A stretch of DNA of 64,000 bases from Clostridia bacterium (GTDB taxonomy: Bacteria; Bacillota; Clostridia; Oscillospirales; Acutalibacteraceae). Of the stretch, positions 1-64,000 are shown piece by piece (the stretch's first letter is position 1; each line of letters opens with the position of its first letter). The notes beneath the pieces are model-generated. The model was not told where the DNA came from. It worked only from the letters and a program-made list of their open reading frames with translations, and searched no databases. The translations under genes and the position numbers were made by a program. The stretch is from contig JAFTUG010000002.1 of assembly GCA_017466365.1 (NCBI GenBank), positions 119,556 to 183,555 of the forward strand. Reading direction: 5' to 3'.

Positions 1-237
1 TATTATATTTGGTCAAAGAAAAATTTCTATGCAAGATTCAAATCTGATTTGTTTGACGATATTACAAAGACGGAATTTGAAGGCTATATGCTTCCGGTGC
101 CAAGCAAATGGCGTGAATATTTAACTGTTGTTTACGGGGATTATATGAAACTTCCTCCCGTTGAAAAAAGAAACGGGGGATGTCATACAATTTCAATTAT
201 CGATTTAAATACCGATTATAAGAATTATACCAAATAA
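1..237 (+). CDS. LicD family protein, C-terminal part (5' end outside window)
   Basis: The reading frame is open from base 1 with sense codons before the first possible internal start (TTG at 49), so this is the 3' end of a longer gene. The 78 visible residues align closely with the C-terminus of the complete LicD protein at 1380-2219: both share EFEGxMxPxPxxWxEYLT, the YGDYM block and PPxEKRNGG. LicD proteins are nucleotidyltransferase-fold enzymes that transfer phosphocholine or similar phospho-substituents to surface glycans. The C-terminal YGDYM/EKRNGG block is typical of the family, but the catalytic N-terminal part is not in the window. The next gene starts 30 bases downstream, so they are probably co-transcribed. 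Confidence 0.85.
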   Translation, partial: YYIWSKKNFYARFKSDLFDDITKTEFEGYMLPVPSKWREYLTVVYGDYMKLPPVEKRNGGCHTISIIDLNTDYKNYTK

Positions 238-267
238 TAATAATCTGTTGAGTTAGGAAAATTTATT

Positions 268-1365
268 ATGCCTTATAAAATGAGTTTAACGAGTATCCGT
301 GAGAGCTCAAACAGAATTAGAATTAAGGAAATAGATACGGCAAAAGGAATCGGTATGTTACTTGTTGTTTTTGCTCATGTTAACTATACTCCTTTTTTGT
401 TGAATTATATATACTCTTTTCATATGCCGTTGTTTTTTGTTTTGTCAGGCTTCTTGTTTGATAAGGAAAAATATTCATCTTTTACGGATTTTTTAAAACG
501 AAGATTGAAAAATCTTGTCTGCCCTTATATTCTTTTTGCTGTAATTTCAGTTCTTTTTGAGTGTGTCATAGAGATTTACGGCAATGGTTTTTCGCTTGAA
601 GTTGCAACAATATTTTGTGAAGGGATAACAGGCGTTTTTCTTTCACGCGGTTCATCGGATTTTTTTAATGCTCCTCTTTGGTTTGTACTGTGTTTGCTTG
701 CGGTAGAGATAATATATTTTTTTGTTTCAAAGCTAAAATCCGGTTTTATATTTATTGCATGTATACCGTTAGTTGTTTTAGGTTGGTTTTTAGAATCTGA
801 ATACTTTATGTTTAACAATAAATTGCTGCCTTGGAGCATAGATTCCGCTTTGTTTGCTTTGGGATTTTATGCATTGGGCAACTTGATGTCCGGCAGGGCA
901 AAAAAGTACATTTTTTTATTATCAAAACATAAAAACAAAAATTTAATATGTGCGGGTATAATCGTTTTGTGCTTGGCAGCAGGAATTCCTTTGGCAATGG
1001 CAAACGGCAAAGTGTCTCTCGGCTCAAAGATTTTAAATAACGGCTTCATTTTTTATGCAACCGGAATAATTGGAACTGTTTTGGTTGTTTGCGCCGGTAT
1101 TATGTTAAGAAAGAGCAGATTTTTGGCTTGGTGTGGACAGAATTCATTTTATATTATGGCGGTTCATTATCTTTGCAGGGTTTCGTTAAGGTATGTATAT
1201 AAATTATTTGATATTCAGATTTATGACAAAACATCTTTAAAAGAAACAATTTTGCCTTATTTTGTAATTTTATTTATCAGCATTTTATTTGCGTATTGTT
1301 ACGAAAAGCTGAAAAAACTTTGTGTTTGTCATATATGCAGGAGAAAAAGTTGTCATCAGAATTAG
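268..1365 (+). CDS. Membrane acyltransferase (acyltransferase family 3, O-acetyltransferase type)
   Basis: A 365-residue, strongly hydrophobic protein with about ten predicted membrane segments. Near the N-terminus (about residues 20-60) it carries the family signature: RIKEIDTAKGIGMLLVVFAH, with the conserved His, followed by SFHMPLFFVLSGFLF. These are hallmarks of acyltransferase family 3 (OafA/WecH/fucose 4-O-acetylase group), which moves acetyl or other acyl groups from the cytoplasm to glycans at the membrane. Length fits the family. It lies between two LicD paralogues and probably decorates the same surface polymer. The acyl donor and acceptor cannot be read from sequence. Confidence 0.9.
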   Translation: MPYKMSLTSIRESSNRIRIKEIDTAKGIGMLLVVFAHVNYTPFLLNYIYSFHMPLFFVLSGFLFDKEKYSSFTDFLKRRLKNLVCPYILFAVISVLFECVIEIYGNGFSLEVATIFCEGITGVFLSRGSSDFFNAPLWFVLCLLAVEIIYFFVSKLKSGFIFIACIPLVVLGWFLESEYFMFNNKLLPWSIDSALFALGFYALGNLMSGRAKKYIFLLSKHKNKNLICAGIIVLCLAAGIPLAMANGKVSLGSKILNNGFIFYATGIIGTVLVVCAGIMLRKSRFLAWCGQNSFYIMAVHYLCRVSLRYVYKLFDIQIYDKTSLKETILPYFVILFISILFAYCYEKLKKLCVCHICRRKSCHQN

Positions 1366-1379
1366 TTGGGAGATAGATT

Positions 1380-2219
1380 ATGGGAGAGTTTAGTTTACGG
1401 GATTTACAACACGAAGAGTTTGAGATTCTTCTTGAAATTGACCGTATATGCAAGAAACATAATATAAAATATTTTCTTAATGCGGGTACTCTTTTAGGTG
1501 CAGTACGGCATAAAGGGTTTATACCGTGGGATGACGACATAGATATTTGCATGCCGCTTAAAGATTACAAGAAATTTAAAAAGATTTCAAAAAAAGAATT
1601 AAATGAGTCTTATTTTCTGCAAAGCTATGATACCGATTTAACAAGTATCTGGTATACTAAAGTGAGAAAAAACGGAACAACTGCAATAGAAACAGGTGGC
1701 TCTGATAAACCTTTCCATCAAGGTATATGGGTTGATGTGTTTCCGTTAATAGGTGTTAAAGATGATCCGCATTGGCTAAAATCCATTGCTGCAAGAGCTG
1801 CGTTTGCTAAAAAGCTTCTGTCAATAAAGAATAGTTATATTTCCGAAAGCAAAAATTTGTCCGTCCTAAAAAAACTGCATAAATTTGTACCGTTAGAAGC
1901 ACTTCGCCTTTTTGCAAAAATGGTATACATGACAACTTTTAAGAGCCATGAAAATTATGAGTTTTGTTACTGCCTTTGGGCTCAAAAGAAATTCAAAGCA
2001 AAATATAAATCTGCACTTTTCAATGAATCATGTGAAGTGGAGTTTGAGGGATTTATGTTTCCATCGCCCAAAAACTGGGATGAATATTTAACCATAGAAT
2101 ATGGTGATTATATGACACCTCCTCCGCCCGAAAAAAGAAACGGCGGTTTTCACACTCTTGAGATTATAGATTTGAAAAAAGATTACAAATATTATGTAAA
2201 AAAATCTGATAAGAAGTGA
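1380..2219 (+). CDS. LicD family phosphotransferase
   Basis: A complete 279-residue LicD protein. Around residues 35-60 it has the nucleotidyltransferase-like core NAGTLLGAVRHKGFIPWDDD followed by IDICMP, where the DDDID acidic cluster is the predicted metal-binding site. The C-terminus carries YGDYM and PPPEKRNGG. LicD enzymes attach phosphocholine or related phospho-groups to glycans such as teichoic acids and capsules. The start ATG follows a GGGAGA ribosome binding site, and the gene is 14 bases after the acyltransferase. It is paralogous to the partial LicD at the window start. Whether the donor is CDP-choline is unknown, because no licA/licC genes are seen here. Confidence 0.92.
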   Translation: MGEFSLRDLQHEEFEILLEIDRICKKHNIKYFLNAGTLLGAVRHKGFIPWDDDIDICMPLKDYKKFKKISKKELNESYFLQSYDTDLTSIWYTKVRKNGTTAIETGGSDKPFHQGIWVDVFPLIGVKDDPHWLKSIAARAAFAKKLLSIKNSYISESKNLSVLKKLHKFVPLEALRLFAKMVYMTTFKSHENYEFCYCLWAQKKFKAKYKSALFNESCEVEFEGFMFPSPKNWDEYLTIEYGDYMTPPPPEKRNGGFHTLEIIDLKKDYKYYVKKSDKK

Positions 2220-2229
2220 TGGCTTGATT

Positions 2230-3144
2230 ATGACAAGAGGCTTTGTTACTTTGGCAACGGGAAACGATAAATATTATAAAATGGCAGTCAATATGCTCCG
2301 CTCTTTCCGTTTTCACAATCCCAATGCAAAAATGGCGATTCTGTGCGATAAAGAGAATGAATACACTGCGGAATTTGACGATGCCGTGGTGCTTGATAAT
2401 GTTTACGGCTCATACAAGGATAAATTCCGACTTATCATCGATTCACCGTATGACGAAAATATCTTTATTGAACCTGACTGCTTTGTTTACAGAAATCTTG
2501 ACTTTTTTTGGGATATACTTTCCGACGATTCCGATTTTTCAAGCTTCGGATGGAATAAATCGCCGCTTGATATATGGTTTAAATCCGATGAATCGCAGCG
2601 GGAAATCAAAAAATATTTGCCGCAGGCAGAAGCATTTCCGCTTTTTAATCCGGGTTATTTCTTTATTCGCAAAGGTGAAAGATGTCAAAAGATGTACCGT
2701 GATTGCATGGACATTGCCGATTATATAATGAATAACCCGATTTTAAAAAATGATGCGGGATTGCTTTGTAACGGCAAGCTTCGTGATGACCCGGTTTTAA
2801 GCCTTGCAATGGAGGTAAACGGTTTTGTCTGCAATGCTAAACCCAAGATTGGAAAGTGTATTTTTTTACCTTCTAAATATTATATTAATAAAATCGATTA
2901 TAAAAATGGAATACTTGATGTTACGGATAAAAATGGAAACAAATTTAAGAATTGTTCGTTGATTCATTTTTCTACAAGAAGAGCAAATGAAGAAGGCTTG
3001 TATCTTTGGCAGAATAATATAATAAAGCTTGTATCCGACGGTAAACAAGGTTTGGTTTACAAAATTGCGGCAAGCAAGCTTGCTCTTGCATTTTGCAATA
3101 TTTATATGAAACTGAAAACAAAACTAAAAAACATATTTAATTAA
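2230..3144 (+). CDS. Putative glycosyltransferase, GT8-like
   Basis: A protein of 304 residues from the ATG at 2230; a TTG two codons upstream is in frame but less likely. The N-terminus (FVTLATGNDKYYKMAVNM, then LCDKEN) and the middle (NIFIEPDCFVYRNLDFFWDIL) resemble the nucleotide-sugar-binding half of GT8-type retaining glycosyltransferases. In this reading the D of IEPDC stands where a DxD metal site is expected, but a classical DxD is not obvious. No membrane segments are seen. The gene is the last of the unit, 10 bases after licD, and is followed by a strong terminator. Family assignment is by pattern only; the sugar is unknown. Confidence 0.6.
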   Translation: MTRGFVTLATGNDKYYKMAVNMLRSFRFHNPNAKMAILCDKENEYTAEFDDAVVLDNVYGSYKDKFRLIIDSPYDENIFIEPDCFVYRNLDFFWDILSDDSDFSSFGWNKSPLDIWFKSDESQREIKKYLPQAEAFPLFNPGYFFIRKGERCQKMYRDCMDIADYIMNNPILKNDAGLLCNGKLRDDPVLSLAMEVNGFVCNAKPKIGKCIFLPSKYYINKIDYKNGILDVTDKNGNKFKNCSLIHFSTRRANEEGLYLWQNNIIKLVSDGKQGLVYKIAASKLALAFCNIYMKLKTKLKNIFN

Positions 3145-3150
3145 GCAGAA

Positions 3151-3180
3151 AAGGGGCTGTAAAAAACAGCCCCTTTTTGT
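3151..3180. terminator. Bidirectional intrinsic terminator between convergent genes
   Basis: A stem AAGGGGCTGT / ACAGCCCCTT with a short A-rich loop is followed by T5 on the + strand and preceded by A-rich sequence, so it can act on the - strand too. It lies between the GT8-like gene (+) and the rhamnosidase gene (-). Confidence 0.9.
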
Positions 3181-5429
3181 CATATTTTATAACTGTATTT
3201 ACCGCCGTTAACGGTTTCGTCAATTTTATCGCCGAGAATAATTTTTGCATTTGCACCGTCGGGAATTTCAATTTCAACATTGAAACGTCCGTCGGTATTT
3301 TTATTCCACTTAACTGAAAGTTTACCGAGCGGTGTTTCGATTGAAGCTTTTGCAAATTCAAGTCCGCAGTAAAGCTCGGGTTTAACGGTGAATGAACGGT
3401 AACCGTCACGAATATCTCTTATGCCTGCAATATGAGTAAAAAGAGCTTCGTCATATGTTGCAAGGAAATAGTGGTCCTGCGAGCGGGTGGTTTTCTCCCA
3501 TGCCTCCCATGCACTGTCGGCGCCGCATTCTATCCAGTAGCCCCAGCTCGGATATGTTGTTTGCGTAAGAACCCTATAAGCGATATCAGTATAGCCGTTA
3601 TCAAAAAGTACAGGCAAAATGAATCTTGTGCCCGTGCAGCCTGTGTCGAGGTGATAATCCTTCTCTGTAATATCTCCTGCAAGATTTTCAAGAACAGCCT
3701 TTTTATGTTCTTCGGGAACAAGTCCGAAGGCGAGTGGGAGAAGATTTGAGGTCTGTCTGTATTTAGTGCGTACTCCAAGCTCTCTCCAGTAGGTTGTCTG
3801 ATAAATTCCCTCGTCGGAAAGGAAAAATTTCTTGTTGAATGCATCGTATATGTTTTTTCTTGCCGCTTCATATATTCCGATATCTTCGGTTTTTCCGAGC
3901 TTTTCGGCAATGTATATCATGGATTCAAGCATACGGTAAATGAATGCCGTGCAGCAAATTTCAGCGCCTTCGGAAGGGTCGGGCTGGATTTCGTCAAGCT
4001 CTCCTCCCGAAGGGGAAAGCCAGTCGGAAAGACCCCTTGTGCCCCATGTCCAATCAAGAGATTCGAGTTCCTCAATGTCATTGAGTGCGAATTGTTTTAA
4101 ATCAGGATAAATCTCGCTTGCGTATCCGGTATTGTTGCAGTAATTTATAAGCGCTTCAACTCCAAAAACGAAGATTGTGTTCCATACAGGTGAATTTCCG
4201 ATGCCCCAATCAGCTGCGGGAACTATAACGGGAACTTTTTCGTATTCCTTAAAGCAATCGTCCATGATGTTGATGAAGTTTTGCATATATTTATCCATAT
4301 CGAAGTTCAGCATCATCACATGCAGTGCGCAGTTTGCATCGCCGAGCCAGCCGTTTTTCTCCCATACGGGGGTATCTGTAGGTTTGCTCTGGAAATTATT
4401 GAGCAGAGTGCGCTGCATAAGAGCATGAAGCTTATTGATAAGCTCGTTTGAGCATGAAAATTCCGATACGGATTTAACATCGTTTGCAATTCTGTAAAAT
4501 GTAATGTTTTTGTTTGTTATTTCGTACGGACTGCCGTCAATTTGGATATACTTAAAGCCCTTGTAGCTGTATTTCGGTTCAAAAACATTCTCTTCGCTGC
4601 CTGCAATAAAGTTATCCTGCTGAATATAGCAGTCGGGCCACCATTCGGCATTATGACCTTCGTCTATGCCTATTTTCTGAAGATAACCGTCAGCTTTGAG
4701 TTTTTCGCCGTAAGTAACGGTTATTTTTGTTCCTTCGGGAATATCAAGAGAAATCTTTGCCCAGCCTGTTATCATTTCGGGCGCGGTGATAACATAGCTT
4801 CCGTTTGGCATAAGCTTTATTTCTTTCGGCTCGAATTTACTGATTCTTCTTATGTAAGGCTCATCCTGAAGCTTAAGACTGCCTTTCGGAGCATCAACAC
4901 AAATTGCGTTTTCCCAAGTGAATTCTTTGCGTCTTAAATCGTGGGTTTCTCCGTAATATATGCTGTTTGCAATAACGGGTCCGTCAAGGGTTACAAGCCA
5001 TGATTCATCGGTCAAAATTGTATCTGTCTCGCCGTTGTCATATGTAATTGCCAAATCTGCAATAAGTTTAGGCGAAGACCTCCATGAAGCCTTGTCCCAA
5101 TCCCATACACCTGTTGTTTCATTGAAAAAATAGTTGCCGAGTTCAACGGTAATTTCATTCTCACCGTTAACAAGCAAATCGGCAATATCAAATTCTCTGT
5201 AAAACACGGTTTGGCTGTATTGTGAATGAGCGGGATTTAAAACCGTGTCGTCCGGGAGCTTGCCGTTGATTTTAAGCTCAAAAAGACCGAGACCGCAGAT
5301 TTTTATATTTGCTGCAAAAAAATTTTTTGAAATATTAAATGTTTTTTTGAATATGGGAGCAAATCTGTCCTCGATAGTCATTTTTGCTCCGATCCATTTT
5401 CCGTTAAGAATATTATTGCCTGTGTTCAT
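3180..5429 (-). CDS. Alpha-L-rhamnosidase, GH78 type
   Basis: A protein of 749 residues starting at the ATG at 5429 after a GTGAGGG-like site; the frame stays open 21 codons further upstream. N-terminal beta-sandwich domains (roughly residues 1-300) precede an (alpha/alpha)6 catalytic region. KPTDTPVWEKNGWLGDA matches the GH78 block that carries the general acid (usually CPTDCPQRDERLGWTGDA), and ECGADSAWEAWE corresponds to the GATTxWExW block near the C-terminus. The enzyme hydrolyses terminal alpha-L-rhamnose. No signal peptide is seen, so it probably acts in the cytoplasm on imported glycosides. It is a single gene, inverted relative to its glycan-synthesis neighbours, and probably serves catabolism rather than capsule synthesis. 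Confidence 0.85.
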   Translation of the reverse strand: MNTGNNILNGKWIGAKMTIEDRFAPIFKKTFNISKNFFAANIKICGLGLFELKINGKLPDDTVLNPAHSQYSQTVFYREFDIADLLVNGENEITVELGNYFFNETTGVWDWDKASWRSSPKLIADLAITYDNGETDTILTDESWLVTLDGPVIANSIYYGETHDLRRKEFTWENAICVDAPKGSLKLQDEPYIRRISKFEPKEIKLMPNGSYVITAPEMITGWAKISLDIPEGTKITVTYGEKLKADGYLQKIGIDEGHNAEWWPDCYIQQDNFIAGSEENVFEPKYSYKGFKYIQIDGSPYEITNKNITFYRIANDVKSVSEFSCSNELINKLHALMQRTLLNNFQSKPTDTPVWEKNGWLGDANCALHVMMLNFDMDKYMQNFINIMDDCFKEYEKVPVIVPAADWGIGNSPVWNTIFVFGVEALINYCNNTGYASEIYPDLKQFALNDIEELESLDWTWGTRGLSDWLSPSGGELDEIQPDPSEGAEICCTAFIYRMLESMIYIAEKLGKTEDIGIYEAARKNIYDAFNKKFFLSDEGIYQTTYWRELGVRTKYRQTSNLLPLAFGLVPEEHKKAVLENLAGDITEKDYHLDTGCTGTRFILPVLFDNGYTDIAYRVLTQTTYPSWGYWIECGADSAWEAWEKTTRSQDHYFLATYDEALFTHIAGIRDIRDGYRSFTVKPELYCGLEFAKASIETPLGKLSVKWNKNTDGRFNVEIEIPDGANAKIILGDKIDETVNGGKYSYKI

Positions 5430-5462
5430 ATTGCCCTCACTTCTTTCGGTAATATACTTGTA

Positions 5463-5492
5463 AGTATAAACCCGGAGAATAAGAACCGTCAA
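5463..5492 (-). promoter_or_regulatory. Sigma-A-type promoter of the rhamnosidase gene
   Basis: Read on the - strand, TTGACG at 5492-5487 is separated by 18 bases from TATACT at 5468-5463, about 35 bases upstream of the start codon at 5429. It lies back-to-back with the promoter of the divergent esterase gene. Confidence 0.65.
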
Positions 5493-5499
5493 GATTTAA

Positions 5500-5528
5500 T
5501 TGACATTTAAATATAATTGGTGTAATCT
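5500..5528 (+). promoter_or_regulatory. Probable promoter of the esterase gene
   Basis: TTGACA at 5500-5505, a 17-base spacer, then TAATCT at 5523-5528, 34 bases before the ATG at 5562. The -35 is perfect and the -10 is weak. Confidence 0.5.
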
Positions 5529-5561
5529 TATTATGGGTAAATTTGAAAAAGAGGTGAATTT

Positions 5562-6458
5562 ATGCTCGCAAAAATCACATCCTTTTTTATGTCGGTAATT
5601 ATTTTCTTTGCAGAAGTATTGGGGGTGCCGGTTATGACTTCTGAAAACTATATTTATTATAATCTTTCCTATGGTGAACACGAACGTCACACAATCGACC
5701 TTTGTATACCGAAAAACACTGAAGAAGCAGGACTTGTGCTGTATATTCACGGTGGTGCATGGATTATGGGAGATAAGGAAATGTACCGTGACACAATAAA
5801 GGAAATCAGTGAAAAATTCGGTGTTGCATGCGCTGCAATGAACTACAGATATATCTGTGATACCGTTGATATTAATGACATTATGGACGATGTTGATGCG
5901 GCGATGAATCGCATTAAAGAAACAGGCAAAAGGCACGGCGTAGATATTAACCGCTCAATTCTTACGGGCGGGTCTGCGGGTGCAAATCTTGCTTTGCTCT
6001 ATTCATATTCAAGAGTTGAAAATTCCGCAATCCCACCCGTTGCTGTTATGAGCGACTGCGGTCCTACCGACCTTTCGGACGATTATTATTTTTATAATTC
6101 CGAGCTTGGCAAAGGCAACGCCATTGGTGATAAAGCATTTATCGAGCAGCTTCTTTCATGGGCGTGCGGCAAGAAAATAACATACGAAACAAGAGATGAA
6201 GCGATTGAAGAAATCAAGAAGGTTTCACCGCTTTATTATGTTAATGAAAACACCGTTCCCACCATTATAAATCACGGTATTGTTGATGATATTGTTCCTT
6301 TCAGAAATGCACAGTCACTTGATGCAAGGCTTACCGAGTATGGCGTTGAGCATTATTTCAATATTTATCCCAATTCAAGCCACGGATTGGATAAAGACCC
6401 CGAATGTTCCGAGAAGGCTCAACAGCTTTTTTATGAATTTATCAAAAAATATCTCTGA
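5562..6458 (+). CDS. Alpha/beta-hydrolase, esterase/lipase type
   Basis: A protein of 298 residues with an N-terminal hydrophobic segment (about residues 5-24) that could be a signal peptide or anchor. The fold is shown by the oxyanion motif IHGGAW (about residue 65), the nucleophile elbow GGSAGAN (Ser near residue 133), an Asp in GIVDDIVPF and the catalytic His in SSHGLD near the end. Such enzymes cleave acetyl, feruloyl or other esters from carbohydrates or small molecules. A GAGGTGA ribosome binding site precedes the ATG. It is transcribed divergently from the rhamnosidase, so the two may work on decorated plant or bacterial glycans. The substrate is unknown. Confidence 0.85.
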   Translation: MLAKITSFFMSVIIFFAEVLGVPVMTSENYIYYNLSYGEHERHTIDLCIPKNTEEAGLVLYIHGGAWIMGDKEMYRDTIKEISEKFGVACAAMNYRYICDTVDINDIMDDVDAAMNRIKETGKRHGVDINRSILTGGSAGANLALLYSYSRVENSAIPPVAVMSDCGPTDLSDDYYFYNSELGKGNAIGDKAFIEQLLSWACGKKITYETRDEAIEEIKKVSPLYYVNENTVPTIINHGIVDDIVPFRNAQSLDARLTEYGVEHYFNIYPNSSHGLDKDPECSEKAQQLFYEFIKKYL

Positions 6459-6469
6459 TATCAAAAAGT

Positions 6470-6497
6470 TGACATCGGATGTTGTTATGTTTATAAT
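6470..6497 (+). promoter_or_regulatory. Consensus sigma-A promoter of the capEFG-pqqD unit
   Basis: TTGACA at 6470-6475 and TATAAT at 6492-6497, with a 16-base spacer, end 35 bases before the capE start codon. Both hexamers match the consensus perfectly, which suggests strong expression of the FucNAc pathway independent of upstream genes. Confidence 0.85.
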
Positions 6498-6532
6498 TTT
6501 AATTTAGGATAATTTTGAAAGAGGAATTGTTT

Positions 6533-7561
6533 ATGAATATTTTTACAGGCAAAACACTTCTTATTACGGGCGGTACGGGCAGCTTCGGCAATGCGGTTCT
6601 CAACCGTTTTCTGACCACCGATATCGGTGAAATACGCATTCTTTCCCGTGACGAAAAAAAGCAGGATGATATGCGCCATGAGTATCAGCTCAAGTATCCC
6701 GAGCATTCGTCAAAAATCAAGTTTTACATAGGCGATGTGCGTGATTATAACTCGATTTCGGGCGCATTCAGAGGCGTTGATTATGTTTTCCATGCAGCCG
6801 CATTGAAACAGGTTCCTTCATGTGAATTTTATCCCATGGAGGCAGTTAAGACAAATGTTGCAGGCTCCGATAATGTAATAACCGCATGCGTTGAAAATAA
6901 GGTTAAAAAAGCGATTTTTCTTTCAACCGATAAGGCGGCATATCCCATTAATGCAATGGGTATGAGTAAAGCGATGATGGAGAAAAATGTTATTGCAAGA
7001 TCACGTCAGATGCTTGACGGCGATCCCGTTCTCTGCCTTACAAGATACGGTAATGTTATGGCTTCAAGAGGCTCTGTTATTCCTCTTTTCTGCGACCAGA
7101 TAGCAGAGGGTAAAACTCTCACCGTAACCAATCCCGATATGACGAGATTTATGATGACTCTTGATGATGCGGTAACTCTTGTTCTCTATGCTTTTGAACA
7201 CGGCGAGCAGGGAGATTTGTTTGTTCAGAAAGCACCTGCGGCCACAATCGAAACGCTTGCAAAGGCTATTCTTGAGCTCAAAGGCTCTGATGTAGGCTAT
7301 ATCTGCATAGGCAGCCGCCACGGTGAAAAGCTTTATGAGGTTCTTGTTACAACCGAAGAAATGATTCGTTCCGAGGATCTTCCCGGCTTCTACAGAATCA
7401 AAGCCGATAACCGTAACCTTAACTATGATAATTATTTCAAAAACGGCAATAAAAAGCTTGAGCTTGACGAGCAGTATACCTCTCACAATACCGAGCGTCT
7501 TTCCGTTGAGGATATGAAGGCACTGCTTCTTAAACTCAAATTGTTTGGTGGTAAATACTGA
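6533..7561 (+). CDS. capE: UDP-GlcNAc 4,6-dehydratase/epimerase (UDP-FucNAc pathway, step 1)
   Basis: A protein of 342 residues; ATG 6533 is chosen over an upstream TTG because GAAAGAGGA lies just before it. It is a short-chain dehydrogenase-type enzyme with the nucleotide-binding loop GGTGSFG (residues 13-19) and the dehydratase active-site stretch STDKAAYPINAMGMSK (about residues 131-146), typical of CapE/FnlA/WbjB. This family converts UDP-GlcNAc to 2-acetamido-2,6-dideoxy-4-ketohexose intermediates, the first step to UDP-N-acetyl-L-fucosamine. The next two genes are the matching CapF and CapG, which makes the assignment firm. It acts in the cytoplasm and feeds sugar to the surface glycan machinery. 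Confidence 0.95.
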   Translation: MNIFTGKTLLITGGTGSFGNAVLNRFLTTDIGEIRILSRDEKKQDDMRHEYQLKYPEHSSKIKFYIGDVRDYNSISGAFRGVDYVFHAAALKQVPSCEFYPMEAVKTNVAGSDNVITACVENKVKKAIFLSTDKAAYPINAMGMSKAMMEKNVIARSRQMLDGDPVLCLTRYGNVMASRGSVIPLFCDQIAEGKTLTVTNPDMTRFMMTLDDAVTLVLYAFEHGEQGDLFVQKAPAATIETLAKAILELKGSDVGYICIGSRHGEKLYEVLVTTEEMIRSEDLPGFYRIKADNRNLNYDNYFKNGNKKLELDEQYTSHNTERLSVEDMKALLLKLKLFGGKY

Positions 7562-7562
7562 T

Positions 7563-8768
7563 ATGAAAATTCTTGTAACGGGCTCTGCGGGCTTTGTCGG
7601 AAAAAACCTTTGTGCTGCACTGAAAAACATTCGTGACGGCAAGGACAGAACACATCCCGCACTCGAAATAACGGATATTTTTGAATTTGATATTGATACG
7701 GATTTAATGCTTCTCGATAAATATTGTGCAGAGGCAGATTTTGTGTTCAATCTTGCGGGCGTAAACAGACCCGTAAACACCGAGGAATTTATGAAGGGCA
7801 ACCGTGATTTTCCGCAGATGCTTATTGATTTGCTGAAAAAGAACGGTAACACTTGCCCCGTTATGCTTGCAAGCTCCGTACAGGCAACTCTCAAGGGCAG
7901 ATATGCCGAGGGTGAATACGGAAAAAGCAAGCTTGCAGGAGAAAATCTTTTCTTTGCATACGGTGAGGAAACGGGCGCAAAAATTCTTGTTTACAGATTT
8001 CCCAACCTCTTCGGCAAATGGTGCAGACCGAATTATAACAGCGCTGTTGCAACTTTCTGCAACAACATTGCAAATGATTTGCCGATAACGGTCAATAATC
8101 CTGAAACCGTGCTTGAGCTTCTTTATATTGATGACCTTGTTGATGAGATGCTTTGCGCTCTTGAGGGCAGGGAACACAGATGCGAATTTGACGGGATAAA
8201 TGCGGTTATATGCAAGGACGGAAGGTATTGTGCCGCGCCTGTTACCCATAAGGTAACTCTCGGCGCAATAGTTGCGGCATTGCATGAGTTCAGCTCACAG
8301 CCTGCGTCGCTTTTAATGCCTGAAATTCCCGAAGATTCCTTCAAAAAGAAGCTTTATTCGACTTATCTTTCCTATCTTCCGAAGGAGAAGATTTCTTTTC
8401 CGCTTAAAATGAATGTTGATGCCAGAGGCAGCTTTACAGAGCTGCTTCGTACGGACTGCTGCGGTCAGTTTTCCGTTAACATTTCAAAGCCGGGCATTAC
8501 AAAAGGCGAGCATTGGCACAACACAAAATGGGAATTCTTTATCGTCGTTTCAGGTAAAGGTCTTATTCAGATGCGAAAAATCGGCAGTGATGAGGTTCTG
8601 AATTTTGAAGTGAGCGGCGACAAAATAGAAGCGGTGCATATGCTTCCGGGATATACACATAACATCATCAATCTTTCCGATACGCAGGACCTTGTGACGG
8701 TTATGTGGGCAAATGAATGCTTTAATCCCAATAAGCCTGACACCTTCTTTGAAAAAGTTGAAAATTAA
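7563..8768 (+). CDS. capF: CapF-type reductase with C-terminal cupin (UDP-FucNAc pathway, step 2)
   Basis: A protein of 401 residues from ATG 7563, two bases after the capE stop. The N-terminal Rossmann domain begins with VTGSAGFVGKNL (residues 5-16). The C-terminal part (about residues 275-400) is a cupin with HWHNTKWEFFIVVSGKG, which supplies metal ligands in CapF/WbjC/FnlB. This bifunctional enzyme epimerises and reduces the CapE product using NADPH, giving UDP-N-acetyl-6-deoxy-L-talosamine. The two-domain layout is diagnostic of the family. Confidence 0.95.
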   Translation: MKILVTGSAGFVGKNLCAALKNIRDGKDRTHPALEITDIFEFDIDTDLMLLDKYCAEADFVFNLAGVNRPVNTEEFMKGNRDFPQMLIDLLKKNGNTCPVMLASSVQATLKGRYAEGEYGKSKLAGENLFFAYGEETGAKILVYRFPNLFGKWCRPNYNSAVATFCNNIANDLPITVNNPETVLELLYIDDLVDEMLCALEGREHRCEFDGINAVICKDGRYCAAPVTHKVTLGAIVAALHEFSSQPASLLMPEIPEDSFKKKLYSTYLSYLPKEKISFPLKMNVDARGSFTELLRTDCCGQFSVNISKPGITKGEHWHNTKWEFFIVVSGKGLIQMRKIGSDEVLNFEVSGDKIEAVHMLPGYTHNIINLSDTQDLVTVMWANECFNPNKPDTFFEKVEN

Positions 8769-8790
8769 AATATTGAAATGAGATTTTGCT

Positions 8791-9975
8791 ATGAATATTA
8801 AGCTTGATTACTCGGATATAAAATTTAAAAATAACGGCAAACTTAAGCTTTTGATTATAGTTGGCACACGCCCCGAAATCATAAGGCTTTCCGAGGTTAT
8901 TAAGAAGTGCAGAAAGTATTTTGACTGCATTCTTGCTCATACGGGTCAGAATTATGACTATAATCTCAACGGTGTATTTTTCAGGGATTTGAGCCTTGAT
9001 GCGCCTGAGGTTTATATGGATGCCGTCGGTGATGATTTGGGAGCAACAGTCGGCAACATAATCAATTGCTCATATAAGCTTATGTGCGAGATAAAGCCCG
9101 ATGCTCTTCTTATCCTCGGCGATACAAACTCGTGTCTTTCCGCCGTTTCCGCAAAGCGTCTGCATATTCCCGTTTTTCACATGGAAGCAGGCAACAGATG
9201 TAAGGATGAGTGCCTTCCCGAAGAAACAAACAGACGCATTGTTGATATAATTGCAGATGTCAATATGGCGTATTCCGAGCATGCGAGAAGATATCTTCAT
9301 GCTTGCGGCTGTGCGCCTGAAAGAACTTATGTTACGGGCTCTCCCATGGCAGAAGTTCTTGCTGCAAATTATGAGTCAATTCTCGCTTCCGATATACTCA
9401 ATAAATTGGGCTTGGAAAAGAAAAAATATATTCTTCTTTCCGCTCACCGTGAGGAAAATATCGATACGGAAAAGAACTTTATTTCTCTGTTTACGGCACT
9501 TAATAAAATTGCCGAAAAATATGATGTTCCCGTGCTTTATTCATGCCATCCCAGAAGCCGTAAAAGGCTTGAAACAAGCGGGTTTGTGCTTGATAAGCGC
9601 ATAATAATGCATGAGCCTCTCGGCTTCCATGACTATAACTGCCTCCAGATGAACGCTCTTGCGGTTATTTCAGACAGCGGAACTTTGCCCGAAGAGAGCG
9701 AGTTTTTCTCATCGGTCGGTCGTGATTTTCCTGCGGTATGCATAAGAACCTCCACAGAAAGACCCGAAGCGCTTGACAGAGCGGCGTTTACTCTTGCGGG
9801 TATTGATGAAAAATCTCTTCTTCAGGCAACCGATACCGCTATCGGTCTTTGTGAAAACGGCGATTTCGGAACCCGTGTTCCCGATTATGCCGATAAGAAT
9901 GTTTCCACCAAGGTTGTTAAGATAATTCAGGGTTATACAGGAATTGTTGATAAAATGGTCTGGCGTAAATTTTAA
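8791..9975 (+). CDS. capG: UDP-HexNAc 2-epimerase (CapG/FnlC type, UDP-FucNAc pathway, step 3)
   Basis: A protein of 394 residues of the UDP-GlcNAc 2-epimerase fold: VGTRPEIIRLSEV near residue 25, LGDTNSCLSAV, HMEAGNR, SAHREENID and SDSGTLPEESEFF in the expected order. Placed directly after capE and capF, it is the 2-epimerase that completes UDP-N-acetyl-L-fucosamine. The alternative WecB-like role (UDP-ManNAc) is less likely given this neighbourhood. It is followed after 15 bases by the PqqD-like gene, so that small gene is part of the same transcript. Confidence 0.93.
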   Translation: MNIKLDYSDIKFKNNGKLKLLIIVGTRPEIIRLSEVIKKCRKYFDCILAHTGQNYDYNLNGVFFRDLSLDAPEVYMDAVGDDLGATVGNIINCSYKLMCEIKPDALLILGDTNSCLSAVSAKRLHIPVFHMEAGNRCKDECLPEETNRRIVDIIADVNMAYSEHARRYLHACGCAPERTYVTGSPMAEVLAANYESILASDILNKLGLEKKKYILLSAHREENIDTEKNFISLFTALNKIAEKYDVPVLYSCHPRSRKRLETSGFVLDKRIIMHEPLGFHDYNCLQMNALAVISDSGTLPEESEFFSSVGRDFPAVCIRTSTERPEALDRAAFTLAGIDEKSLLQATDTAIGLCENGDFGTRVPDYADKNVSTKVVKIIQGYTGIVDKMVWRKF

Positions 9976-9990
9976 GATTGGAGGCATACC

Positions 9991-10269
9991 ATGACTGAAA
10001 GAACTTATCGCATAAAAGTAAAATATATCATGCGTGAAATTGCAGGTGAATATCTTGCGATTCCTCTCGGCGCGGAGGGTGAGAATACCTCGCAGATTGT
10101 TATTCTTAACCCCGTAAGCAAGCTGTTGTGGGAGGCTCTTCAAAGTGAGGTTACCCTCGGTGAGCTTGTTGACAAAGTGCTCTCGTCGTTTGATGTTTCC
10201 CGTGAAGAAGCCGAAGCCGATACAAAGGACTTCCTTTTTGAGCTTATTCAACTCGGATTTTTAAACTGA
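9991..10269 (+). CDS. PqqD-like small protein (RiPP recognition element type)
   Basis: A protein of 92 residues preceded by a TTGGAGG ribosome binding site. The features expected of PqqD-like proteins are present: an N-terminal beta strand pair (YIMREIAGEYLAIPLG), the central NPVSKLLWEAL segment matching the family's N-x-[ST]-G/K-x-x-[IL]-W pattern, and a C-terminal helical part with DTKDFLFELIQLGFL. PqqD-like domains bind leader peptides of ribosomally made, post-translationally modified peptides and present them to modifying enzymes, often radical SAM/SPASM proteins. Such an enzyme is encoded two genes downstream. A related pairing of PqqD-like and HprK-like proteins is known as the HPr-rel-A system. 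Here the gene rides on the capEFG transcript and ends at a terminator. Confidence 0.82.
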   Translation: MTERTYRIKVKYIMREIAGEYLAIPLGAEGENTSQIVILNPVSKLLWEALQSEVTLGELVDKVLSSFDVSREEAEADTKDFLFELIQLGFLN

Positions 10270-10278
10270 ATAAATCAT

Positions 10279-10320
10279 AAACGGTAATTGCGTTAATTGT
10301 GCAATTTACCGTTTTTTTTA
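10279..10320 (+). terminator. Intrinsic terminator of the capEFG-pqqD unit
   Basis: Inverted repeat AAACGGTAATTGC ... GCAATTTACCGTTT followed by a run of eight T residues, ten bases after the PqqD-like stop codon. Confidence 0.85.
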
Positions 10321-10365
10321 TTGCGAAAAATGCACTTTTGTTGCAAAAAAACACAATTGTTAATG

Positions 10366-10394
10366 TTGACATTCGCCTTATTATGTAATATAAT
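10366..10394 (+). promoter_or_regulatory. Perfect-consensus sigma-A promoter of the kinase/radical SAM/secreted protein unit
   Basis: TTGACA at 10366-10371, exactly 17 bases, TATAAT at 10389-10394. It is a full match to the housekeeping consensus, 29 bases before the ATG at 10424 and just after the preceding terminator. Confidence 0.9.
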
Positions 10395-10423
10395 ATTACG
10401 GAATAAAAATGGAGCAGTGTTGT

Positions 10424-11287
10424 ATGAAAAAATATTATTCGTTTTGCAAATGTAATATCTGCATTGATGCTCCGTTGTTTTTTCACGAAAATGCAGAGTG
10501 GAGCTTGTTTGAAACCGAAGCATGTCAGCCTGATGTCGGAATTTATTGCAAAAGATGCAGTAAACTGCCGAAGCCCGAAGGCGATTATCTCGGAAAAAAC
10601 GGTGATGCTCATGCTTATTCAAACTCAACCCGTGTTTACCGTCATGTGAAGATGGGGACTGATAACGGTGCAGTAACCCTTTTCGATTACGCCGATCCGT
10701 CCGTGAGCGAAACCTTTATAGGCGAAGCAAACTATCACATTATGACGGACTCCCGTTTGATATGGAATTCAATTTCAATGCAGCAGATTATGCTTGCAAA
10801 CAGCACTTTGTTTTTCCATTCATCGTTTATTGAGTATAAGGGCAGGGGAATCCTTTTTTCCGCTCCGTGCGGTACGGGTAAAAGCACGCAGGCTGCTCTT
10901 TGGGAAAAACATAGAGATGCCGAAATCATCAACGGTGATAAGGCAGGGGTAACGTTGCATAACGACTTGTTTTATGCGTGCGGAATTCCGATTTGCGGAA
11001 CAAGCGGCATTTGCAAAAACAAAACCCTTCCCCTCGGTGCGATAGTCCTTCTCGGTCAGGCGAAACATAACACGGTAACTCAAATTGTCGGTGTGCAGGC
11101 TTTGAGTGAATTGCTCAAAAATATCTATCTCGATTTTCTTGTTCCCGAGGAACGGATAATGTGCATAGACTTGCTCGAAAAGCTGATTGAGTCTGTTCCT
11201 GTTTACAGGCTGCTGTGTACTCCCGATGAAAATGCGGTTGAGGCACTTGAAAAAGCTTTGATGAACGGAGGCGTGTTTGATGAATAA
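10424..11287 (+). CDS. HPr kinase-like ATPase
   Basis: A protein of 287 residues from ATG 10424, chosen over ATG 10409 because GGAG lies at the right distance. The N-terminus is cysteine-rich (CKCNIC near residue 8). The C-terminal half carries a P-loop, SAPCGTGKSTQAALW (about residues 145-160), then INGDKAGV, resembling the kinase domain of HprK/PEPCK-like proteins. HprK proper has an extra N-terminal domain and phosphorylates HPr; the shorter relatives occur beside PqqD-like proteins and in RiPP clusters. One of them, in paeninodin-type lasso clusters, phosphorylates the precursor. Gene order (PqqD, this kinase, radical SAM) suggests it acts on a peptide or protein from this locus. The substrate is inferred, not shown. 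It overlaps the next gene by 8 bases. Confidence 0.8.
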   Translation: MKKYYSFCKCNICIDAPLFFHENAEWSLFETEACQPDVGIYCKRCSKLPKPEGDYLGKNGDAHAYSNSTRVYRHVKMGTDNGAVTLFDYADPSVSETFIGEANYHIMTDSRLIWNSISMQQIMLANSTLFFHSSFIEYKGRGILFSAPCGTGKSTQAALWEKHRDAEIINGDKAGVTLHNDLFYACGIPICGTSGICKNKTLPLGAIVLLGQAKHNTVTQIVGVQALSELLKNIYLDFLVPEERIMCIDLLEKLIESVPVYRLLCTPDENAVEALEKALMNGGVFDE

Positions 11288-12362
11288 TTACGATATTCTG
11301 ATAAACGGTCTTTTCGCCAAAGCGCAGATGCAAGGCATACCTCTTTCCGGTGCCTTTGAGCTTACCTCTCGCTGTACTCTTGACTGCAGGATGTGTTATA
11401 TACACCGTCACGAGCATGACCGTGAAGCCATAAACGGCGAAAAGGATACCGCATGGTGGTGTGATTTGGCAAACCAAGCCGCAAATGCAGGAACACTTCC
11501 CGTTCTTTTAACCGGCGGTGAACCGCTCATAAGGCGTGATTTTGATAAAATTTATCTTGCATGCAAAAACGCAGGGCTTCTTGTTTCGGTCAATACCAAC
11601 GGCACTCTGATAAATGACGAAAAAATCCGCTTTTTTAAGGAGAATCCCCCGCAAAAGCTCAATCTCACTCTTTACGGCACTTCAAAAGAAACCTATGCCG
11701 ATCTTTGCGGTAACGGCGAGGTGTTTGAAACCGTCATTGAAGCAATAAGAAAGCTTAAAGAAGCGAAAATCAACGTTAAGCTCAATTATTCCGTAACCCC
11801 GCAGAATGTATGCGATGCGCTGAAAGCTTTGGATTTTGCAAGAGAATTGCAGATACCCATTCAGCCTGTCACCTATATGTTTCCGCCCGTGCGTACCGAG
11901 TGCGGCATAATAACTGAAAGACTTACTCCGTATGAAGCGGCAAATGTACATTTTGATTGGCAGAAAAAGCTCCTCGGTAATGAATTTGCGGATTATTTAA
12001 AAAACAAAAGCAATGCCCCTCCGCTTTATGCCGATACAGATGAATGCGGTGAGCGGATAAACTGCCGTGCAGGGTCAACAACCTTTTGGGTAACCTGGAA
12101 AGGCGAAATGACACCGTGCGGAATGATGAACGAGCCTTCCGTGCCGATTGAAGATTTCAAAGAGGCGTGGAATAAGATACGGGAAAAGCGAAAAGAAATC
12201 TTCCTTCCGTCGGAGTGCACAGGCTGTGAATACCGCAGGGATTGCGATATGTGTGCGGCTGTGGCATATGCCGAAACGGGAAAATTCAACGGCTTACCCG
12301 AATACGTCTGCAAAAAAACACATGAATACAGCAGACTGTGCCGTGAATTTTTGAACAAATAA
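11280..12362 (+). CDS. Radical SAM/SPASM domain protein, probable peptide-modifying enzyme
   Basis: A protein of 360 residues from ATG 11280 with GGAGG upstream. The radical SAM [4Fe-4S] motif CTLDCRMC lies at residues 32-39 and the GGEP motif (LTGGEPL) about 45 residues later. The C-terminal SPASM region is complete: Cx12Gx4C (CRAGSTTFWVTWKGEMTPC), then Cx2Cx5Cx2C (CTGCEYRRDCDMC), then a further Cys near residue 341, enough for auxiliary iron-sulfur clusters. SPASM enzymes commonly install crosslinks, thioethers or epimerisations on peptides; some mature enzymes or modify other substrates. Translation is coupled to the HprK-like gene. With the PqqD-like protein and the 78-residue peptide in the locus, peptide modification is the most likely role. 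Confidence 0.9.
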   Translation: MNNYDILINGLFAKAQMQGIPLSGAFELTSRCTLDCRMCYIHRHEHDREAINGEKDTAWWCDLANQAANAGTLPVLLTGGEPLIRRDFDKIYLACKNAGLLVSVNTNGTLINDEKIRFFKENPPQKLNLTLYGTSKETYADLCGNGEVFETVIEAIRKLKEAKINVKLNYSVTPQNVCDALKALDFARELQIPIQPVTYMFPPVRTECGIITERLTPYEAANVHFDWQKKLLGNEFADYLKNKSNAPPLYADTDECGERINCRAGSTTFWVTWKGEMTPCGMMNEPSVPIEDFKEAWNKIREKRKEIFLPSECTGCEYRRDCDMCAAVAYAETGKFNGLPEYVCKKTHEYSRLCREFLNK

Positions 12363-12373
12363 TTCACACTTTG

Positions 12374-12435
12374 CTCCTTGGGCTTCCTCTGATGAGGAAG
12401 CTGTCCGCAGGACTGAAGGAGTAATAAACCCAAGG
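12374..12435. repeat. Structured palindromic element (REP/MITE-like or structured RNA)
   Basis: A compact set of inverted repeats: outer CTCCTT/AAGGAG, inner CTTCCTC-TGAT-GAGGAAG, then GTCC-GCA-GGAC, together a three-way-junction shape. CCTTGGG at the 5' side can also pair with CCCAAGG at 12429-12435. It resembles short palindromic repeats dispersed between genes in gut Clostridia (pattern GGCTCCC..GGGAGCTGTC..GACTGAGGGAG). Only one copy is in this window, so the repeat nature is inferred. Confidence 0.55.
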
Positions 12436-12441
12436 CAATAA

Positions 12442-12470
12442 TTATCCAAGAAATAATTTGGATTTAATAT
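12442..12470 (+). promoter_or_regulatory. Weak candidate promoter with inverted repeat before the large secreted protein gene
   Basis: TTATCC at 12442-12447 and TAATAT at 12465-12470 have a 17-base spacer, but the -35 matches poorly. A perfect inverted repeat ATCCAA (12444-12449) / TTGGAT (12458-12463) lies across the spacer and could be an operator. Readthrough from the promoter at 10366 is the alternative. Confidence 0.3.
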
Positions 12471-12505
12471 AGATTTTCACATGCAAATTTTTTGGAGGTA
12501 ATTCT

Positions 12506-15500
12506 ATGAAAAAACATGCAAAAAAAATTATTACCGCGCTGCTGGTAATAACATTGCTCATTCCGACAGTTGCAATGCTTGTTTCAAATGCGGCGGAAAC
12601 GACAACCGTTGAACTCGCTTTTAACAACGTCTTCGTTTTTGAAAAGTGGGCAAACAACTCACTGTCACCCACCCCTATATTGGACGGTGTTGCTTTAAGC
12701 GGTGATGCAGCCAAGGAGGCAATAACAACAGACATCGCAAACGGCAGCTTTACGCTTACTAAGACCAATATGGATGCGGGTGAACTTTACACTGCTTTCT
12801 CAATGGATTCAGCAAATGCCGCAGGTAATGAAGATTATTATATGATGGATGTTGAACCCAACACCTCTTACACATTCACCTATAATGTTTCGGGTGACCT
12901 CTGGGCTTTTACTCCTTTTGTTTTCATGTATACCGATCAGGGCTTGTTTGCAGGCACTGATTCAATGGTAGCATATGCAACACCCGGATACGGAATCAAC
13001 AGTTTCAGCTTCACCACTCCTGCTAACGTTACCAATATTCAGGTCCGTTTCACCATTGGTGACAATTCATCAAATCATTCCGGAGTGTCTTCCGTTTATG
13101 CTAATGTTTCGGACATTGCAATTTACAAAACTGAATTGTATGACACATATGTTGCTTCCAAAAACCTTTTCAGCCTTGAGGGTTGGGCAAGTAACTCATT
13201 ATCCTCTGCTCCCATAGATAGCAACACAGGTACTATAACCACGGATACCGTTTCCGAAACTGTTACATTCACAACAGCTGCTACAGCAGACACTTATCTC
13301 TGGTCAGGTAACGCGGTCCTCAACTCTTCAACGGCATACACTGATTACTACTCAATAGATGTTGAACCAAACACCAGTTACACATTGACTTACAGCGTTA
13401 TCGACCACAACCTTACCGGTCCTACTTATTGTCAGCCGTGGATAGTCGAATATAGTGCAGAGGGACAACAAACAGCCCTCTTCAACTATGAAGCTTCGGG
13501 CTATCTCAACAACAAAAAAGTATTCACAACTAATGAAAAAACTGTCAGCCTTCAGGTTGTTTTTGCTGTAATTAATGACAGCAATGCTGTGTCACGAACC
13601 TGTACCGTTTCAGACATCGGCGTTTATACAACTTCCAACTTCAGTGCCGATTTTGAAACCATTACGGGACACCCCCACCGTCAGACTTATGAGGCAAGCA
13701 CCGGCACCTACGGTGAGCTTCCCACACCCACAAACGTTCCTGTAGGTATGGTATTTGCAGGCTGGTATACAGCTCCCAACGGCTCGGGTGAACGCATCAC
13801 CGCCGAAACAGATGTTTCTTACCGGAGCTATACCGTTTATCCCAAATACGAAGTCAAGGTTGATACACTTGAAGTTGTAACACTGCCTGCAAAAACAACT
13901 TACACTTTGGGCGAAAAGTTCAACCCTGCAGGCCTTGTTCTTAAAGCAACCGTTGCCAATGCCGACGGCACTGTTTCAACAGTCAATGTTAACTCGGGTT
14001 ACTATTGCACACCCGAATATTTAACCGCAACAGGTGAACAGACCATCACCGCTCACTATGGCGGACAGACTGCCACATTCACTGTTACCGTTAATGCTTC
14101 CGAAAACAAATCGGTTACCGTTAACAATGTTGTTTATGATAATATTGCGGTTGCAAATAATGAATATACCTTCAATTACACCACCTCGTCATTCAATCGC
14201 TATGAAATTACATATTATTCCGATTCATATGTCAGAGGTATAATCACATTTGACGACGATACAACAGAGGAATTCTTCCTTGAACCCTCCAACAGCGGTC
14301 GCTTTGCTTCTTACATTGATAACTTCCTTGCAAACGCATCTCACATAGGCGTTAAATCAATCAAGTTCACCTGCCTTAATAAGGAATTCGGCAAAGTTGA
14401 ACTGTATTCATTGACAACAATCAGTGCTGCCGTTCCCACCAATTCTGTTCAGTACTTTGAGAACGAAAAGTATAAGGTTGGTATTGACCTTGCATTCGGC
14501 GGCGTTATTTCCTACATTGAATGTTTGGAAGGTGCTACCGACGGTCAGGGTAACGTTATGGCAGCACGATATACAGGTACAGACGGCAATACTTACACCA
14601 AGGTTGACTACAAAGATAAGCTGCCCGCAGGTGCAATTGACACGGTTGAAAGCGTTAACCTTATCAACACATGGGACCGCGGTCGTTATCTTCAGCAGTC
14701 ATATTACGGAACCGACCAGCCTCCCTTTGTAATGGGTGACTACAACGGCGTTCCCTGGAACTACAACCCCGTTCAGGGCGGTAACCTTAAAAGCACCATC
14801 ACCAACAACGGCGGTGAGGCAAGTAAGGTTATTGACTACAGAATCACAGGTTCACAGATTTATGTTAAGACCCGTCCTCTTGACTGGGGTAAAAACTCCG
14901 TCGACTATGCAGATGACCCCGCATGGAACACTCCCTCATATATGGAAGCATGGTACACCTTCACAACAGATGGTAAGGGTCTGATTCAGGGTACCTGCCG
15001 CTTTGTTGACTATTCAGGCTATCCTTCAAACACAACCACGCAGGAATTCCCCGCACTCTACACGGTCGAGCCTCTTAATCACTTCGTTTATAACGAAGTT
15101 ACCGAAGAAAATGCTTGGGCTGCAACTCAGGATGAGTTCAAAGCCGATGCCTATAGCAGCGATACTACCACCACAGGTGCTCAGAACATTGCAGAGCCCG
15201 ATTTCTGGGGCGTTCTTCCCTCATACAACCAGTATAACCCCGACGGACCGGTTGACCCCGACATTGTGGCACACGAAAACTGGGCTGCTTTCACAGCCAG
15301 TGAAGATAAGGACAGCTTCGGTATCGGCATTTATTCGCCGGGCGTAACCGATATCCATTACGGCTGTTTCGTTGCAAAATATGATGAGAATCAGTATAAA
15401 GCAAAGGGTGAACAGGGTGCAGAAGCAGACGGTGGTTACATTGTCGCAAAGAATGCAGGCACCGAAGGTTCTTACACACATGTAGAAAACTACAGACATG

Positions 15501-18500
15501 CCTCTACTCTTGATCCCGCAGTAGAAATGAACACCTCGTATATCGCTCCCATCAACACATTAACCTTTGACAGCTATACCCCCATCACCTACACTTACTA
15601 TGTTTCAACGGGTACTGCTGATGAAATCCGTGAGGACTTCAGACTTGCAAAGGAAACTGAAGAAAATGCTCAAAAGGAAGTTGCCAAGATTGCAGTTCCC
15701 GAAACAGTTTATATGACTCCCGTTGCTGACGGTGCTACCTACACAACAATCGGTCAGAATTATGTTAACAATGCTTTGAGCGACTTAAATGTTGTTTATA
15801 CTGTTGCAGAACCTGCCGATAATATGTATTTCGGTATGTATGCTCTTGATGCAAAAGAGTTTTCTGTTAATGTTACAAACGTTACAGACCCCTCCAATGA
15901 GATTGATTTCTACAATCTTTCAAGCTCTGCAAGTGCAGAAGGTGAACTCCTCTCTTGCACAGACTCAAGATACAGAGCGGATGACACATACGGCCTGCGT
16001 TTCACGGGCACGGGACTTAAGCACGGCGAAATGGCAACCGCCAAGTGGGAGATAACCGTCACCCTTAATGACGGCTCAACCGAAACCTACACGGCGTATA
16101 CGGTATTGTATGCACCCGAGCGCACCGTCGGTGCCGTTGCGGAAGGCCGTTATAACTCCAACTCCATGTCTGAAATTTCCTCATGGATAACCGGTGCAAC
16201 CGGAGTTGACCACTCCCAGAGAGCACCCCTCGGCTCATTCCACGGCGACATCCACGATTCAGGTTATTTCAGAGTAGATCCCTTGGCAAATCCCGATACT
16301 TTACCTACAGGCGGTTCAGCTGAAACCTCAAATGACTATATTATCACCACCAACCCCAGCTACATCGGCGCCGGGGATGATGCAGATGATTACACCGACA
16401 ATGCCTATGTTCTTCAGACTGCAACCCATGACTCTGACTCTTCAAGAGCACAGAGCTATCTCGGTTTGCTGGCTATCGATAAATCCCGTTATTCAAACAC
16501 AAATCAGATTCCCAACCTTAAAATAGGTTATGATGCACTTCGTGTCGGCGGCTACGAGAAAGACTCACTTTCCGTTTATAACAATTATTATACTTTAGGT
16601 ACCGACGCCTCATTTGCATCCACAGATCTTTCTGATACACCCAGCGGCTGGACTACATTCAAGAGCTATTCCGAACTCTATGGTTCAAACGGCGGTGTTA
16701 TTCCCTACAGAGAAACAGTTGTTCCTTCATACGCTGTTTCGGATGATCTTGACGGTAAATATATCCACGCAATAGCTTACGGTAAATCTTATAATTTGCT
16801 CGGAAGCAGATATGCAACCGCAGGTACATCTGTTCTCCTTTCCGTAACTGACAAGAGTGCACTCCGTGATTCGGTACTCAACGGTTATTCTCAAGCTGAA
16901 GAAAACAGCTCGGTAGCAACATATCCCGAGTTTATCGAGAAGCTCGAAGATGCAGCAACCGTTCTCGGTGACCCGACTGCAACTCAGGAAGAAATCGACA
17001 ATGCACAAACAGAGCTTGATAAGATTACGGACAAAATGCTCAATACTTATTATTCACTGAAATACGATAACCTTTTCAGTGCTTATGAGTTCTCACTGCA
17101 TTCCAACAGCATGACGGTTGTTGCTGACAGAGGAACCGCTTCCTATAATGACGGCGCAATCACCGTTGTTAACGACACTATCACAGGCGGCGAAGCATAT
17201 ACCAACTACGGTACAGCAAGCGGCTACTATCTCATCGATTTGAAGCCGAATACAGAATATGTATTTGAATATACTTCAGAAACAACCTTAAAAGCTCAGG
17301 CATTTATGTTCTTCTATAACAGCAGCGGCGGTGCCGGAGATGTTCCGACGAATATGTCCATAAAGGTAAATGACGGCAGCTGGTCACCGAAATCTGAATC
17401 CAATGCTTGGTGGGGCAATTATCAGAACAGTGCAGGCACTGATCACTATGCGATAAAGTTCACCACCGGTGCTAACACCACCAAAGCCGGCTTCCGTTTC
17501 GGTAATACAAGCAATGATCCCGTTACCTCAACCTTCTCCAACATCAAGCTGATTGACGCAGCTCACTATTATGAAGATGTTACATATACAAAGACTGAAA
17601 GTGTTCATAAAGAACATACGTCTTACGGTACTCTTCAGACTCTCACCAGAACAGGCTATACCTTCGGCGGTTGGGTAGATGCAGACGGAAATACAGTAAC
17701 CGAAGCAGATATCGCAACAGAGCATAAATCAATCTACTCGGTTTGGAACGAAAACAGCTACACCATCGTTTATAACTCAAACGGCGGTACGGGTACGGTT
17801 GCAAATCAGACGGCTACTTACGCACAGAGCGTTAAACTTGCTTCAGGCGGTTATGTAAAGTCAGGATATGCTCTTAAGGGTTGGTCAACCAATGCCAACG
17901 CAACAACTGCAGAGTATCAGCTTGGCGAAACCGTCACCGGACTTACCAATGTTAATGGCGATACAGTTAATCTTTATGCTGTTTGGGCAATTTCCGAAAT
18001 CAATGTTACTTTTGATAACCTTATCAACTTCAATGCCTGGAACAAAATAGCCGGCAACGGTGTTGTTTCCGGTATTACCGATACAGGCTTCACAATCACA
18101 ACAAACAGCGGCTCGGGCGAAAGCACCTCGGAATCTCCTGAATTCCCCGTTACCGAAGGCAAACAGTATATAATTGATATTGATTTTGTCGGCGACGGAT
18201 GGGATGTTTATATCTTCTTCCGAAATGCAACGCAAGGCGGAACGGGTATTGATTTCTCCGACAGCACTAACAGATTCTCATCTAATGGATCCGGTAATAC
18301 TTCACAGATATTTACGGCACCTGCCGGCGCAACCAAGGCGGTAATCCGTGTTGACTCAAACGGCTCAAATAATTCCGTATCATTTGATAACATCCGTGTT
18401 TATGAATATGACGGAATTTCACCCATTGAAGTGAAACCCGCAAACAAAATCGTAATCGGCGGTGAAACATTCGGCGAACTTCCCACACCCACTAAGGAAG

Positions 18501-20683
18501 GCTTCAACTTTGTTGGTTGGTATGATGAAAGCGGTAATCAGGTATATTCAACTTCAACAGTTCCCAATGATACCGACGGTCATGTTCCTCTCACATCCAA
18601 GTGGCAGCTTGCTGATACAGCTCTCACCGAGGATACTGCGGTTTTAGACTTCGGTACTCCCATTGTAATCGATGCCTATGGCAACGATACAATTCTCCAA
18701 AAAGCAGCAACCGCTTACGGTGCAACAGGCAGCATCAACGGTGTTTCAATTGACGGCATCACATATTCAACATCCGTTAACGGCAACTATGGCGTATTTA
18801 ATGTTGAAGATGGAAAAGTAACTTATACTCCCACAGCTGTTATTAACGGCGTTGAAAAAATTTATTATCAGGCACAGCTCAGCGCAGTTGACACAACACC
18901 TGTTGAAAATCAGATCTCAATTGTTCCCGCTTCCAACATTCTTTATGAAGAAACTGTTGCTTCAAGCGGCAATAACGGCAAATCATGGTCATCAGACGGT
19001 ACTTCTACCCTTGCTAACCAGACTGCTTCAGATGGTATTTACGGTTATGATGCCGCTTACTTGAACAACAACACCTATTCAGGCGGCACAGCAGAAACTG
19101 TTGTTCTTGATTATTATTCATCAAGAAGTGCTACTAAGTCATTTGAATTTACAGGCGATGCTTTTGATCTTATTTCCGCTTGCGGTAAAAAGACAGGCGC
19201 TCAGATTGTAACAGTAAGAAACAGTGCAGGATCTATCGTGAAAGTATATATAGTTGATACATACTATAGCGATGCAAGTATCATTGATTCAGACACCGGT
19301 ATTCTTTATCAGGTTCCCATTGTCAGCTTCCGCGGCGATTATGATGCATATTCCGTTGAAGTAACCGCTGCATATATTACAAGTGCTATGGCTTTCCGTT
19401 CACGTAACAGTGCAGTTACAACCTATGCAGTTGAAACTGATAATTCAGAAATTGAAGCTTCCGCAGTAACAGTTTCAGATAAGGAAGCAATTGCAGAAAT
19501 CCTTGCTGAAGTTGGAATGGAAGACCTTGCAACTGAAAATGTTGAGCTTGTATGGTTCGATGATGATTCAATTTTCAATGGCGGCACAGGTGCTTTCCTT
19601 GTAAGTGAGCCTGCAACAGAGAATGAATCTGTTCAGATGATGGCATCCGAAAGCGGACAGCTTTCAGTTTCGGTTGTTTATGACTGGGGCAATGATCCCA
19701 CATATATTCCCGATACAGTAACCAAACCTGACGGTTTTGTATTCTATTACACCAAGGGACAGACACTTACTGACGACAGCATAGATAAAACCTATAAATC
19801 ATCTACTATAGTTGATATTGAAGGCGAAGACGGTATCTGGAAATTCAGCGGATGGAAAATTCCCAATAAGGGCGTAATCAAGAGCAATCCTGTTGTAGTA
19901 ACAGGTAAATGGACATTCTATCCTGAACTGAATTATTACTTTGACGGCATTCGTGTTTATAATCCCGTAGCAGATACATCGTCTTATATTGCTTCAGAGC
20001 AGAATGCTGTTTACTGCAATGTAATAAACAGTCTTGCAGACGGAGATATATTCACTGATGTCAGCGGCATTGCATATGTTGAAGGCGCAACATTTGAAGA
20101 AGCAAGCTTCGCAGAATATCAGAATAAGGGTCCCCAGAATGAGCTTTATCTTACAAGCGGTAATTCCGGTGTTTCATTCAGCGTTCCCCTTCCCGAGGGT
20201 GCAAAAGTAATGCTCGGCGTTCGTGCAGTTTCCGGTTCACCCAAGCTTACAATTAACGGTAAGGCTTTTGAAATCAATACTGCAACAGAAATGTATTATG
20301 ATATTACACAATATTTAACCGCAACAGACGGTATAGCTCCGATTGCAATTACTAATACCGGTATTGGAGGAATTCTTGCTGTAAACAACATCAAGTTTGT
20401 TGGTATAGCAACGGCTTCTGTAAGCACGCTTAGTCTTGACAGGACAAGAGCACTTATGGCTATGGAACCCGTTGATGTGGAATATACCCTTCCCGGAGTT
20501 TCTGAACCCGAAGCAGAAGAACCGACTCCCGATACAGACGGAGATGTTGACGATAACGGCACAACAGATTGGATTGAAGTTGTAATCAGCAACATCCGCT
20601 CCTTCTTCTCGGATATCTTCGGCTATATCAAGCAGATTTTTGAACTTATAATTTCAAGTGTTACTGCAAAGGAGGTATTTTGA
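12506..20683 (+). CDS. Giant secreted multidomain protein with repeated beta-sandwich and InlB-type repeat modules
   Basis: A protein of 2725 residues behind a TTTTGGAGG ribosome binding site. The N-terminus is a clear signal peptide (KKHAKK, then a hydrophobic run, AxA-like cleavage near residue 30). Four related beta-sandwich modules resembling carbohydrate-binding modules begin near residues 38, 210, 1520 and 1832 (each NxxxxxxW/F..., then a xVEPNTxYxxxY-like block). Listeria-Bacteroides (InlB B-type) repeats with GW(Y/V/S) occur near residues 385-450, 1692-1750, 1752-1830 and 1978-2033. An Ig-like domain lies at about 450-531, and a large unassigned beta-rich region with NTWDRGRYLQQSYYG at about 647-1045. 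A FIVAR-like helical pair lies at about 1450-1514. The C-terminus has an acidic linker and an amphipathic helix but no LPXTG motif or clear membrane anchor. It probably binds surface glycans; any catalytic activity is unknown. Its TGA overlaps the ATG of the next gene by one base. Confidence 0.88.
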   Translation: MKKHAKKIITALLVITLLIPTVAMLVSNAAETTTVELAFNNVFVFEKWANNSLSPTPILDGVALSGDAAKEAITTDIANGSFTLTKTNMDAGELYTAFSMDSANAAGNEDYYMMDVEPNTSYTFTYNVSGDLWAFTPFVFMYTDQGLFAGTDSMVAYATPGYGINSFSFTTPANVTNIQVRFTIGDNSSNHSGVSSVYANVSDIAIYKTELYDTYVASKNLFSLEGWASNSLSSAPIDSNTGTITTDTVSETVTFTTAATADTYLWSGNAVLNSSTAYTDYYSIDVEPNTSYTLTYSVIDHNLTGPTYCQPWIVEYSAEGQQTALFNYEASGYLNNKKVFTTNEKTVSLQVVFAVINDSNAVSRTCTVSDIGVYTTSNFSADFETITGHPHRQTYEASTGTYGELPTPTNVPVGMVFAGWYTAPNGSGERITAETDVSYRSYTVYPKYEVKVDTLEVVTLPAKTTYTLGEKFNPAGLVLKATVANADGTVSTVNVNSGYYCTPEYLTATGEQTITAHYGGQTATFTVTVNASENKSVTVNNVVYDNIAVANNEYTFNYTTSSFNRYEITYYSDSYVRGIITFDDDTTEEFFLEPSNSGRFASYIDNFLANASHIGVKSIKFTCLNKEFGKVELYSLTTISAAVPTNSVQYFENEKYKVGIDLAFGGVISYIECLEGATDGQGNVMAARYTGTDGNTYTKVDYKDKLPAGAIDTVESVNLINTWDRGRYLQQSYYGTDQPPFVMGDYNGVPWNYNPVQGGNLKSTITNNGGEASKVIDYRITGSQIYVKTRPLDWGKNSVDYADDPAWNTPSYMEAWYTFTTDGKGLIQGTCRFVDYSGYPSNTTTQEFPALYTVEPLNHFVYNEVTEENAWAATQDEFKADAYSSDTTTTGAQNIAEPDFWGVLPSYNQYNPDGPVDPDIVAHENWAAFTASEDKDSFGIGIYSPGVTDIHYGCFVAKYDENQYKAKGEQGAEADGGYIVAKNAGTEGSYTHVENYRHASTLDPAVEMNTSYIAPINTLTFDSYTPITYTYYVSTGTADEIREDFRLAKETEENAQKEVAKIAVPETVYMTPVADGATYTTIGQNYVNNALSDLNVVYTVAEPADNMYFGMYALDAKEFSVNVTNVTDPSNEIDFYNLSSSASAEGELLSCTDSRYRADDTYGLRFTGTGLKHGEMATAKWEITVTLNDGSTETYTAYTVLYAPERTVGAVAEGRYNSNSMSEISSWITGATGVDHSQRAPLGSFHGDIHDSGYFRVDPLANPDTLPTGGSAETSNDYIITTNPSYIGAGDDADDYTDNAYVLQTATHDSDSSRAQSYLGLLAIDKSRYSNTNQIPNLKIGYDALRVGGYEKDSLSVYNNYYTLGTDASFASTDLSDTPSGWTTFKSYSELYGSNGGVIPYRETVVPSYAVSDDLDGKYIHAIAYGKSYNLLGSRYATAGTSVLLSVTDKSALRDSVLNGYSQAEENSSVATYPEFIEKLEDAATVLGDPTATQEEIDNAQTELDKITDKMLNTYYSLKYDNLFSAYEFSLHSNSMTVVADRGTASYNDGAITVVNDTITGGEAYTNYGTASGYYLIDLKPNTEYVFEYTSETTLKAQAFMFFYNSSGGAGDVPTNMSIKVNDGSWSPKSESNAWWGNYQNSAGTDHYAIKFTTGANTTKAGFRFGNTSNDPVTSTFSNIKLIDAAHYYEDVTYTKTESVHKEHTSYGTLQTLTRTGYTFGGWVDADGNTVTEADIATEHKSIYSVWNENSYTIVYNSNGGTGTVANQTATYAQSVKLASGGYVKSGYALKGWSTNANATTAEYQLGETVTGLTNVNGDTVNLYAVWAISEINVTFDNLINFNAWNKIAGNGVVSGITDTGFTITTNSGSGESTSESPEFPVTEGKQYIIDIDFVGDGWDVYIFFRNATQGGTGIDFSDSTNRFSSNGSGNTSQIFTAPAGATKAVIRVDSNGSNNSVSFDNIRVYEYDGISPIEVKPANKIVIGGETFGELPTPTKEGFNFVGWYDESGNQVYSTSTVPNDTDGHVPLTSKWQLADTALTEDTAVLDFGTPIVIDAYGNDTILQKAATAYGATGSINGVSIDGITYSTSVNGNYGVFNVEDGKVTYTPTAVINGVEKIYYQAQLSAVDTTPVENQISIVPASNILYEETVASSGNNGKSWSSDGTSTLANQTASDGIYGYDAAYLNNNTYSGGTAETVVLDYYSSRSATKSFEFTGDAFDLISACGKKTGAQIVTVRNSAGSIVKVYIVDTYYSDASIIDSDTGILYQVPIVSFRGDYDAYSVEVTAAYITSAMAFRSRNSAVTTYAVETDNSEIEASAVTVSDKEAIAEILAEVGMEDLATENVELVWFDDDSIFNGGTGAFLVSEPATENESVQMMASESGQLSVSVVYDWGNDPTYIPDTVTKPDGFVFYYTKGQTLTDDSIDKTYKSSTIVDIEGEDGIWKFSGWKIPNKGVIKSNPVVVTGKWTFYPELNYYFDGIRVYNPVADTSSYIASEQNAVYCNVINSLADGDIFTDVSGIAYVEGATFEEASFAEYQNKGPQNELYLTSGNSGVSFSVPLPEGAKVMLGVRAVSGSPKLTINGKAFEINTATEMYYDITQYLTATDGIAPIAITNTGIGGILAVNNIKFVGIATASVSTLSLDRTRALMAMEPVDVEYTLPGVSEPEAEEPTPDTDGDVDDNGTTDWIEVVISNIRSFFSDIFGYIKQIFELIISSVTAKEVF

Positions 20684-20919
20684 TGAATCAGTATGTTAAG
20701 CCTGTAATCAAGCTTGCAGGTACTTCAGGTGCCTCGTCAGGCTCATGCGCATATAACCTGACAAAAGACGATTTGGAACTTATTGCCGGCATTATCGGCG
20801 ATATTGATGTAGACAAAGCCTTCGGTATGTATGAAGCTTGTGAGGTTCAGGTTCCTATCGAATCATATTGTAAGTTCACATCCGGTGAACTCGGCGCTTC
20901 AATGGCCTTTAGTTCATAA
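20683..20919 (+). CDS. 78-residue peptide, candidate RiPP precursor
   Basis: The ATG at 20683 overlaps the stop of the giant gene (TGATG) and has a perfect AAAGGAGG site eight bases upstream. The peptide starts MNQYVKPVIKL, a YxxPxI/L pattern like the leader motif recognised by PqqD-like domains in lasso and other RiPP systems. A Gly/Ser-rich stretch (residues 12-21) and three cysteines (22, 53, 63) follow. The C-terminus FTSGELGASMAFSS is rich in Ser/Gly, and the middle (about 27-45) is an acidic helix. No signal peptide is seen. With a PqqD-like protein, an HprK-like kinase and a SPASM enzyme in the same locus it is a good precursor candidate. Alternatively it is a small partner of the giant protein. 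Function is inferred. Confidence 0.7.
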   Translation: MNQYVKPVIKLAGTSGASSGSCAYNLTKDDLELIAGIIGDIDVDKAFGMYEACEVQVPIESYCKFTSGELGASMAFSS

Positions 20920-20928
20920 AAATTACGA

Positions 20929-20963
20929 GACCGCTCGTGTGTTAATTCACACGGGCGGTTTTC
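20929..20963 (+). terminator. Intrinsic terminator after the candidate precursor gene
   Basis: Stem ACCGCTCGTGTG / CACACGGGCGGT with a TTAATT loop, followed by TTTTC, starting ten bases after the stop codon. It separates the RiPP-like unit from the capsule operon. Confidence 0.85.
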
Positions 20964-21021
20964 TAATATAAATAACTTTATAATAAAATAAAGGAAATTT
21001 GTCTTTTTATGAATTATTTTG

Positions 21022-21051
21022 TTGACATATATATTGTAAATATAGTATCAT
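21022..21051 (+). promoter_or_regulatory. Promoter of the 26-gene polysaccharide operon
   Basis: TTGACA at 21022-21027, an 18-base spacer, TATCAT at 21046-21051, 38 bases before the first start codon. No other convincing promoter was seen up to 50444, and the gaps between genes are 35 bases or less. Confidence 0.7.
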
Positions 21052-21088
21052 ATATTATTGAGAGAGTAGGCTTTTTCGGAGGTGTTTT

Positions 21089-21811
21089 ATGTACGATTTG
21101 CACTGCCATATTTTGTTTGGTGTTGATGACGGAGCAGACAGCGCAGAGGAATCCGTCAGAATGGCACGCATTGCCTGCGACGGCGGTTCGAGAGGCATTG
21201 TTGCAACTCCGCACTGCAATATATCGGAATTCGAGAGAAATGAATGGACCTCCGAGTTTACAAAAAAACTCATTATGCTCAATTCTACTCTTGCGGAGCT
21301 GAATATTCCGCTTAAAATATATCCCGGTCAGGAAATTTTTTGCGGCGATGATGTTCCGCAGCTTCTCAAATCGGGTAAGTTTTTAACGATTAACGGTTCA
21401 AGATATGTTTTGGTCGAATTCGATTTCGGAGAGTATTCCGAAAATGTTTATTCAAAGCTTTCCCGGATTATATCGGAGGGGTATGTTCCGATAGTAGCTC
21501 ATCCGGAGAGATACGGCTTTGTGCAGGAGAATTCAGATGCACCTTACCGCATGAAAAATATGGGATGCCTTTTGCAGATAAATAAAGGCAGCGTAAAGGG
21601 CGGTTTCGGCAGGGGGGCATTTCTTGCCGCAAAGGAAATGCTTGATGCACAGCTCGTTGATTTTGCCGCAAGTGACGGTCACGGCCCTTTTATGAGAACA
21701 CCGTTTCTTGCAGATGCGCATGAATTGATAAGTGAAAACCATTCGGCGGATTACGCCGACCTGATTTTTAAGATAAACCCAAAAAGGGTGCTTAAAAACA
21801 AGAATATATAA
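21089..21811 (+). CDS. CpsB/YwqE-type protein tyrosine phosphatase (PHP family)
   Basis: A protein of 240 residues with a GGAGG ribosome binding site. The N-terminus YDLHCHILFGVDDGA gives the PHP metal motif HxH. ATPHCN (about residue 38), HPERYGF and the late DGHGPF motif supply further metal ligands. In Firmicutes this manganese-dependent enzyme removes phosphate from the tyrosine cluster of the capsule BY-kinases and so controls polymer length and amount. Its place at the head of the operon, with two BY-kinases two genes downstream, fits exactly. Confidence 0.95.
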   Translation: MYDLHCHILFGVDDGADSAEESVRMARIACDGGSRGIVATPHCNISEFERNEWTSEFTKKLIMLNSTLAELNIPLKIYPGQEIFCGDDVPQLLKSGKFLTINGSRYVLVEFDFGEYSENVYSKLSRIISEGYVPIVAHPERYGFVQENSDAPYRMKNMGCLLQINKGSVKGGFGRGAFLAAKEMLDAQLVDFAASDGHGPFMRTPFLADAHELISENHSADYADLIFKINPKRVLKNKNI

Positions 21812-21829
21812 CCAAAGGGAGTCTTTTAA

Positions 21830-22651
21830 ATGATGATGAGAGTGGTAAGGTTGGCTTTTGCGCTGATTTTTACTGTTACATCTGTGATTTTCGGTGTTGT
21901 GTATATCAAAGAAAAAAGAAGCAAGGATTACACAATACCCGAAATCAAAATAAGCGAAGAAGTTTTAGAGGTTGATTTAAAATCAACTTATCAGGATTAC
22001 TTGAAGGGTGTTACAGCTTATGATGCAAAGGACGGCGATTTAACCGACAGAGTTGTCGTTGAATCTGTATCAAAGTTTATAACCAAGGGCGTGTGCAAGG
22101 TTACATATGCCGTTTGCGATAAGGATAATAACGTTGCCAATGCAACGAGAAAAATCAAGTTTAAAAATTACACCTCGCCGCAGTTCAGGCTTTCAGGCTC
22201 TCTGTGTTATTCCATTTATGAGACGATTAACCTTTTCGAGTATATCTCTGCTGTTGACTGCATCGACGGATTGATAACAAAAAATATCATTATAACGTCA
22301 GAGGATTTTGCAGGTTCATCTACAGGCGTGTTCACCATTGATGCAACCGTAACCAACAGCAAGGGTGATACAAGCAAGATTTCACTTCCTCTTATTGTTG
22401 AGGACAGAAGCGTGTCTGCTCCGAAAATTGAGTTGAGTGAATATCTTATTTATGCGGATCTTAACGAACAGAAGGATTTCAGAAGCTATCTTGTTTCAGC
22501 AAAGGATTCAAAGGATACGGATCTTACCAAATCCGTCAGAATAGAAACAAACATAGATATGACAAAGGAAGGGCTTTACAGCGTTCACTATTATGTAACC
22601 GACAGCTTCGGTTCACAGGGTCATAGCGTGTTAATGGTTTATGTAGGGTAA
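21830..22651 (+). CDS. Membrane-anchored protein with three Ig-like domains
   Basis: A protein of 273 residues. One N-terminal membrane segment (about residues 5-24, short cytoplasmic start MMMRVVR) is followed by three repeats of about 80 residues. Each has a pattern seen in bacterial Ig-like domains of the DUF5011/HYR type: (S/T)xYxDYLxGVTAYDAKDGDLTDRV, then YxVxDxxxN/SxG. The second and third copies are more diverged (SAVDCIDGLITKNI, SAKDSKDTDLTKSV). The domains would face outside. The gene lies between the phosphatase and the kinases, an unusual place for such a protein. It may act as an extracellular partner of the Wzz domains or bind the polymer; this is inference. Confidence 0.75.
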   Translation: MMMRVVRLAFALIFTVTSVIFGVVYIKEKRSKDYTIPEIKISEEVLEVDLKSTYQDYLKGVTAYDAKDGDLTDRVVVESVSKFITKGVCKVTYAVCDKDNNVANATRKIKFKNYTSPQFRLSGSLCYSIYETINLFEYISAVDCIDGLITKNIIITSEDFAGSSTGVFTIDATVTNSKGDTSKISLPLIVEDRSVSAPKIELSEYLIYADLNEQKDFRSYLVSAKDSKDTDLTKSVRIETNIDMTKEGLYSVHYYVTDSFGSQGHSVLMVYVG

Positions 22652-22658
22652 TTGAGAT

Positions 22659-24140
22659 ATGAATAACAAAAAGATTACAATTGAATTATTCAGCATTATC
22701 AAGGATTTGATAAAGAATGCCTGGGTTGTTCTCCTTGCTGTGCTTGTGGGCTATATGGGAATTTATATTGTCAGCCACAGTGTTTATAAACCGGAATATA
22801 CCGCGAGTGCAACTCTTGTTGTAAATAACAGAAGCGTTCAGGCAGAGTCTATTTCGCAGTTTCAGTCAGCAAGTGAAATGGCAGCGGTTTTTTCAAATGT
22901 TTTCACAGAGCCGATTATTAAACAGAAGGCTGCCGCCTTTGCCGAAAAATCCGGATTTAACGGTAAGCTTACCGCTTCTGTTCTTCCCGATACAAACTTT
23001 CTTGAGGTAAAGGTTACATCGGACAGTCCTCAAACCTCATATGAGCTTCTTACGGCAGTTCTTGAGGTTTATCCCGAGGTTTCCGGTAAGGTGTTTAAAA
23101 ATGCTGTTATTACCGTTTTGTCATTCCCTGAAATGCCTCACGGAACTTCTAATAACATAGTTTCCGAAAACAAATCGGTCATTATTTCTGCTTGTATTGC
23201 AATATCGGTTTTCCTTATTCTCGTAGCATCTGTTATGAGAGATACCGTTAAGAATGAGCAGGCGTTTAAAGAAAAGATTGATTCAAAGCTTCTCGGCGTT
23301 ATTCCCCATGAAAACAAGAAAATGACAGTAAGGGAAATAATTGACAGAAAAAAGAAAAGTTTGCTGATATACGGCAATACTCTGGTTACTCTCGGATTTT
23401 CGGAGGCTTATCAAAAAATTGCCGCAAAGCTTGAATATATGAAGCACCACAGCGGCGACAATGTGTTCGCCGTAACAAGTGTAGCTGAAAATGAGGGAAA
23501 ATCCACCGCCGCATCAAATATAGCGATAGCCCTTGCAAAAAAGAACAAAAGAGTTATTCTTCTTGACCTTGACGGCAAAAAGCCTGCTCTTTACAAAATA
23601 TTTGAAGAGCAGTATATCGAGCAGTCCGAGTTGGGTGAGCTTTTTGAGGGCAAGCTTTCTTACGGCGATTTTCGCTTGAGAAAATATAAGAAAATTCCTC
23701 TTTACCTTGCTCTTAATACAAAGGTGCATGAAAATTATTATCAATGGATAAGAAGCGGTGAGGTTGAAAGAATTCTCAACGTCTTTAAAAACAAGGTTGA
23801 CTACATTATTGTTGATACTGCTCCTCTTTCAGCCGATGCTTCGGTTACGGATATTGCAAAATTCGTAGATAAAACCATACTGATTGTCCGTAACGATGTT
23901 GTAAGGGCTTCCGCAATCAATGATGCCGTTATAACAATTGAAGAAGTCGGAGGAAAGATGGCAGGCTGCATTCTTAATGACACATATCCCGAATCGCTTT
24001 TAGGCGGTGTTAAGGATATTTCCTCGGGCGGTTATTATTACAGCAAAAAATACGGCAGTAAATACGGCTATTACAATACTGAAAAAGCTGACCACGGCTC
24101 GGAAGAAAACGAGCTCGTCGGGGCAGATTCACATTTATAA
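22659..24140 (+). CDS. Fused Wzz-type chain-length protein and BY-kinase (copy 1)
   Basis: A protein of 493 residues. Membrane segments at about residues 21-41 and 174-194 enclose an extracellular Wzz-like region beginning YKPEYTASATLVV. The cytoplasmic kinase has Walker A AENEGKST (about 275-283), an A'-like ILLDLDGKK (Arg of the usual DxDxR replaced by Lys) and Walker B YIIVDTAPLS (about 381-390). The tail (about 457-472) has seven tyrosines in GGYYYSKKYGSKYGYY, the expected autophosphorylation cluster. Most Firmicutes split these functions into two genes (CapA/CapB); here they are fused. It is paired with a second, longer copy directly downstream. Confidence 0.9.
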   Translation: MNNKKITIELFSIIKDLIKNAWVVLLAVLVGYMGIYIVSHSVYKPEYTASATLVVNNRSVQAESISQFQSASEMAAVFSNVFTEPIIKQKAAAFAEKSGFNGKLTASVLPDTNFLEVKVTSDSPQTSYELLTAVLEVYPEVSGKVFKNAVITVLSFPEMPHGTSNNIVSENKSVIISACIAISVFLILVASVMRDTVKNEQAFKEKIDSKLLGVIPHENKKMTVREIIDRKKKSLLIYGNTLVTLGFSEAYQKIAAKLEYMKHHSGDNVFAVTSVAENEGKSTAASNIAIALAKKNKRVILLDLDGKKPALYKIFEEQYIEQSELGELFEGKLSYGDFRLRKYKKIPLYLALNTKVHENYYQWIRSGEVERILNVFKNKVDYIIVDTAPLSADASVTDIAKFVDKTILIVRNDVVRASAINDAVITIEEVGGKMAGCILNDTYPESLLGGVKDISSGGYYYSKKYGSKYGYYNTEKADHGSEENELVGADSHL

Positions 24141-24161
24141 TTTAAGGAATGACTTTCTATA

Positions 24162-25823
24162 ATGAATCAGACTGAAACAAATAAAAGAAATACCTCGCAG
24201 GGAAATGAGTCGGGTATCAAGATATATTTCGGCGATATCCTTAAGGGAATAATGAAGCTCTGGTGGGTATGTGTTTTGCTTGCCGCTTTGATAGGCGGAG
24301 GAATGTTTGCGGATGCTTATTCGAGCTATTCACCCGTTTATACCTCGTCAGCACTTTTTACGGTTTATACGGAGCGCAGCGCGGCGATAAGCAGTATTTC
24401 TGTATATTCATTCTATTACGATGCCTCAACTGCGGCACAGTTAAGCAAAACCTTTCCCTATATTCTCAAAAGCAACCTTCTTCAGGATGCCGTTTGCGAG
24501 GATCTTGATATTGAATTTCTTCCCGTTTCACTTTCTGCATCGTCTGTTCAGGGTTCAAATATGTTTACTCTTAAGGCAACCGGAGCGGATCCGCAGATGA
24601 CCTACGATGTTCTTGTTTCTGTAATTGAAAATTACCCCTCGGTTGCAAAGTATGCGGTAGGTAACATTCAGTTCGATATGATAACAAGCCCGCAGGTTCC
24701 CGAATCACCTTCCAATTCATCGGACTATACTGACAAGGCAATATCGGGTGCTTTTATAGGATTTGTAATCGGACTTGTTTTCATAATGCTTTATGCAATA
24801 TTCAGAAAAACCATAAAAACAAAGAATGATATAAAAACCGAGCTTAACTGTGAGGTTCTCGGTACCGTTCCTGCGATAACGTTCAAAAAGCACACCAAGC
24901 AGTTTGATAAATCTTTGCTTTTTACAAACGAAAAGGTAGGCAGCATGTTCCCCGAATCTTTCAGGGTTATCCGCAATGTTCTTATCAACTCGATGTCGGA
25001 GAATGATAAAATCATTATGGTTACAGGTACCGCTCCGGGAGAAGGAAAAACAACGGTATCGGTCAATATCGCTCTTGCTCTTGCCGATTACGGCAAAAAA
25101 GTTCTTCTTGTTGATGCGGACTTAAGGCATGCAAGCACGGGTGAACTGCTCGGAATTAATTATGATGAGCTTGATTATTCGGTAACCAAAGAAAATTACA
25201 GAATTGCCGAATCAGAAAAATACGGCATTTCGCTTCTTAATCTCATAAGACCCGAGGATTCACCGAAAAATATAACAACAGAAGAACTTAAAGCGATTTT
25301 TAACGAAATAAGAAGCGAGTATGACTGTGTTATTGTTGACACACCTCCCTGCGGACTTATTTCCGATACTCTTTATATTGCTCATGCTTCGGATGCCGTT
25401 CTTTATGTTATTAGGCAGGATGCGGTCAGCATTCCGAGAATCCGCAGCGGAATAGACAGCTTAATTTCAACCGAAATCAGATTCTTGGGCTGCATACTGA
25501 ACGGAACCGCTTCGGGATTATCGGGCTACGGCTACGGAAATTACGGCTACGGTTATGGCTATGGCTATGGTTACGGATATGGCTATGGTTACGGTTACGG
25601 ATATGGCTACGGAGAAGATAAGAAAAAGAAGCGCAGAGGCTTTGCCAAAAAATCAGGTAAGCAAAAGTCAAAGCAAATTCCCGTGACTTTTGAAGAAAAG
25701 GTAGAAACAATCTCCGAAGAGAAGGCAAAAACTGAGGAAACTTCTGAAAAAGAACCGGAAAATAAAGAAAATACTGTTGAAGAAACCGCTGAAAGCAACG
25801 AGACTGAAAATAAAGAAAAATGA
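24162..25823 (+). CDS. Fused Wzz-type chain-length protein and BY-kinase (copy 2) with long Tyr-Gly tract
   Basis: A protein of 553 residues. Two membrane segments (about 28-50 and 196-213) flank the Wzz region. The kinase has canonical Walker A APGEGKTT (about 290-298), A' VLLVDADLRHAS (about 311-322) and Walker B CVIVDTPP (about 389-397). Residues 456-484 are a striking run of 14 Tyr-Gly dipeptides, followed by a Lys/Arg patch and an acidic Glu/Lys-rich tail to residue 553. The tract is the likely phosphorylation region, much longer and more regular than usual. Because copy 1 has a weaker A' motif, this copy may be the main kinase of the pair. Confidence 0.9.
   Translation: MNQTETNKRNTSQGNESGIKIYFGDILKGIMKLWWVCVLLAALIGGGMFADAYSSYSPVYTSSALFTVYTERSAAISSISVYSFYYDASTAAQLSKTFPYILKSNLLQDAVCEDLDIEFLPVSLSASSVQGSNMFTLKATGADPQMTYDVLVSVIENYPSVAKYAVGNIQFDMITSPQVPESPSNSSDYTDKAISGAFIGFVIGLVFIMLYAIFRKTIKTKNDIKTELNCEVLGTVPAITFKKHTKQFDKSLLFTNEKVGSMFPESFRVIRNVLINSMSENDKIIMVTGTAPGEGKTTVSVNIALALADYGKKVLLVDADLRHASTGELLGINYDELDYSVTKENYRIAESEKYGISLLNLIRPEDSPKNITTEELKAIFNEIRSEYDCVIVDTPPCGLISDTLYIAHASDAVLYVIRQDAVSIPRIRSGIDSLISTEIRFLGCILNGTASGLSGYGYGNYGYGYGYGYGYGYGYGYGYGYGYGEDKKKKRRGFAKKSGKQKSKQIPVTFEEKVETISEEKAKTEETSEKEPENKENTVEETAESNETENKEK
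25524..25612 (+). repeat. Six-base tandem repeat coding for (Tyr-Gly)n
   Basis: About 14 units of TAYGGN in frame inside the second BY-kinase gene. Codons alternate TAC/TAT and GGC/GGT/GGA, so the repeat is conserved at protein level but degenerate in DNA. Such a tract can change length by slippage in steps of six bases without frameshift. Confidence 0.85.
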
Positions 25824-25843
25824 GATTTTAAGGAGCGTTTACG

Positions 25844-27817
25844 ATGAAAACAAAACTCAAAGCACAACGCCGAAAATTTCATATCGAAACATGGCGGATA
25901 GCCGCCGCATTTCTGATGATTTATGATATCATGGCGGTTAACCTGTCATATTTCGTGGCTCTGTTTTTCCGATTTGACGGTGTTTTTTCGCAAATCCCCG
26001 AAAAATATATGGAGCCTTATACATACTTTATTCCCATATATACGGTAATCTGCTTGTGTGTATTTTATTTCACAAGGATGTATCACAGCGTATGGAGATA
26101 TGCGGGCTTTACGGAGCTTGCAAGAACCGCAGTCGGCAGTGCGATTGCCTCAATACTCCATATTATTCTCATAACGCTGCTTTTCCAAAGAATGCCGATT
26201 TCTTATTATCTTTGGGGCGCTTGCCTTCAGTTTATTTCTCTTGTTGCGGCAAGATTCTCTTACCGCTATTTGAGAATTGAAGTTGAAAAGCGCAGAAACT
26301 CAAAAAAAGCTGACAGAGTAATGATTGTCGGTGCCGGTACTGCGGGTCAGATGCTTCTGCGAAGTGTAATCAAGACCGATAAGTTTTCGGACAAGGTATT
26401 CTGCTTGATTGACGATGATTCAAATAAATGGGGAAGATATATTGATAATGTTCCCATTGTCGGCGGAAGAGAAAACATTCTTCAAAGTGTGGAAAAATAC
26501 CGCATAGAAAAAATTTATATTGCAATCCCAAGTGCTCCGAAATCGGATATAAGAGACATCATAAATGTGTGCAGCGAAACAAACTGTGTATTGAAGCTTC
26601 TTCCCGATTTTTATCAGTATGTTAATGAAAACATCAGCATAAGCTCAATGAAGGATGTTTCGCCCGAGGATTTGCTCGGCAGAGAGCCAATTGAAACAGA
26701 TATGAAAGAGGTTTATGACCTTATCAAGGGAAAAACCATTCTTGTAACGGGCGGAGGCGGTTCAATCGGAAGCGAGCTTTGCAGGCAGATTGCTGCCCAT
26801 GAGCCGAAGCTTCTTTTGATTTTTGATATTTACGAAAACAATGCCTACGAAATTCAGCAGGAGCTTAAATCGGAGTTCCCGGAGCTGTGCTTTGAAACAC
26901 TTATAGGCTCTGTAAGAGACTCGAGACGACTGAATCAGGTTTTTAGCCGCTATAAGCCGGATATAGTTTATCATGCAGCGGCGCATAAGCATGTTCCGCT
27001 TATGGAAATAAGCCCCTGTGAGGCTATAAAGAATAATGTTATCGGCACATATAAAACAGCCTATGCGGCAATGATGAATAACTGTGAGCGTTTTGTGCTT
27101 ATCAGTACCGATAAGGCTGTTAATCCCACCAATATCATGGGTGCAAGCAAGCGTCTTTGTGAAATGGTAATTCAGTTCTTTGATAAAAAGGTCAAAGAGG
27201 GGACATATGAGGAAATTCACAAGCTTTTCACTCATTTTGAGGAGAATAACAGCTTCAATCCCGATGAATTGCATGATAAGGTCAGAACAGAATATGTTGC
27301 CGTTCGTTTCGGTAATGTTCTCGGCTCCAACGGCTCTGTAATTCCTCTTTTTAAGCAGCAGATTAAAAACGGAGGTCCCGTAAGAGTAACCCATCCCGAT
27401 ATCATCCGCTATTTTATGACTATTCCTGAAGCGGTTTCGCTTGTTCTTCTTGCGGGTGCTTATGCAAACGGCGGTGAAATCTTCGTTCTTGATATGGGCT
27501 CACCCGTTAATATTGATACTCTTGCAAGAAACCTCATCAGACTTTCCGGCTTTACACCCGATGTCGATATCCGAATTGAATATACGGGCTTAAGACCGGG
27601 CGAAAAGCTTTATGAGGAAAAGCTCATGCAGGAGGAGGGTCTTAAAAGAACCCCCAACAAGCTTATTCATATCGGAAACCCCGTTCCGTTTGATACGGAG
27701 GTTTTCCAGGAGGATCTTTCCGCACTCATGCTTGCGGCTTATGAAAATACAGACCGCATTGCAGATATGGTTGAAAAAATGGTTCCCACTTATAAGAAAA
27801 ATCAAACCAAAATTTAA
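25844..27817 (+). CDS. Membrane-bound nucleotide-sugar 4,6-dehydratase (CapD/PglF type)
   Basis: A protein of 657 residues, full length for the membrane-bound class. Four membrane segments fill about residues 15-120. A first Rossmann-like domain begins VMIVGAGTAGQMLL, and the catalytic SDR domain starts TGGGGSIGSEL (about residue 303). It continues with YHAAAHKHVPL and STDKAVNPTNIMGASKR, the dehydratase active-site stretch. The family makes UDP-4-keto-6-deoxy-GlcNAc, the precursor of bacillosamine-type and related amino sugars. The aminotransferase that would act next is the following gene, 13 bases away. Confidence 0.93.
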   Translation: MKTKLKAQRRKFHIETWRIAAAFLMIYDIMAVNLSYFVALFFRFDGVFSQIPEKYMEPYTYFIPIYTVICLCVFYFTRMYHSVWRYAGFTELARTAVGSAIASILHIILITLLFQRMPISYYLWGACLQFISLVAARFSYRYLRIEVEKRRNSKKADRVMIVGAGTAGQMLLRSVIKTDKFSDKVFCLIDDDSNKWGRYIDNVPIVGGRENILQSVEKYRIEKIYIAIPSAPKSDIRDIINVCSETNCVLKLLPDFYQYVNENISISSMKDVSPEDLLGREPIETDMKEVYDLIKGKTILVTGGGGSIGSELCRQIAAHEPKLLLIFDIYENNAYEIQQELKSEFPELCFETLIGSVRDSRRLNQVFSRYKPDIVYHAAAHKHVPLMEISPCEAIKNNVIGTYKTAYAAMMNNCERFVLISTDKAVNPTNIMGASKRLCEMVIQFFDKKVKEGTYEEIHKLFTHFEENNSFNPDELHDKVRTEYVAVRFGNVLGSNGSVIPLFKQQIKNGGPVRVTHPDIIRYFMTIPEAVSLVLLAGAYANGGEIFVLDMGSPVNIDTLARNLIRLSGFTPDVDIRIEYTGLRPGEKLYEEKLMQEEGLKRTPNKLIHIGNPVPFDTEVFQEDLSALMLAAYENTDRIADMVEKMVPTYKKNQTKI

Positions 27818-27830
27818 GGTGATTAAATAA

Positions 27831-29042
27831 ATGGATTTCAGAAAAATTCCGTTCAGTCCTCCCGATATTGGTGAGGGAGAGATTGAGGCAGTTGCCAAGG
27901 TGCTTCGCTCCGGCTGGATAACAACAGGTCCCGAAACAAAACGCTTTGAAAAAATGATTGCCGATTATTGCAAAACGGAAAAAGCCGTTTGCCTCAATTC
28001 CGCAACCGCATCGCTTGAACTCAACCTGCGTGTGCTCGGAATAGAGGAGGGTGATGAAGTGCTCGTTCCTGCTTACACCTATACCGCATCCGTTTCCGCC
28101 GCAATTCACGTTGGTGCAAAAATAGTTTTTATCGACTCACAGCCGGGAAGTTTTGAAATGGATTACGATAAAATGGAGGCGGCAATAACAAAGAAAACCA
28201 AGGCGGTTATTGCTGTTGACCTCGGCGGTGTGGTGTGCGACTACGGCAGAATTTACCGTGCAGTTGAAAATAAAAAGAATTTATTTGTTCCTTCGGGCAA
28301 AATTCAGCAGGCACTCGGCAGAGTGGCGGTTATAGCTGACGGTGCTCATTCTCTCGGTGCTGAAAGAGACGGCACTAAAGCAGGCTCCATTGCCGATTTC
28401 ACCTCGTTTTCTTTCCATGCCGTAAAAAACCTGACCACCGCAGAAGGCGGTGCCGCAACATGGAAGAATATTGACGGCATTGATAATGAGGAGCTTTATA
28501 GGAATTATCAGCTTTACAGCCTTCACGGTCAGTCAAAGGATGCGCTTGCAAAAACCAAGGCGGGTGCATGGGAATATGACGTTATCGGGCCGTGGTACAA
28601 ATGCAATATGACGGACATCATGTCGGCAATCGGAATATGTCAGCTTGAAAGATATGACGGGCTTCTTGAAAGAAGAAAAGAAATAATTTTAAAATATAAT
28701 TCCATTCTTGATGAAATAGGTGTTGAGCACCTTAGTCATTACGGTGATAATCATTCTTCCTCGGGTCATCTTTATATTACCCGTGTACCTAATATCACGT
28801 CCGAGCAGAGAAATGAAATAATAAACGAAATGGCGCAAAGAGGAATTTCCTGCAATGTTCATTATAAGCCTCTGCCGATGATGACGGCATATAAAAACAT
28901 GGGCTTTGATATTGCGGATTATCCGAATGCTTATGCCTTCTTTGCAAACGAAATAACTCTTCCTCTTCATACCAAGCTTACAGATGAAGATGTCGAGTAT
29001 GTAATTTCAAACTATAAGGAAGTTTTGAAGAAATATTTATAA
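27831..29042 (+). CDS. DegT/DnrJ/EryC1/StrS family sugar aminotransferase
   Basis: A protein of 403 residues of the PLP-dependent sugar aminotransferase family. The N-terminus is FRKIPFSPPDIGEGEIEAV. The PLP-binding lysine sits in SFHAVKNLTTAEGG (about residue 203), preceded by ADGAHSLGA. It converts a 4-keto sugar nucleotide to the 4-amino sugar, as PglE does after PglF. A segment of about 25 residues before the DGAHS motif is common in this subgroup. Placed between a PglF-like dehydratase and a PglC-like transferase, it most likely makes UDP-4-amino-4,6-dideoxy-GlcNAc or a stereoisomer. Confidence 0.93.
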   Translation: MDFRKIPFSPPDIGEGEIEAVAKVLRSGWITTGPETKRFEKMIADYCKTEKAVCLNSATASLELNLRVLGIEEGDEVLVPAYTYTASVSAAIHVGAKIVFIDSQPGSFEMDYDKMEAAITKKTKAVIAVDLGGVVCDYGRIYRAVENKKNLFVPSGKIQQALGRVAVIADGAHSLGAERDGTKAGSIADFTSFSFHAVKNLTTAEGGAATWKNIDGIDNEELYRNYQLYSLHGQSKDALAKTKAGAWEYDVIGPWYKCNMTDIMSAIGICQLERYDGLLERRKEIILKYNSILDEIGVEHLSHYGDNHSSSGHLYITRVPNITSEQRNEIINEMAQRGISCNVHYKPLPMMTAYKNMGFDIADYPNAYAFFANEITLPLHTKLTDEDVEYVISNYKEVLKKYL

Positions 29043-29054
29043 AGGAGCGAAAAC

Positions 29055-29765
29055 ATGCTTCGTAAATGGGAAGACCTGCCGATTGAAATGCAAATTCCCG
29101 AAGTCAGGCAGTATTATGATATTCTGAACAAGAGAAAATTCGGCATAGCATTAAAAAGACTGTTTGATATAGCCTTATCAGGTTTGCTGCTTGTTGTTCT
29201 TTCTCCCGTGTTTCTCATAACTGCAATAGCTATAAAGGCGGATTCAAAAGGCCCTGTTTTTTACCGTCAGGTCAGAGTTACGAGATACGGAGAAAAATTC
29301 AGGATTTTCAAATTCCGCTCCATGGTAAGCGGTGCGGATAAAGGCTCGCAGCTTACGGTAAGCGGTGATTCGAGAGTTACAAAAACGGGAGCATTTATCC
29401 GAAAATTCAAGATTGACGAGTTGAGTCAGCTTATAGATGTTTTCAGGGGAAAGATGACTTTTGTCGGTACACGTCCCGAGGTGCCGAAATACGTTGAAAA
29501 ATATACCCCAGAAATGTTGGCAACCCTGCTTCTTCCCGCAGGAATCACTTCAGAAGCAAGCGTTTATTATAAAGACGAAAGCAGACTTCTTGATGCATCA
29601 ACTGATACAGAGAAAACCTATCTTGAGTTGGTTTTGCCCGATAAAATGAAGTATAACCTGCGTGCAATTGAAAAGTTCAGCCTTTTGCAGGATTTAAAAA
29701 TTCTTATTATGACAGCTCTTGCGGTTTTTGGAAAAGAATTCGGGAATGAAGAAAAGAAAAGGTGA
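29055..29765 (+). CDS. Initiating sugar phosphate transferase (PglC/WcaJ type)
   Basis: A protein of 236 residues of the polyprenyl-phosphate hexose-1-phosphate transferase family. An N-terminal hydrophobic re-entrant helix (about 40-62) is followed by DSKGPVFYRQVRVTRYG, FRIFKFRSMV, the catalytic Asp-Glu pair in KIDELSQL, and FVGTRPEVPKYV. It loads the first sugar phosphate on undecaprenyl phosphate at the inner membrane face and so starts the repeat unit. Its length is close to the minimal monotopic PglC form, without the long WbaP membrane domain. Its neighbours suggest a bacillosamine-like first sugar. Confidence 0.93.
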   Translation: MLRKWEDLPIEMQIPEVRQYYDILNKRKFGIALKRLFDIALSGLLLVVLSPVFLITAIAIKADSKGPVFYRQVRVTRYGEKFRIFKFRSMVSGADKGSQLTVSGDSRVTKTGAFIRKFKIDELSQLIDVFRGKMTFVGTRPEVPKYVEKYTPEMLATLLLPAGITSEASVYYKDESRLLDASTDTEKTYLELVLPDKMKYNLRAIEKFSLLQDLKILIMTALAVFGKEFGNEEKKR

Positions 29766-29769
29766 AGAA

Positions 29770-30909
29770 ATGAGCAAAGATAAAAAGCTTATCGCAGTTC
29801 TTACCAATAATGATGATGATATTTATTGCTTCCGTAAGGAGCTTATTGAAGAAATAATAAATGCAGGCTACGAGGTTCTTATTTCCTGCCCCTATGGTGA
29901 GAAATTTGAGCTTATGCAAGAAATAAAATATTTGTACGATGATCCGTTTATTGACAGAAGAGGAACAAATATCGTTTCTGATTTGAAGCTGCTTTTGCAT
30001 TATCTCAAGCTGTTTGCGAAATACCGTCCTGCTGTTGCGCTTACTTATACAGCGAAGCCGAATGTTTATGCAGGCGTTGCCGCATATCTTCTCGGAATAC
30101 CCGTTATAAGCAATGTTACGGGATTCGGAAGTGTTTTGAATGAGAGCGGTTTTGTTCAAAAGCTTGTTATGCAGATGTTTAAGTTTTCTTTCCGCCGCTC
30201 GGTTTGCGTAATGTTTCAGAATTCTACCAATAAAAAGCTTGCAGAAGAAAACGGCATGGTAAAAGGAGAGAGAATGCTTATTCCGGGTTCGGGAGTAAAT
30301 ACGGAAAGATATCCTCTTCTTTCTTATCCTGATGGCGGCAACGGAATCGAAGGCGCACCCGTGGTTTTCAACTATATCGGAAGAATACTTCACGATAAGG
30401 GTGTTGATGATTATATCGAAGCAGCAAAACGCGTAAAAAAGAAATACCCCAATACAGAGTTTAATATGCTCGGATTTATAGAACCCACAGAAAGTCACTA
30501 CGAACAGCTTCTTTCCGAGCTTGAAAAAGATAATATTATAAAATATCATGGCAGTCAGAAGGATGTAAAACCATTTATCAAAAAAGCGCATGCAACCATT
30601 CATCCCTCAACCTACGGTGAAGGAATGAGCAATGTTCTCCTTGAAAGCGCATCCTGCGGCAGACCGCTTATCTCAACGGATAATCCGGGATGTATGGAAA
30701 CCTTTGAGGATAATATAACGGGTTTTATGTATCACGGCGGCAATGTGGATCAGCTTTGTGAAAAGATAGAAAAATTCCTTTCACTTTCCAATTCAGAACG
30801 AGAGGAAATGGGAAGGAAAGGCAGAGAATATATAAGCAAAAATTTTTCCAGAAAAATTGTTACCGATTCTTATTTAAAAATGATTGAGAAAATTATAAAT
30901 AAAAAGTGA
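29770..30909 (+). CDS. Glycosyltransferase family 4 (PglA-like)
   Basis: A protein of 379 residues from ATG 29770, four bases after the previous stop; an upstream in-frame start inside the previous gene is not used here because AAGGTGAAG precedes 29770. The GT4 pattern includes TYTAKPNVYAGVAAYLLG, NVTGFGSVL, GRILHDKGVDDYIEA and the donor-binding block HPSTYGEGMSNVLLESASCG. The first of these blocks is like PglA and its relatives, which add the second sugar to a lipid-linked bacillosamine. The order dehydratase, aminotransferase, PglC, PglA supports this. Confidence 0.88.
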   Translation: MSKDKKLIAVLTNNDDDIYCFRKELIEEIINAGYEVLISCPYGEKFELMQEIKYLYDDPFIDRRGTNIVSDLKLLLHYLKLFAKYRPAVALTYTAKPNVYAGVAAYLLGIPVISNVTGFGSVLNESGFVQKLVMQMFKFSFRRSVCVMFQNSTNKKLAEENGMVKGERMLIPGSGVNTERYPLLSYPDGGNGIEGAPVVFNYIGRILHDKGVDDYIEAAKRVKKKYPNTEFNMLGFIEPTESHYEQLLSELEKDNIIKYHGSQKDVKPFIKKAHATIHPSTYGEGMSNVLLESASCGRPLISTDNPGCMETFEDNITGFMYHGGNVDQLCEKIEKFLSLSNSEREEMGRKGREYISKNFSRKIVTDSYLKMIEKIINKK

Positions 30910-30918
30910 GTGTTTAAA

Positions 30919-32250
30919 ATGAAAACAGAAATCAATTTCACTAATCTTTACGAAAAGCTTATAAATAAAGAAGAAAAGCTTTCACTTGTCGGTCTCGGCT
31001 ATGTCGGTATGCCTATTGCTGTTGCTTTTGCAAAGAAGGTTGAAGTTATAGGCTACGACCTCAACGAAAAGAAAATCGAGCTTTATAAAAGCGGTATTGA
31101 CCCCACAAACGAGGTGGGCGATGATGCGATAAAAAATACCTCCGTTGAGTTTACGGCGGATGAAACAAAGCTTCGCGATGCAAAGTTCCATATCGTGGCT
31201 GTGCCTACCCCTGTTAATGATGACCACACTCCCGACCTTACTCCCGTTGAGGGAGCAAGCCGTATTCTCGGCAGAAATCTTACTGAAGGCTCAGTTGTTG
31301 TTTTTGAATCAACTGTATATCCCGGCGTTACCGAGGATGTTTGCATTCCCATTCTCGAAAAGGAATCGGGTCTTAAGTGCGGTGTTGATTTCAAAATCGG
31401 TTATTCACCCGAAAGAATCAATCCCGGTGATAAGGTTCACCGTCTTGAAACCATAACAAAGATTGTTTCCGGTATGGATGATGTAACTCTTGATATTGTT
31501 GCAAAGGTTTATGAGCTTGTTGTTGAAGTGGGTGTACATCGTGCAGAAAGCATCAAGGTTGCCGAGGCTGCAAAGGTTATCGAAAACAGCCAGAGAGATA
31601 TTAACATCGCCTTTATGAATGAGCTTTCAATCATTTTCAATAAAATGGGAATTGATACCCAGTCTGTCCTTAAGGCAGCGGGTACAAAATGGAATTTCCT
31701 CAAGTTTTATCCCGGTCTTGTAGGCGGTCATTGTATCGGTGTTGACCCGTATTATCTTACATATAAGGCAGAAATGCTCGGATATCACAGTCAGGTTATT
31801 CTTGCAGGCAGACGCATAAACGACGATATGGGCAAGTATGTTGCCGAAAACGTTGTAAAAAATCTTATCAATGCCGATAAGGGCGTTAAGGATGCCAAGG
31901 TTGCGGTTCTCGGATTTACTTTTAAAGAGGATTGCCCCGATACACGCAACACCAGAATAATTGACATAGTAAATGAACTTAACGAATACGGCATTAATCC
32001 CGTTATCGTTGACCCGGAGGCAGACAGCGAAGAAGCGGAAAGAATTTACGGAATTCAGCTTGCCGATATGTCGGTTGTTAAGAATATGGATGCCGTTGTT
32101 CTTGCAGTTGCTCACGAAAGCTTTAAAAAGCTTACAATGTCTGATGTTGATACCTTCTACGGAGACGGCAAAAAGGTTCTCCTTGATATTAAGGGTATTC
32201 TTGACCGTAAAGAATATGAAAACGCAGGTTATTCCTACTGGAGGCTTTAA
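30919..32250 (+). CDS. UDP-N-acetyl-hexosamine 6-dehydrogenase (TviB/WbpA type)
   Basis: A protein of 443 residues from ATG 30919; a GTG three codons earlier is also possible. It has VGLGYVGMPIAVAFAKK at the N-terminus, VPTPVNDDHTPDL, YSPERINPGD, and the catalytic cysteine in GGHCIGVDPYYL (about residue 270). The family oxidises C6 of UDP-GlcNAc, UDP-ManNAc or UDP-GalNAc to the uronic acid with two NAD+. The PERINPGD and SPERI region and the epimerase partner next door resemble the TviB/TviC pair, pointing to UDP-GlcNAcA and then UDP-GalNAcA. Confidence 0.92.
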   Translation: MKTEINFTNLYEKLINKEEKLSLVGLGYVGMPIAVAFAKKVEVIGYDLNEKKIELYKSGIDPTNEVGDDAIKNTSVEFTADETKLRDAKFHIVAVPTPVNDDHTPDLTPVEGASRILGRNLTEGSVVVFESTVYPGVTEDVCIPILEKESGLKCGVDFKIGYSPERINPGDKVHRLETITKIVSGMDDVTLDIVAKVYELVVEVGVHRAESIKVAEAAKVIENSQRDINIAFMNELSIIFNKMGIDTQSVLKAAGTKWNFLKFYPGLVGGHCIGVDPYYLTYKAEMLGYHSQVILAGRRINDDMGKYVAENVVKNLINADKGVKDAKVAVLGFTFKEDCPDTRNTRIIDIVNELNEYGINPVIVDPEADSEEAERIYGIQLADMSVVKNMDAVVLAVAHESFKKLTMSDVDTFYGDGKKVLLDIKGILDRKEYENAGYSYWRL

Positions 32251-32252
32251 TA

Positions 32253-33227
32253 ATGGGATATACGGATGTTAAGTTCCCCGAAAACTCTCTTTTTCTTGTA
32301 ACCGGCGGCGCAGGATTTATAGGCTCAAATCTTTGCGAAGCCATTCTCAAACTCGGCTGCAGAGTCCGCTGTCTTGATGATTTATCAACGGGAAAACAGA
32401 AAAATGCAGATATGTTTGCAGATAATCCGAATTATGAATTTATAAAGGGCGATATCAAGAATTTCGATACCTGTCTCAAAGCCTGCGAGGGTGTGGATTA
32501 TGTTCTCAATCAGGCAGCATGGGGAAGCGTTCCCAGAAGCATTGAAATGCCCCTTTTTTATTGTGCCAACAATATTCAGGGAACTCTCAACATGCTTGAA
32601 GCTGCACGCAGAAACAATGTTAAGAAATTTGTTTATGCGTCAAGCTCGTCTGTTTACGGCGATGAACCCAATCTTCCCAAAAAAGAGGGAAGGGAAGGCA
32701 ATCTTCTTTCTCCCTATGCACTTACAAAGATGTGTGATGAGGAATGGGCAAAGCAGTATACGAGACACTACGGTCTTGATACCTACGGTATGCGCTATTT
32801 CAACGTTTTCGGAAGACGTCAGGACCCCGACGGTGCTTATGCCGCAGTTATTCCCAAATTTATAAAGCAGCTTTTAAACGGCGAAGTCCCCACCATTAAC
32901 GGTGACGGTAAGCAAAGCCGTGATTTCACATATATCGAAAATGTTATCGAGGCAAATCTCAAGGCTTGTCTTGCTTCGCATGAAGCGGCAGGCGAGGCAT
33001 TTAATATTGCCTACGGCGGCAGAGAGTATCTTATTGATATTTATTACGGCTTAACCGAGGCGCTCGGAGTTGATATCGAACCGAATTTCGGACCTGACAG
33101 AGCAGGCGATATCAAGCACAGCAATGCCGATATTTCAAAGGCAAAAGCACTTCTCGGTTATGACCCTGACTGGAGTTTTGAAAAGGGAATTAAAGCCGCC
33201 ATTGAATGGTATAAAGAAAATTTATGA
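32253..33227 (+). CDS. UDP-N-acetyl-hexosamine(uronate) 4-epimerase (TviC/WbpP type)
   Basis: A protein of 324 residues, start two bases after the dehydrogenase stop. The SDR signature is TGGAGFIGSNL near residue 15, the characteristic WbpP/TviC stretch is LNQAAWGSVPRSI (WbpP: HQAALGSVPRS), and the YxxxK active site is in SPYALTKMCDE. These enzymes interconvert gluco- and galacto-configured UDP-HexNAc or UDP-HexNAcA. Together with the preceding gene it should supply UDP-GalNAcA to the capsule. It overlaps the next gene by four bases (ATGA). Confidence 0.92.
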   Translation: MGYTDVKFPENSLFLVTGGAGFIGSNLCEAILKLGCRVRCLDDLSTGKQKNADMFADNPNYEFIKGDIKNFDTCLKACEGVDYVLNQAAWGSVPRSIEMPLFYCANNIQGTLNMLEAARRNNVKKFVYASSSSVYGDEPNLPKKEGREGNLLSPYALTKMCDEEWAKQYTRHYGLDTYGMRYFNVFGRRQDPDGAYAAVIPKFIKQLLNGEVPTINGDGKQSRDFTYIENVIEANLKACLASHEAAGEAFNIAYGGREYLIDIYYGLTEALGVDIEPNFGPDRAGDIKHSNADISKAKALLGYDPDWSFEKGIKAAIEWYKENL

Positions 33228-34342
33228 ATAATAAAACAATTATTTATACGGGCGGGTTTATTCTGCCTGATAAAAATGCCGCAGCAAACAGAGTTGTATC
33301 AAACGGAAAGCTGTTTTATTTGCTTGGCTGCAAAACCGTTTTCCTCGGTCTTTCGGAGTCGGATAAGGGCTTTGAAGGCGCAAGAAGGGTTGGCGGTCGG
33401 GAGAATATGTTCGAGCAGACACGTCCGCTTTCAACAAAGCAATGGATAAAACGTCTTTTTGACACAAGCGAAATATGCCTGCTTGCAGAGAAGTATAACG
33501 CAGATATGGTTGTACTCTATAATCTTCCTTTTTTTACTCTTTGCAGAGCAAAAAAAGCTCTTTCAAAGAAAAATACAGAGGTTGCTTATGACTGCACCGA
33601 ATGGACAAAGGATACCGACGGCTCATTCATTAAAAGAGCCTTCAAGGTGTTCGATGAATTTCTTGTACGCAATTTTGCACATAAGATTGCCGACAGAATG
33701 ATAGTCATAAGCAGCATGATGGAAAAGAAATATTCAAAAAACAAAAAGCTCCTTGTTTTGCCTCCTCTTGTTGATATAAATGACCCTATATGGCATCAAA
33801 ATCCGCAGAAGGATAACAAAATTTTTGAATTCTGCTTTGCAGGTGTGCCTGACGGCAACAAAGAAAGCCTTGATAAGGTCGTTGAAGCTTTTGCCTGTAT
33901 TGAGGATAAAGCTGTGCGCCTTAAAATAGTTGGCATAACAGAGAAGGAATATATTTCAATTTACGGAGATATACCCGATAATGCAGTAAATAACATCGAA
34001 TTTTTGGGCAAACGTTCTCACGAAGAAGCAATAAAGCATGTCCTCGGCTGTGACTGTTATATTTTTATCCGCCGTTCGGACAGAAGAAATAATGCGGGCT
34101 TTCCCACTAAATTTGCCGAGGCATTCACCTGCCGTGTTCCGATTATAACAACCGATGTAAGTGATGTCGGTGAATATATAAAAAAATCGGGCAGGGGAAT
34201 AGTGCTTGAATGCATGTCATCAGAAAGCATTGCAAAAGCGATGCGTACTGTGATAAATAATAAGCGAGAAAGCGAAAAAACGCTTGACGCTTCATTCCAT
34301 TATGAAACTTACCGCGCAGAAGCGGAAAAGTGGCTCGGATAA
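33224..34342 (+). CDS. Glycosyltransferase family 4
   Basis: A protein of 372 residues, translationally coupled to the epimerase. Two-lobed GT-B pattern: the N-terminal acceptor lobe has VVLYNLPFFTL and CTEWTKD, the C-terminal lobe FCFAGVPDGNKESLDKVVEAF, then PTKFAEAFTCRVPIITTDVSDV, where the usual GT4 E-x7-E is represented by the KFAEAF block. No membrane segment. It probably adds one sugar to the lipid-linked repeat unit; which one cannot be told. Confidence 0.82.
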   Translation: MNNKTIIYTGGFILPDKNAAANRVVSNGKLFYLLGCKTVFLGLSESDKGFEGARRVGGRENMFEQTRPLSTKQWIKRLFDTSEICLLAEKYNADMVVLYNLPFFTLCRAKKALSKKNTEVAYDCTEWTKDTDGSFIKRAFKVFDEFLVRNFAHKIADRMIVISSMMEKKYSKNKKLLVLPPLVDINDPIWHQNPQKDNKIFEFCFAGVPDGNKESLDKVVEAFACIEDKAVRLKIVGITEKEYISIYGDIPDNAVNNIEFLGKRSHEEAIKHVLGCDCYIFIRRSDRRNNAGFPTKFAEAFTCRVPIITTDVSDVGEYIKKSGRGIVLECMSSESIAKAMRTVINNKRESEKTLDASFHYETYRAEAEKWLG

Positions 34343-34376
34343 AACCGATAAATTAAAAAACAACAAGGAGGAAAAA

Positions 34377-35612
34377 ATGCTTAAAAAAGGCTTTTCGTTA
34401 GGCACGGTTCAAATGCTTGCCGTGTTTTATCTTGTTGTTTGGACAACCTCTCCTCCGCTTGAAATTGACCTTATATACCGCCTTCTTGCTCTTGGACTTG
34501 CCGCAGTATGGTTTATTATCATGTTTATCAGGGATAATCCTGTTGTTATGGAAAAAGAGCATCTGGCATCGCTGTTTTTTGTGCTGGCGATTATATTGGT
34601 GGTTTATATAGATACGGGGAGCTTTTCCCAGATAATAAAGCAGATTTCATTTTTTATGTTTACGATATGCTTTATTGTAAGCTGCTTTTACCGAGGCAGA
34701 TGGGATGAGATTAAAGGGATTGTTCCTGTTTTGATGGTTCTTCTCATATTTTGGAATTTCAAAACTTATTCGGTGCTTCTCGAAGACCCGACTGTTGCAA
34801 GGCTTCTTGTAAGGGCTGATGCTGCAACATATGATTATCTGCGTCAGGGAGTTGGCGGATACAGCTTGGTTTATCCGCAGGTTTGCATATGTCCGGCAAT
34901 TCTTGCATGGATAATCAAAGCATTCAGAGGAAATAAGGTTTATTTTACAATAGGTGCTGTCTGGCTTGTTTCTTTTGTTCTTCTTATCGCAAAAGCAGGT
35001 TATTCTCTTGCGATTTTCGGAGCGGCAGCAGGTGCGGTAATTCTGTTCTTTTATAAAGGGAAGAGCGGAATAAAAGCCTTCCTTGTTTCACTTTTGATTT
35101 TTGCTGCTGCAATGCTTTCAATTTTGTATATCGAAGATTTGAGAAATTTCCTTCTTGAATTCTTCGACGGAACAGCGGTTGCAAAGAAAATCAATGACCT
35201 TGTTGCAACGGGAGAAAGCGGTTCTGCGGAGGGTTCGATTCAGTTGAGAATAGATGCCTATTTATACAGCCTTCAGGTTGCGGCAAAATACCCGATTGTC
35301 GGTGCTTTGTGGAGAGAGGGAAACGGAAGCCATTCTGCCGTGCTTGATGTGCTTGCAAAATACGGCTTATGGGGTGCGGCGATATTCTGCACCATAATTT
35401 ACTCCGTACCGAATTATTATAAGAAAAAATATAATGATGTTTATATACGTTCGGTTGCAAACGCAACTTTTGTTTCGCTTATGATTATTTCAACGCTTGA
35501 TGCGTTTAACTATTCTTTTTCTTGTATGATTTTAATTGTCCTTCCTTTGCTCTTTGAAGATATAATAAAATGGACTGGTGTTGAAACAGATGAGAATACT
35601 TTGGTCAGTTAA
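34377..35612 (+). CDS. Wzy-like polysaccharide polymerase (O-antigen ligase/polymerase fold)
   Basis: A protein of 411 residues from ATG 34377, which follows a strong AAGGAGGA site (the frame is open further upstream). It has ten to eleven predicted membrane helices, two large loops and no other recognisable domain. A periplasmic-type loop (about residues 245-320) ends in AAKYPIVGALWREGNGSHSA, a WG...SHN-like stretch typical of Wzy/ligase proteins. It should polymerise repeat units on the outer face of the membrane. It is the only Wzy candidate in the window; no Wzx-like flippase is seen. Confidence 0.78.
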   Translation: MLKKGFSLGTVQMLAVFYLVVWTTSPPLEIDLIYRLLALGLAAVWFIIMFIRDNPVVMEKEHLASLFFVLAIILVVYIDTGSFSQIIKQISFFMFTICFIVSCFYRGRWDEIKGIVPVLMVLLIFWNFKTYSVLLEDPTVARLLVRADAATYDYLRQGVGGYSLVYPQVCICPAILAWIIKAFRGNKVYFTIGAVWLVSFVLLIAKAGYSLAIFGAAAGAVILFFYKGKSGIKAFLVSLLIFAAAMLSILYIEDLRNFLLEFFDGTAVAKKINDLVATGESGSAEGSIQLRIDAYLYSLQVAAKYPIVGALWREGNGSHSAVLDVLAKYGLWGAAIFCTIIYSVPNYYKKKYNDVYIRSVANATFVSLMIISTLDAFNYSFSCMILIVLPLLFEDIIKWTGVETDENTLVS

Positions 35613-36858
35613 TCTTATTCCCGCAGAAATGTCACAAAAACTGAATATAACATCGGAGGTTCTCGGCGGATGGGTTGAATCAATGGCATCCCGCCTTCGC
35701 GAGATCGAGAATATTGAGCTTGCAATTGCATGCAAATGCGATGAAAAAATCACCTTTTGCGAATCGGTTAACGGTGTTAAGTATTACAGTATTTCTTACT
35801 CATCTTCAACGGGGCTTGATAAGCTTTCGGAAAGGTGCCTTGAAATCATATCCGATTTTAAGCCGGATCTTGTGCAGATAGAAGGAACAGAGTTTCTTCA
35901 TGCAAAGGCAATGCTTTTTTCTGCAAAGAAAATGTCCGTGCCGTGCGTTGTTTCCATGCAGGGCATTCTCAACGGGCAGTACGGCTATCAATGCGGTCAG
36001 CTTCAGATTGACGATATGATGCTTTCAAAATCTCTTACCGAGATTTTTGCCGCATGGATTCTCCACTTAAGAAAAACAAAATGGTATAAGCCCAGAATGA
36101 AATCCGAACGCGAAATAATTGAAAATGCAGATTATTTCCTCGGCAGAACAACCTGGGACAGGGCTCATACCTATTCAATAAATCCAAAAGCCGAATACTA
36201 TTCCTGCAACAGAGTGTTGAGAGAGCCTTTCTATTCCTGCCAATGGAACGTAAATAATATGGAAAGGCATTCTCTTTATGTCGGCAACAGCTATCATGCT
36301 CTTAAAGGCTTTCATTTCGTTGTAAAGGCTTTGCCCGAACTTATAAGGGAGTATCCCGATATAAAGGTTTATGTTGCGGGATATAAGCCCTATAAAGAGG
36401 ATGATAAGCGTTCGTTTATTAAAAAAGGCTATGCCGCATATCTTAAAAAGCTGATTTATGATTTAAAGGTTGAAAATCATATCGAATTTACAGGTCCTCT
36501 TAAAGCATCACAGGTTGCGGAAAGGCTTTCAAAAGTCAATGCATATGTACTTTGCTCCGCAATCGAAAACAGCCCCAACACACTCGGCGAAGCTATGATG
36601 GTCGGCACCCCGTGTGTTTCGGCGTATGTAGGCGGTGCGCCCGATATGGCGGCAGACGGCAAAGAAGCATTGTTTTACAGAAATGATGACCCGAGCCTGC
36701 TTACGTGGAATATCAAGCGGATTTTTGATAATGATGAGCTTGCGCTGTCTCTTTCGGAAAACGGAAGAAAAAGAGCACTCATTACTCATAACCCCGATAA
36801 AAATGTAAGTCAGCTTGTTTCGGTTTACGAAGATATATTAAATGAAAGGAAGAAATAA
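35590..36858 (+). CDS. Glycosyltransferase family 4
   Basis: A protein of 422 residues from ATG 35590, overlapping the polymerase gene by 23 bases. GT-B pattern: MRILWSVNLIPAEM at the start, LYVGNSYHALKGFHFVVKA opening the donor lobe, then FTGPLKASQVAERL and SAIENSPNTLGEAMMVGTPC with the GT4 E-x7-E-like site (ENSPNTLGEAM). Soluble; adds a sugar to the nascent glycan. Acceptor and donor are unknown. Confidence 0.87.
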   Translation: MRILWSVNLIPAEMSQKLNITSEVLGGWVESMASRLREIENIELAIACKCDEKITFCESVNGVKYYSISYSSSTGLDKLSERCLEIISDFKPDLVQIEGTEFLHAKAMLFSAKKMSVPCVVSMQGILNGQYGYQCGQLQIDDMMLSKSLTEIFAAWILHLRKTKWYKPRMKSEREIIENADYFLGRTTWDRAHTYSINPKAEYYSCNRVLREPFYSCQWNVNNMERHSLYVGNSYHALKGFHFVVKALPELIREYPDIKVYVAGYKPYKEDDKRSFIKKGYAAYLKKLIYDLKVENHIEFTGPLKASQVAERLSKVNAYVLCSAIENSPNTLGEAMMVGTPCVSAYVGGAPDMAADGKEALFYRNDDPSLLTWNIKRIFDNDELALSLSENGRKRALITHNPDKNVSQLVSVYEDILNERKK

Positions 36859-36859
36859 T

Positions 36860-37792
36860 ATGAGCTTTGCTCCGATAGTTTTGTTTGTATATAACAGAGC
36901 GGATCATTTTTCAAAAACATACGCCGCTCTTACAAAATGTGCCGAAGCGAAGGAGTCTGAGCTTTTTATTTTTTCAGACGGAAGCAAAAACGATAATTAC
37001 GCTAAAGGTGTTGAAGAGGTCAGGGCGTTTGCTCATTCAATAGAAAACAGCGGAGATTTTAAAAGCATAAAAATAATTGAAAGTCCTGAAAATAAAGGCC
37101 TTGCCGCTTCCGTTATTGCAGGAGTTACAAAGGTTATTGAAGAATACGGAAGAGTAATTGTTGTTGAGGATGACTGCGTGGCATCTCCTTGGTTTCTTTC
37201 ATATATGAATAAGTGCCTTGATTATTATGAAAACAAGAAATACGTCGGCTCTGTAGCAGGCTATACTCCCGCCATAAATTTCCCGAAAGCTTATAATTCG
37301 GATGTTTTTGCCGCAAACCGTTCGTGCAGCTGTTCATGGGCTGTGTGGAGTGACCGCTGGCAGGGTGTTGACTGGGAGCTTAAAGAAATTTCCGATTTCT
37401 ATGATTTGCCGAAGCTTATAAGAATTCTGAATTCAAACGGAAGTGACAGATTTCTCCGCCTTTACCGTCAGACAAAAGGTAACGGCAGCTCGTGGTCGGT
37501 AAGATTCGGAGCACATTTGGTTAAAAAAGGTCTTGTTACCGTTTATCCGAGATATTCTTATATAACAAATATCGGCTGCGATGAGTCGGGTGTCCACAGC
37601 CGGAATGATGATGCCGAAAAAATGCGTGTTGATTTGTCAAAAGCAATAGAAAATCCCGTTCTTTCCGATGTTGAAATAAACAAAGATATTCAAAAGATAA
37701 TGAAAAAGCACTATTCCTACGGTGCTGTTTCGGAATTAAAACGTTTCGTGGCAACGGCGGCAATAGTATTAAAAGAAAAACTCAAGGGTTGA
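36860..37792 (+). CDS. Glycosyltransferase, GT2/GNT-I-like
   Basis: A protein of 310 residues from ATG 36860 behind AAAGGAAG. The N-terminus is APIVLFVYNRADHF, the donor site IVVEDDCVASPWFLSYM (EDD in place of DxD), followed by CSWAVWSDRWQGVDWE. This pattern is found in GT2-type or GNT-I-like enzymes of bacterial polysaccharide loci. No membrane segment. It starts inside the end of the preceding transcript block with only one base between the stop and the ATG. Confidence 0.8.
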   Translation: MSFAPIVLFVYNRADHFSKTYAALTKCAEAKESELFIFSDGSKNDNYAKGVEEVRAFAHSIENSGDFKSIKIIESPENKGLAASVIAGVTKVIEEYGRVIVVEDDCVASPWFLSYMNKCLDYYENKKYVGSVAGYTPAINFPKAYNSDVFAANRSCSCSWAVWSDRWQGVDWELKEISDFYDLPKLIRILNSNGSDRFLRLYRQTKGNGSSWSVRFGAHLVKKGLVTVYPRYSYITNIGCDESGVHSRNDDAEKMRVDLSKAIENPVLSDVEINKDIQKIMKKHYSYGAVSELKRFVATAAIVLKEKLKG

Positions 37793-37796
37793 TTTT

Positions 37797-38762
37797 ATGG
37801 AAAGCAAAGCCTTAATCAGCGTTATCATTCCCGTTTATAATGTTGAAAAATATCTTCGTGAATGCATTGAAAGTGTTTTGAAGCAAACATATACGAATTA
37901 TGAAATCATTCTTGTTGATGACGGCTCAACCGATTCATCGGGAAGAATTTGTGATGAATATTCTGACAAGGCAACCGTTATTCATCAAAAAAACGGCGGG
38001 CTTTCAGCTGCAAGAAATGCAGGCTTTGATGCATCAAACGGTGAATATGTTTATTTTCTTGACAGCGATGATTATATTGTGCCGCATACCCTTGAAGCTC
38101 TGTATTTAAATGCTGTAAACGGAAATGCTGATGCTGTCTTTTTTGATGCGGTATCCTTTGCAGACGGTGATTTTAAAATAAGTCAGAATTATATTCGCAA
38201 AAACCAATATGAGCAATGCGGCGGACTTGAAATGCTTCAAAGACTTCAGGCTGATAAGGAATATCACAGCGCCGTGCCCTTGCTTTTTATTAAAAAAAGT
38301 CTTATAAGCGAAAACGGACTTCGTTTCGTTGACGGAATATATTATGAGGATATGGTATACACATATCAGGTGTTTTGCTGTGCGGAGAGTGTTTCTCAAT
38401 GCCGTGAAGCGCTTTATTGCCGCAGATACCGTGAAAGCTCGATTATGACCTCAAAAAAGAATAAAAGGCATTTTCAAAGTGCCGTAAGGGTTTATTATGA
38501 GGTTAAAAATTACGCAATAAAATCGAATGTTATTCAAAGCGATGCCTCGGAAAAATATATTATCCGCTGTGCATACAATGTTTTCAATATATTTGAAAAG
38601 CTCGGAAAAGCCGAGAAAAAAGAAATGAAAAATGAACTGAAAAGCTTTAAAAACGATGTTCTGCAAAATACTGCATACGGCGATAAATCGCTGAAAATGA
38701 GGTGCAGAAGCAAGCTTTTCTGGTTTGCTTACAAAGTTTATGAAAAGGTTTTGAAGAAATAA
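37797..38762 (+). CDS. Glycosyltransferase family 2 (copy A of repeated GT2 type)
   Basis: A protein of 321 residues with the classic GT2 start ISVIIPVYNVEKYLRECIES, LVDDGSTDSSGRICD, NGGLSAARNAGF and the metal-binding DxD in FLDSDDYI (about residue 90). It adds a sugar to the lipid-linked unit in the cytoplasm. It belongs to a set of three similar GT2 genes in this operon (also 41151 and 43380), each followed directly or after one gene by a GT4 of a second repeated type. Confidence 0.92.
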   Translation: MESKALISVIIPVYNVEKYLRECIESVLKQTYTNYEIILVDDGSTDSSGRICDEYSDKATVIHQKNGGLSAARNAGFDASNGEYVYFLDSDDYIVPHTLEALYLNAVNGNADAVFFDAVSFADGDFKISQNYIRKNQYEQCGGLEMLQRLQADKEYHSAVPLLFIKKSLISENGLRFVDGIYYEDMVYTYQVFCCAESVSQCREALYCRRYRESSIMTSKKNKRHFQSAVRVYYEVKNYAIKSNVIQSDASEKYIIRCAYNVFNIFEKLGKAEKKEMKNELKSFKNDVLQNTAYGDKSLKMRCRSKLFWFAYKVYEKVLKK

Positions 38763-38763
38763 G

Positions 38764-39972
38764 ATGAGCATAAAGAAACAGGTTTTGATGGTTATGCCGG
38801 TTATGAAGGGCGGCGGTGCCGAAAGAGTAGCGGCGCTTCTTCTGAACGAATTTTATAAAAAAGGCTGTGAAGCGGAGTTTTTGCTTACTTCATCAAATAA
38901 GGATGAAATAATAAACCGTGATCTTAATCCTGAAATCCCCGTTACCGTTCTCGGAAGTGGAAACGCAAAGGAAAGCCCTTTTTTAAAGCTGTTTTTTGCA
39001 CTTCTCGGTATTTTTTCTTCATTTCTTTGTAAGCCTTTTGAGGCTGTCGGAAAAACCGCTCCCGTCTGCTTTGCTTATCTGTCATTCATCGCTCAATACC
39101 ACAGAGAAATAAAGCTTTTAAGAAAAAAGCTTGAGCGTAACCCCGATGCAACCGTTATTTCTTTTTTGCAGCCCTCAATTCCGATTACGCTGCTTGCCGC
39201 CAAAGGTTTGCCGAACAGAATAATCATCTCCGAAAGGGGAGACCCAAAAAGGCAGATGAAAAAGCGCTACGGCTTCGGTTTTGTAAAAAAATACTATCAG
39301 CGGGCAGATGCAGTTGTTTTTCAGACTAATGATGCATTGGCAGCATATCCCGATAATATTTCAAAAAAGGGAACTGTTATTTTTAATCCCGTAAACAGCA
39401 GCCTTCCCGAAGCATATTTCGGCGAAAGAGAAAAATATGTAACAACCTTTTGCAGAATCTCAAGGCAGAAAAATCTGCCCGTTCTTGTTGAAGCCTTTGC
39501 GGATTTCCGTAAAAGCTTCGGTGAATATACTCTTAAAATTATCGGTGAACCCCAAAACACCGATGATAAAGCGGCACTTGCCGAAACAAAGGCACTTGCC
39601 GAAAAACTCGGGATTTCGGAGTTTATTGAATTTCGCCCCTTCAGCGCTTCGGTTCACGGTCTGATTATCCGTGATGCGATGTATGTTAACTCATCGGATT
39701 ATGAAGGTATGTCAAATGCCATGCTTGAGGCTATGGCGATAGGTATGCCCGTTATCTGTACCGATTGTCCCATAGGCGGTGCAAATGCAGTAATAAAGAG
39801 CGGTGAAAACGGCTTGCTTACCGAGGTCGGTAATGCCGAAGAAATAAGCGAGGCCATGAAGAAAATTGCAGGAGATAAGGTTTTTTCGGATAAGCTTTCG
39901 ATTAATGCCGCAAATATAAGAAATGAGCTGTCACTTGAAGCAACGGCTCAAAAATGGATGGAGTTATTTTGA
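38764..39972 (+). CDS. Glycosyltransferase family 4 (copy A of repeated GT4 type)
   Basis: A protein of 402 residues, start one base after the GT2 stop. The N-terminus has MPVMKGGGAERVAALL, then ISERGDPKRQ, NPVNSSLPEAYFGER, FCRISRQKNLPVLVEAF, and the donor motif SSDYEGMSNAMLEAMAIGMP. A hydrophobic stretch near residues 75-100 may bind the membrane. It is one of three close paralogues with those at 42206 and 44491, which share NPV(N/K)xxLPE and the CTDC(P/L)xGGA block. Confidence 0.92.
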   Translation: MSIKKQVLMVMPVMKGGGAERVAALLLNEFYKKGCEAEFLLTSSNKDEIINRDLNPEIPVTVLGSGNAKESPFLKLFFALLGIFSSFLCKPFEAVGKTAPVCFAYLSFIAQYHREIKLLRKKLERNPDATVISFLQPSIPITLLAAKGLPNRIIISERGDPKRQMKKRYGFGFVKKYYQRADAVVFQTNDALAAYPDNISKKGTVIFNPVNSSLPEAYFGEREKYVTTFCRISRQKNLPVLVEAFADFRKSFGEYTLKIIGEPQNTDDKAALAETKALAEKLGISEFIEFRPFSASVHGLIIRDAMYVNSSDYEGMSNAMLEAMAIGMPVICTDCPIGGANAVIKSGENGLLTEVGNAEEISEAMKKIAGDKVFSDKLSINAANIRNELSLEATAQKWMELF

Positions 39973-39975
39973 ACA

Positions 39976-41145
39976 ATGAAAAAACAACTGCTTTTTGTAA
40001 TTAATCATCTGACAATAGGCGGCATTCAGAAAACCCTGATTTCCGCCCTTAAGGTGCTTGATTACGATAAGTATGATGTTACAGTCTATCTTCGCAAAAA
40101 CAGAACGGATCTTTTGCCTTTTATCGATAACAGAGCAAAGATTATTATAAATAAAGATAAAACCCGTTATTACAGAAAACCCGGAGCGATTTTTTATCAT
40201 CTCTTAATTGAGTTTAACCTTATAATCGGAAGAAAAGAGAAAGCGGAAAAGCTTAATGCGAGACTTAACGATTTAATCCGTGCATACAGCATGAAATATG
40301 AGCAAAAAGCTTATTTTGCTGATAAAAAATATGATATTGCAATTGCATATGCTCACGGTTATCCCGCTTATTTTACAGCTGATTATATAAATGCTGATGA
40401 AAAAATCATATTTTTCCATGTAAGCACAAATGAGCTTCCCGAGGTTCATAAAAAATTTATAACCAAATTTGATAAGGCTGCGGCTGTGCATGGCGGTCAG
40501 AAAAAACTGATTTCAGAATGGTATCCGTCTTTGTCCGATAAGATTTATGTTGTCGAAAACTTTGTTGATGCCGAGCTGATTAAAGAGCAGAGCAGAGAAG
40601 TTTCTCTGCCTGAAAACAAAGTTAAAGCGGTTCTTTGCTCATGCGGCAGATTTGCACCCGTGAAGGGCTTTGATATGGCAGTTGAAGCCGCAAAAAAGCT
40701 TAAAGAAAAAGGTTTTGATTTTGTTTGGTATTTTGTAGGCGACGGTCCGGAAAAAACGAATATTGAAAGACTTATCGAAAAAAACGGTCTTGATAAAAAT
40801 ATTATCCTCACGGGAATGCAGAAAAATCCTTATCCATATATAGATGCTTGTGATATCTATATTCAGCCTTCATATGAGGAGGCATGGGGGATGACTATTG
40901 CAGAGGCAAACAGGCTTTCAAGGCCCGTTATATCCACCAAAACTCTCGGCGGTATGAGGCTTATTGAAAACGAAAAAAACGGCATTCTCTGTGATATAAA
41001 TCCGCAGTCGCTTGCCGATGCGATAATAAATCTTAACAGTAACAAAGAGCTTTATGCAAAGATAAAGAATAATCTTGAAAATGCGGATTATTCGTGCGAA
41101 GGCGAAAAATATAAAGAGCAGTGGAAAAAGCTTTTAGAGGAGTGA
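39976..41145 (+). CDS. Glycosyltransferase family 4
   Basis: A protein of 389 residues. GT-B pattern: FVINHLTIGGIQKTLISAL at the start (typical of exopolysaccharide GT4), CSCGRFAPVKGFDMAVEAA opening the donor lobe, and QPSYEEAWGMTIAEANRLS with the E-x7-E site. It differs from the three repeated GT4 copies around it and lies between copies A and B of the GT2/GT4 pairs. Soluble; specificity unknown. Confidence 0.9.
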   Translation: MKKQLLFVINHLTIGGIQKTLISALKVLDYDKYDVTVYLRKNRTDLLPFIDNRAKIIINKDKTRYYRKPGAIFYHLLIEFNLIIGRKEKAEKLNARLNDLIRAYSMKYEQKAYFADKKYDIAIAYAHGYPAYFTADYINADEKIIFFHVSTNELPEVHKKFITKFDKAAAVHGGQKKLISEWYPSLSDKIYVVENFVDAELIKEQSREVSLPENKVKAVLCSCGRFAPVKGFDMAVEAAKKLKEKGFDFVWYFVGDGPEKTNIERLIEKNGLDKNIILTGMQKNPYPYIDACDIYIQPSYEEAWGMTIAEANRLSRPVISTKTLGGMRLIENEKNGILCDINPQSLADAIINLNSNKELYAKIKNNLENADYSCEGEKYKEQWKKLLEE

Positions 41146-41150
41146 AAAAA

Positions 41151-42209
41151 GTGAAGTACAGCATACTTGTTCCGGTATATAATGTTGAAAAATATCTTGA
41201 GCAATGTGTTGATTCTCTTCTTTCTCAAACCTTCAAGGGTGAATATGAAATAATTCTTGTTGACGACGGCTCAACGGATTCCTCCGGTTTAATCTGCGAT
41301 AAATATGCAGAAAAAAATCCTCAAAAAATAAAGGCAATCCATAAGAAAAATGAGGGTCTTGTTTCGGCAAGAGAATGGGGAATAAAAAATGCAGACGGAA
41401 ACTTTTGCCTGTTTGTTGATTCAGACGACTTTGCAGAAGAAAACCTTCTTGAATGTGTTGATTTGTGCATAAAAAAGCATCCCGATGCCGATATGGTTAT
41501 TTATTCCTTTGAGTATTTTGAAAACAGTATCAAAAAGCCCCGTCCCGTAATAATTTCAGACGGAGAAAAAGTTTTCGGCAGCGATAATAAAAAAGAGCTT
41601 TACGATATGCTCATTGTCGGAAACCTTGTCACGGCTCTTTGGATTAAAGCGGTAAAAACAGAAATTCTCAAAAATGACCCTGCCGATTATACAGCTTATT
41701 ATGATAAAAATATGGCTGAAGATATGTTTAGGTCTGTTCATCTTTTAACGGCAGCAGAAAAGATTATTTATATTAATGAACCTCTTTATAATTACCGAAC
41801 AAATAACGAAAGCATATCAAAGAGCTTTTCGCCGGATACCATACCTAAAAAGAATATTCTTTATGTTTATGACAGGATAAGAGAATACCTTCCCGTGTGG
41901 GGTATGGATACAGCGGAAGTTATTGATAAGCTTAACAGCAGATGGTTTAACGAAACCATGACAACGTTTTCAAATTACTATAAAAACGCAAAAACCAAAA
42001 GAGAAAAACGGCAGATACTTGAATTTGATTGGAAAACAATGCTTCCTATGCAGGCTGTTTATGAAAAGGGCAGCCAAGAAAGCAAGCTTTTCAGAAAGTG
42101 GTTTGAGTGCCTTGAAAATAAAAAATATTTTCCTGTAAAGCTGTTTTTCTTTAAAGAAAAAATACGCAAGCTTTTTAAGAAAATAAGATCAAAGGTGAAG
42201 GGTAAATGA
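41151..42209 (+). CDS. Glycosyltransferase family 2 (copy B)
   Basis: A protein of 352 residues from GTG 41151, chosen because GAGG precedes it at about ten bases and the N-terminus then starts with KYSILVPVYNVEKYLEQ. GT2 motifs: LVDDGSTDSSGLICD, NEGLVSAREWG and LFVDSDDFA (DxD). A 3' lysine-rich tail ends the protein. It is related to copies A and C. Confidence 0.9.
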   Translation: MKYSILVPVYNVEKYLEQCVDSLLSQTFKGEYEIILVDDGSTDSSGLICDKYAEKNPQKIKAIHKKNEGLVSAREWGIKNADGNFCLFVDSDDFAEENLLECVDLCIKKHPDADMVIYSFEYFENSIKKPRPVIISDGEKVFGSDNKKELYDMLIVGNLVTALWIKAVKTEILKNDPADYTAYYDKNMAEDMFRSVHLLTAAEKIIYINEPLYNYRTNNESISKSFSPDTIPKKNILYVYDRIREYLPVWGMDTAEVIDKLNSRWFNETMTTFSNYYKNAKTKREKRQILEFDWKTMLPMQAVYEKGSQESKLFRKWFECLENKKYFPVKLFFFKEKIRKLFKKIRSKVKGK

Positions 42210-43387
42210 GTAAAGAAATTACGTTTCTTATGAAGGTTATGAAAGGCGGCGGTGCGGAAAGGGTTATATCTCTCCTGACCAAAGCTTTTTCAGAGCGTAA
42301 TTATGCCGTAACCCTTATCATTACTCATCAGAGCCTTTCCGATGCAGACCTTTCCCATATTAATAAAGATATAACAGTAATTTCTTTAACCGATGAAATA
42401 AAAAAAGAAAAAAAATCGGCTTTTTTAGCAAGGCTCATCATGCTTTTTGCCCGTTTAATCGGTAAAATAAATTCTGAAAAAGGGTCTGTGCTAAAATATT
42501 ATTCACGCAATTATGACAGCGTTAAATGGCTTAAAAAGTTTTTCTTAATGCATAAAAAATCTGTGGCGGCAGCTTTCCTTTATGATACGATTTTCTTAAC
42601 GCTTCTTTCACGAAATAAAACAAACAAGGTTATTATTTCCGAGAGAGGAGACCCTCGACAATCAGCATCGAGCAAAACTGTTGCTGCGTTTATGAAAACC
42701 GAATTTATGAAGGCGGATAACATTGTTTTTCAGTCTCCCGATGCAAAAAAGTGGTATGAAGAAAATACCCCTGCAAGCGGCACGGTTATTTTCAATCCCG
42801 TAAAAGCCGATCTGCCTGAACCTTATCAAGGTGAAAGAAAAAAACGTATAGTCAATTTCTGCCGTATTTCGGCTCAAAAAAATCTTATTATGCTTGCTGA
42901 AGCTTTTTCTATGCTTCACAAGGATTATCCTGAATTTGAGCTTGATATTATCGGTGATTGCGTGGGCAACGATGCGGAAGGATATATCGAAAAAGTAACC
43001 GAGAGAATAAAACAGCTCGGATGTGAGGAATCTGTCCGTATTTTGCCTGCAAGGAGAGATATCCATGATTATATCAAGGATTACGCAATGTTTGTTTCCT
43101 CATCTGATTTTGAGGGAATGTCCAATTCCATGCTTGAAGCAATGGCAATCGGTTTGCCCGTTGTATGCACGGATTGTCCGGCAGGCGGTGCGAGGGCTGT
43201 GATAAAGAACGGCGAAAACGGCTTGCTCGTTCCCGTAGGCGATGCTCAAAAAACATATGAAGCTATGAAAACGGTTATAGAAAACCCCGAACTTGCCAAA
43301 AAAATATCCGAGAACGCATTAAATATACGCAACGAATTATCCGTAGAAAAAATTATCGAGAAATGGGAGAAGATTATCAATGATTAA
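42206..43387 (+). CDS. Glycosyltransferase family 4 (copy B)
   Basis: A protein of 393 residues, overlapping the GT2 stop by four bases (ATGA). It has FLMKVMKGGGAERVISLL, ISERGDPRQ, NPVKADLPEPYQGER, FCRISAQKNLIML and SSDFEGMSNSMLEAMAIGLP, the same block set as copies A and C. It adds a sugar to the repeat unit. Close similarity to its paralogues indicates local duplication. Confidence 0.92.
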   Translation: MSKEITFLMKVMKGGGAERVISLLTKAFSERNYAVTLIITHQSLSDADLSHINKDITVISLTDEIKKEKKSAFLARLIMLFARLIGKINSEKGSVLKYYSRNYDSVKWLKKFFLMHKKSVAAAFLYDTIFLTLLSRNKTNKVIISERGDPRQSASSKTVAAFMKTEFMKADNIVFQSPDAKKWYEENTPASGTVIFNPVKADLPEPYQGERKKRIVNFCRISAQKNLIMLAEAFSMLHKDYPEFELDIIGDCVGNDAEGYIEKVTERIKQLGCEESVRILPARRDIHDYIKDYAMFVSSSDFEGMSNSMLEAMAIGLPVVCTDCPAGGARAVIKNGENGLLVPVGDAQKTYEAMKTVIENPELAKKISENALNIRNELSVEKIIEKWEKIIND

Positions 43388-44480
43388 GGTAAGCGTTATT
43401 GTACCGATTTATAATGCGGCGCAGTATCTCGAACAGTGTCTTGAAAGCATTGTTAATCAAACCTTAAAAGAAATAGAAGTAATTCTCATTGATGACGGCT
43501 CAACAGATTTGAGTGCCGAAATCTGCAAAAAGTTTCTTTCGGATTCCCGTGTAATTTATTATCATAAAGAGAACGAAGGACTTGCTGCCGCCCGTGATGA
43601 CGGTATGATTAGAGCAAGGGGCGAATATATCGGCTTTGTTGATTCGGATGACTGGATAGAGCTTGATATGTATGAAAAAATGTATGCAGCCGCCAAATCG
43701 AATGATTCCGATGTTGTTTTCTGCAATTGTATCCAGAACGAAAACGGCTACCGTTTCAGCCGTGAGATTCCTGAAGGCGCATACGACAGGGAGGAGATTA
43801 AAAAAGAAATTCTCCCCAAAACTCTTGCTTATATTTCCAAAGACGGCGGAAAGCGTTCGATTCGCTGGTCAAACTGTATGCGTATTTATAAAACCGAAGC
43901 TCTGAAAGAAAACGGCATAAAATTTGACAGAAGGCTTCGCCGCAGTCAGGATTTGCAGCTTACATATGAAGCTATGCTTGCTGCCCGGAATTTTTATTAT
44001 ATTAATGAACCGCTTTATCATAACAGAGTGGTTGCTGATTCTCTTTCAAGAGGCTATACAAAAAATATGTGGCCGCTTTATACTTATCTCATTGATATTC
44101 TCTATAAAGATACCGAGAATTTCAAAGAGCTTGATTTGATGCCTCAAATGCACCTGCGTGCGTTTTTCTTTGCAACAGACTGCATTGAAAACGAAATGAA
44201 GCCTCTTTGCCCGAATGACCGCAAAAAGAAAGTCGAGCTTATCGAAGAGATAATGAATGACCCGATTTGTGAGCGTTTTTACGGTCATATCGAAACAGAA
44301 AAGCTCAATCCGCTTTACCGCAAATATTATGAGCTTATTTATAAAAAGAAAGCGGCTGCAATTCTCGATTTTACAGAAAAATATAAGTGCAATCAGAAAA
44401 TCAAGAAAAAATTTATTAATCCTGTTATAAATTTCCTGACGGAAAATCCGATTTATAAAGCGGTAAGACATAAAAAATGA
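43380..44480 (+). CDS. Glycosyltransferase family 2 (copy C)
   Basis: A protein of 366 residues, overlapping the preceding gene by eight bases. GT2 motifs: VSVIVPIYNAAQYLEQCLES, LIDDGSTDLSAEIC, NEGLAAARDDG and GFVDSDDWI (DxD). The C-terminal half is helical and lysine-rich, as in many GT2 capsule enzymes. It is paired with the GT4 gene that follows after ten bases. Confidence 0.92.
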   Translation: MIKVSVIVPIYNAAQYLEQCLESIVNQTLKEIEVILIDDGSTDLSAEICKKFLSDSRVIYYHKENEGLAAARDDGMIRARGEYIGFVDSDDWIELDMYEKMYAAAKSNDSDVVFCNCIQNENGYRFSREIPEGAYDREEIKKEILPKTLAYISKDGGKRSIRWSNCMRIYKTEALKENGIKFDRRLRRSQDLQLTYEAMLAARNFYYINEPLYHNRVVADSLSRGYTKNMWPLYTYLIDILYKDTENFKELDLMPQMHLRAFFFATDCIENEMKPLCPNDRKKKVELIEEIMNDPICERFYGHIETEKLNPLYRKYYELIYKKKAAAILDFTEKYKCNQKIKKKFINPVINFLTENPIYKAVRHKK

Positions 44481-44490
44481 CGGAGGAAAA

Positions 44491-45702
44491 ATGAAGCATA
44501 TTGTATTTGTAATAGGCAATTACAAAAACGGCGGCGTTCCCATGCGTTCAACAAACCTTGCAAATGAGTTTGCAAAGGCAGGGTATCGCTGTACGCTTCT
44601 TGCAACAAAGGGTGTTGCGGAAAATGTCTTTTTTACCCGTCACGAAAATGTAGAGCTTCTTTCTCTTGATGATTTTGTGTCGGAGCATTCTGAAGAAGCA
44701 AAGGTTAAAGAACTAAAGAAAAAACGAAGCAGGAAGCTGAATCTTTTTAAAAATCTGCGTCGTTTTATCCGATTTATTCCGTCACTTGACCGAAAAGCTG
44801 CTTGCATAATTAAAGAAATCAGGCGAAGTGAGAGGCTTGCTGTTTATATGGCTCTTAACCCGAGCAGTATTTATATTCCGTTCGGTATTTCATATTATGA
44901 ACAGGCATTCGGCGCATCATATTCTCTCGGATGCAAAATAATCTATGCCGAAAGGAATGCCCCTGAGCTTGAATTTCCGAAAAACAAAACTGAAAGAGAA
45001 CGTTTGCTTAAAATAGTATCAAAAGCTGATGCTGCCGTATTGCAAACGGAGAATGAGCTTGAATTTTTTGAAGGAAGGCTTAAAAACGCTACGGTAATTC
45101 ATAACCCCGTAAAGTCAAATCTTCCTGAACCTTATTGCGGTGAAAGAAGAAAAGTTGTTGTTAATTTCTGCAGAGTTGCCCATCAGAAAAATCTTTCGTT
45201 ACTCATTGATGCTTTTATGGAATTCAGAAAAAATTGCCCCGATTATAAGCTTGAAATTTACGGTAATACCGTTGAAAAAAACGAAGAGGCTATTCTCGGA
45301 GAACTGAAAGAATATGTTAAGGTCCTGAATGCCGAAGAATATATTTGTTTTCTTCCGCCCAGAGGCGATATTCATTCCGTGGTACGAGACTGTGCAATGT
45401 TTGTTTCTTCTTCTGATTTTGAAGGACTTTCAAATTCAATGATCGAAGCAATGGCAATCGGCTTGCCTTGTGTATGTACCGATTGTCTCGGCGGTGGTGC
45501 GAGAGAAATGATAACAGACGGCGAAAACGGCTTGCTTGTACCAATAAAAGACACCGCTGCTCTTGCGCATGCCATGATTAGAATGGTGCGTGATAAAGAG
45601 CTTTCCGATAAATGTTCAAAGAATGCCGCTAAAATTCGTACAGTGCTTTCTGCAGAGTCGGTAGCGGCAGAATGGTTAAAAACAATAGATAATATCGGTT
45701 GA
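44491..45702 (+). CDS. Glycosyltransferase family 4 (copy C)
   Basis: A protein of 403 residues behind an ACGGAGG site. It has VIGNYKNGGVPMRSTNLA, YAERNAPELEF (the equivalent of ISERGDP in copies A and B), NPVKSNLPEPYCGER, FCRVAHQKNLSLL and SSDFEGLSNSMIEAMAIGLP. It is the most diverged copy at the N-terminus, which suggests a different acceptor. Confidence 0.92.
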   Translation: MKHIVFVIGNYKNGGVPMRSTNLANEFAKAGYRCTLLATKGVAENVFFTRHENVELLSLDDFVSEHSEEAKVKELKKKRSRKLNLFKNLRRFIRFIPSLDRKAACIIKEIRRSERLAVYMALNPSSIYIPFGISYYEQAFGASYSLGCKIIYAERNAPELEFPKNKTERERLLKIVSKADAAVLQTENELEFFEGRLKNATVIHNPVKSNLPEPYCGERRKVVVNFCRVAHQKNLSLLIDAFMEFRKNCPDYKLEIYGNTVEKNEEAILGELKEYVKVLNAEEYICFLPPRGDIHSVVRDCAMFVSSSDFEGLSNSMIEAMAIGLPCVCTDCLGGGAREMITDGENGLLVPIKDTAALAHAMIRMVRDKELSDKCSKNAAKIRTVLSAESVAAEWLKTIDNIG

Positions 45703-45714
45703 TACGGAGGAGTT

Positions 45715-46401
45715 ATGAAAGGCTCGTATTTAAATCGAAAATTAAAAAGGCTGCGAACTTGGTTTTGCGGCTTACCGTTTGAGATCAAGAGATTGTCGGT
45801 TAAACTGCTTGTAAGAAAAAAAGATTTTTCGGTTATTTCCAACAATTGCTGGGCGGGCAGGCTCTATCAATATCTTGATATGCCTTATCTGTCGCCTACG
45901 GCGGGTCTATATTTCTTTGCGCCTGATTATATAAAGTTTGTTTCTGATTTAAAAAGATATCTTGAAATGCCGCTTGAATTCATAGAAGTGAAAAATTCAA
46001 AGTATTATGAAGAACTGAAGAAACGCAATCAGACTGAAAAGCCTATAGGAGTTCTCGATGATGTTGAGATAGTTTTTCTTCATTATAAAACCCGAGAGGA
46101 AGCAAAGGAAAAATGGGAAAGACGCAAAGCCCGTGTGAATTTTGACCATATAATTCTGAAGTTTTCGCGCATGGATTTGTGTTCCGAAAAAGAGCTTGAA
46201 GAATTTGACTCTTTACCTTTTTCAAACAAGTTTGTTCTTAATAACAGACTTCCGCTGAAATATAAGAGTGAAGTGTATTGGCAGGAGGAATGGAACGAAT
46301 CGGGAATATCAAGAGACACAACTCCTTTCCCCGGAAATTTAAATTTAAGAAAATTATTGAATAAAGAGTCGGAAAAATATCCTGAAAACGGTTTGGTATA
46401 A
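45715..46401 (+). CDS. DUF1919 family exopolysaccharide protein
   Basis: A protein of 228 residues. The stretch SNNCWAGRLYQYLDMPYLSPTAG near residue 45 and VGL-like FFAPDYIKFVSDLKRYL, with LHYKT and WERRKARVNFDHI later, match the DUF1919 proteins common in capsule loci. Their reaction is not known to me. The protein is soluble and basic at the N-terminus. It lies between the last GT4 and the ATP-grasp gene, so a role in glycan modification or transfer is likely. Confidence 0.8.
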   Translation: MKGSYLNRKLKRLRTWFCGLPFEIKRLSVKLLVRKKDFSVISNNCWAGRLYQYLDMPYLSPTAGLYFFAPDYIKFVSDLKRYLEMPLEFIEVKNSKYYEELKKRNQTEKPIGVLDDVEIVFLHYKTREEAKEKWERRKARVNFDHIILKFSRMDLCSEKELEEFDSLPFSNKFVLNNRLPLKYKSEVYWQEEWNESGISRDTTPFPGNLNLRKLLNKESEKYPENGLV

Positions 46402-46414
46402 TAAGGAGATTTTT

Positions 46415-47359
46415 ATGGTTTTGATTGAACTGTTTCACAATATAAAAAAACGATTCGTTGCATGGTATAAAAAACGTTTTACCGTTGAAGGGCTTGAAAA
46501 CTGCATTCTTCCTGATAAGATGTATCTTAAAAAGCTTTATAAAACAAGAACAGGTAAAGAACTTAATCTTAAAAATCCCCAAACCTTCAGCGAAAAGGGG
46601 AATTGGCTTAAGCTTTATGACCGCAGACCCGAATATACGGTTATGGTTGATAAATACAAAGCCAGAGAATACATTGCGGAAAGACTCGAAGGAAACCATC
46701 TTGTTCCTCTTTTGGGGGTGTGGGATTCTCCCGATGAAATTGATTTTGATGCACTTCCGAATGAATTCGTGTTAAAATGCAACCATGATAACGGTGTTAT
46801 TATTTGCCGCGATAAAAGCAAACTTAATATTGAAAAGGTTAAATCGGAGCTTGCTTTTCGTTTGAGCCGAGATTATTACAGAAAGCTTCGTGAATGGCCT
46901 TATAAAGATGTTCCGAGAAAAATTATTTGCGAAAAATTGATGTTTCCTCGAAGCGGAGATAAAACCGTTGATTATAAACTGATGTGCTTTGACGGAAAAG
47001 TAAAGCTTATTGCTCTTTATGCAGAAAGGTTTACCGGGCATCTTAAGGAGGATTATTATACTCCGGAGTGGAAGCATGTCAGGGTTATCGATACGGATGA
47101 GGCGGGAGATATATACGCAAAGCCTGAATTTTTTGATGAAATGGTCTCAATAGCAGAAAGGCTTTCAAAAGGAATTCCTGTTCTCCGTGTTGATTTTAAT
47201 ATATGGCAGGATATGCTTGCGGTTGGAGAAATGACATTCTTTCATCACGGAAGCATGCTTCCGTTTATTAATGAATGGGAAAAGAAAACGGGCGAGTGGA
47301 TAAAATTGCCTGAAAAATATAGGAGAAACATATGTCACAGCAAAAATGGACAACTGTAA
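46415..47359 (+). CDS. TupA-like ATP-grasp protein
   Basis: A protein of 314 residues with the TupA-like ATP-grasp pattern: NPQTFSEKGNWLKLYDRRP, DKYKAREYIAERLEG, NEFVLKCNHDNGVIICRDKS, ICEKLM, DYKLMCFDGKVKLI and RVDFNIWQDM. The family takes its name from a protein of teichuronopeptide synthesis and is frequent in surface-polysaccharide clusters. It probably ligates an amino acid or similar group to a uronic acid carboxylate, which would suit a GalNAcA-containing glycan. It overlaps the next gene by 28 bases. Confidence 0.82.
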   Translation: MVLIELFHNIKKRFVAWYKKRFTVEGLENCILPDKMYLKKLYKTRTGKELNLKNPQTFSEKGNWLKLYDRRPEYTVMVDKYKAREYIAERLEGNHLVPLLGVWDSPDEIDFDALPNEFVLKCNHDNGVIICRDKSKLNIEKVKSELAFRLSRDYYRKLREWPYKDVPRKIICEKLMFPRSGDKTVDYKLMCFDGKVKLIALYAERFTGHLKEDYYTPEWKHVRVIDTDEAGDIYAKPEFFDEMVSIAERLSKGIPVLRVDFNIWQDMLAVGEMTFFHHGSMLPFINEWEKKTGEWIKLPEKYRRNICHSKNGQL

Positions 47360-48192
47360 TAAAGTCGTCAAATAAAATGACGGATATGGATATTAAAGGT
47401 CTTAAGAATTGCAAGGACCTCATATTCTTATTTGTTCGCAGAACCTTTGTTGCAAAGTATAAGCAGACTATTCTCGGCCCTGCATGGGCGATAATTCAGC
47501 CGTTTTTTACAACGGTTGTTTATTCCGTGTTTTTCGGAAATGTTGCAGGACTCGGTGCTGCGGGTGTTCCGAATTTTATATTTTACCTTTCGGGCACTAT
47601 TGTATGGAATTTGTTTGCACACAGCCTTACAGAAACCTCACATACTTTTACGGGTAACTCCGCTATTCTCGGCAAGGTTTATTTTCCGAGACTTGTAATG
47701 CCCATTTCAACGGCGATTTCACAGTTTATCAGCTTCTTTATTCAGTATGCCTTTATGCTCTGCTTTATGGTTTTTTATCTTATTACCGATGCAGGAATAA
47801 CGCCGAATATATTTATGCTTATGACCCCGCTGATTCTTGTTCAGCTTGCCGTTCTCGGTATGGGCTTTGGTATGATTATTTCATCTCTTACAACAAAATA
47901 CCGTGATCTTAACATGGTTGTAAGCTTTGGGGTCAGCCTTTGGTCTTACTGTTCACCCGTGGCATATGATATGTTCAGCCGTTCGCAGCTGATGACAAAC
48001 AGTACATTCTATAATCTTTATATGCTCAATCCCGTAACTCCTGCCGTAAATATGTTCAGATATGCATATCTCGGAACGGGTGAAATTGACTGGCTGTTCT
48101 ACGGCATCAGCTGGATAACGACTGTAGCGGTTGCTGTTCTCGGTGCAATGATGTTCAGTAAATCCGAAAAAACCTTTATGGATACGGTGTGA
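47332..48192 (+). CDS. ABC exporter permease for polysaccharide (Wzm/TagG type)
   Basis: A protein of 286 residues with about six membrane segments. The N-terminal cytoplasmic part is followed by FVRRTFVAKYKQTILGPAWAIIQPF, a hallmark of the ABC-2 polysaccharide exporters, and later SSLTTKYRDLNMVV and LNPVTPAVNMFRYA. Together with the next gene it forms the exporter that moves lipid-linked glycan across the membrane. The start ATG lies inside the end of the ATP-grasp gene. Confidence 0.93.
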   Translation: MSQQKWTTVIKSSNKMTDMDIKGLKNCKDLIFLFVRRTFVAKYKQTILGPAWAIIQPFFTTVVYSVFFGNVAGLGAAGVPNFIFYLSGTIVWNLFAHSLTETSHTFTGNSAILGKVYFPRLVMPISTAISQFISFFIQYAFMLCFMVFYLITDAGITPNIFMLMTPLILVQLAVLGMGFGMIISSLTTKYRDLNMVVSFGVSLWSYCSPVAYDMFSRSQLMTNSTFYNLYMLNPVTPAVNMFRYAYLGTGEIDWLFYGISWITTVAVAVLGAMMFSKSEKTFMDTV

Positions 48193-48200
48193 GGTGCGGT

Positions 48201-49460
48201 ATGGAAGAATTAGCAATAAGAGTTGAAAATGTTTCCAAGGAATATCGCCTCGGTGCAATAGGCGGTGCAACCCTTAAAGGGGAGATTCAGTCAAAGCTTG
48301 CAAAGCTTTTTCATAAGGAGGATCCCAACCTTAAAATAGGTGAAAAAGCACACGGTAAAAATGAGCGTTTTCTTGCTCTCAATGATTTGTCTTTTGATAT
48401 TAAAAAGGGCGAAACCGTCGGTATTATAGGCAGAAACGGTGCGGGCAAGTCAACCATACTTAAGCTTATCTGCCGTGTTACTGCGCCTACAAAGGGAAAT
48501 ATATATCTTAACGGAAGAATAACGAGCATGCTCGAGGTCGGAACAGGCTTTCATCCCGAGCTTACGGGCAGAGAGAATGTTTATCTCAACGGTGCAATTC
48601 TCGGTATGAGTAAGTCGGAAATTGAAAGAAAGTTTGACCAAATTGTTGAATTTTCAGAGGTGGGTCAATTTATCGATACCCCTGTTAAACGTTATTCAAG
48701 CGGTATGAAGGTAAAGCTTGCCTTCTCCGTTGCATCTCATCTTGACAGTGAAATTCTTATAATGGACGAGGTTCTTGCTGTCGGTGACGTAAGTTTCCAG
48801 AATAAATGTATAAACCGAATGAAAAAGGTTTCTCAAGAAGAAGGCAGAACGGTTCTTTATGTAAGCCATAATATGGCAACCGTAAAGAGTCTTTGCAATC
48901 GCTGCATAGTGCTTTCTCACGGGCAGCTTGCTTTTGAAGGCTCAACAGAGGAAGCAATTGCGGTTTATATGGAAAATGAAAAACTTGATAACACCGTGTT
49001 TTTTGATGTTTCAGATGCCAAACGTCATCCGAAATGCAACAAGCGCCATTTTCTGCAAAATCTTCATTTGTTCGATTCAAAAGCAAATGTATTTGAATAC
49101 GGCGAAAAATTTCCGTTCAGAATAACATGGAATAGTGAAAACGATAATGAAACCCTTCGTATGAAAATGGTAATTAACGGCATCGATACCACTCCTGTCG
49201 GCGTTGTTTTCGGCGGAGAAATAAGCCACTGCAAGGGAGCTAACAGCGCTGATTTTGAGTTTGATACATCATTCCTTGTGCCCGGCAAATATACGGTTGA
49301 TATTATTTTTTATGACGAAGATGAAACGGGCAGCGTAATGTTTTATGACCGCTGCACCGCATTGCGCTTTACTGTTGAACACGGAGAAAAATCGGTTAAT
49401 CTCAAGCATTGGTTTAAGGATTGGGGTAACGCTGTTTTGCCGTGTATTCAGAAAATATAA
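48201..49460 (+). CDS. ABC exporter ATPase with C-terminal glycan-binding domain (Wzt/TagH type)
   Basis: A protein of 419 residues from ATG 48201. The ATPase domain (residues 1 to about 250) has Walker A GRNGAGKST, signature YSSGMKVKLAF, Walker B LIMDEVLAVGD and the H-loop YVSHN. A beta-sandwich of about 130 residues follows, starting near FDVSDAKRHPKC, as in Wzt proteins, where this domain binds the capped end of the O-chain. The ATPase and its partner permease are four genes from the operon end. The extra domain suggests that export depends on a specific chain end. Confidence 0.93.
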   Translation: MEELAIRVENVSKEYRLGAIGGATLKGEIQSKLAKLFHKEDPNLKIGEKAHGKNERFLALNDLSFDIKKGETVGIIGRNGAGKSTILKLICRVTAPTKGNIYLNGRITSMLEVGTGFHPELTGRENVYLNGAILGMSKSEIERKFDQIVEFSEVGQFIDTPVKRYSSGMKVKLAFSVASHLDSEILIMDEVLAVGDVSFQNKCINRMKKVSQEEGRTVLYVSHNMATVKSLCNRCIVLSHGQLAFEGSTEEAIAVYMENEKLDNTVFFDVSDAKRHPKCNKRHFLQNLHLFDSKANVFEYGEKFPFRITWNSENDNETLRMKMVINGIDTTPVGVVFGGEISHCKGANSADFEFDTSFLVPGKYTVDIIFYDEDETGSVMFYDRCTALRFTVEHGEKSVNLKHWFKDWGNAVLPCIQKI

Positions 49461-49469
49461 GGTGATATT

Positions 49470-50444
49470 ATGAAAAAGAAAAAAAGAGGAGCAATATTAA
49501 TTTCTCTTATGCTGATTTTTGCTTTGTGCATCGGCGGCGTGTTTTTTGCTGCAACGCACTATCTTGGAAAAATCAACAGAGTAGGGGATATTGAACCCAT
49601 TCCTGCCGAAGAAGAGTTCTTTGATACCGATGATGCCGACCCCTCGCTTGAGGTTGTTGACCCTGACAGTATTATATGGGATAATGCGGCAACACGAAAC
49701 GATGAGGATTTGATAAACATTTTGCTTGTCGGTCAGGATAAAAGACCGGGTCAGGGACGCCAGCGTTCAGACTCCATGATTCTCTGCTCATTTAATCCCG
49801 AAACAAATCGGCTTTCAATGATATCTTTTCTTCGTGACCTTTATGTTCAAATTCCCGGGTATTCGGATAACCGACTCAATGCAGCTTATGTTTTCGGCGG
49901 ATTTCCTCTTCTCAAAAGCGCTTTGAACACCAATTTCGGAGTTACGGTTGACGGCTGTGTTGAGGTTGATTTCAACGGCTTCAAGAATGTTATTGATACA
50001 ATCGGCGGCGTTGATATTGAGCTTACCGAGGCTGAAGCAAAGATAATCGGAGACGGTGCAAAGGCGGGCAAGAGCCATCTTGACGGTGAGCATGCACTTA
50101 TGTATGCGAGAATAAGAAAAATTGACAGTGACTTCGGCAGAACGGAACGCCAGAGAAATGTTCTCAATGCCGTATTCTCAAGGCTTAAGAATAGCAGCGT
50201 TTCCGAGCTTCTCGGGCTTGTTGATACCGTTCTTCCGATGATAACAACAGATATGACAAATGTTCAGATAACATCTCTTGCGGTGAAATATGCTCCCGCT
50301 TTGGTTGATTTGAAAATATCAACATATCATGTTCCCGCAAACGGCTCATACAAGAATGCAATGGTAAGGGGAATGGCGGTGCTTGTTCCCGATCTTGCAA
50401 AGGTTAAGGAAGCAATTTTTGAAGACTATCTTCCTTTGGATTAA
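49470..50444 (+). CDS. LytR-CpsA-Psr family glycan-to-wall ligase
   Basis: A protein of 324 residues. One N-terminal membrane segment (about 8-30) after KKKKR, then an acidic linker and the LCP domain: NILLVGQDKRPGQGRQRSDSM, the Arg-rich FLRDLYVQIPG, RLNAAYVFGG, IGGVDIEL and YARIRKIDSDFGRTERQRNV. LCP enzymes move lipid-linked polymers onto peptidoglycan outside the cell. As last gene of the operon it would attach the exported capsule to the wall. Confidence 0.94.
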   Translation: MKKKKRGAILISLMLIFALCIGGVFFAATHYLGKINRVGDIEPIPAEEEFFDTDDADPSLEVVDPDSIIWDNAATRNDEDLINILLVGQDKRPGQGRQRSDSMILCSFNPETNRLSMISFLRDLYVQIPGYSDNRLNAAYVFGGFPLLKSALNTNFGVTVDGCVEVDFNGFKNVIDTIGGVDIELTEAEAKIIGDGAKAGKSHLDGEHALMYARIRKIDSDFGRTERQRNVLNAVFSRLKNSSVSELLGLVDTVLPMITTDMTNVQITSLAVKYAPALVDLKISTYHVPANGSYKNAMVRGMAVLVPDLAKVKEAIFEDYLPLD

Positions 50445-50448
50445 ATCG

Positions 50449-50480
50449 GCAGGCTGTCCTTGACGGGCAGCCTGCTTTTT
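50449..50480 (+). terminator. Intrinsic terminator of the polysaccharide operon
   Basis: Stem GCAGGCTGTCC / GGGCAGCCTGC with a short loop, followed by a T5 run and a second T-rich stretch, directly after the LCP gene stop. Confidence 0.9.
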
Positions 50481-50512
50481 AGTTTTTCCGGAAACAACAA
50501 AAGACAGATAAG

Positions 50513-50551
50513 AATAAAAAAGGAGTGTTTCACATATATGAAACACTCCTT
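50513..50551 (-). terminator. Intrinsic terminator of the kinase/esterase unit (- strand)
   Basis: Perfect inverted repeat AAGGAGTGTTTCA / TGAAACACTCCTT with a six-base loop. On the - strand it is followed by T6, five bases after the APH-like gene stop. Confidence 0.9.
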
Positions 50552-50556
50552 GCCGA

Positions 50557-51489
50557 TTATTTGTATTTTCTCATTGCCTTTTTAAGTCTGTTGTTGCATT
50601 GTATTTCCCACACAGGAATCACCAAGGCACCGTTCAGGCGGCATGAAGCCTCGTTTAAGGCTGCATAATATGCAACTTTAAAATCGCAATGCTCGGAGAT
50701 TTGTGCTGCTTTTTTATATTCGTCATAAAGCTTGAAATACCCGCCCCACATATTCAAAAACTGGAATAAATCATATTCCTTGTCTGCCCACATTGAACCG
50801 CAAGGGTCTATAAAGCCCTTAAGCTCAAATGTTTTTTTATCAGCCATAATGTTCATTATATTAAGGTCTGTGTGAGTGATTACGGGCGTTTTTGGTTCTT
50901 CTGTTATTTTAAAGAAAAGCTCGGTTGCCTTTAAAAGCAAATCAAGGCTTTTTTTCGGGTATTTGCCTTCCTTGCAAAGCTTTTTCAAGCCTTCAAGTCG
51001 AGGCTCAACCATTTTTTCACGGTAATATTCAAGCCATGAATCATGGGTGGGATTAAGAAGGTCACCGTATTTTTCTCCGCTCACATTATGCCATTCGAGC
51101 ATACCCGCAACAACCTTTTCTGCGAAAAGTCTGCGTTCTTTTTTGCTTTTTAGAAGGAATGCGGGGCTTAAAACGTTTGAGCCTTCTATGAAACTCATCC
51201 CCATAGCAGCTAAAGAATCGTCAGCATGTGTGAAATATACTTCGGGCATTTTTACGCTCGTGTTCTTTGCAAGAATCCGAAGATATCCTGCTTCTTTTTC
51301 CTGCATGCCCTGAACACGGTATGCTTTAAGAATTAAAACACGGTTATCGGAAAGAGTGCATTTGAAAACCTTGCCGTAGCTTCCGCCTCCGATATATTTA
51401 ATTGAAACCGCTTCTGTGCCCATATATATTTTTGCAATTTCGGGCAGGCGTAAAATCAAGTCTTTGTTGTCCACGGAAAGAGATTTCAT
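50557..51489 (-). CDS. Aminoglycoside/choline-kinase-like phosphotransferase
   Basis: A protein of 310 residues of the APH/choline kinase fold. The nucleotide loop is GGGSYGKVFKC (about residue 34), with a following Lys in LILKAY. The catalytic loop is HTDLNIMNIM (Brenner-type HxDxxxxN), and a Mg-binding Asp occurs in GFIDPCG. Such enzymes phosphorylate small alcohols, sugars or aminoglycosides. It is the second gene of a two-gene unit with the esterase gene, one base apart. Substrate unknown; a resistance role is possible but not supported by the context. Confidence 0.83.
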   Translation of the reverse strand: MKSLSVDNKDLILRLPEIAKIYMGTEAVSIKYIGGGSYGKVFKCTLSDNRVLILKAYRVQGMQEKEAGYLRILAKNTSVKMPEVYFTHADDSLAAMGMSFIEGSNVLSPAFLLKSKKERRLFAEKVVAGMLEWHNVSGEKYGDLLNPTHDSWLEYYREKMVEPRLEGLKKLCKEGKYPKKSLDLLLKATELFFKITEEPKTPVITHTDLNIMNIMADKKTFELKGFIDPCGSMWADKEYDLFQFLNMWGGYFKLYDEYKKAAQISEHCDFKVAYYAALNEASCRLNGALVIPVWEIQCNNRLKKAMRKYK

Positions 51490-51490
51490 A

Positions 51491-52405
51491 TTATTTACCT
51501 CCGTTTATTCTTTTAAAAACTTTTCGGTATGCTTCTTTGCTTTCTTGTAAAAATGAAAAAAGTTGAAAATCATGGCACATGCCTTCAAATTTATAAAGCT
51601 CAACATCAACATTTACCTTTTTCATTTTTGAGTATACGGTGTCGTTGTCGCTTTCATCAAGTTCAGCAGTGCCGCAAACGAGTGTAACAGACGGAAATCC
51701 TTCAAAGCTGCCGAAGCAAGGGGAAATATATGGGTTTGTTCTGTCAACATTCAGAGCATATTTTGAAATTCTGCGAAGAAGATGAAGGTTATCTTCAATT
51801 TTTTCTTTTTTTGATATTCCGTAAAACGGGTCGGTATACGCATTTTTTATCCTTGATTCACCGCTTGCCGTGGCATCTCCCCATAAGGAAAAACAGACTA
51901 TATGACACGGCAGGGGATAACCGTTATCACGCAGCCACAAAGAAGATGTGAGGGCGAGATTTGCGCCTGCACTGTCGCCGATAATAATAATATTTTCGGG
52001 ATTTGTTCCTTGTTTAAGAATTTGCAGATAAACCGATGCAACATCATGCATCTGCGAAGGAAGCTGATACTGCGGAAATGGTTTGTAGTCAACATTTATT
52101 ACTGTTGCTCCGTTTAGCATTCTGCTGTATTTTTCCGCAAGCCTTCGGTATGAATCAATCAGCCTGATTTTAAATCCTCCGCCGTGAATGAGCAAAACAA
52201 CCTTGTCTGTTTTGCATTTGAGGCTCTCAAGCTTTTCATAACCGTTATGTACCGTGCGGATAAATCCTTTTGACGGTTTATATTTTGATTTTTTATTCTT
52301 AACAAGCTTGCTTGCATTGTCGGAGAGCTTTGAGCTGTCAGACAGCGGCGAGTGAAAAATAAAGCGCAGAAGCTTCATAAAGACTTTTGACATCATTGAC
52401 TGCAT
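51491..52405 (-). CDS. Alpha/beta-hydrolase, hormone-sensitive lipase-type esterase
   Basis: A protein of 304 residues behind GGGGAG. The family marks are HGGGF (oxyanion, about residue 74), GDSAGANLAL (nucleophile Ser near 145), an acidic residue in ELDESDND, and His in MCHDFQLF. No signal peptide is evident, though the N-terminus has a short hydrophobic stretch. It cleaves small esters. It is transcribed divergently from the AraC regulator, which may control it. Confidence 0.85.
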   Translation of the reverse strand: MQSMMSKVFMKLLRFIFHSPLSDSSKLSDNASKLVKNKKSKYKPSKGFIRTVHNGYEKLESLKCKTDKVVLLIHGGGFKIRLIDSYRRLAEKYSRMLNGATVINVDYKPFPQYQLPSQMHDVASVYLQILKQGTNPENIIIIGDSAGANLALTSSLWLRDNGYPLPCHIVCFSLWGDATASGESRIKNAYTDPFYGISKKEKIEDNLHLLRRISKYALNVDRTNPYISPCFGSFEGFPSVTLVCGTAELDESDNDTVYSKMKKVNVDVELYKFEGMCHDFQLFSFLQESKEAYRKVFKRINGGK

Positions 52406-52478
52406 AAATTTCTCCCCTTTAATTTGATTTTACAATCTGAAATGAAAAACGTATATCAAAAATACGGTTTTTTTATTA

Positions 52479-52514
52479 AAAAATATTGATATTTTTTCTT
52501 GCGTGTAATATTAT
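52479..52514 (+). promoter_or_regulatory. Promoter of the AraC-type regulator with overlapping palindrome
   Basis: TTGATA at 52486-52491, a 17-base spacer and TATTAT at 52509-52514, 17 bases before the ATG at 52532. The palindrome AAAAATAT-TG-ATATTTTT at 52479-52496 covers the -35 and could bind a regulator. The region is AT-rich, so the palindrome could be chance. Confidence 0.55.
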
Positions 52515-52531
52515 TAAGCCGAGGTGAGATT

Positions 52532-53263
52532 ATGAGCGGAACTAAACTTAAAATCGATGTTTTGCCGAGTTCACGTCTTTTTGATGAAAGAGAGAGCGGA
52601 ATGGTACATACTCCTTACGAAATAGAAACAGCATTCTATTCGAGCATAGGCAGAGGCAATGTTAAAGAAATGAAAGCCATGCTCCGCACTTTTTTTGAAA
52701 GCGGAATTGTTACGGGCAAGCTTTCGGTAAACGATTTCCGTCAAATTCAGTATTGGGCGGTCTGTTGTGTTGCGATTGCAACGAGATATGCGATAGCGGG
52801 CGGTGCTGACGAAACCTTCTGCTATAATTTTTCCGATGAATGCATTATGAAAATAGATGTTATGAAAACCGAGCAGGAAATATTGGATTATCTCGTTGAA
52901 AAAAGCATTGAGCTTACCGAGATTGTAGGAGAAAGCAAGCTTTCGGGATATCCGAAGGCGGTTAAGAAATGCCTTAAAATCATAAATAACCGTTTGTTTG
53001 GTGAATTGTCTCTTTCGGATATCGCTTTTGAATGCGGAATATCTAAAGATCACATGTCGATGATTTTTAAAAAGTACACGGGAATAACAATTCCGCAGTA
53101 TATTAAAAAAGAAAGACTGAATGCTTCCAAGGAGCTGCTTAAAAGCGGAATGAGCATTTCGCAGGCGGCGTATACGGTTGGTTTCAGTACGGAAAGCTAT
53201 TTTATAAAATGCTTTAAAGATGAATTCGGTATAACTCCCGCTGTTTTTGCCAAGTTCAAATGA
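52532..53263 (+). CDS. AraC family transcriptional regulator
   Basis: A protein of 243 residues from ATG 52532 after GAGGTGAG. The C-terminal 100 residues hold the two AraC helix-turn-helix motifs: LSLSDIAFECGISKDHMSMI and MSISQAAYTVGFSTESYFIK, ending FGITPAVFAKFK. The N-terminal 140 residues show no obvious sugar-binding cupin; they may sense another ligand. Divergent orientation to the esterase/kinase unit makes that unit the likely target. Confidence 0.92.
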   Translation: MSGTKLKIDVLPSSRLFDERESGMVHTPYEIETAFYSSIGRGNVKEMKAMLRTFFESGIVTGKLSVNDFRQIQYWAVCCVAIATRYAIAGGADETFCYNFSDECIMKIDVMKTEQEILDYLVEKSIELTEIVGESKLSGYPKAVKKCLKIINNRLFGELSLSDIAFECGISKDHMSMIFKKYTGITIPQYIKKERLNASKELLKSGMSISQAAYTVGFSTESYFIKCFKDEFGITPAVFAKFK

Positions 53264-53298
53264 TTATGCGGAAAAATGCATATTGTTTCGATTAGCTA

Positions 53299-53327
53299 TT
53301 GCAATTTGAATAATAAAGTAGTAAAAT
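53299..53327 (+). promoter_or_regulatory. Probable promoter of the DAHP synthase gene
   Basis: TTGCAA at 53299-53304, a 17-base spacer, TAAAAT at 53322-53327, 33 bases before the ATG at 53361. Both boxes deviate by one or two bases from consensus. Confidence 0.5.
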
Positions 53328-53360
53328 ATTTGTCAAATTCCCGAAAAAGAAGTGATTGTT

Positions 53361-54389
53361 ATGAGTATGTTTTTTGAAAGAAAGCTTCCTATTCCCCAGG
53401 AGGTAAAGGAAAGATATCCTCTTTCCGATGAGCTTGCAAAGGTTGTAAGCACAAGAGCGGAGGAGATAAAGGATATTTTTACAGGCAAGAGCGATAAGCT
53501 TGTTCTTGTTATCGGTCCTTGCTCTGCGGATAATGAAGACAGCGTTATTGACTATATTTCACGCCTTCGTACCGTTCAGGATAAGGTAAGTGATAAAATA
53601 TTTATCATTCCCAGAATTTATACAAATAAGCCCAGAACAACGGGCGACGGTTATAAGGGCATGCTTCATCAGCCGGACCCCAACGCAAAGCCCGATATGT
53701 ATAAGGGCATTGTTGCAATCCGTGAGCTTCATATGAGAGCGCTCAAGGAAACAGGCTTTTCCTGTGCGGATGAAATGCTTTATCCCGAAAACTACAGATA
53801 TTTGAGCGATATTCTCGCATATGTTGCAATAGGTGCCCGTTCTGTTGAAAATCAGCAGCACAGACTCACCTCAAGCGGTCTTGATATTCCCGTAGGTATG
53901 AAGAACCCCACAAGCGGCGATATTTCGGTTATGATGAACTCCATCACCGCTGCACAGCATAAGCATACCTTCATTTACAGAGGCTGGGAGGTTCATTCCG
54001 ACGGAAATCCCTGCGCTCATGCAATTTTGAGAGGCTATGTTAATAAGCACGGTCAGTCTCTCCCGAATTATCATTATGAGGATCTTGTTCATCTTGCAGA
54101 AACATATGCAAAGAGCGGACTTGAAAATCCCGGAGTAATTGTTGATACCAACCATGCGAACTCCGGCAAGAAGTATCTTGAGCAAATCAGAATTGCCAAG
54201 GAAGTGCTTCACAGCTGCCGCCATGATGCGGATATCAAAAAGCTTGTTAAGGGCTTTATGATTGAAAGCTATATCGAGGACGGCGCCCAGAAAATCGGCG
54301 AATGTGTCTACGGAAAGTCAATCACCGACCCCTGCCTCGGCTGGGAAAAGACAGAAAGACTTATATACGATATCGCAGACCTTCTTTAA
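53361..54389 (+). CDS. aroF: 3-deoxy-7-phosphoheptulonate (DAHP) synthase, class I alpha
   Basis: A protein of 342 residues; ATG 53361 is chosen over GTG 53352. It has the class I pattern: LVLVIGPCSADNEDSVIDYI, YTNKPRTTGDGYKG (phosphoenolpyruvate and metal site), KNPTSGDI and DTNHANSGKKYLEQ. The enzyme condenses phosphoenolpyruvate and erythrose 4-phosphate, the first step of the shikimate pathway. It stands alone here, with its own promoter and no other aro gene nearby. Which allosteric control it has (Phe, Tyr or Trp) is not visible; the symbol is a family label. Confidence 0.93.
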   Translation: MSMFFERKLPIPQEVKERYPLSDELAKVVSTRAEEIKDIFTGKSDKLVLVIGPCSADNEDSVIDYISRLRTVQDKVSDKIFIIPRIYTNKPRTTGDGYKGMLHQPDPNAKPDMYKGIVAIRELHMRALKETGFSCADEMLYPENYRYLSDILAYVAIGARSVENQQHRLTSSGLDIPVGMKNPTSGDISVMMNSITAAQHKHTFIYRGWEVHSDGNPCAHAILRGYVNKHGQSLPNYHYEDLVHLAETYAKSGLENPGVIVDTNHANSGKKYLEQIRIAKEVLHSCRHDADIKKLVKGFMIESYIEDGAQKIGECVYGKSITDPCLGWEKTERLIYDIADLL

Positions 54390-54739
54390 TAAACATACAC
54401 CGTATCCTTAGCTGGGTGTTCATAAAACAGTAATTTGAAAAATTTTGTTTAGAGCATCTGTCTGACAGGGTTGGCAAAAACAAAACATTTTAAAAGTCAT
54501 CTGATTTATAAAGTCAGATGACTTTTATTCATTTATCTGCGCTTTCAGCGAACAGAAGAAACTACCCGATTTTCCAAAATTTTAAATTCGGCTCGTAGTG
54601 GGCATTATTTGAGAAATCGATGAAAAAGTCAAACCATACACACCTTTAAATTACCGCACTTTCAATCCTTTATGTATCAACGGTTTCAGAATCTACTTTT
54701 CAGACTTTTTTGATTTAATTAATAAGGAGAAATACTTTT
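54390..54739. other. 350-base non-coding stretch with one terminator
   Basis: No convincing open frame lies here. It contains the terminator at 54493-54530, probably for the DAHP synthase gene. After it come about 200 bases of AT-rich sequence ending in an AAGGAG site for the small gene at 54740. No clear promoter was found. Confidence 0.6.
54493..54530 (+). terminator. Intrinsic terminator downstream of the DAHP synthase gene
   Basis: Perfect 12-base inverted repeat AAAGTCATCTGA / TCAGATGACTTT with a nine-base loop, followed by TTATTC. Confidence 0.8.
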
Positions 54740-54997
54740 ATGAAAAACAAAATAAATTCTTGTGAATTTAACATTGACACCACTTGTGTTGAAGTGAAAT
54801 TAACTGACGGTTCTATGGTGTCAATCGACTGTGATGCAGTCGAAAACGAATATGCTCGTAATATGTATGAAGTATCGGAACTTGATTATCTCATTTATAA
54901 TGAACCGATGAGTTATGTTAGATTGCTGCTTGACGGCAAGATGGAAGAATATCTAAGAAACAGCACAGACTACACCCCATTATCTGATATGAGATAA
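54740..54997 (+). CDS. Small protein of unknown function (possible DUF6061 family)
   Basis: A protein of 85 residues with an AAGGAGA site and a terminator right after it, so it is a real single-gene unit. It is acidic and soluble. The pattern CEFNIDTTCVEVKLTDGSM, then SELDYLIYNEPMSYVRLLL, resembles small proteins of gut Firmicutes that I recall as DUF6061. I know of no function for them. The two cysteines near residues 8 and 16 are not arranged as a usual zinc site. Confidence 0.7.
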   Translation: MKNKINSCEFNIDTTCVEVKLTDGSMVSIDCDAVENEYARNMYEVSELDYLIYNEPMSYVRLLLDGKMEEYLRNSTDYTPLSDMR

Positions 54998-55003
54998 AAT
55001 TTT

Positions 55004-55044
55004 AGCAGGCAACATCTCTTTGCACGATGTTGCCTGCTTTTTTA
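55004..55044 (+). terminator. Intrinsic terminator after the small protein gene
   Basis: Stem AGCAGGCAACATC / GATGTTGCCTGCT with a nine-base loop, followed by a T run. Confidence 0.9.
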
Positions 55045-55091
55045 TATATGTTTAATTTATAGAGTTAATTGAAAATGTTCAGTGGTTTGTA

Positions 55092-56387
55092 TCACAATCT
55101 CTTTTCGTCCTCTTTGCGTTGTTTGCTTGAACGGATTGCATAAGGTATTCCGAAGCCGAGAGCACCGCCGATGATTGCGCCGATGAGCATGAACAGCCAC
55201 CAGAGAGGATTTTTCTTTTCTTCCTCTTCTTCAATATCTGCCGTGACAACTTTTTCTTCGATAACTGTTGTTACATCAACTGTTTCGGTGTAGGTTTCGC
55301 CGAAATCATCTTCATAGTTTATTGTGATTGTGCCTTCAACCTTACCGAGAATTTCATTGCTGACACGAAGATTTACACTTCCCGTTTTACTTTCACCCTG
55401 CAAAATTTCACCGACAAGAACCGTTCCGCCGCTGTCAAGACCTTTGACATCAACATCAATCATTGCATTGTGGATTGTGCTTTTGCCCGTGTTCATCAGA
55501 TTTATGCTGAAGGTTACTGTTTCGCCCTGAATTGATTTTGACGGCAGTCTTGCGGAATCGTATTTCAGCATCACGCTCTGTTTGATATTGACTCTGATTG
55601 TATCGCTTGCAGAATAACCCGAATGATTTGAGTCCTCATATTCCATTGAAAGGGTCAGAGGATGTTCGCCTGTTTTCGCTGTGTGAACAGCAGTTAATCC
55701 TACAGTCCAGACATAAGTGCCGTTTGCAGCAATGCTTTTGACATAAGCGGTGCCCATACCATCCGTTTTGAGTTCACCGCTTTCATCGGCAAGTGAAAGC
55801 TTTATGTTGCTTACAGATTTTGTAGGACTTGTGTTCTTGATTGTGATGTTCACTTTTCTGCTTTCGCCCGGAATAATACTTCCGTTTTCAACGGTGTATC
55901 CCGTAACCATAAGGCGGGGTTGAGAGGTATCCTGCGGTGCGATAGTTGTTTCAATCTCTTTTTTACCGATTACATTGAGATTGATTACATCAGATGATGA
56001 ACCTCCGCCCGCTTCGCTATCGAATTCGCACATTATATTAACTGCGTGATTGCCGTCGGCTGCAGAATCAGAAATTCTGACATCAATATCCCATGTTACG
56101 GATTTCTTTGCGTTAAGTCTGTCAACATAACCCGATGCAACTCCGACAGGAACAATATCACCGCTTGAATCGGAGAAGGTTAGCTTCATGTTTCTGACAT
56201 AATCGGTTTTGCTTTTGTTGGTGAGTGTAATTGATATTTTCGCCCTGTTACCTGCTTTGAGTTCGCCTTCGGTTTTGTAATCCGTAACCATGACCTTCGG
56301 CTGTGAAGGTATTTCCTCTGCAAAAGAGGTTGTTATCGGTACAAAGCAAAACAGCAAACACATTATTAAACTGAATAATTTTTTCAT
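55092..56387 (-). CDS. Secreted, membrane-anchored protein with CARDB-like domains
   Basis: A protein of 431 residues with a signal peptide (KKLFSLIMCLLFCFVPITTSFAEE, cleavage after about residue 23). Three beta-sandwich domains of the CARDB/NEW3 type follow (about 30-135, 155-265, 275-370). The first two share xVMVTDYKTEGELKAGNRAK-like and LTNKSKTDYVRN-like blocks. An acidic linker and a C-terminal membrane helix (about 395-418, WWLFMLIGAIIGG) end in a basic tail. It is five bases from the large permease gene and is the last gene of the ABC operon. It may be the extracellular partner of the permeases. Confidence 0.82.
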   Translation of the reverse strand: MKKLFSLIMCLLFCFVPITTSFAEEIPSQPKVMVTDYKTEGELKAGNRAKISITLTNKSKTDYVRNMKLTFSDSSGDIVPVGVASGYVDRLNAKKSVTWDIDVRISDSAADGNHAVNIMCEFDSEAGGGSSSDVINLNVIGKKEIETTIAPQDTSQPRLMVTGYTVENGSIIPGESRKVNITIKNTSPTKSVSNIKLSLADESGELKTDGMGTAYVKSIAANGTYVWTVGLTAVHTAKTGEHPLTLSMEYEDSNHSGYSASDTIRVNIKQSVMLKYDSARLPSKSIQGETVTFSINLMNTGKSTIHNAMIDVDVKGLDSGGTVLVGEILQGESKTGSVNLRVSNEILGKVEGTITINYEDDFGETYTETVDVTTVIEEKVVTADIEEEEEKKNPLWWLFMLIGAIIGGALGFGIPYAIRSSKQRKEDEKRL

Positions 56388-56392
56388 AGAAA

Positions 56393-59296
56393 TTATAACT
56401 CCCTGATATTTTCAACAATGCTGTACTTCATCTGCTTTTTGATTTTTGAATAAAGGTTGAGTGAGCAAACTGCAAACAGAACAAGGCATATCACTACCGC
56501 TGTAAGAATACGAAATTCAAACGGGAAATCCATATGCAAAACGTAACGGCAAACCAGCTTTGCCGAGAAGAAAACTGCAGTATAAATTCCGAATCCGAGT
56601 CCGCAGCCCATTCCGAAAGTCGAAAGCAACTGATGAATATAGATCATCGTCAGTTCTTTTGCACTTGCACCGACGGCGCGTAGAGTTCCGATTTCACGCT
56701 TGCCTTCACGGATTTTTGCCGTCAGAGCATTATTGACAAGGCTTGCCGCAATGCAGAAAAGAAGCAGAATGATTGAAGCAATACCTGCAACTGTTGCAAT
56801 TAATTCTGTTTTATTTGACTCATTAAGACGGTATTGCGAATCTGTATCATAATCTGCCGCACGGAAAAAGGCTTCAAGCGATTCTTCAATTTCAGGTGTT
56901 ATTTTGGTTTTTGCAAACGCATCAATATAATCATACCGAAGCGGACAGCCGAATTTTGACAAACCTTCATTGGTTGTTAAAAAAGCGGGTATTCTGTTAT
57001 AAAATGTTCCGGTATAAGCCTGACTGACTATTGCACCGATTTTAACCTCACGCTCATATCTGTTATACTTGTAATCATACGCCTTAGCATTTTTGTCATA
57101 CATTTCGTTTGCTTTTTCGGTGCATATAAGAATACTGAGTTTTACCGTTTCGCCTGCCTTGAACGGCATTGATTCTCTCAGAATTTCAACATAGTCTTTG
57201 ATATCGTTATACTTTTTCAGACCGTTAGTGATTAATTGCTTTCTTACGCTCGAATGATAGCCGTCTTTGTGATATGCAACTTCATAGGCTATCTCTTCGG
57301 GTGCAACGAGAATTATCTCTTCTCCCGAATTTATCTTTTCAATGTTGATTTCACCGTCAAGAACATATTCTTCAAGCAATTCCAGATGTTCTTCTCTCTC
57401 GGTTTCGATTGAAGTGCCGAAGGGCTCAGCTTCATATCCGACAACCTCCATCAGCTCTTTGTATTCATTCGAAAACTCCATAGTGTTGTAAATTTCAATT
57501 ATTTCTTCGGGAGTTTCCTTGTGAGTTTCGAGCAGATAACCGTATTTATCGTAGTTTTCTGCTCTGTTGAATTCTGCAAGCCTGAGATACCCGGGATATT
57601 CACCGTCAATCAGCCAATTTGCGGTGAGTCTCATTTTGCCGACAGCGTTTCCGATATAACGGTTTGATGTAATCGTATCAATATCGCTGTTATCGACCAT
57701 GGCATCATAATCTTTATAAAAATTTGCAAAAGCTGTATTAAGCCCTAATGTGTCATCCCTGAAAACAACATAATCTGACTCATAATATTTATTATAGTCA
57801 TCTAAATAATACTCAAGAAGTGAAACGCAGAAACAGCTTACAATTATTGTTGCAATAAGGATAAGGCTCACGCTTACCTGCCTGAATCTGTGGAAAGTAA
57901 GGCTTCTTTTGGAAATAAGTTTTTGTGCGTTGAAGTCCTTAACGGACTTTATTTTTTTATTCTTCATTTTTCTTCCGAGTTCGGTATTTCTGATAGCCTG
58001 CATCGGGGTTACTCTTGCAGCATGGAAAAGCGGGATAAGCGCTGCCGCCATAACAAACAGAATTCCGATTACTCCTATAATGATTATCAGATACCACTCA
58101 GGATTGAAAATAAACAGATCCCCCATTAAATACGAGAAAAGCTTCAATCCGAAATAAGCTACTGTAACGCTTATCGGAGCACAAATCAGACTGATTAAAA
58201 GAGCCTCTCTGCCGAAAACCTTGATTATCTGCCTCTTTGTTGCACCGACTGCACGGAGCATACCGATTTGCTTCCTTCTTTCCTGCAGATTGGTGTTGAA
58301 TGAATTTATAACTCCGAAGCACGATGCGATTGCCAGCACAACAGCAAGGACTGTTCCGAGGGTTGTGACGGACTTCATATCATAATATGTCATATTATCG
58401 TTATCAGAAGCGTAACTCCTTGTGTATATCCAATATCCGGCATCTATGCTCTCCATTATAAGAGGCTTGCCATCGGCATCAACCGTAATATCGGGAGAAA
58501 GCGGCATAATTCCGCTTTGATAAAGATATGTTTTATATGCATCGCTGAATTCTACATTGCTTCTGTGGGATTTGCGTATACCGTTCCATATTATTTCTTC
58601 ATGATTAAAGTCAACCAATGCAATTATTTCGGGATTTCCGCCAACATCAGCCTTTGTTCCGTCACATACAACGGCGGCAGGATATTCGGGACATTCATTT
58701 CCCAGACCGAGACCTGCCCATTCTTCATAAGTATAACGTCTGTCTTTGAGTATGCCTGAAAGGATATAAGTTTTACGGGTTTCTTTTTCAAGAATTTCAC
58801 CGATGTTTGTTGTGCAGAGATTAAGCGTTATTTCATCGCCAACCTTTGCATCGGTGATGTTCATTCTGTAAAGTGCATCGCTCTCGATTGCAATTTCATT
58901 TTCGGTTTCGGGATATCTGCCCTCAAGAAAATGAAAACAGGACAGTTCTCTTGATTTATCGTTGTGAACGGCTATACCCATACCGTCATCAAAATCATCA
59001 TCGGGTGAATAACCGTAGGCAATAACCTCAAAGGTTGCATAGCTTCTGACCGAACCGTCTTTCACAAAGGGTTCAATGTCAAAATCGTTGCATTTTCTTA
59101 GAATATAGTCCTGCTTACCGACAGAACGCTGTTTCAGCTGTTCTGCCGAATCTTCATTGCATACAGCAAAAAACATTGATGCACTTGTAAAAATCATCGC
59201 AAGAATAATACCGATAATCATTAATGTGTATTGCTTTCTTCTTGCCTTTAAATTACCGAAAGCTAATTTATTTACAGTTAAATTTTTGTGTTTCAT
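56393..59296 (-). CDS. Large FtsX-type ABC transporter permease (copy 2)
   Basis: A protein of 967 residues. It starts HKNLTVNKLAFGNLKARRKQ and has one N-terminal membrane helix, a large outside domain, three helices around residues 320-440 (with SFNTNLQERRKQIGMLRAVGATKRQI), another helix, a second outside domain, and three C-terminal helices containing REGKREIGTLRAVGASAKEL. It ends MKYSIVENIREL. These are two FtsX/MacB-like domains in one protein. It is a clear paralogue of the next upstream gene product, including identical end sequence. It pairs with the ATPase at 62162 for export or sensing at the membrane. Confidence 0.92.
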   Translation of the reverse strand: MKHKNLTVNKLAFGNLKARRKQYTLMIIGIILAMIFTSASMFFAVCNEDSAEQLKQRSVGKQDYILRKCNDFDIEPFVKDGSVRSYATFEVIAYGYSPDDDFDDGMGIAVHNDKSRELSCFHFLEGRYPETENEIAIESDALYRMNITDAKVGDEITLNLCTTNIGEILEKETRKTYILSGILKDRRYTYEEWAGLGLGNECPEYPAAVVCDGTKADVGGNPEIIALVDFNHEEIIWNGIRKSHRSNVEFSDAYKTYLYQSGIMPLSPDITVDADGKPLIMESIDAGYWIYTRSYASDNDNMTYYDMKSVTTLGTVLAVVLAIASCFGVINSFNTNLQERRKQIGMLRAVGATKRQIIKVFGREALLISLICAPISVTVAYFGLKLFSYLMGDLFIFNPEWYLIIIIGVIGILFVMAAALIPLFHAARVTPMQAIRNTELGRKMKNKKIKSVKDFNAQKLISKRSLTFHRFRQVSVSLILIATIIVSCFCVSLLEYYLDDYNKYYESDYVVFRDDTLGLNTAFANFYKDYDAMVDNSDIDTITSNRYIGNAVGKMRLTANWLIDGEYPGYLRLAEFNRAENYDKYGYLLETHKETPEEIIEIYNTMEFSNEYKELMEVVGYEAEPFGTSIETEREEHLELLEEYVLDGEINIEKINSGEEIILVAPEEIAYEVAYHKDGYHSSVRKQLITNGLKKYNDIKDYVEILRESMPFKAGETVKLSILICTEKANEMYDKNAKAYDYKYNRYEREVKIGAIVSQAYTGTFYNRIPAFLTTNEGLSKFGCPLRYDYIDAFAKTKITPEIEESLEAFFRAADYDTDSQYRLNESNKTELIATVAGIASIILLLFCIAASLVNNALTAKIREGKREIGTLRAVGASAKELTMIYIHQLLSTFGMGCGLGFGIYTAVFFSAKLVCRYVLHMDFPFEFRILTAVVICLVLFAVCSLNLYSKIKKQMKYSIVENIREL

Positions 59297-59323
59297 TTTA
59301 TCCTCCTTTTATCGGAGTAAAAA

Positions 59324-62158
59324 TTATAATTCTCTGATATTCTCAACAATGCTGTATTTCATCTGCTTTTTGACCTTGGAATAAAGATTCACAAAACAAA
59401 CAGCAAGCAGAGCAATGCAGATGAGTGCCGCCTGCCATATCTGATATTTGTAATCAAAACTCATATCCGTTGATTTTGCGGCAAAATACATAAGAATCCA
59501 GATGAAAGTATATAAGCCAAAACCAGCACCGCAGCCCCAGCCGAACATTGAAAGAAGCTGTCTGAAATATGACTGCGTAAGCTCTCTTGCACTTGCGCCG
59601 ACAGCACGCAGAGTACCTATTTCTCTCTTGCTTTCACGGATTTGTGCGGTCAATGAGTTGTTGATTATGCTTGCCGCAGTTGAGAAAAACAGAACAACAA
59701 CAGATATGATAATTATATAAAGAGCAATTATCGTGTTTCTTTTTTCTTGGTTGGATTGGAATTTTGAATAAATGCGGTAGCCGTTGCCCGATGTATATTG
59801 ATTGAGAATATATGTCATTTCTCCGTCAACTTCTTCGGTGCAATCATTTTTCAGAGTTATATACATATTGAGATAAGGATGATTTTCATAAAAATGATTC
59901 ATTCCGCTGTTTGTTGTCAGAAAATTCATTTCCTGCACCCATCTTGAATTTTGGGGAATACTGCTGACTATTGCACCGATTTTCACCTGCTTGTTATTCG
60001 CTTTTATATCATCGGGAATAATCACATCATCGGTCATTTCCTGTGGTGTTATATCGCTTGAAAGCACGCTGATATTGACAACATCGCCTGCTTTATAGCT
60101 CAGTTCTGCAGTTTCTCCGATATAAGGTGCATCATCTTCTTTTATGCCGTCAGAAATATCAATAACGCCTCCGCTGAAACCTTCTCCGTTTTCATAGGGT
60201 TCAAATCTGTATCCTATTTTCTGCGGTGCAAAAAGAATGATTTCTTCGCCTGAATCGAGCTTATCAATATTGATTTTTCCGTCGGTTACATATTTTTCTA
60301 TTTCTTCAATATCGCTTGGTTCGAAGCTGTGAATTTCGGATGAATAAAAATCCTTGCCGCCGAAAACTTCATTACTGAAAGCAAGATATCTTTTATTTTT
60401 TGATTTAGTAAGCTGATTTACATATTCTTCGTATGTATTTATATTTGATCTTTCATAGCTAAGCTCGTATGTGTTTCCGTAATACATCGAAATAAGTCTC
60501 ATATAATCCGAAATTTCACCGTCAAAAACAATATTTGCCATGCAGGTTTTAATTCCTCCAACTGTTTTGACATAAGGAAGGGAAAGAATTTCCTGCTTCA
60601 CGCTTTCGCTGAAATCGGAATAATTGACGCCCCATTTGCAGTTGAAGATATTTGAACCGACGGTTCCTCCGCTGCTTTCGAATGCATAATCAAAATCGTT
60701 GTAGAAAGAATTCATTCTTTCAGCCTCATTTTCAATAAAAGCAAATCCAAAACCCGAAATAATAATAGTTGCAACAAGAATAAAGCTGACACCGATCTGT
60801 CTGCCCTTTCTGAACATAAGATTTCGGGAAGCGATAAGGTTCGGAGCATTGAATTTTGTTTGGGATTTAACGCGTTTATTCTTCATTTTGCGTGAATAAT
60901 CTATGTTTCTGATTGCCTGCATGGGAGAAACAGCCGATGCACGAATCAACGGAATCAATGCCGCAGCCATAACGCAGATTATGCCGAACAATCCGCAGAC
61001 TATAAGCACCCACCACTCGGGGATAAAAACAAAGCCTTCACCCATAAATCCGATTATAAATTTAACGGCAAAATATGAAATCAAAAGGCTTAAGGGAGTT
61101 GCGCAAAGGCTGATTATCATGGCTTCTCTGCCGAAAACCTTAACTATCTGCTGTTTGGTTGCACCGACTGCACGGAGCATACCTATCTGCTTTCTGCGTT
61201 CCTGGAGATTGGAATTGAATGCATTGACAATACCGACGCAGGAAGCAAGCAGAAGAACGGTTGTCAGAACAACAGCAAGAATAGTTGTCATGCGGATGTT
61301 TTCTTCGGTGTTCTGTATGCTTTGTGTTGAAAAATGTTTACCTGCATTGGAATAAATTATTTTAGATGGAGGAATAGTGCCGTTTACAGCCTCATTATCA
61401 ACAAGTCCTCTTTCTTCCATTTCAGAAAGAATGGCTTGAGTTATATGCCATTGGGTATTGAAATCATTCTTGCCTGCATAATCGATAAAAGCTACAAGTC
61501 GTTCTTTGCCGCCTTTTTCGATTTTTTCTTCGGGACTAAGCATTATTGCAGGATATTCAAACTGGTCAACGTTCAAAGAAAACTCGCTTTCAATATTGCT
61601 GCGTTTATCATGAAGAATGCCGACAAGAGTATATGTTTTTTCAACCGTTTCCGAAAGATAATTTTCGGATTTCGGGGTTTTGACGGTGAGAGTTATCTGC
61701 TCGCCGATTTGAGTGTTGAGCTTCATTCGGACAAGTGCATCCCGTTCAAAAGCTATTTCGCCTGCTTTTTCGGGAAATCTTCCTTCGCGAAGTCCGACAT
61801 AAGAAAGCTCATAGGCATCTTCATCATACCATGCCATAAGCGAACCGCTTTCTTCACCCGTTTCTTCGTTATAACCGTAACCGATTGCATGGGCAATTGA
61901 ATAATCATCTATGAGGTCGTTTTCTATGGCACGATCAAAATTATAGTACTGTGCATTCATCAGAACGGCATCCTGATTTCCGAAGCTCAACTTATCCAGT
62001 TCATTAAACGATGACAATGCGCTGAAAACAAAGAACATAACCCCCGATGAAAATATCATCGCAAGAACAATGCCAATTATCATTAAGGTATACTGCTTTT
62101 TTCTTGCTTTTAGGTTACCCATTGCAAGGCGGTTGACAGTGAGTTTTTTCTTGTTCAT
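59324..62158 (-). CDS. Large FtsX-type ABC transporter permease (copy 1)
   Basis: A protein of 944 residues with the same plan as copy 2: N-terminal VNRLAMGNLKARKKQYTLMI, a middle FtsX block (SNLQERRKQIGMLRAVGATK), a C-terminal FtsX block (RESKREIGTLRAVGASAREL) and the end MKYSIVENIREL. The extracytoplasmic domains differ more than the membrane parts. It starts three bases after the ATPase stop. Both copies probably form a heterodimer over the ATPase. Confidence 0.93.
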   Translation of the reverse strand: MNKKKLTVNRLAMGNLKARKKQYTLMIIGIVLAMIFSSGVMFFVFSALSSFNELDKLSFGNQDAVLMNAQYYNFDRAIENDLIDDYSIAHAIGYGYNEETGEESGSLMAWYDEDAYELSYVGLREGRFPEKAGEIAFERDALVRMKLNTQIGEQITLTVKTPKSENYLSETVEKTYTLVGILHDKRSNIESEFSLNVDQFEYPAIMLSPEEKIEKGGKERLVAFIDYAGKNDFNTQWHITQAILSEMEERGLVDNEAVNGTIPPSKIIYSNAGKHFSTQSIQNTEENIRMTTILAVVLTTVLLLASCVGIVNAFNSNLQERRKQIGMLRAVGATKQQIVKVFGREAMIISLCATPLSLLISYFAVKFIIGFMGEGFVFIPEWWVLIVCGLFGIICVMAAALIPLIRASAVSPMQAIRNIDYSRKMKNKRVKSQTKFNAPNLIASRNLMFRKGRQIGVSFILVATIIISGFGFAFIENEAERMNSFYNDFDYAFESSGGTVGSNIFNCKWGVNYSDFSESVKQEILSLPYVKTVGGIKTCMANIVFDGEISDYMRLISMYYGNTYELSYERSNINTYEEYVNQLTKSKNKRYLAFSNEVFGGKDFYSSEIHSFEPSDIEEIEKYVTDGKINIDKLDSGEEIILFAPQKIGYRFEPYENGEGFSGGVIDISDGIKEDDAPYIGETAELSYKAGDVVNISVLSSDITPQEMTDDVIIPDDIKANNKQVKIGAIVSSIPQNSRWVQEMNFLTTNSGMNHFYENHPYLNMYITLKNDCTEEVDGEMTYILNQYTSGNGYRIYSKFQSNQEKRNTIIALYIIIISVVVLFFSTAASIINNSLTAQIRESKREIGTLRAVGASARELTQSYFRQLLSMFGWGCGAGFGLYTFIWILMYFAAKSTDMSFDYKYQIWQAALICIALLAVCFVNLYSKVKKQMKYSIVENIREL

Positions 62159-62161
62159 TGC

Positions 62162-62845
62162 TTAAACTCCCGCCTTTGTGTCACGAACGATTTTACCGTC
62201 TTCAATCGAGATGATTCTCTCCGCCTGCTCTGCTACATTAAGATCGTGGGTTACAAGAATAAGAGTGATTCCGAATTCTTTGCTGACATATTTGAGAAGC
62301 GAAAGAACTTCACGTCCGCTTTTGCCGTCAAGGTTACCCGTAGGCTCATCGGCAAAAAGGATTGACGGCTTGTTTGCAAGTGCACGGGCAATGGCTATTC
62401 TCTGCTGCTGACCGCCCGAAAGTGCTGACGGCAAATGTTCAAGTCTGTCCCCGATTCCGAGAACGTCAATAACCTTGTTGATATAAGCTTCGTCAACCTT
62501 TTTCTTGTCAAGCATAACGGGCAGAACTATGTTTTCATATCCCGTCAATTCTTGAACGAGGTTATATGCCTGAAATACGAATCCGAAGCGTCTGCGGCGA
62601 AGAACGGAAAGCTGATTATCGTTATAACCCGAAAGCTTTTTGCCGTTATAAATAACATCGCCGCTTGTGGGGTTTTCAAGACTGCTCAGAACATGAAGAA
62701 GTGTTGATTTACCAGAGCCGCTCGGTCCCGTTATAGCACAGAATTCGCCCTGTTCAAAAGCAACGGTTATTCCGTCAACGGCATTAACAATATTTTCACC
62801 GCTTAAGTATTCTTTTCTTAAATCTACGCATTCAATGATATTCAT
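62162..62845 (-). CDS. ABC transporter ATP-binding protein (MacB/LolD type)
   Basis: A protein of 227 residues from ATG 62845 with AAAAGGAGCG upstream. Walker A GPSGSGKSTLLHVLS, Q-loop VFQAYNLV, signature LSGGQQQRIAIARAL, Walker B ILFADEPTGNLD and H-loop LVTHD are all present. It powers the two FtsX-type permeases. This class drives mechanotransmission for lipoprotein or peptide extrusion and peptide-antibiotic resistance. Confidence 0.95.
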   Translation of the reverse strand: MNIIECVDLRKEYLSGENIVNAVDGITVAFEQGEFCAITGPSGSGKSTLLHVLSSLENPTSGDVIYNGKKLSGYNDNQLSVLRRRRFGFVFQAYNLVQELTGYENIVLPVMLDKKKVDEAYINKVIDVLGIGDRLEHLPSALSGGQQQRIAIARALANKPSILFADEPTGNLDGKSGREVLSLLKYVSKEFGITLILVTHDLNVAEQAERIISIEDGKIVRDTKAGV

Positions 62846-62876
62846 AAAATCGCTCCTTTTAATCTTTGATGAGGTC

Positions 62877-62921
62877 ATTATAAACCCCTATTCTTTCAAA
62901 ATCGTGACAATAACCTTACAA
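62877..62921 (-). promoter_or_regulatory. Promoter of the ABC operon with phased direct repeats (likely response regulator site)
   Basis: Read on the - strand, TTGTAAG (62921-62915), TTGTCAC (62910-62904) and TTGAAAG (62899-62893) recur exactly every 11 bases, then the -10 TATAAT at 62882-62877. No normal -35 is present, as expected for an activator-dependent promoter. Spacing of one helix turn is typical of OmpR-family binding sites, and an OmpR-type regulator is encoded just upstream. Confidence 0.6.
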
Positions 62922-62934
62922 TTTCGTAAGATAA

Positions 62935-62960
62935 GAAAAAATCCGAAGAAAATCTTCGGA
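62935..62960 (-). terminator. Intrinsic terminator of the two-component system genes
   Basis: Perfect inverted repeat TCCGAAGA-AAA-TCTTCGGA; on the - strand it is followed by T6. It lies just after the histidine kinase stop and before the ABC operon promoter. Confidence 0.85.
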
Positions 62961-62962
62961 CT

Positions 62963-63858
62963 TTACATTTTTAAATTTGCGTTTATCAACGGAAAACACG
63001 CTGTAATCTTCAAGCCGTCTTTGCCGTTTTCGGCAGTAACGGTTGCGTGATGTTTTTCAAAAATCGCCTTTGAAATTGCAAGACCTATACCTGCACTTTC
63101 GGGTGCGGCATTATCCGCACGGTAAAAACGGTTGAACAAAAGCGGGAGTTGTTCTTTCGGTACCCCGCCGCCGTTATCTTCAATAACAAGTGTGACAGAG
63201 CTTTCGTTTTGTGAAACAGAAACGGTAATTCTGCCGTCACTTCCGGTATGTTCACACGCATTTTTGATGATATTCCCGATTGCCTCAACCATCCATTCCT
63301 TGTCGAAACGGAAGGCTGCCGTACCGTTTATAATAAATTCTTTTTCAGGAAACAAAGGTTTGAAATTCCTGATGATTTCACCAATAATTTCATCAAGACT
63401 GTGCTCGGTAAAAACCATTGTGTATGCATCGCTTTTAATTTTCTCAAGCCTTAAAAGATTGAAAACAAGGCTCTCCATTTTTGCAATCAGTTGAAGTTCT
63501 TTTTCCGTGTAAGCAGTTGGTGTTGAACTCTGCTCCATTTCACAGTAAAGACGAAGTCCTGCAAGCGGAGTTTTAAGCTGATGTGAAATATCTGCAACGA
63601 AATCCGCGTTGCTTTTTGCCTGTGATTCCGAGTTGCTTTTTTCAAGAAGCAACAGATTTTCAAGCTCGGCAACAGCATTCTGAAGGCGTGCAAAATTGCT
63701 GTCGGCAGTGCTGTATTCAGCCTTTTCTCCGCCTTCAATGAAGCTCTCAATATTCTCTTTGAGATTATTTATCTGCTTGTTTTTCTTGCGTTCAATATGA
63801 TAAAAATGGGTGTTGCTACAATTAAAACAGCGATTGTGCAAATCAGGAAAGGAATCAT
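62963..63858 (-). pseudogene. Sensor histidine kinase gene with an apparent frameshift near its start
   Basis: The main frame (62963 to about 63841) holds a kinase core: FVADISHQLKTPLAG (phospho-His), IGNIIKNACEHTG (N box), IEDNGGGVPKEQL (G1) and GIGLAISKAI (G2). The true start is probably ATG 63858, which overlaps the response regulator stop (ATGA) and has GGAGG upstream. Its frame gives one membrane helix, MIPFLICTIAVLIVATPIFI, then stops. One extra A in the five-A run at 63780-63784 would join the two frames as NARKNKQINNLKEN. So either the gene is broken or the assembly lost one base. There is only one membrane helix and no outside sensor domain, which would fit a kinase that senses through the ABC permeases. 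Confidence 0.75.
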
Positions 63859-64000
63859 TTTGAATCCTCCCATCTGTAACCGATGCCTCTTACGGTAGCG
63901 ATGTGACCGCTCCCGATTTTGTCACGCAGACGGCTCATGTGAACCGAAAGAGTATTGTCATCGATGTAATTTCCGTCGCTGTCCCAGATGTTCTGCAGAA
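63855..64000 (-). CDS. OmpR-family response regulator, C-terminal part (5' end outside window)
   Basis: The last 47 or so codons are seen: LQNIWDSDGNYIDDNTLSVH, then MSRLRDKIGSGHIATVRGIG and YRWED. This is the winged-helix recognition helix and wing of an OmpR/PhoB regulator (typical R-L-R-x-K-I and RGxGY). The stop overlaps the histidine kinase start by four bases, so they are one operon. It likely binds the phased repeats before the ABC operon. Confidence 0.9.
   Translation of the reverse strand, partial: LQNIWDSDGNYIDDNTLSVHMSRLRDKIGSGHIATVRGIGYRWEDSK

Follow-up and report, generated by a model that had tools for sequence, protein, structure and literature searches.

Does the run of five genes at positions 9991–20919 of the window (the whole 64,000-nucleotide stretch of DNA analysed here) make up one peptide-modification pathway, and what would its product have to do with the giant secreted protein encoded in the same run? 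We consider it probable that the genes specify a pathway of the RiPP type, one dedicated to giant surface proteins. This reading is built on what was observed of gene order and its conservation, of invariant peptide positions and pocket residues, and of the sharing and co-occurrence of modules.

Gene content and transcription units

All five ORFs were found in the window sequence in the order given in the preliminary description. The neighbours are also as named there, with FucNAc genes (FnlA-, FnlB- and WecB-like) upstream and a Cps4B-like gene downstream; of these only WecB reached its curated cut-off, the FnlA-, FnlB- and Cps4B-like products scoring below theirs. The features of the locus are as follows.

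9991..10269, plus strand: PqqD-like protein (RRE), 92 aa (PF05402)
10279..10314, plus strand: terminator-like hairpin with T-run in the gap between PqqD and kinase genes (-15.7 kcal/mol for a 58-nt piece, z -3.8)
10366..10394, plus strand: promoter match upstream of the kinase gene, TTGACA-17-TATAAT, 12/12
10424..11287, plus strand: HprK-like kinase, 287 aa (ORF open from 10409)
11280..12362, plus strand: radical SAM/SPASM enzyme, 360 aa (ORF open from 11277)
12506..20683, plus strand: giant secreted protein, 2725 aa
18629..19474, plus strand: module M1 of the giant, aa 2042–2323 (iterated profile)
19925..20488, plus strand: module M2 of the giant, aa 2474–2661 (iterated profile)
20669..20675, plus strand: Shine-Dalgarno sequence of the peptide, AAGGAGG, within the last codons of the giant (from the sequence)
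20683..20919, plus strand: precursor peptide, 78 aa (ORF, alignment)
20927..20962, plus strand: terminator hairpin 3′ of the peptide (-27.2 kcal/mol, z -8.5)

The kinase, radical-SAM, giant and peptide genes appear to be transcribed together, as a unit closed by the strong hairpin at 20927–20962. The PqqD gene appears to lie on the preceding unit and to be transcribed with the FucNAc genes, as judged from the gap of only 15 nt that separates it from them, the hairpin at 10279–10314 and the promoter match at 10366–10394. This hairpin was not listed in a separate scan for terminator-like sites; promoter-like sites numbered 24 in the stretch against a shuffle mean of 22.9, and the site at 10366–10394 was the sole 12/12 match. 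With regard to transcription, the proposed five-gene unit is thus retained for four genes, the PqqD gene apparently going with the FucNAc genes. Upstream of the latter, a 770-aa ORF on the minus strand (window 3180–5492) lies among plus-strand genes, and its product appears alpha-L-rhamnosidase-like by eye.

The start of the peptide gene overlaps the stop codon of the giant by 1 nt (TGATG). The last residues of the giant (KEVF in the window, GEVM at loci L042 and L049) coincide with the Shine-Dalgarno sequence of the peptide, as seen in the DNA for the window. Since its last codons hold this sequence, the C-terminal end of the giant may be shaped by translation coupling.

Precursor peptide

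The ORF at 20683–20919 encodes the 78-residue peptide with a YxxP start that had been noted from the sequence. It begins MNQYVKP (in longer form MNQYVKPVIKLAGTSGASSGSC) and holds Y4, K6 and P7, the three cysteines C23, C53 and C63, and the final S78. No family match was obtained for the window peptide in profile searches. Matches amounted to 105 ORFs, 96 of them distinct, from which one false match (L198, 163 aa) was dropped to leave 95.

A C-terminal Ser is present in 91 of the 95 distinct peptides; the other four comprise the ends GSY, ASL and ASV and one broken frame. In an alignment of 87 sequences (9 of the 96 matches omitted for score or missing motif), Y was found in 87, K in 81, P in 85, the three Cys in 86, 85 and 86, and the C-terminal Ser in 85, with F, Y or L two residues ahead of this Ser in 84. 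The runner-up Ser/Thr columns reached 52/87 and 46/87. A profile-free check covered same-strand small ORFs with an N-terminal Y-x-[KRASTE]-P at 80 loci found by their radical-SAM gene (the best 80 of at least 456): a final Ser is present in 45 of 52 motif-bearing ORFs and in 196 of the 2041 remaining small ORFs, and of the seven exceptions five appear by eye to be spurious. Being nearly invariant, the C-terminal Ser is a plausible kinase target.

Predicted modifying enzymes

The PqqD-like protein matched Pfam PF05402 with 47.7 bits (cut-off 23.4), and its family profile matches the leader-binding RREs TbiB1 (5v1u), PbaB1 (9x90), LppB (9x8z) and TfuB1 (6jx3). On the basis of a hand count, residues N40, V42, D77 and F81 correspond without gaps to N33, V35, D70 and F74 of LppB (9x8z chain offset 18, hand-checked against 11 published pocket residues), and judged by these positions the window protein keeps the pocket residues of a YxxP-leader binder. 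D77 is invariant in the PqqD alignment (18 sequences) and F81 is present in at least 90% of it. In LppB this Asp is described as holding the leader Tyr, with Gln at that position in the Trp-type PbaB1 (PMC13381572, in the part covered here). D77 accordingly fits the YVKP precursor, and the LppB-identical pocket residues suggest that the window protein may bind the leader.

The radical-SAM enzyme matched PF04055 with 81.8 bits and the Pfam SPASM family with 16.1 bits, under the cut-off of 21.5. All 14 sequences of an alignment that includes the window protein keep the CxxxCxxC motif, and all 14 also have the seven cysteines of the SPASM region (C262, C280, C313, C316, C322, C325, C344), in agreement with the full SPASM cysteine set reported before. 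The closest solved-structure match by sequence was SkfB, and none of the 25 best NCBIfam models listed reached its cut-off. The models of the sactipeptide or ranthipeptide maturases StsB, SkfB and PapB fell short of their curated scores, at 77.3 versus 625, 49.2 versus 300 and 45.3 versus 340 bits, respectively.

The kinase had no Pfam match and matched ScmC and HprK_rel_A weakly. Its AlphaFold model (pLDDT 93.7) returned PEPCK and HprK/P as Foldseek matches, so that the assignment as an HprK-like P-loop kinase is upheld by predicted fold, the HprK match by sequence alone against the PDB being not significant (E 0.22). His132, a GKST P-loop at 152–155 and Asn-Gly-Asp at 170–172 were identified, and P-loop, His and NGD are conserved. 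The HPr-rel-A system is not matched at curated score: HprK_rel_A scored 17.3 against 200 bits, and the SynChlorMet models were likewise far below their cut-offs.

A near-full-length kinase was present in 26 of 26 genomes with a peptide match at ≤1e-5, the copy in G063 having a stop in the matched stretch. Of the fetched loci of 52 peptides with flanks of 5 kb or more on each side, six were without a kinase (L049, L056, L124, L132, L135, L137), and each of the five genomes behind them (G175, G080, G321, G366, G162) holds one elsewhere. For the HprK-like kinases ThcoK and SyanK, polyphosphorylation of a C-terminal Ser has been reported, and the P. dendritiformis kinase reportedly phosphorylates the C-terminal Ser of its lasso precursor, whereas BsfK targets a ring Ser (PMC10368454, PMC5067487, PMC7533575, in the parts covered here) and LppK targets core Ser3 (PMC13381572, likewise in part). 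The near-invariant C-terminal Ser, together with the activity reported for the HprK-like lasso kinases, makes Ser78 the likely target; given LppK and BsfK, the phosphorylation site may differ in the window system.

In one relative the kinase and the radical-SAM enzyme are apparently fused in a single ORF of ~660 aa (L131:7078-9063). Related families commonly have a shorter class of kinase, of ~240 aa: in the order-level genomes G468 (L155) and G633 (L159) it adjoins PqqD and S24-like genes, and in some family genomes it is near an NTP_transf_5 gene. The loci with this class are probably LPP-like clusters.

Recurrence in related genomes

When the window peptide alone was used as query, 10 of 200 family genomes matched at E 0.1, its own included, the good matches lying at six places spread over five further genomes. 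With 14 aligned peptides as query, 398 family genomes gave matches in 39 at E 0.1 and in 26 at ≤1e-5, again with its own included; matches to the radical-SAM enzyme at 1e-30 were found in 36 of 300. A scan of named genomes returned at least 456 relatives, and the 80 best were retained for analysis. Among these 80 are many ruminant-gut MAGs named Clostridia or Oscillospiraceae and also some Lachnospiraceae, Erysipelotrichaceae and Christensenellaceae.

The order kinase, radical SAM, giant, peptide was found for 18 of the 95 distinct peptides, window included. Among these 18, a PqqD gene lies upstream on the same strand at three (window, L133 and L160), where the complete five-gene order thus recurs, and reversed at six. 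The giant is directly followed by the peptide at 65 of 95, and the commonest single order, giant, peptide, lipoprotein, kinase, radical SAM, PqqD, accounts for 23 of 95. The remaining loci are mostly slight variants or have the giant at the far end, and many are cut by contig ends. The five genes are accordingly recurrent as a set, their exact order in the window being one of several arrangements.

For the 52 peptides flanked by 5 kb or more on either side, the locus contained the kinase in 46, PqqD in 43 and the radical-SAM enzyme in 46, the last count being partly by construction as loci of the named-genome scan were fetched by their radical-SAM gene. A lipoprotein-like protein of ~250 aa accompanied 32 of the same 52; exporter genes were present at 8 of them and genes for an S24/SpI-like peptidase at 6. 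The ~250-aa protein (e.g. L050:8735-9478), by eye membrane-anchored or lipoprotein-like, often lies between peptide and kinase in relatives and is absent beside the window copy; no Pfam family was found in the three members tested.

Giant protein and its C-terminal modules

The claim of a 2725-residue secreted protein is confirmed in the ORF at 12506–20683, with a start that is signal-peptide-like by eye. The protein contains Flg_new, Big_3 and SHIRT repeats, its front part is variable, and its C-terminal tail is amphipathic-looking. The peptide starts between -30 and +60 nt from the end of a giant gene in 60 of 95 cases, against 1 of 243 other small ORFs. The fronts of these 60 peptide-linked giants differ, and an unnamed C-terminal domain pair, M1 and M2, is present in 59 and 60 of the 60, respectively, by iterated profile (with models built from a single sequence, M1 and M2 are recovered in no more than 25/60 and 31/60). 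The predicted fold of M2 is weakly CBM-like. LPxTG is absent from the last 60 aa of all 60 giants, that of the window included, and no Y-x-K-P motif occurs in their first 40 aa. Signal-like N-termini were scored in 39 of 47 giants by a crude rule.

Module-bearing large ORFs were directly upstream of a peptide in 65 of 79 cases, compared with 0 of 74 large ORFs that lack it, as counted on ORFs not deduplicated and with a module profile trained on linked giants. The association of peptide and giant stands for the 78 of 95 peptides with a module-bearing giant within the fetched locus; in the fetched stretches of the other 17, several of them at contig ends, the giant was absent.

All 26 peptide genomes contain the M1–M2 module, and of 300 family genomes 23 have it. 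With the 300-genome sample taken as nested in that of 398, these 23 are all 19 genomes with a peptide match at ≤1e-5 plus G060, G079, G107 and G112; G079 has a weaker peptide candidate (L144), and the module match of G107 was not placeable in an ORF. In 19 of 20 further regions, some at contig ends, 22 module ORFs were found with no adjoining YxxP peptide, so the giant needs no peptide in cis. The module thus accompanies the system genome-wide and not only in cis, as all peptide genomes hold it and module giants without their own peptide exist. Several M1–M2 giants without their own peptide, sometimes in tandem, are encoded in each of G382, G015, G253 and G358.

Export, leader removal and glycan neighbours

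Genes for an SpI-like peptidase and an MsbA-like exporter adjoin the unit in some relatives and are absent beside the window copy. In the window's own genome (assembly 79.6% complete) no SpI peptidase was found, and the ABC exporters are only 24–29% identical.

CpsB or Wzz/BY-kinase homologues occur at 22 of 93 peptide loci. In two genomes of the same genus, an NTP_transf_5 gene and an LCP homologue come after the FnlA-WecB-FnlB homologues; one of the two also has, ~3 kb away, a PqqD 49% identical to that of the window. NTP_transf_5 was found in 25 of 26 peptide genomes against a base rate of 102 in 200 family genomes; in the window's own genome the single match to PF14907 (NTP transferase) is on another contig. 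The window locus also encodes Wzm/Wzt-like export proteins (under curated cut-offs) and an LCP transferase. With such genes as neighbours, glycosylation of the phospho-Ser is possible.

Proposed pathway and alternative explanations

In the pathway that we propose, the PqqD-like protein would bind the 78-aa precursor at its YVKP start and present the peptide, as its LppB-identical pocket suggests. The SPASM radical-SAM enzyme would modify the core, most likely at or around the three conserved Cys, and the HprK-like kinase would phosphorylate the C-terminal Ser78, in line with the conservation of this Ser and the reported activity of such kinases. After removal of the leader, the product would be exported by machinery encoded away from the window copy and, to judge from linkage and co-occurrence, would act at the surface with the giant of the same unit through its C-terminal M1–M2. 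A tentative extension is that the modified peptide serves as surface anchor or docking partner for giants: phosphorylated and cross-linked by one enzyme set, it would reside in or on capsule or wall, where every M1–M2-tailed giant would dock. The constant module behind variable fronts, the absence of LPxTG from the last 60 aa of 60/60 giants, the module giants without their own peptide in system-bearing genomes, and the FucNAc, NTP-transferase and LCP neighbours fit such a role, which if true would be a means of display separate from anchoring by sortase, SLH or CWB2.

Dedication to the giants is what separates this pathway from an ordinary released radical-SAM RiPP, i.e. an antimicrobial or signal of sactipeptide- or ranthipeptide-like kind that merely has the giant as neighbour in a surface locus. 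A SPASM enzyme, three conserved Cys and a sactipeptide enzyme, SkfB, as top solved-structure sequence match agree with a released product, but linkage and genome co-occurrence with M1–M2 giants are far above background, the StsB, SkfB and PapB models score far under their curated cut-offs, and the close spacing or overlap with a structural giant is in our judgement odd for a bacteriocin; we regard this explanation as quite unlikely. It is even less credible, indeed most improbable, that the enzymes act on the giant itself, at M1–M2, with the peptide only as helper or carrier. The module does follow the system across genomes, and several module giants lack their own peptide; yet Y-x-K-P occurs in 0 of 60 giants within the first 40 aa, when peptides have the Tyr in 87/87 and the Pro in 85/87, and giants carry signal-like N-termini (39/47, crude rule) while the enzymes have none by eye. 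The site of phosphorylation is a separate matter, as the pathway may be right and the kinase may act elsewhere, on another core Ser or a sugar, with the C-terminal F-x-S as a signal for export, trimming or attachment. Precedents for this are LppK and BsfK, reported to modify core Ser3 and a ring Ser, respectively, and peptides at the 6 of 52 well-flanked loci without a kinase nonetheless end in Ser. However, the genomes of these six loci hold the kinase elsewhere, and no other Ser/Thr column is comparably conserved (at best 52/87 and 46/87), which makes a different target doubtful.

The pairing of peptide and giant across related gut bacteria indicates a mode of cell-surface construction that is yet to be studied. 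The role of capsule-locus phospho-RiPPs is stated as unknown in the literature (PMC13381572, in the part covered here). If the dedicated pathway holds true, an HprK-like kinase and a SPASM radical-SAM enzyme would work on one peptide. The partner of this peptide, the giant encoded just upstream, would moreover be known from the outset, which would make the role directly testable. It would also offer a handle on how gut Clostridia hold adhesin-like proteins of 2000–3000 residues at their surface.

Comparison with known systems

The SynChlorMet cassette (ScmC, ScmD, ScmE) combines PqqD-like, HprK-like and SPASM proteins. The window unit shares this combination and differs in having one SPASM enzyme. 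The top NCBIfam matches were ScmD for PqqD and ScmC for the kinase; identity with the cassette was nevertheless rejected on scores of 23.5 versus 125 (ScmC), 29.6 versus 100 (ScmD) and 73.8 versus 400 bits (ScmE). With SkfB, PqqE and other SPASM peptide enzymes, the window enzyme has in common the radical SAM core and the SPASM cysteines.

The closest described relatives are the linear polyphosphorylated peptides (LPP) and the paeninodin-type lassos. In the sections covered here, the account of LPP and the P. alginolyticus lpp cluster (Popov et al. 2026, PMC13381572) describes a discrete PqqD-type RRE, a Tyr-type YxxP leader, an HprK-like kinase and a capsule-locus location, all as in the window system, where the kinase is assigned by predicted fold. 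The cluster also features an NTP transferase, an SpI-like leader peptidase and an MsbA-like exporter; an S24/SpI-like peptidase and an MsbA-like exporter are encoded beside the unit in some relatives. The LPP core set has no radical-SAM enzyme, the terms radical SAM and SPASM occurring 0 times in the paper, and the sections covered describe no giant protein, whereas the window unit has both a SPASM enzyme and a giant. The LPP leader consensus YxxPxVLxHQxIxFETxxS is not matched by the window peptide, its YxxP part alone being common to the peptide alignment, and LPP C-termini are described as highly variable, in contrast to the nearly invariant C-terminal Ser and three Cys of the window family (PMC13381572).

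Paeninodin-type lassos (those of ThcoK, SyanK and the P. dendritiformis kinase) share with the window a discrete RRE and an HprK-like kinase, and their C-terminal Ser, the reported phosphate site, is paralleled by the conserved C-terminal Ser of the window family. In the papers as covered here they are without the radical-SAM enzyme and the giant of the window unit, and paeninodin-like leaders are nearly always WxxP (PMC13381572) as opposed to YxxP in the window peptide. A lasso identity was rejected, as lasso cyclase and B2 leader protease are absent from the five window genes.

A literature search, with most subscription papers outside its scope, returned no description of a set of PqqD, radical SAM and HprK-like kinase. 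The logic of RRE plus kinase and the location in a capsule locus are known; the radical-SAM enzyme, the pattern of Cys and C-terminal Ser, and the giant are new to it, and possibly the function of the system is new as well.
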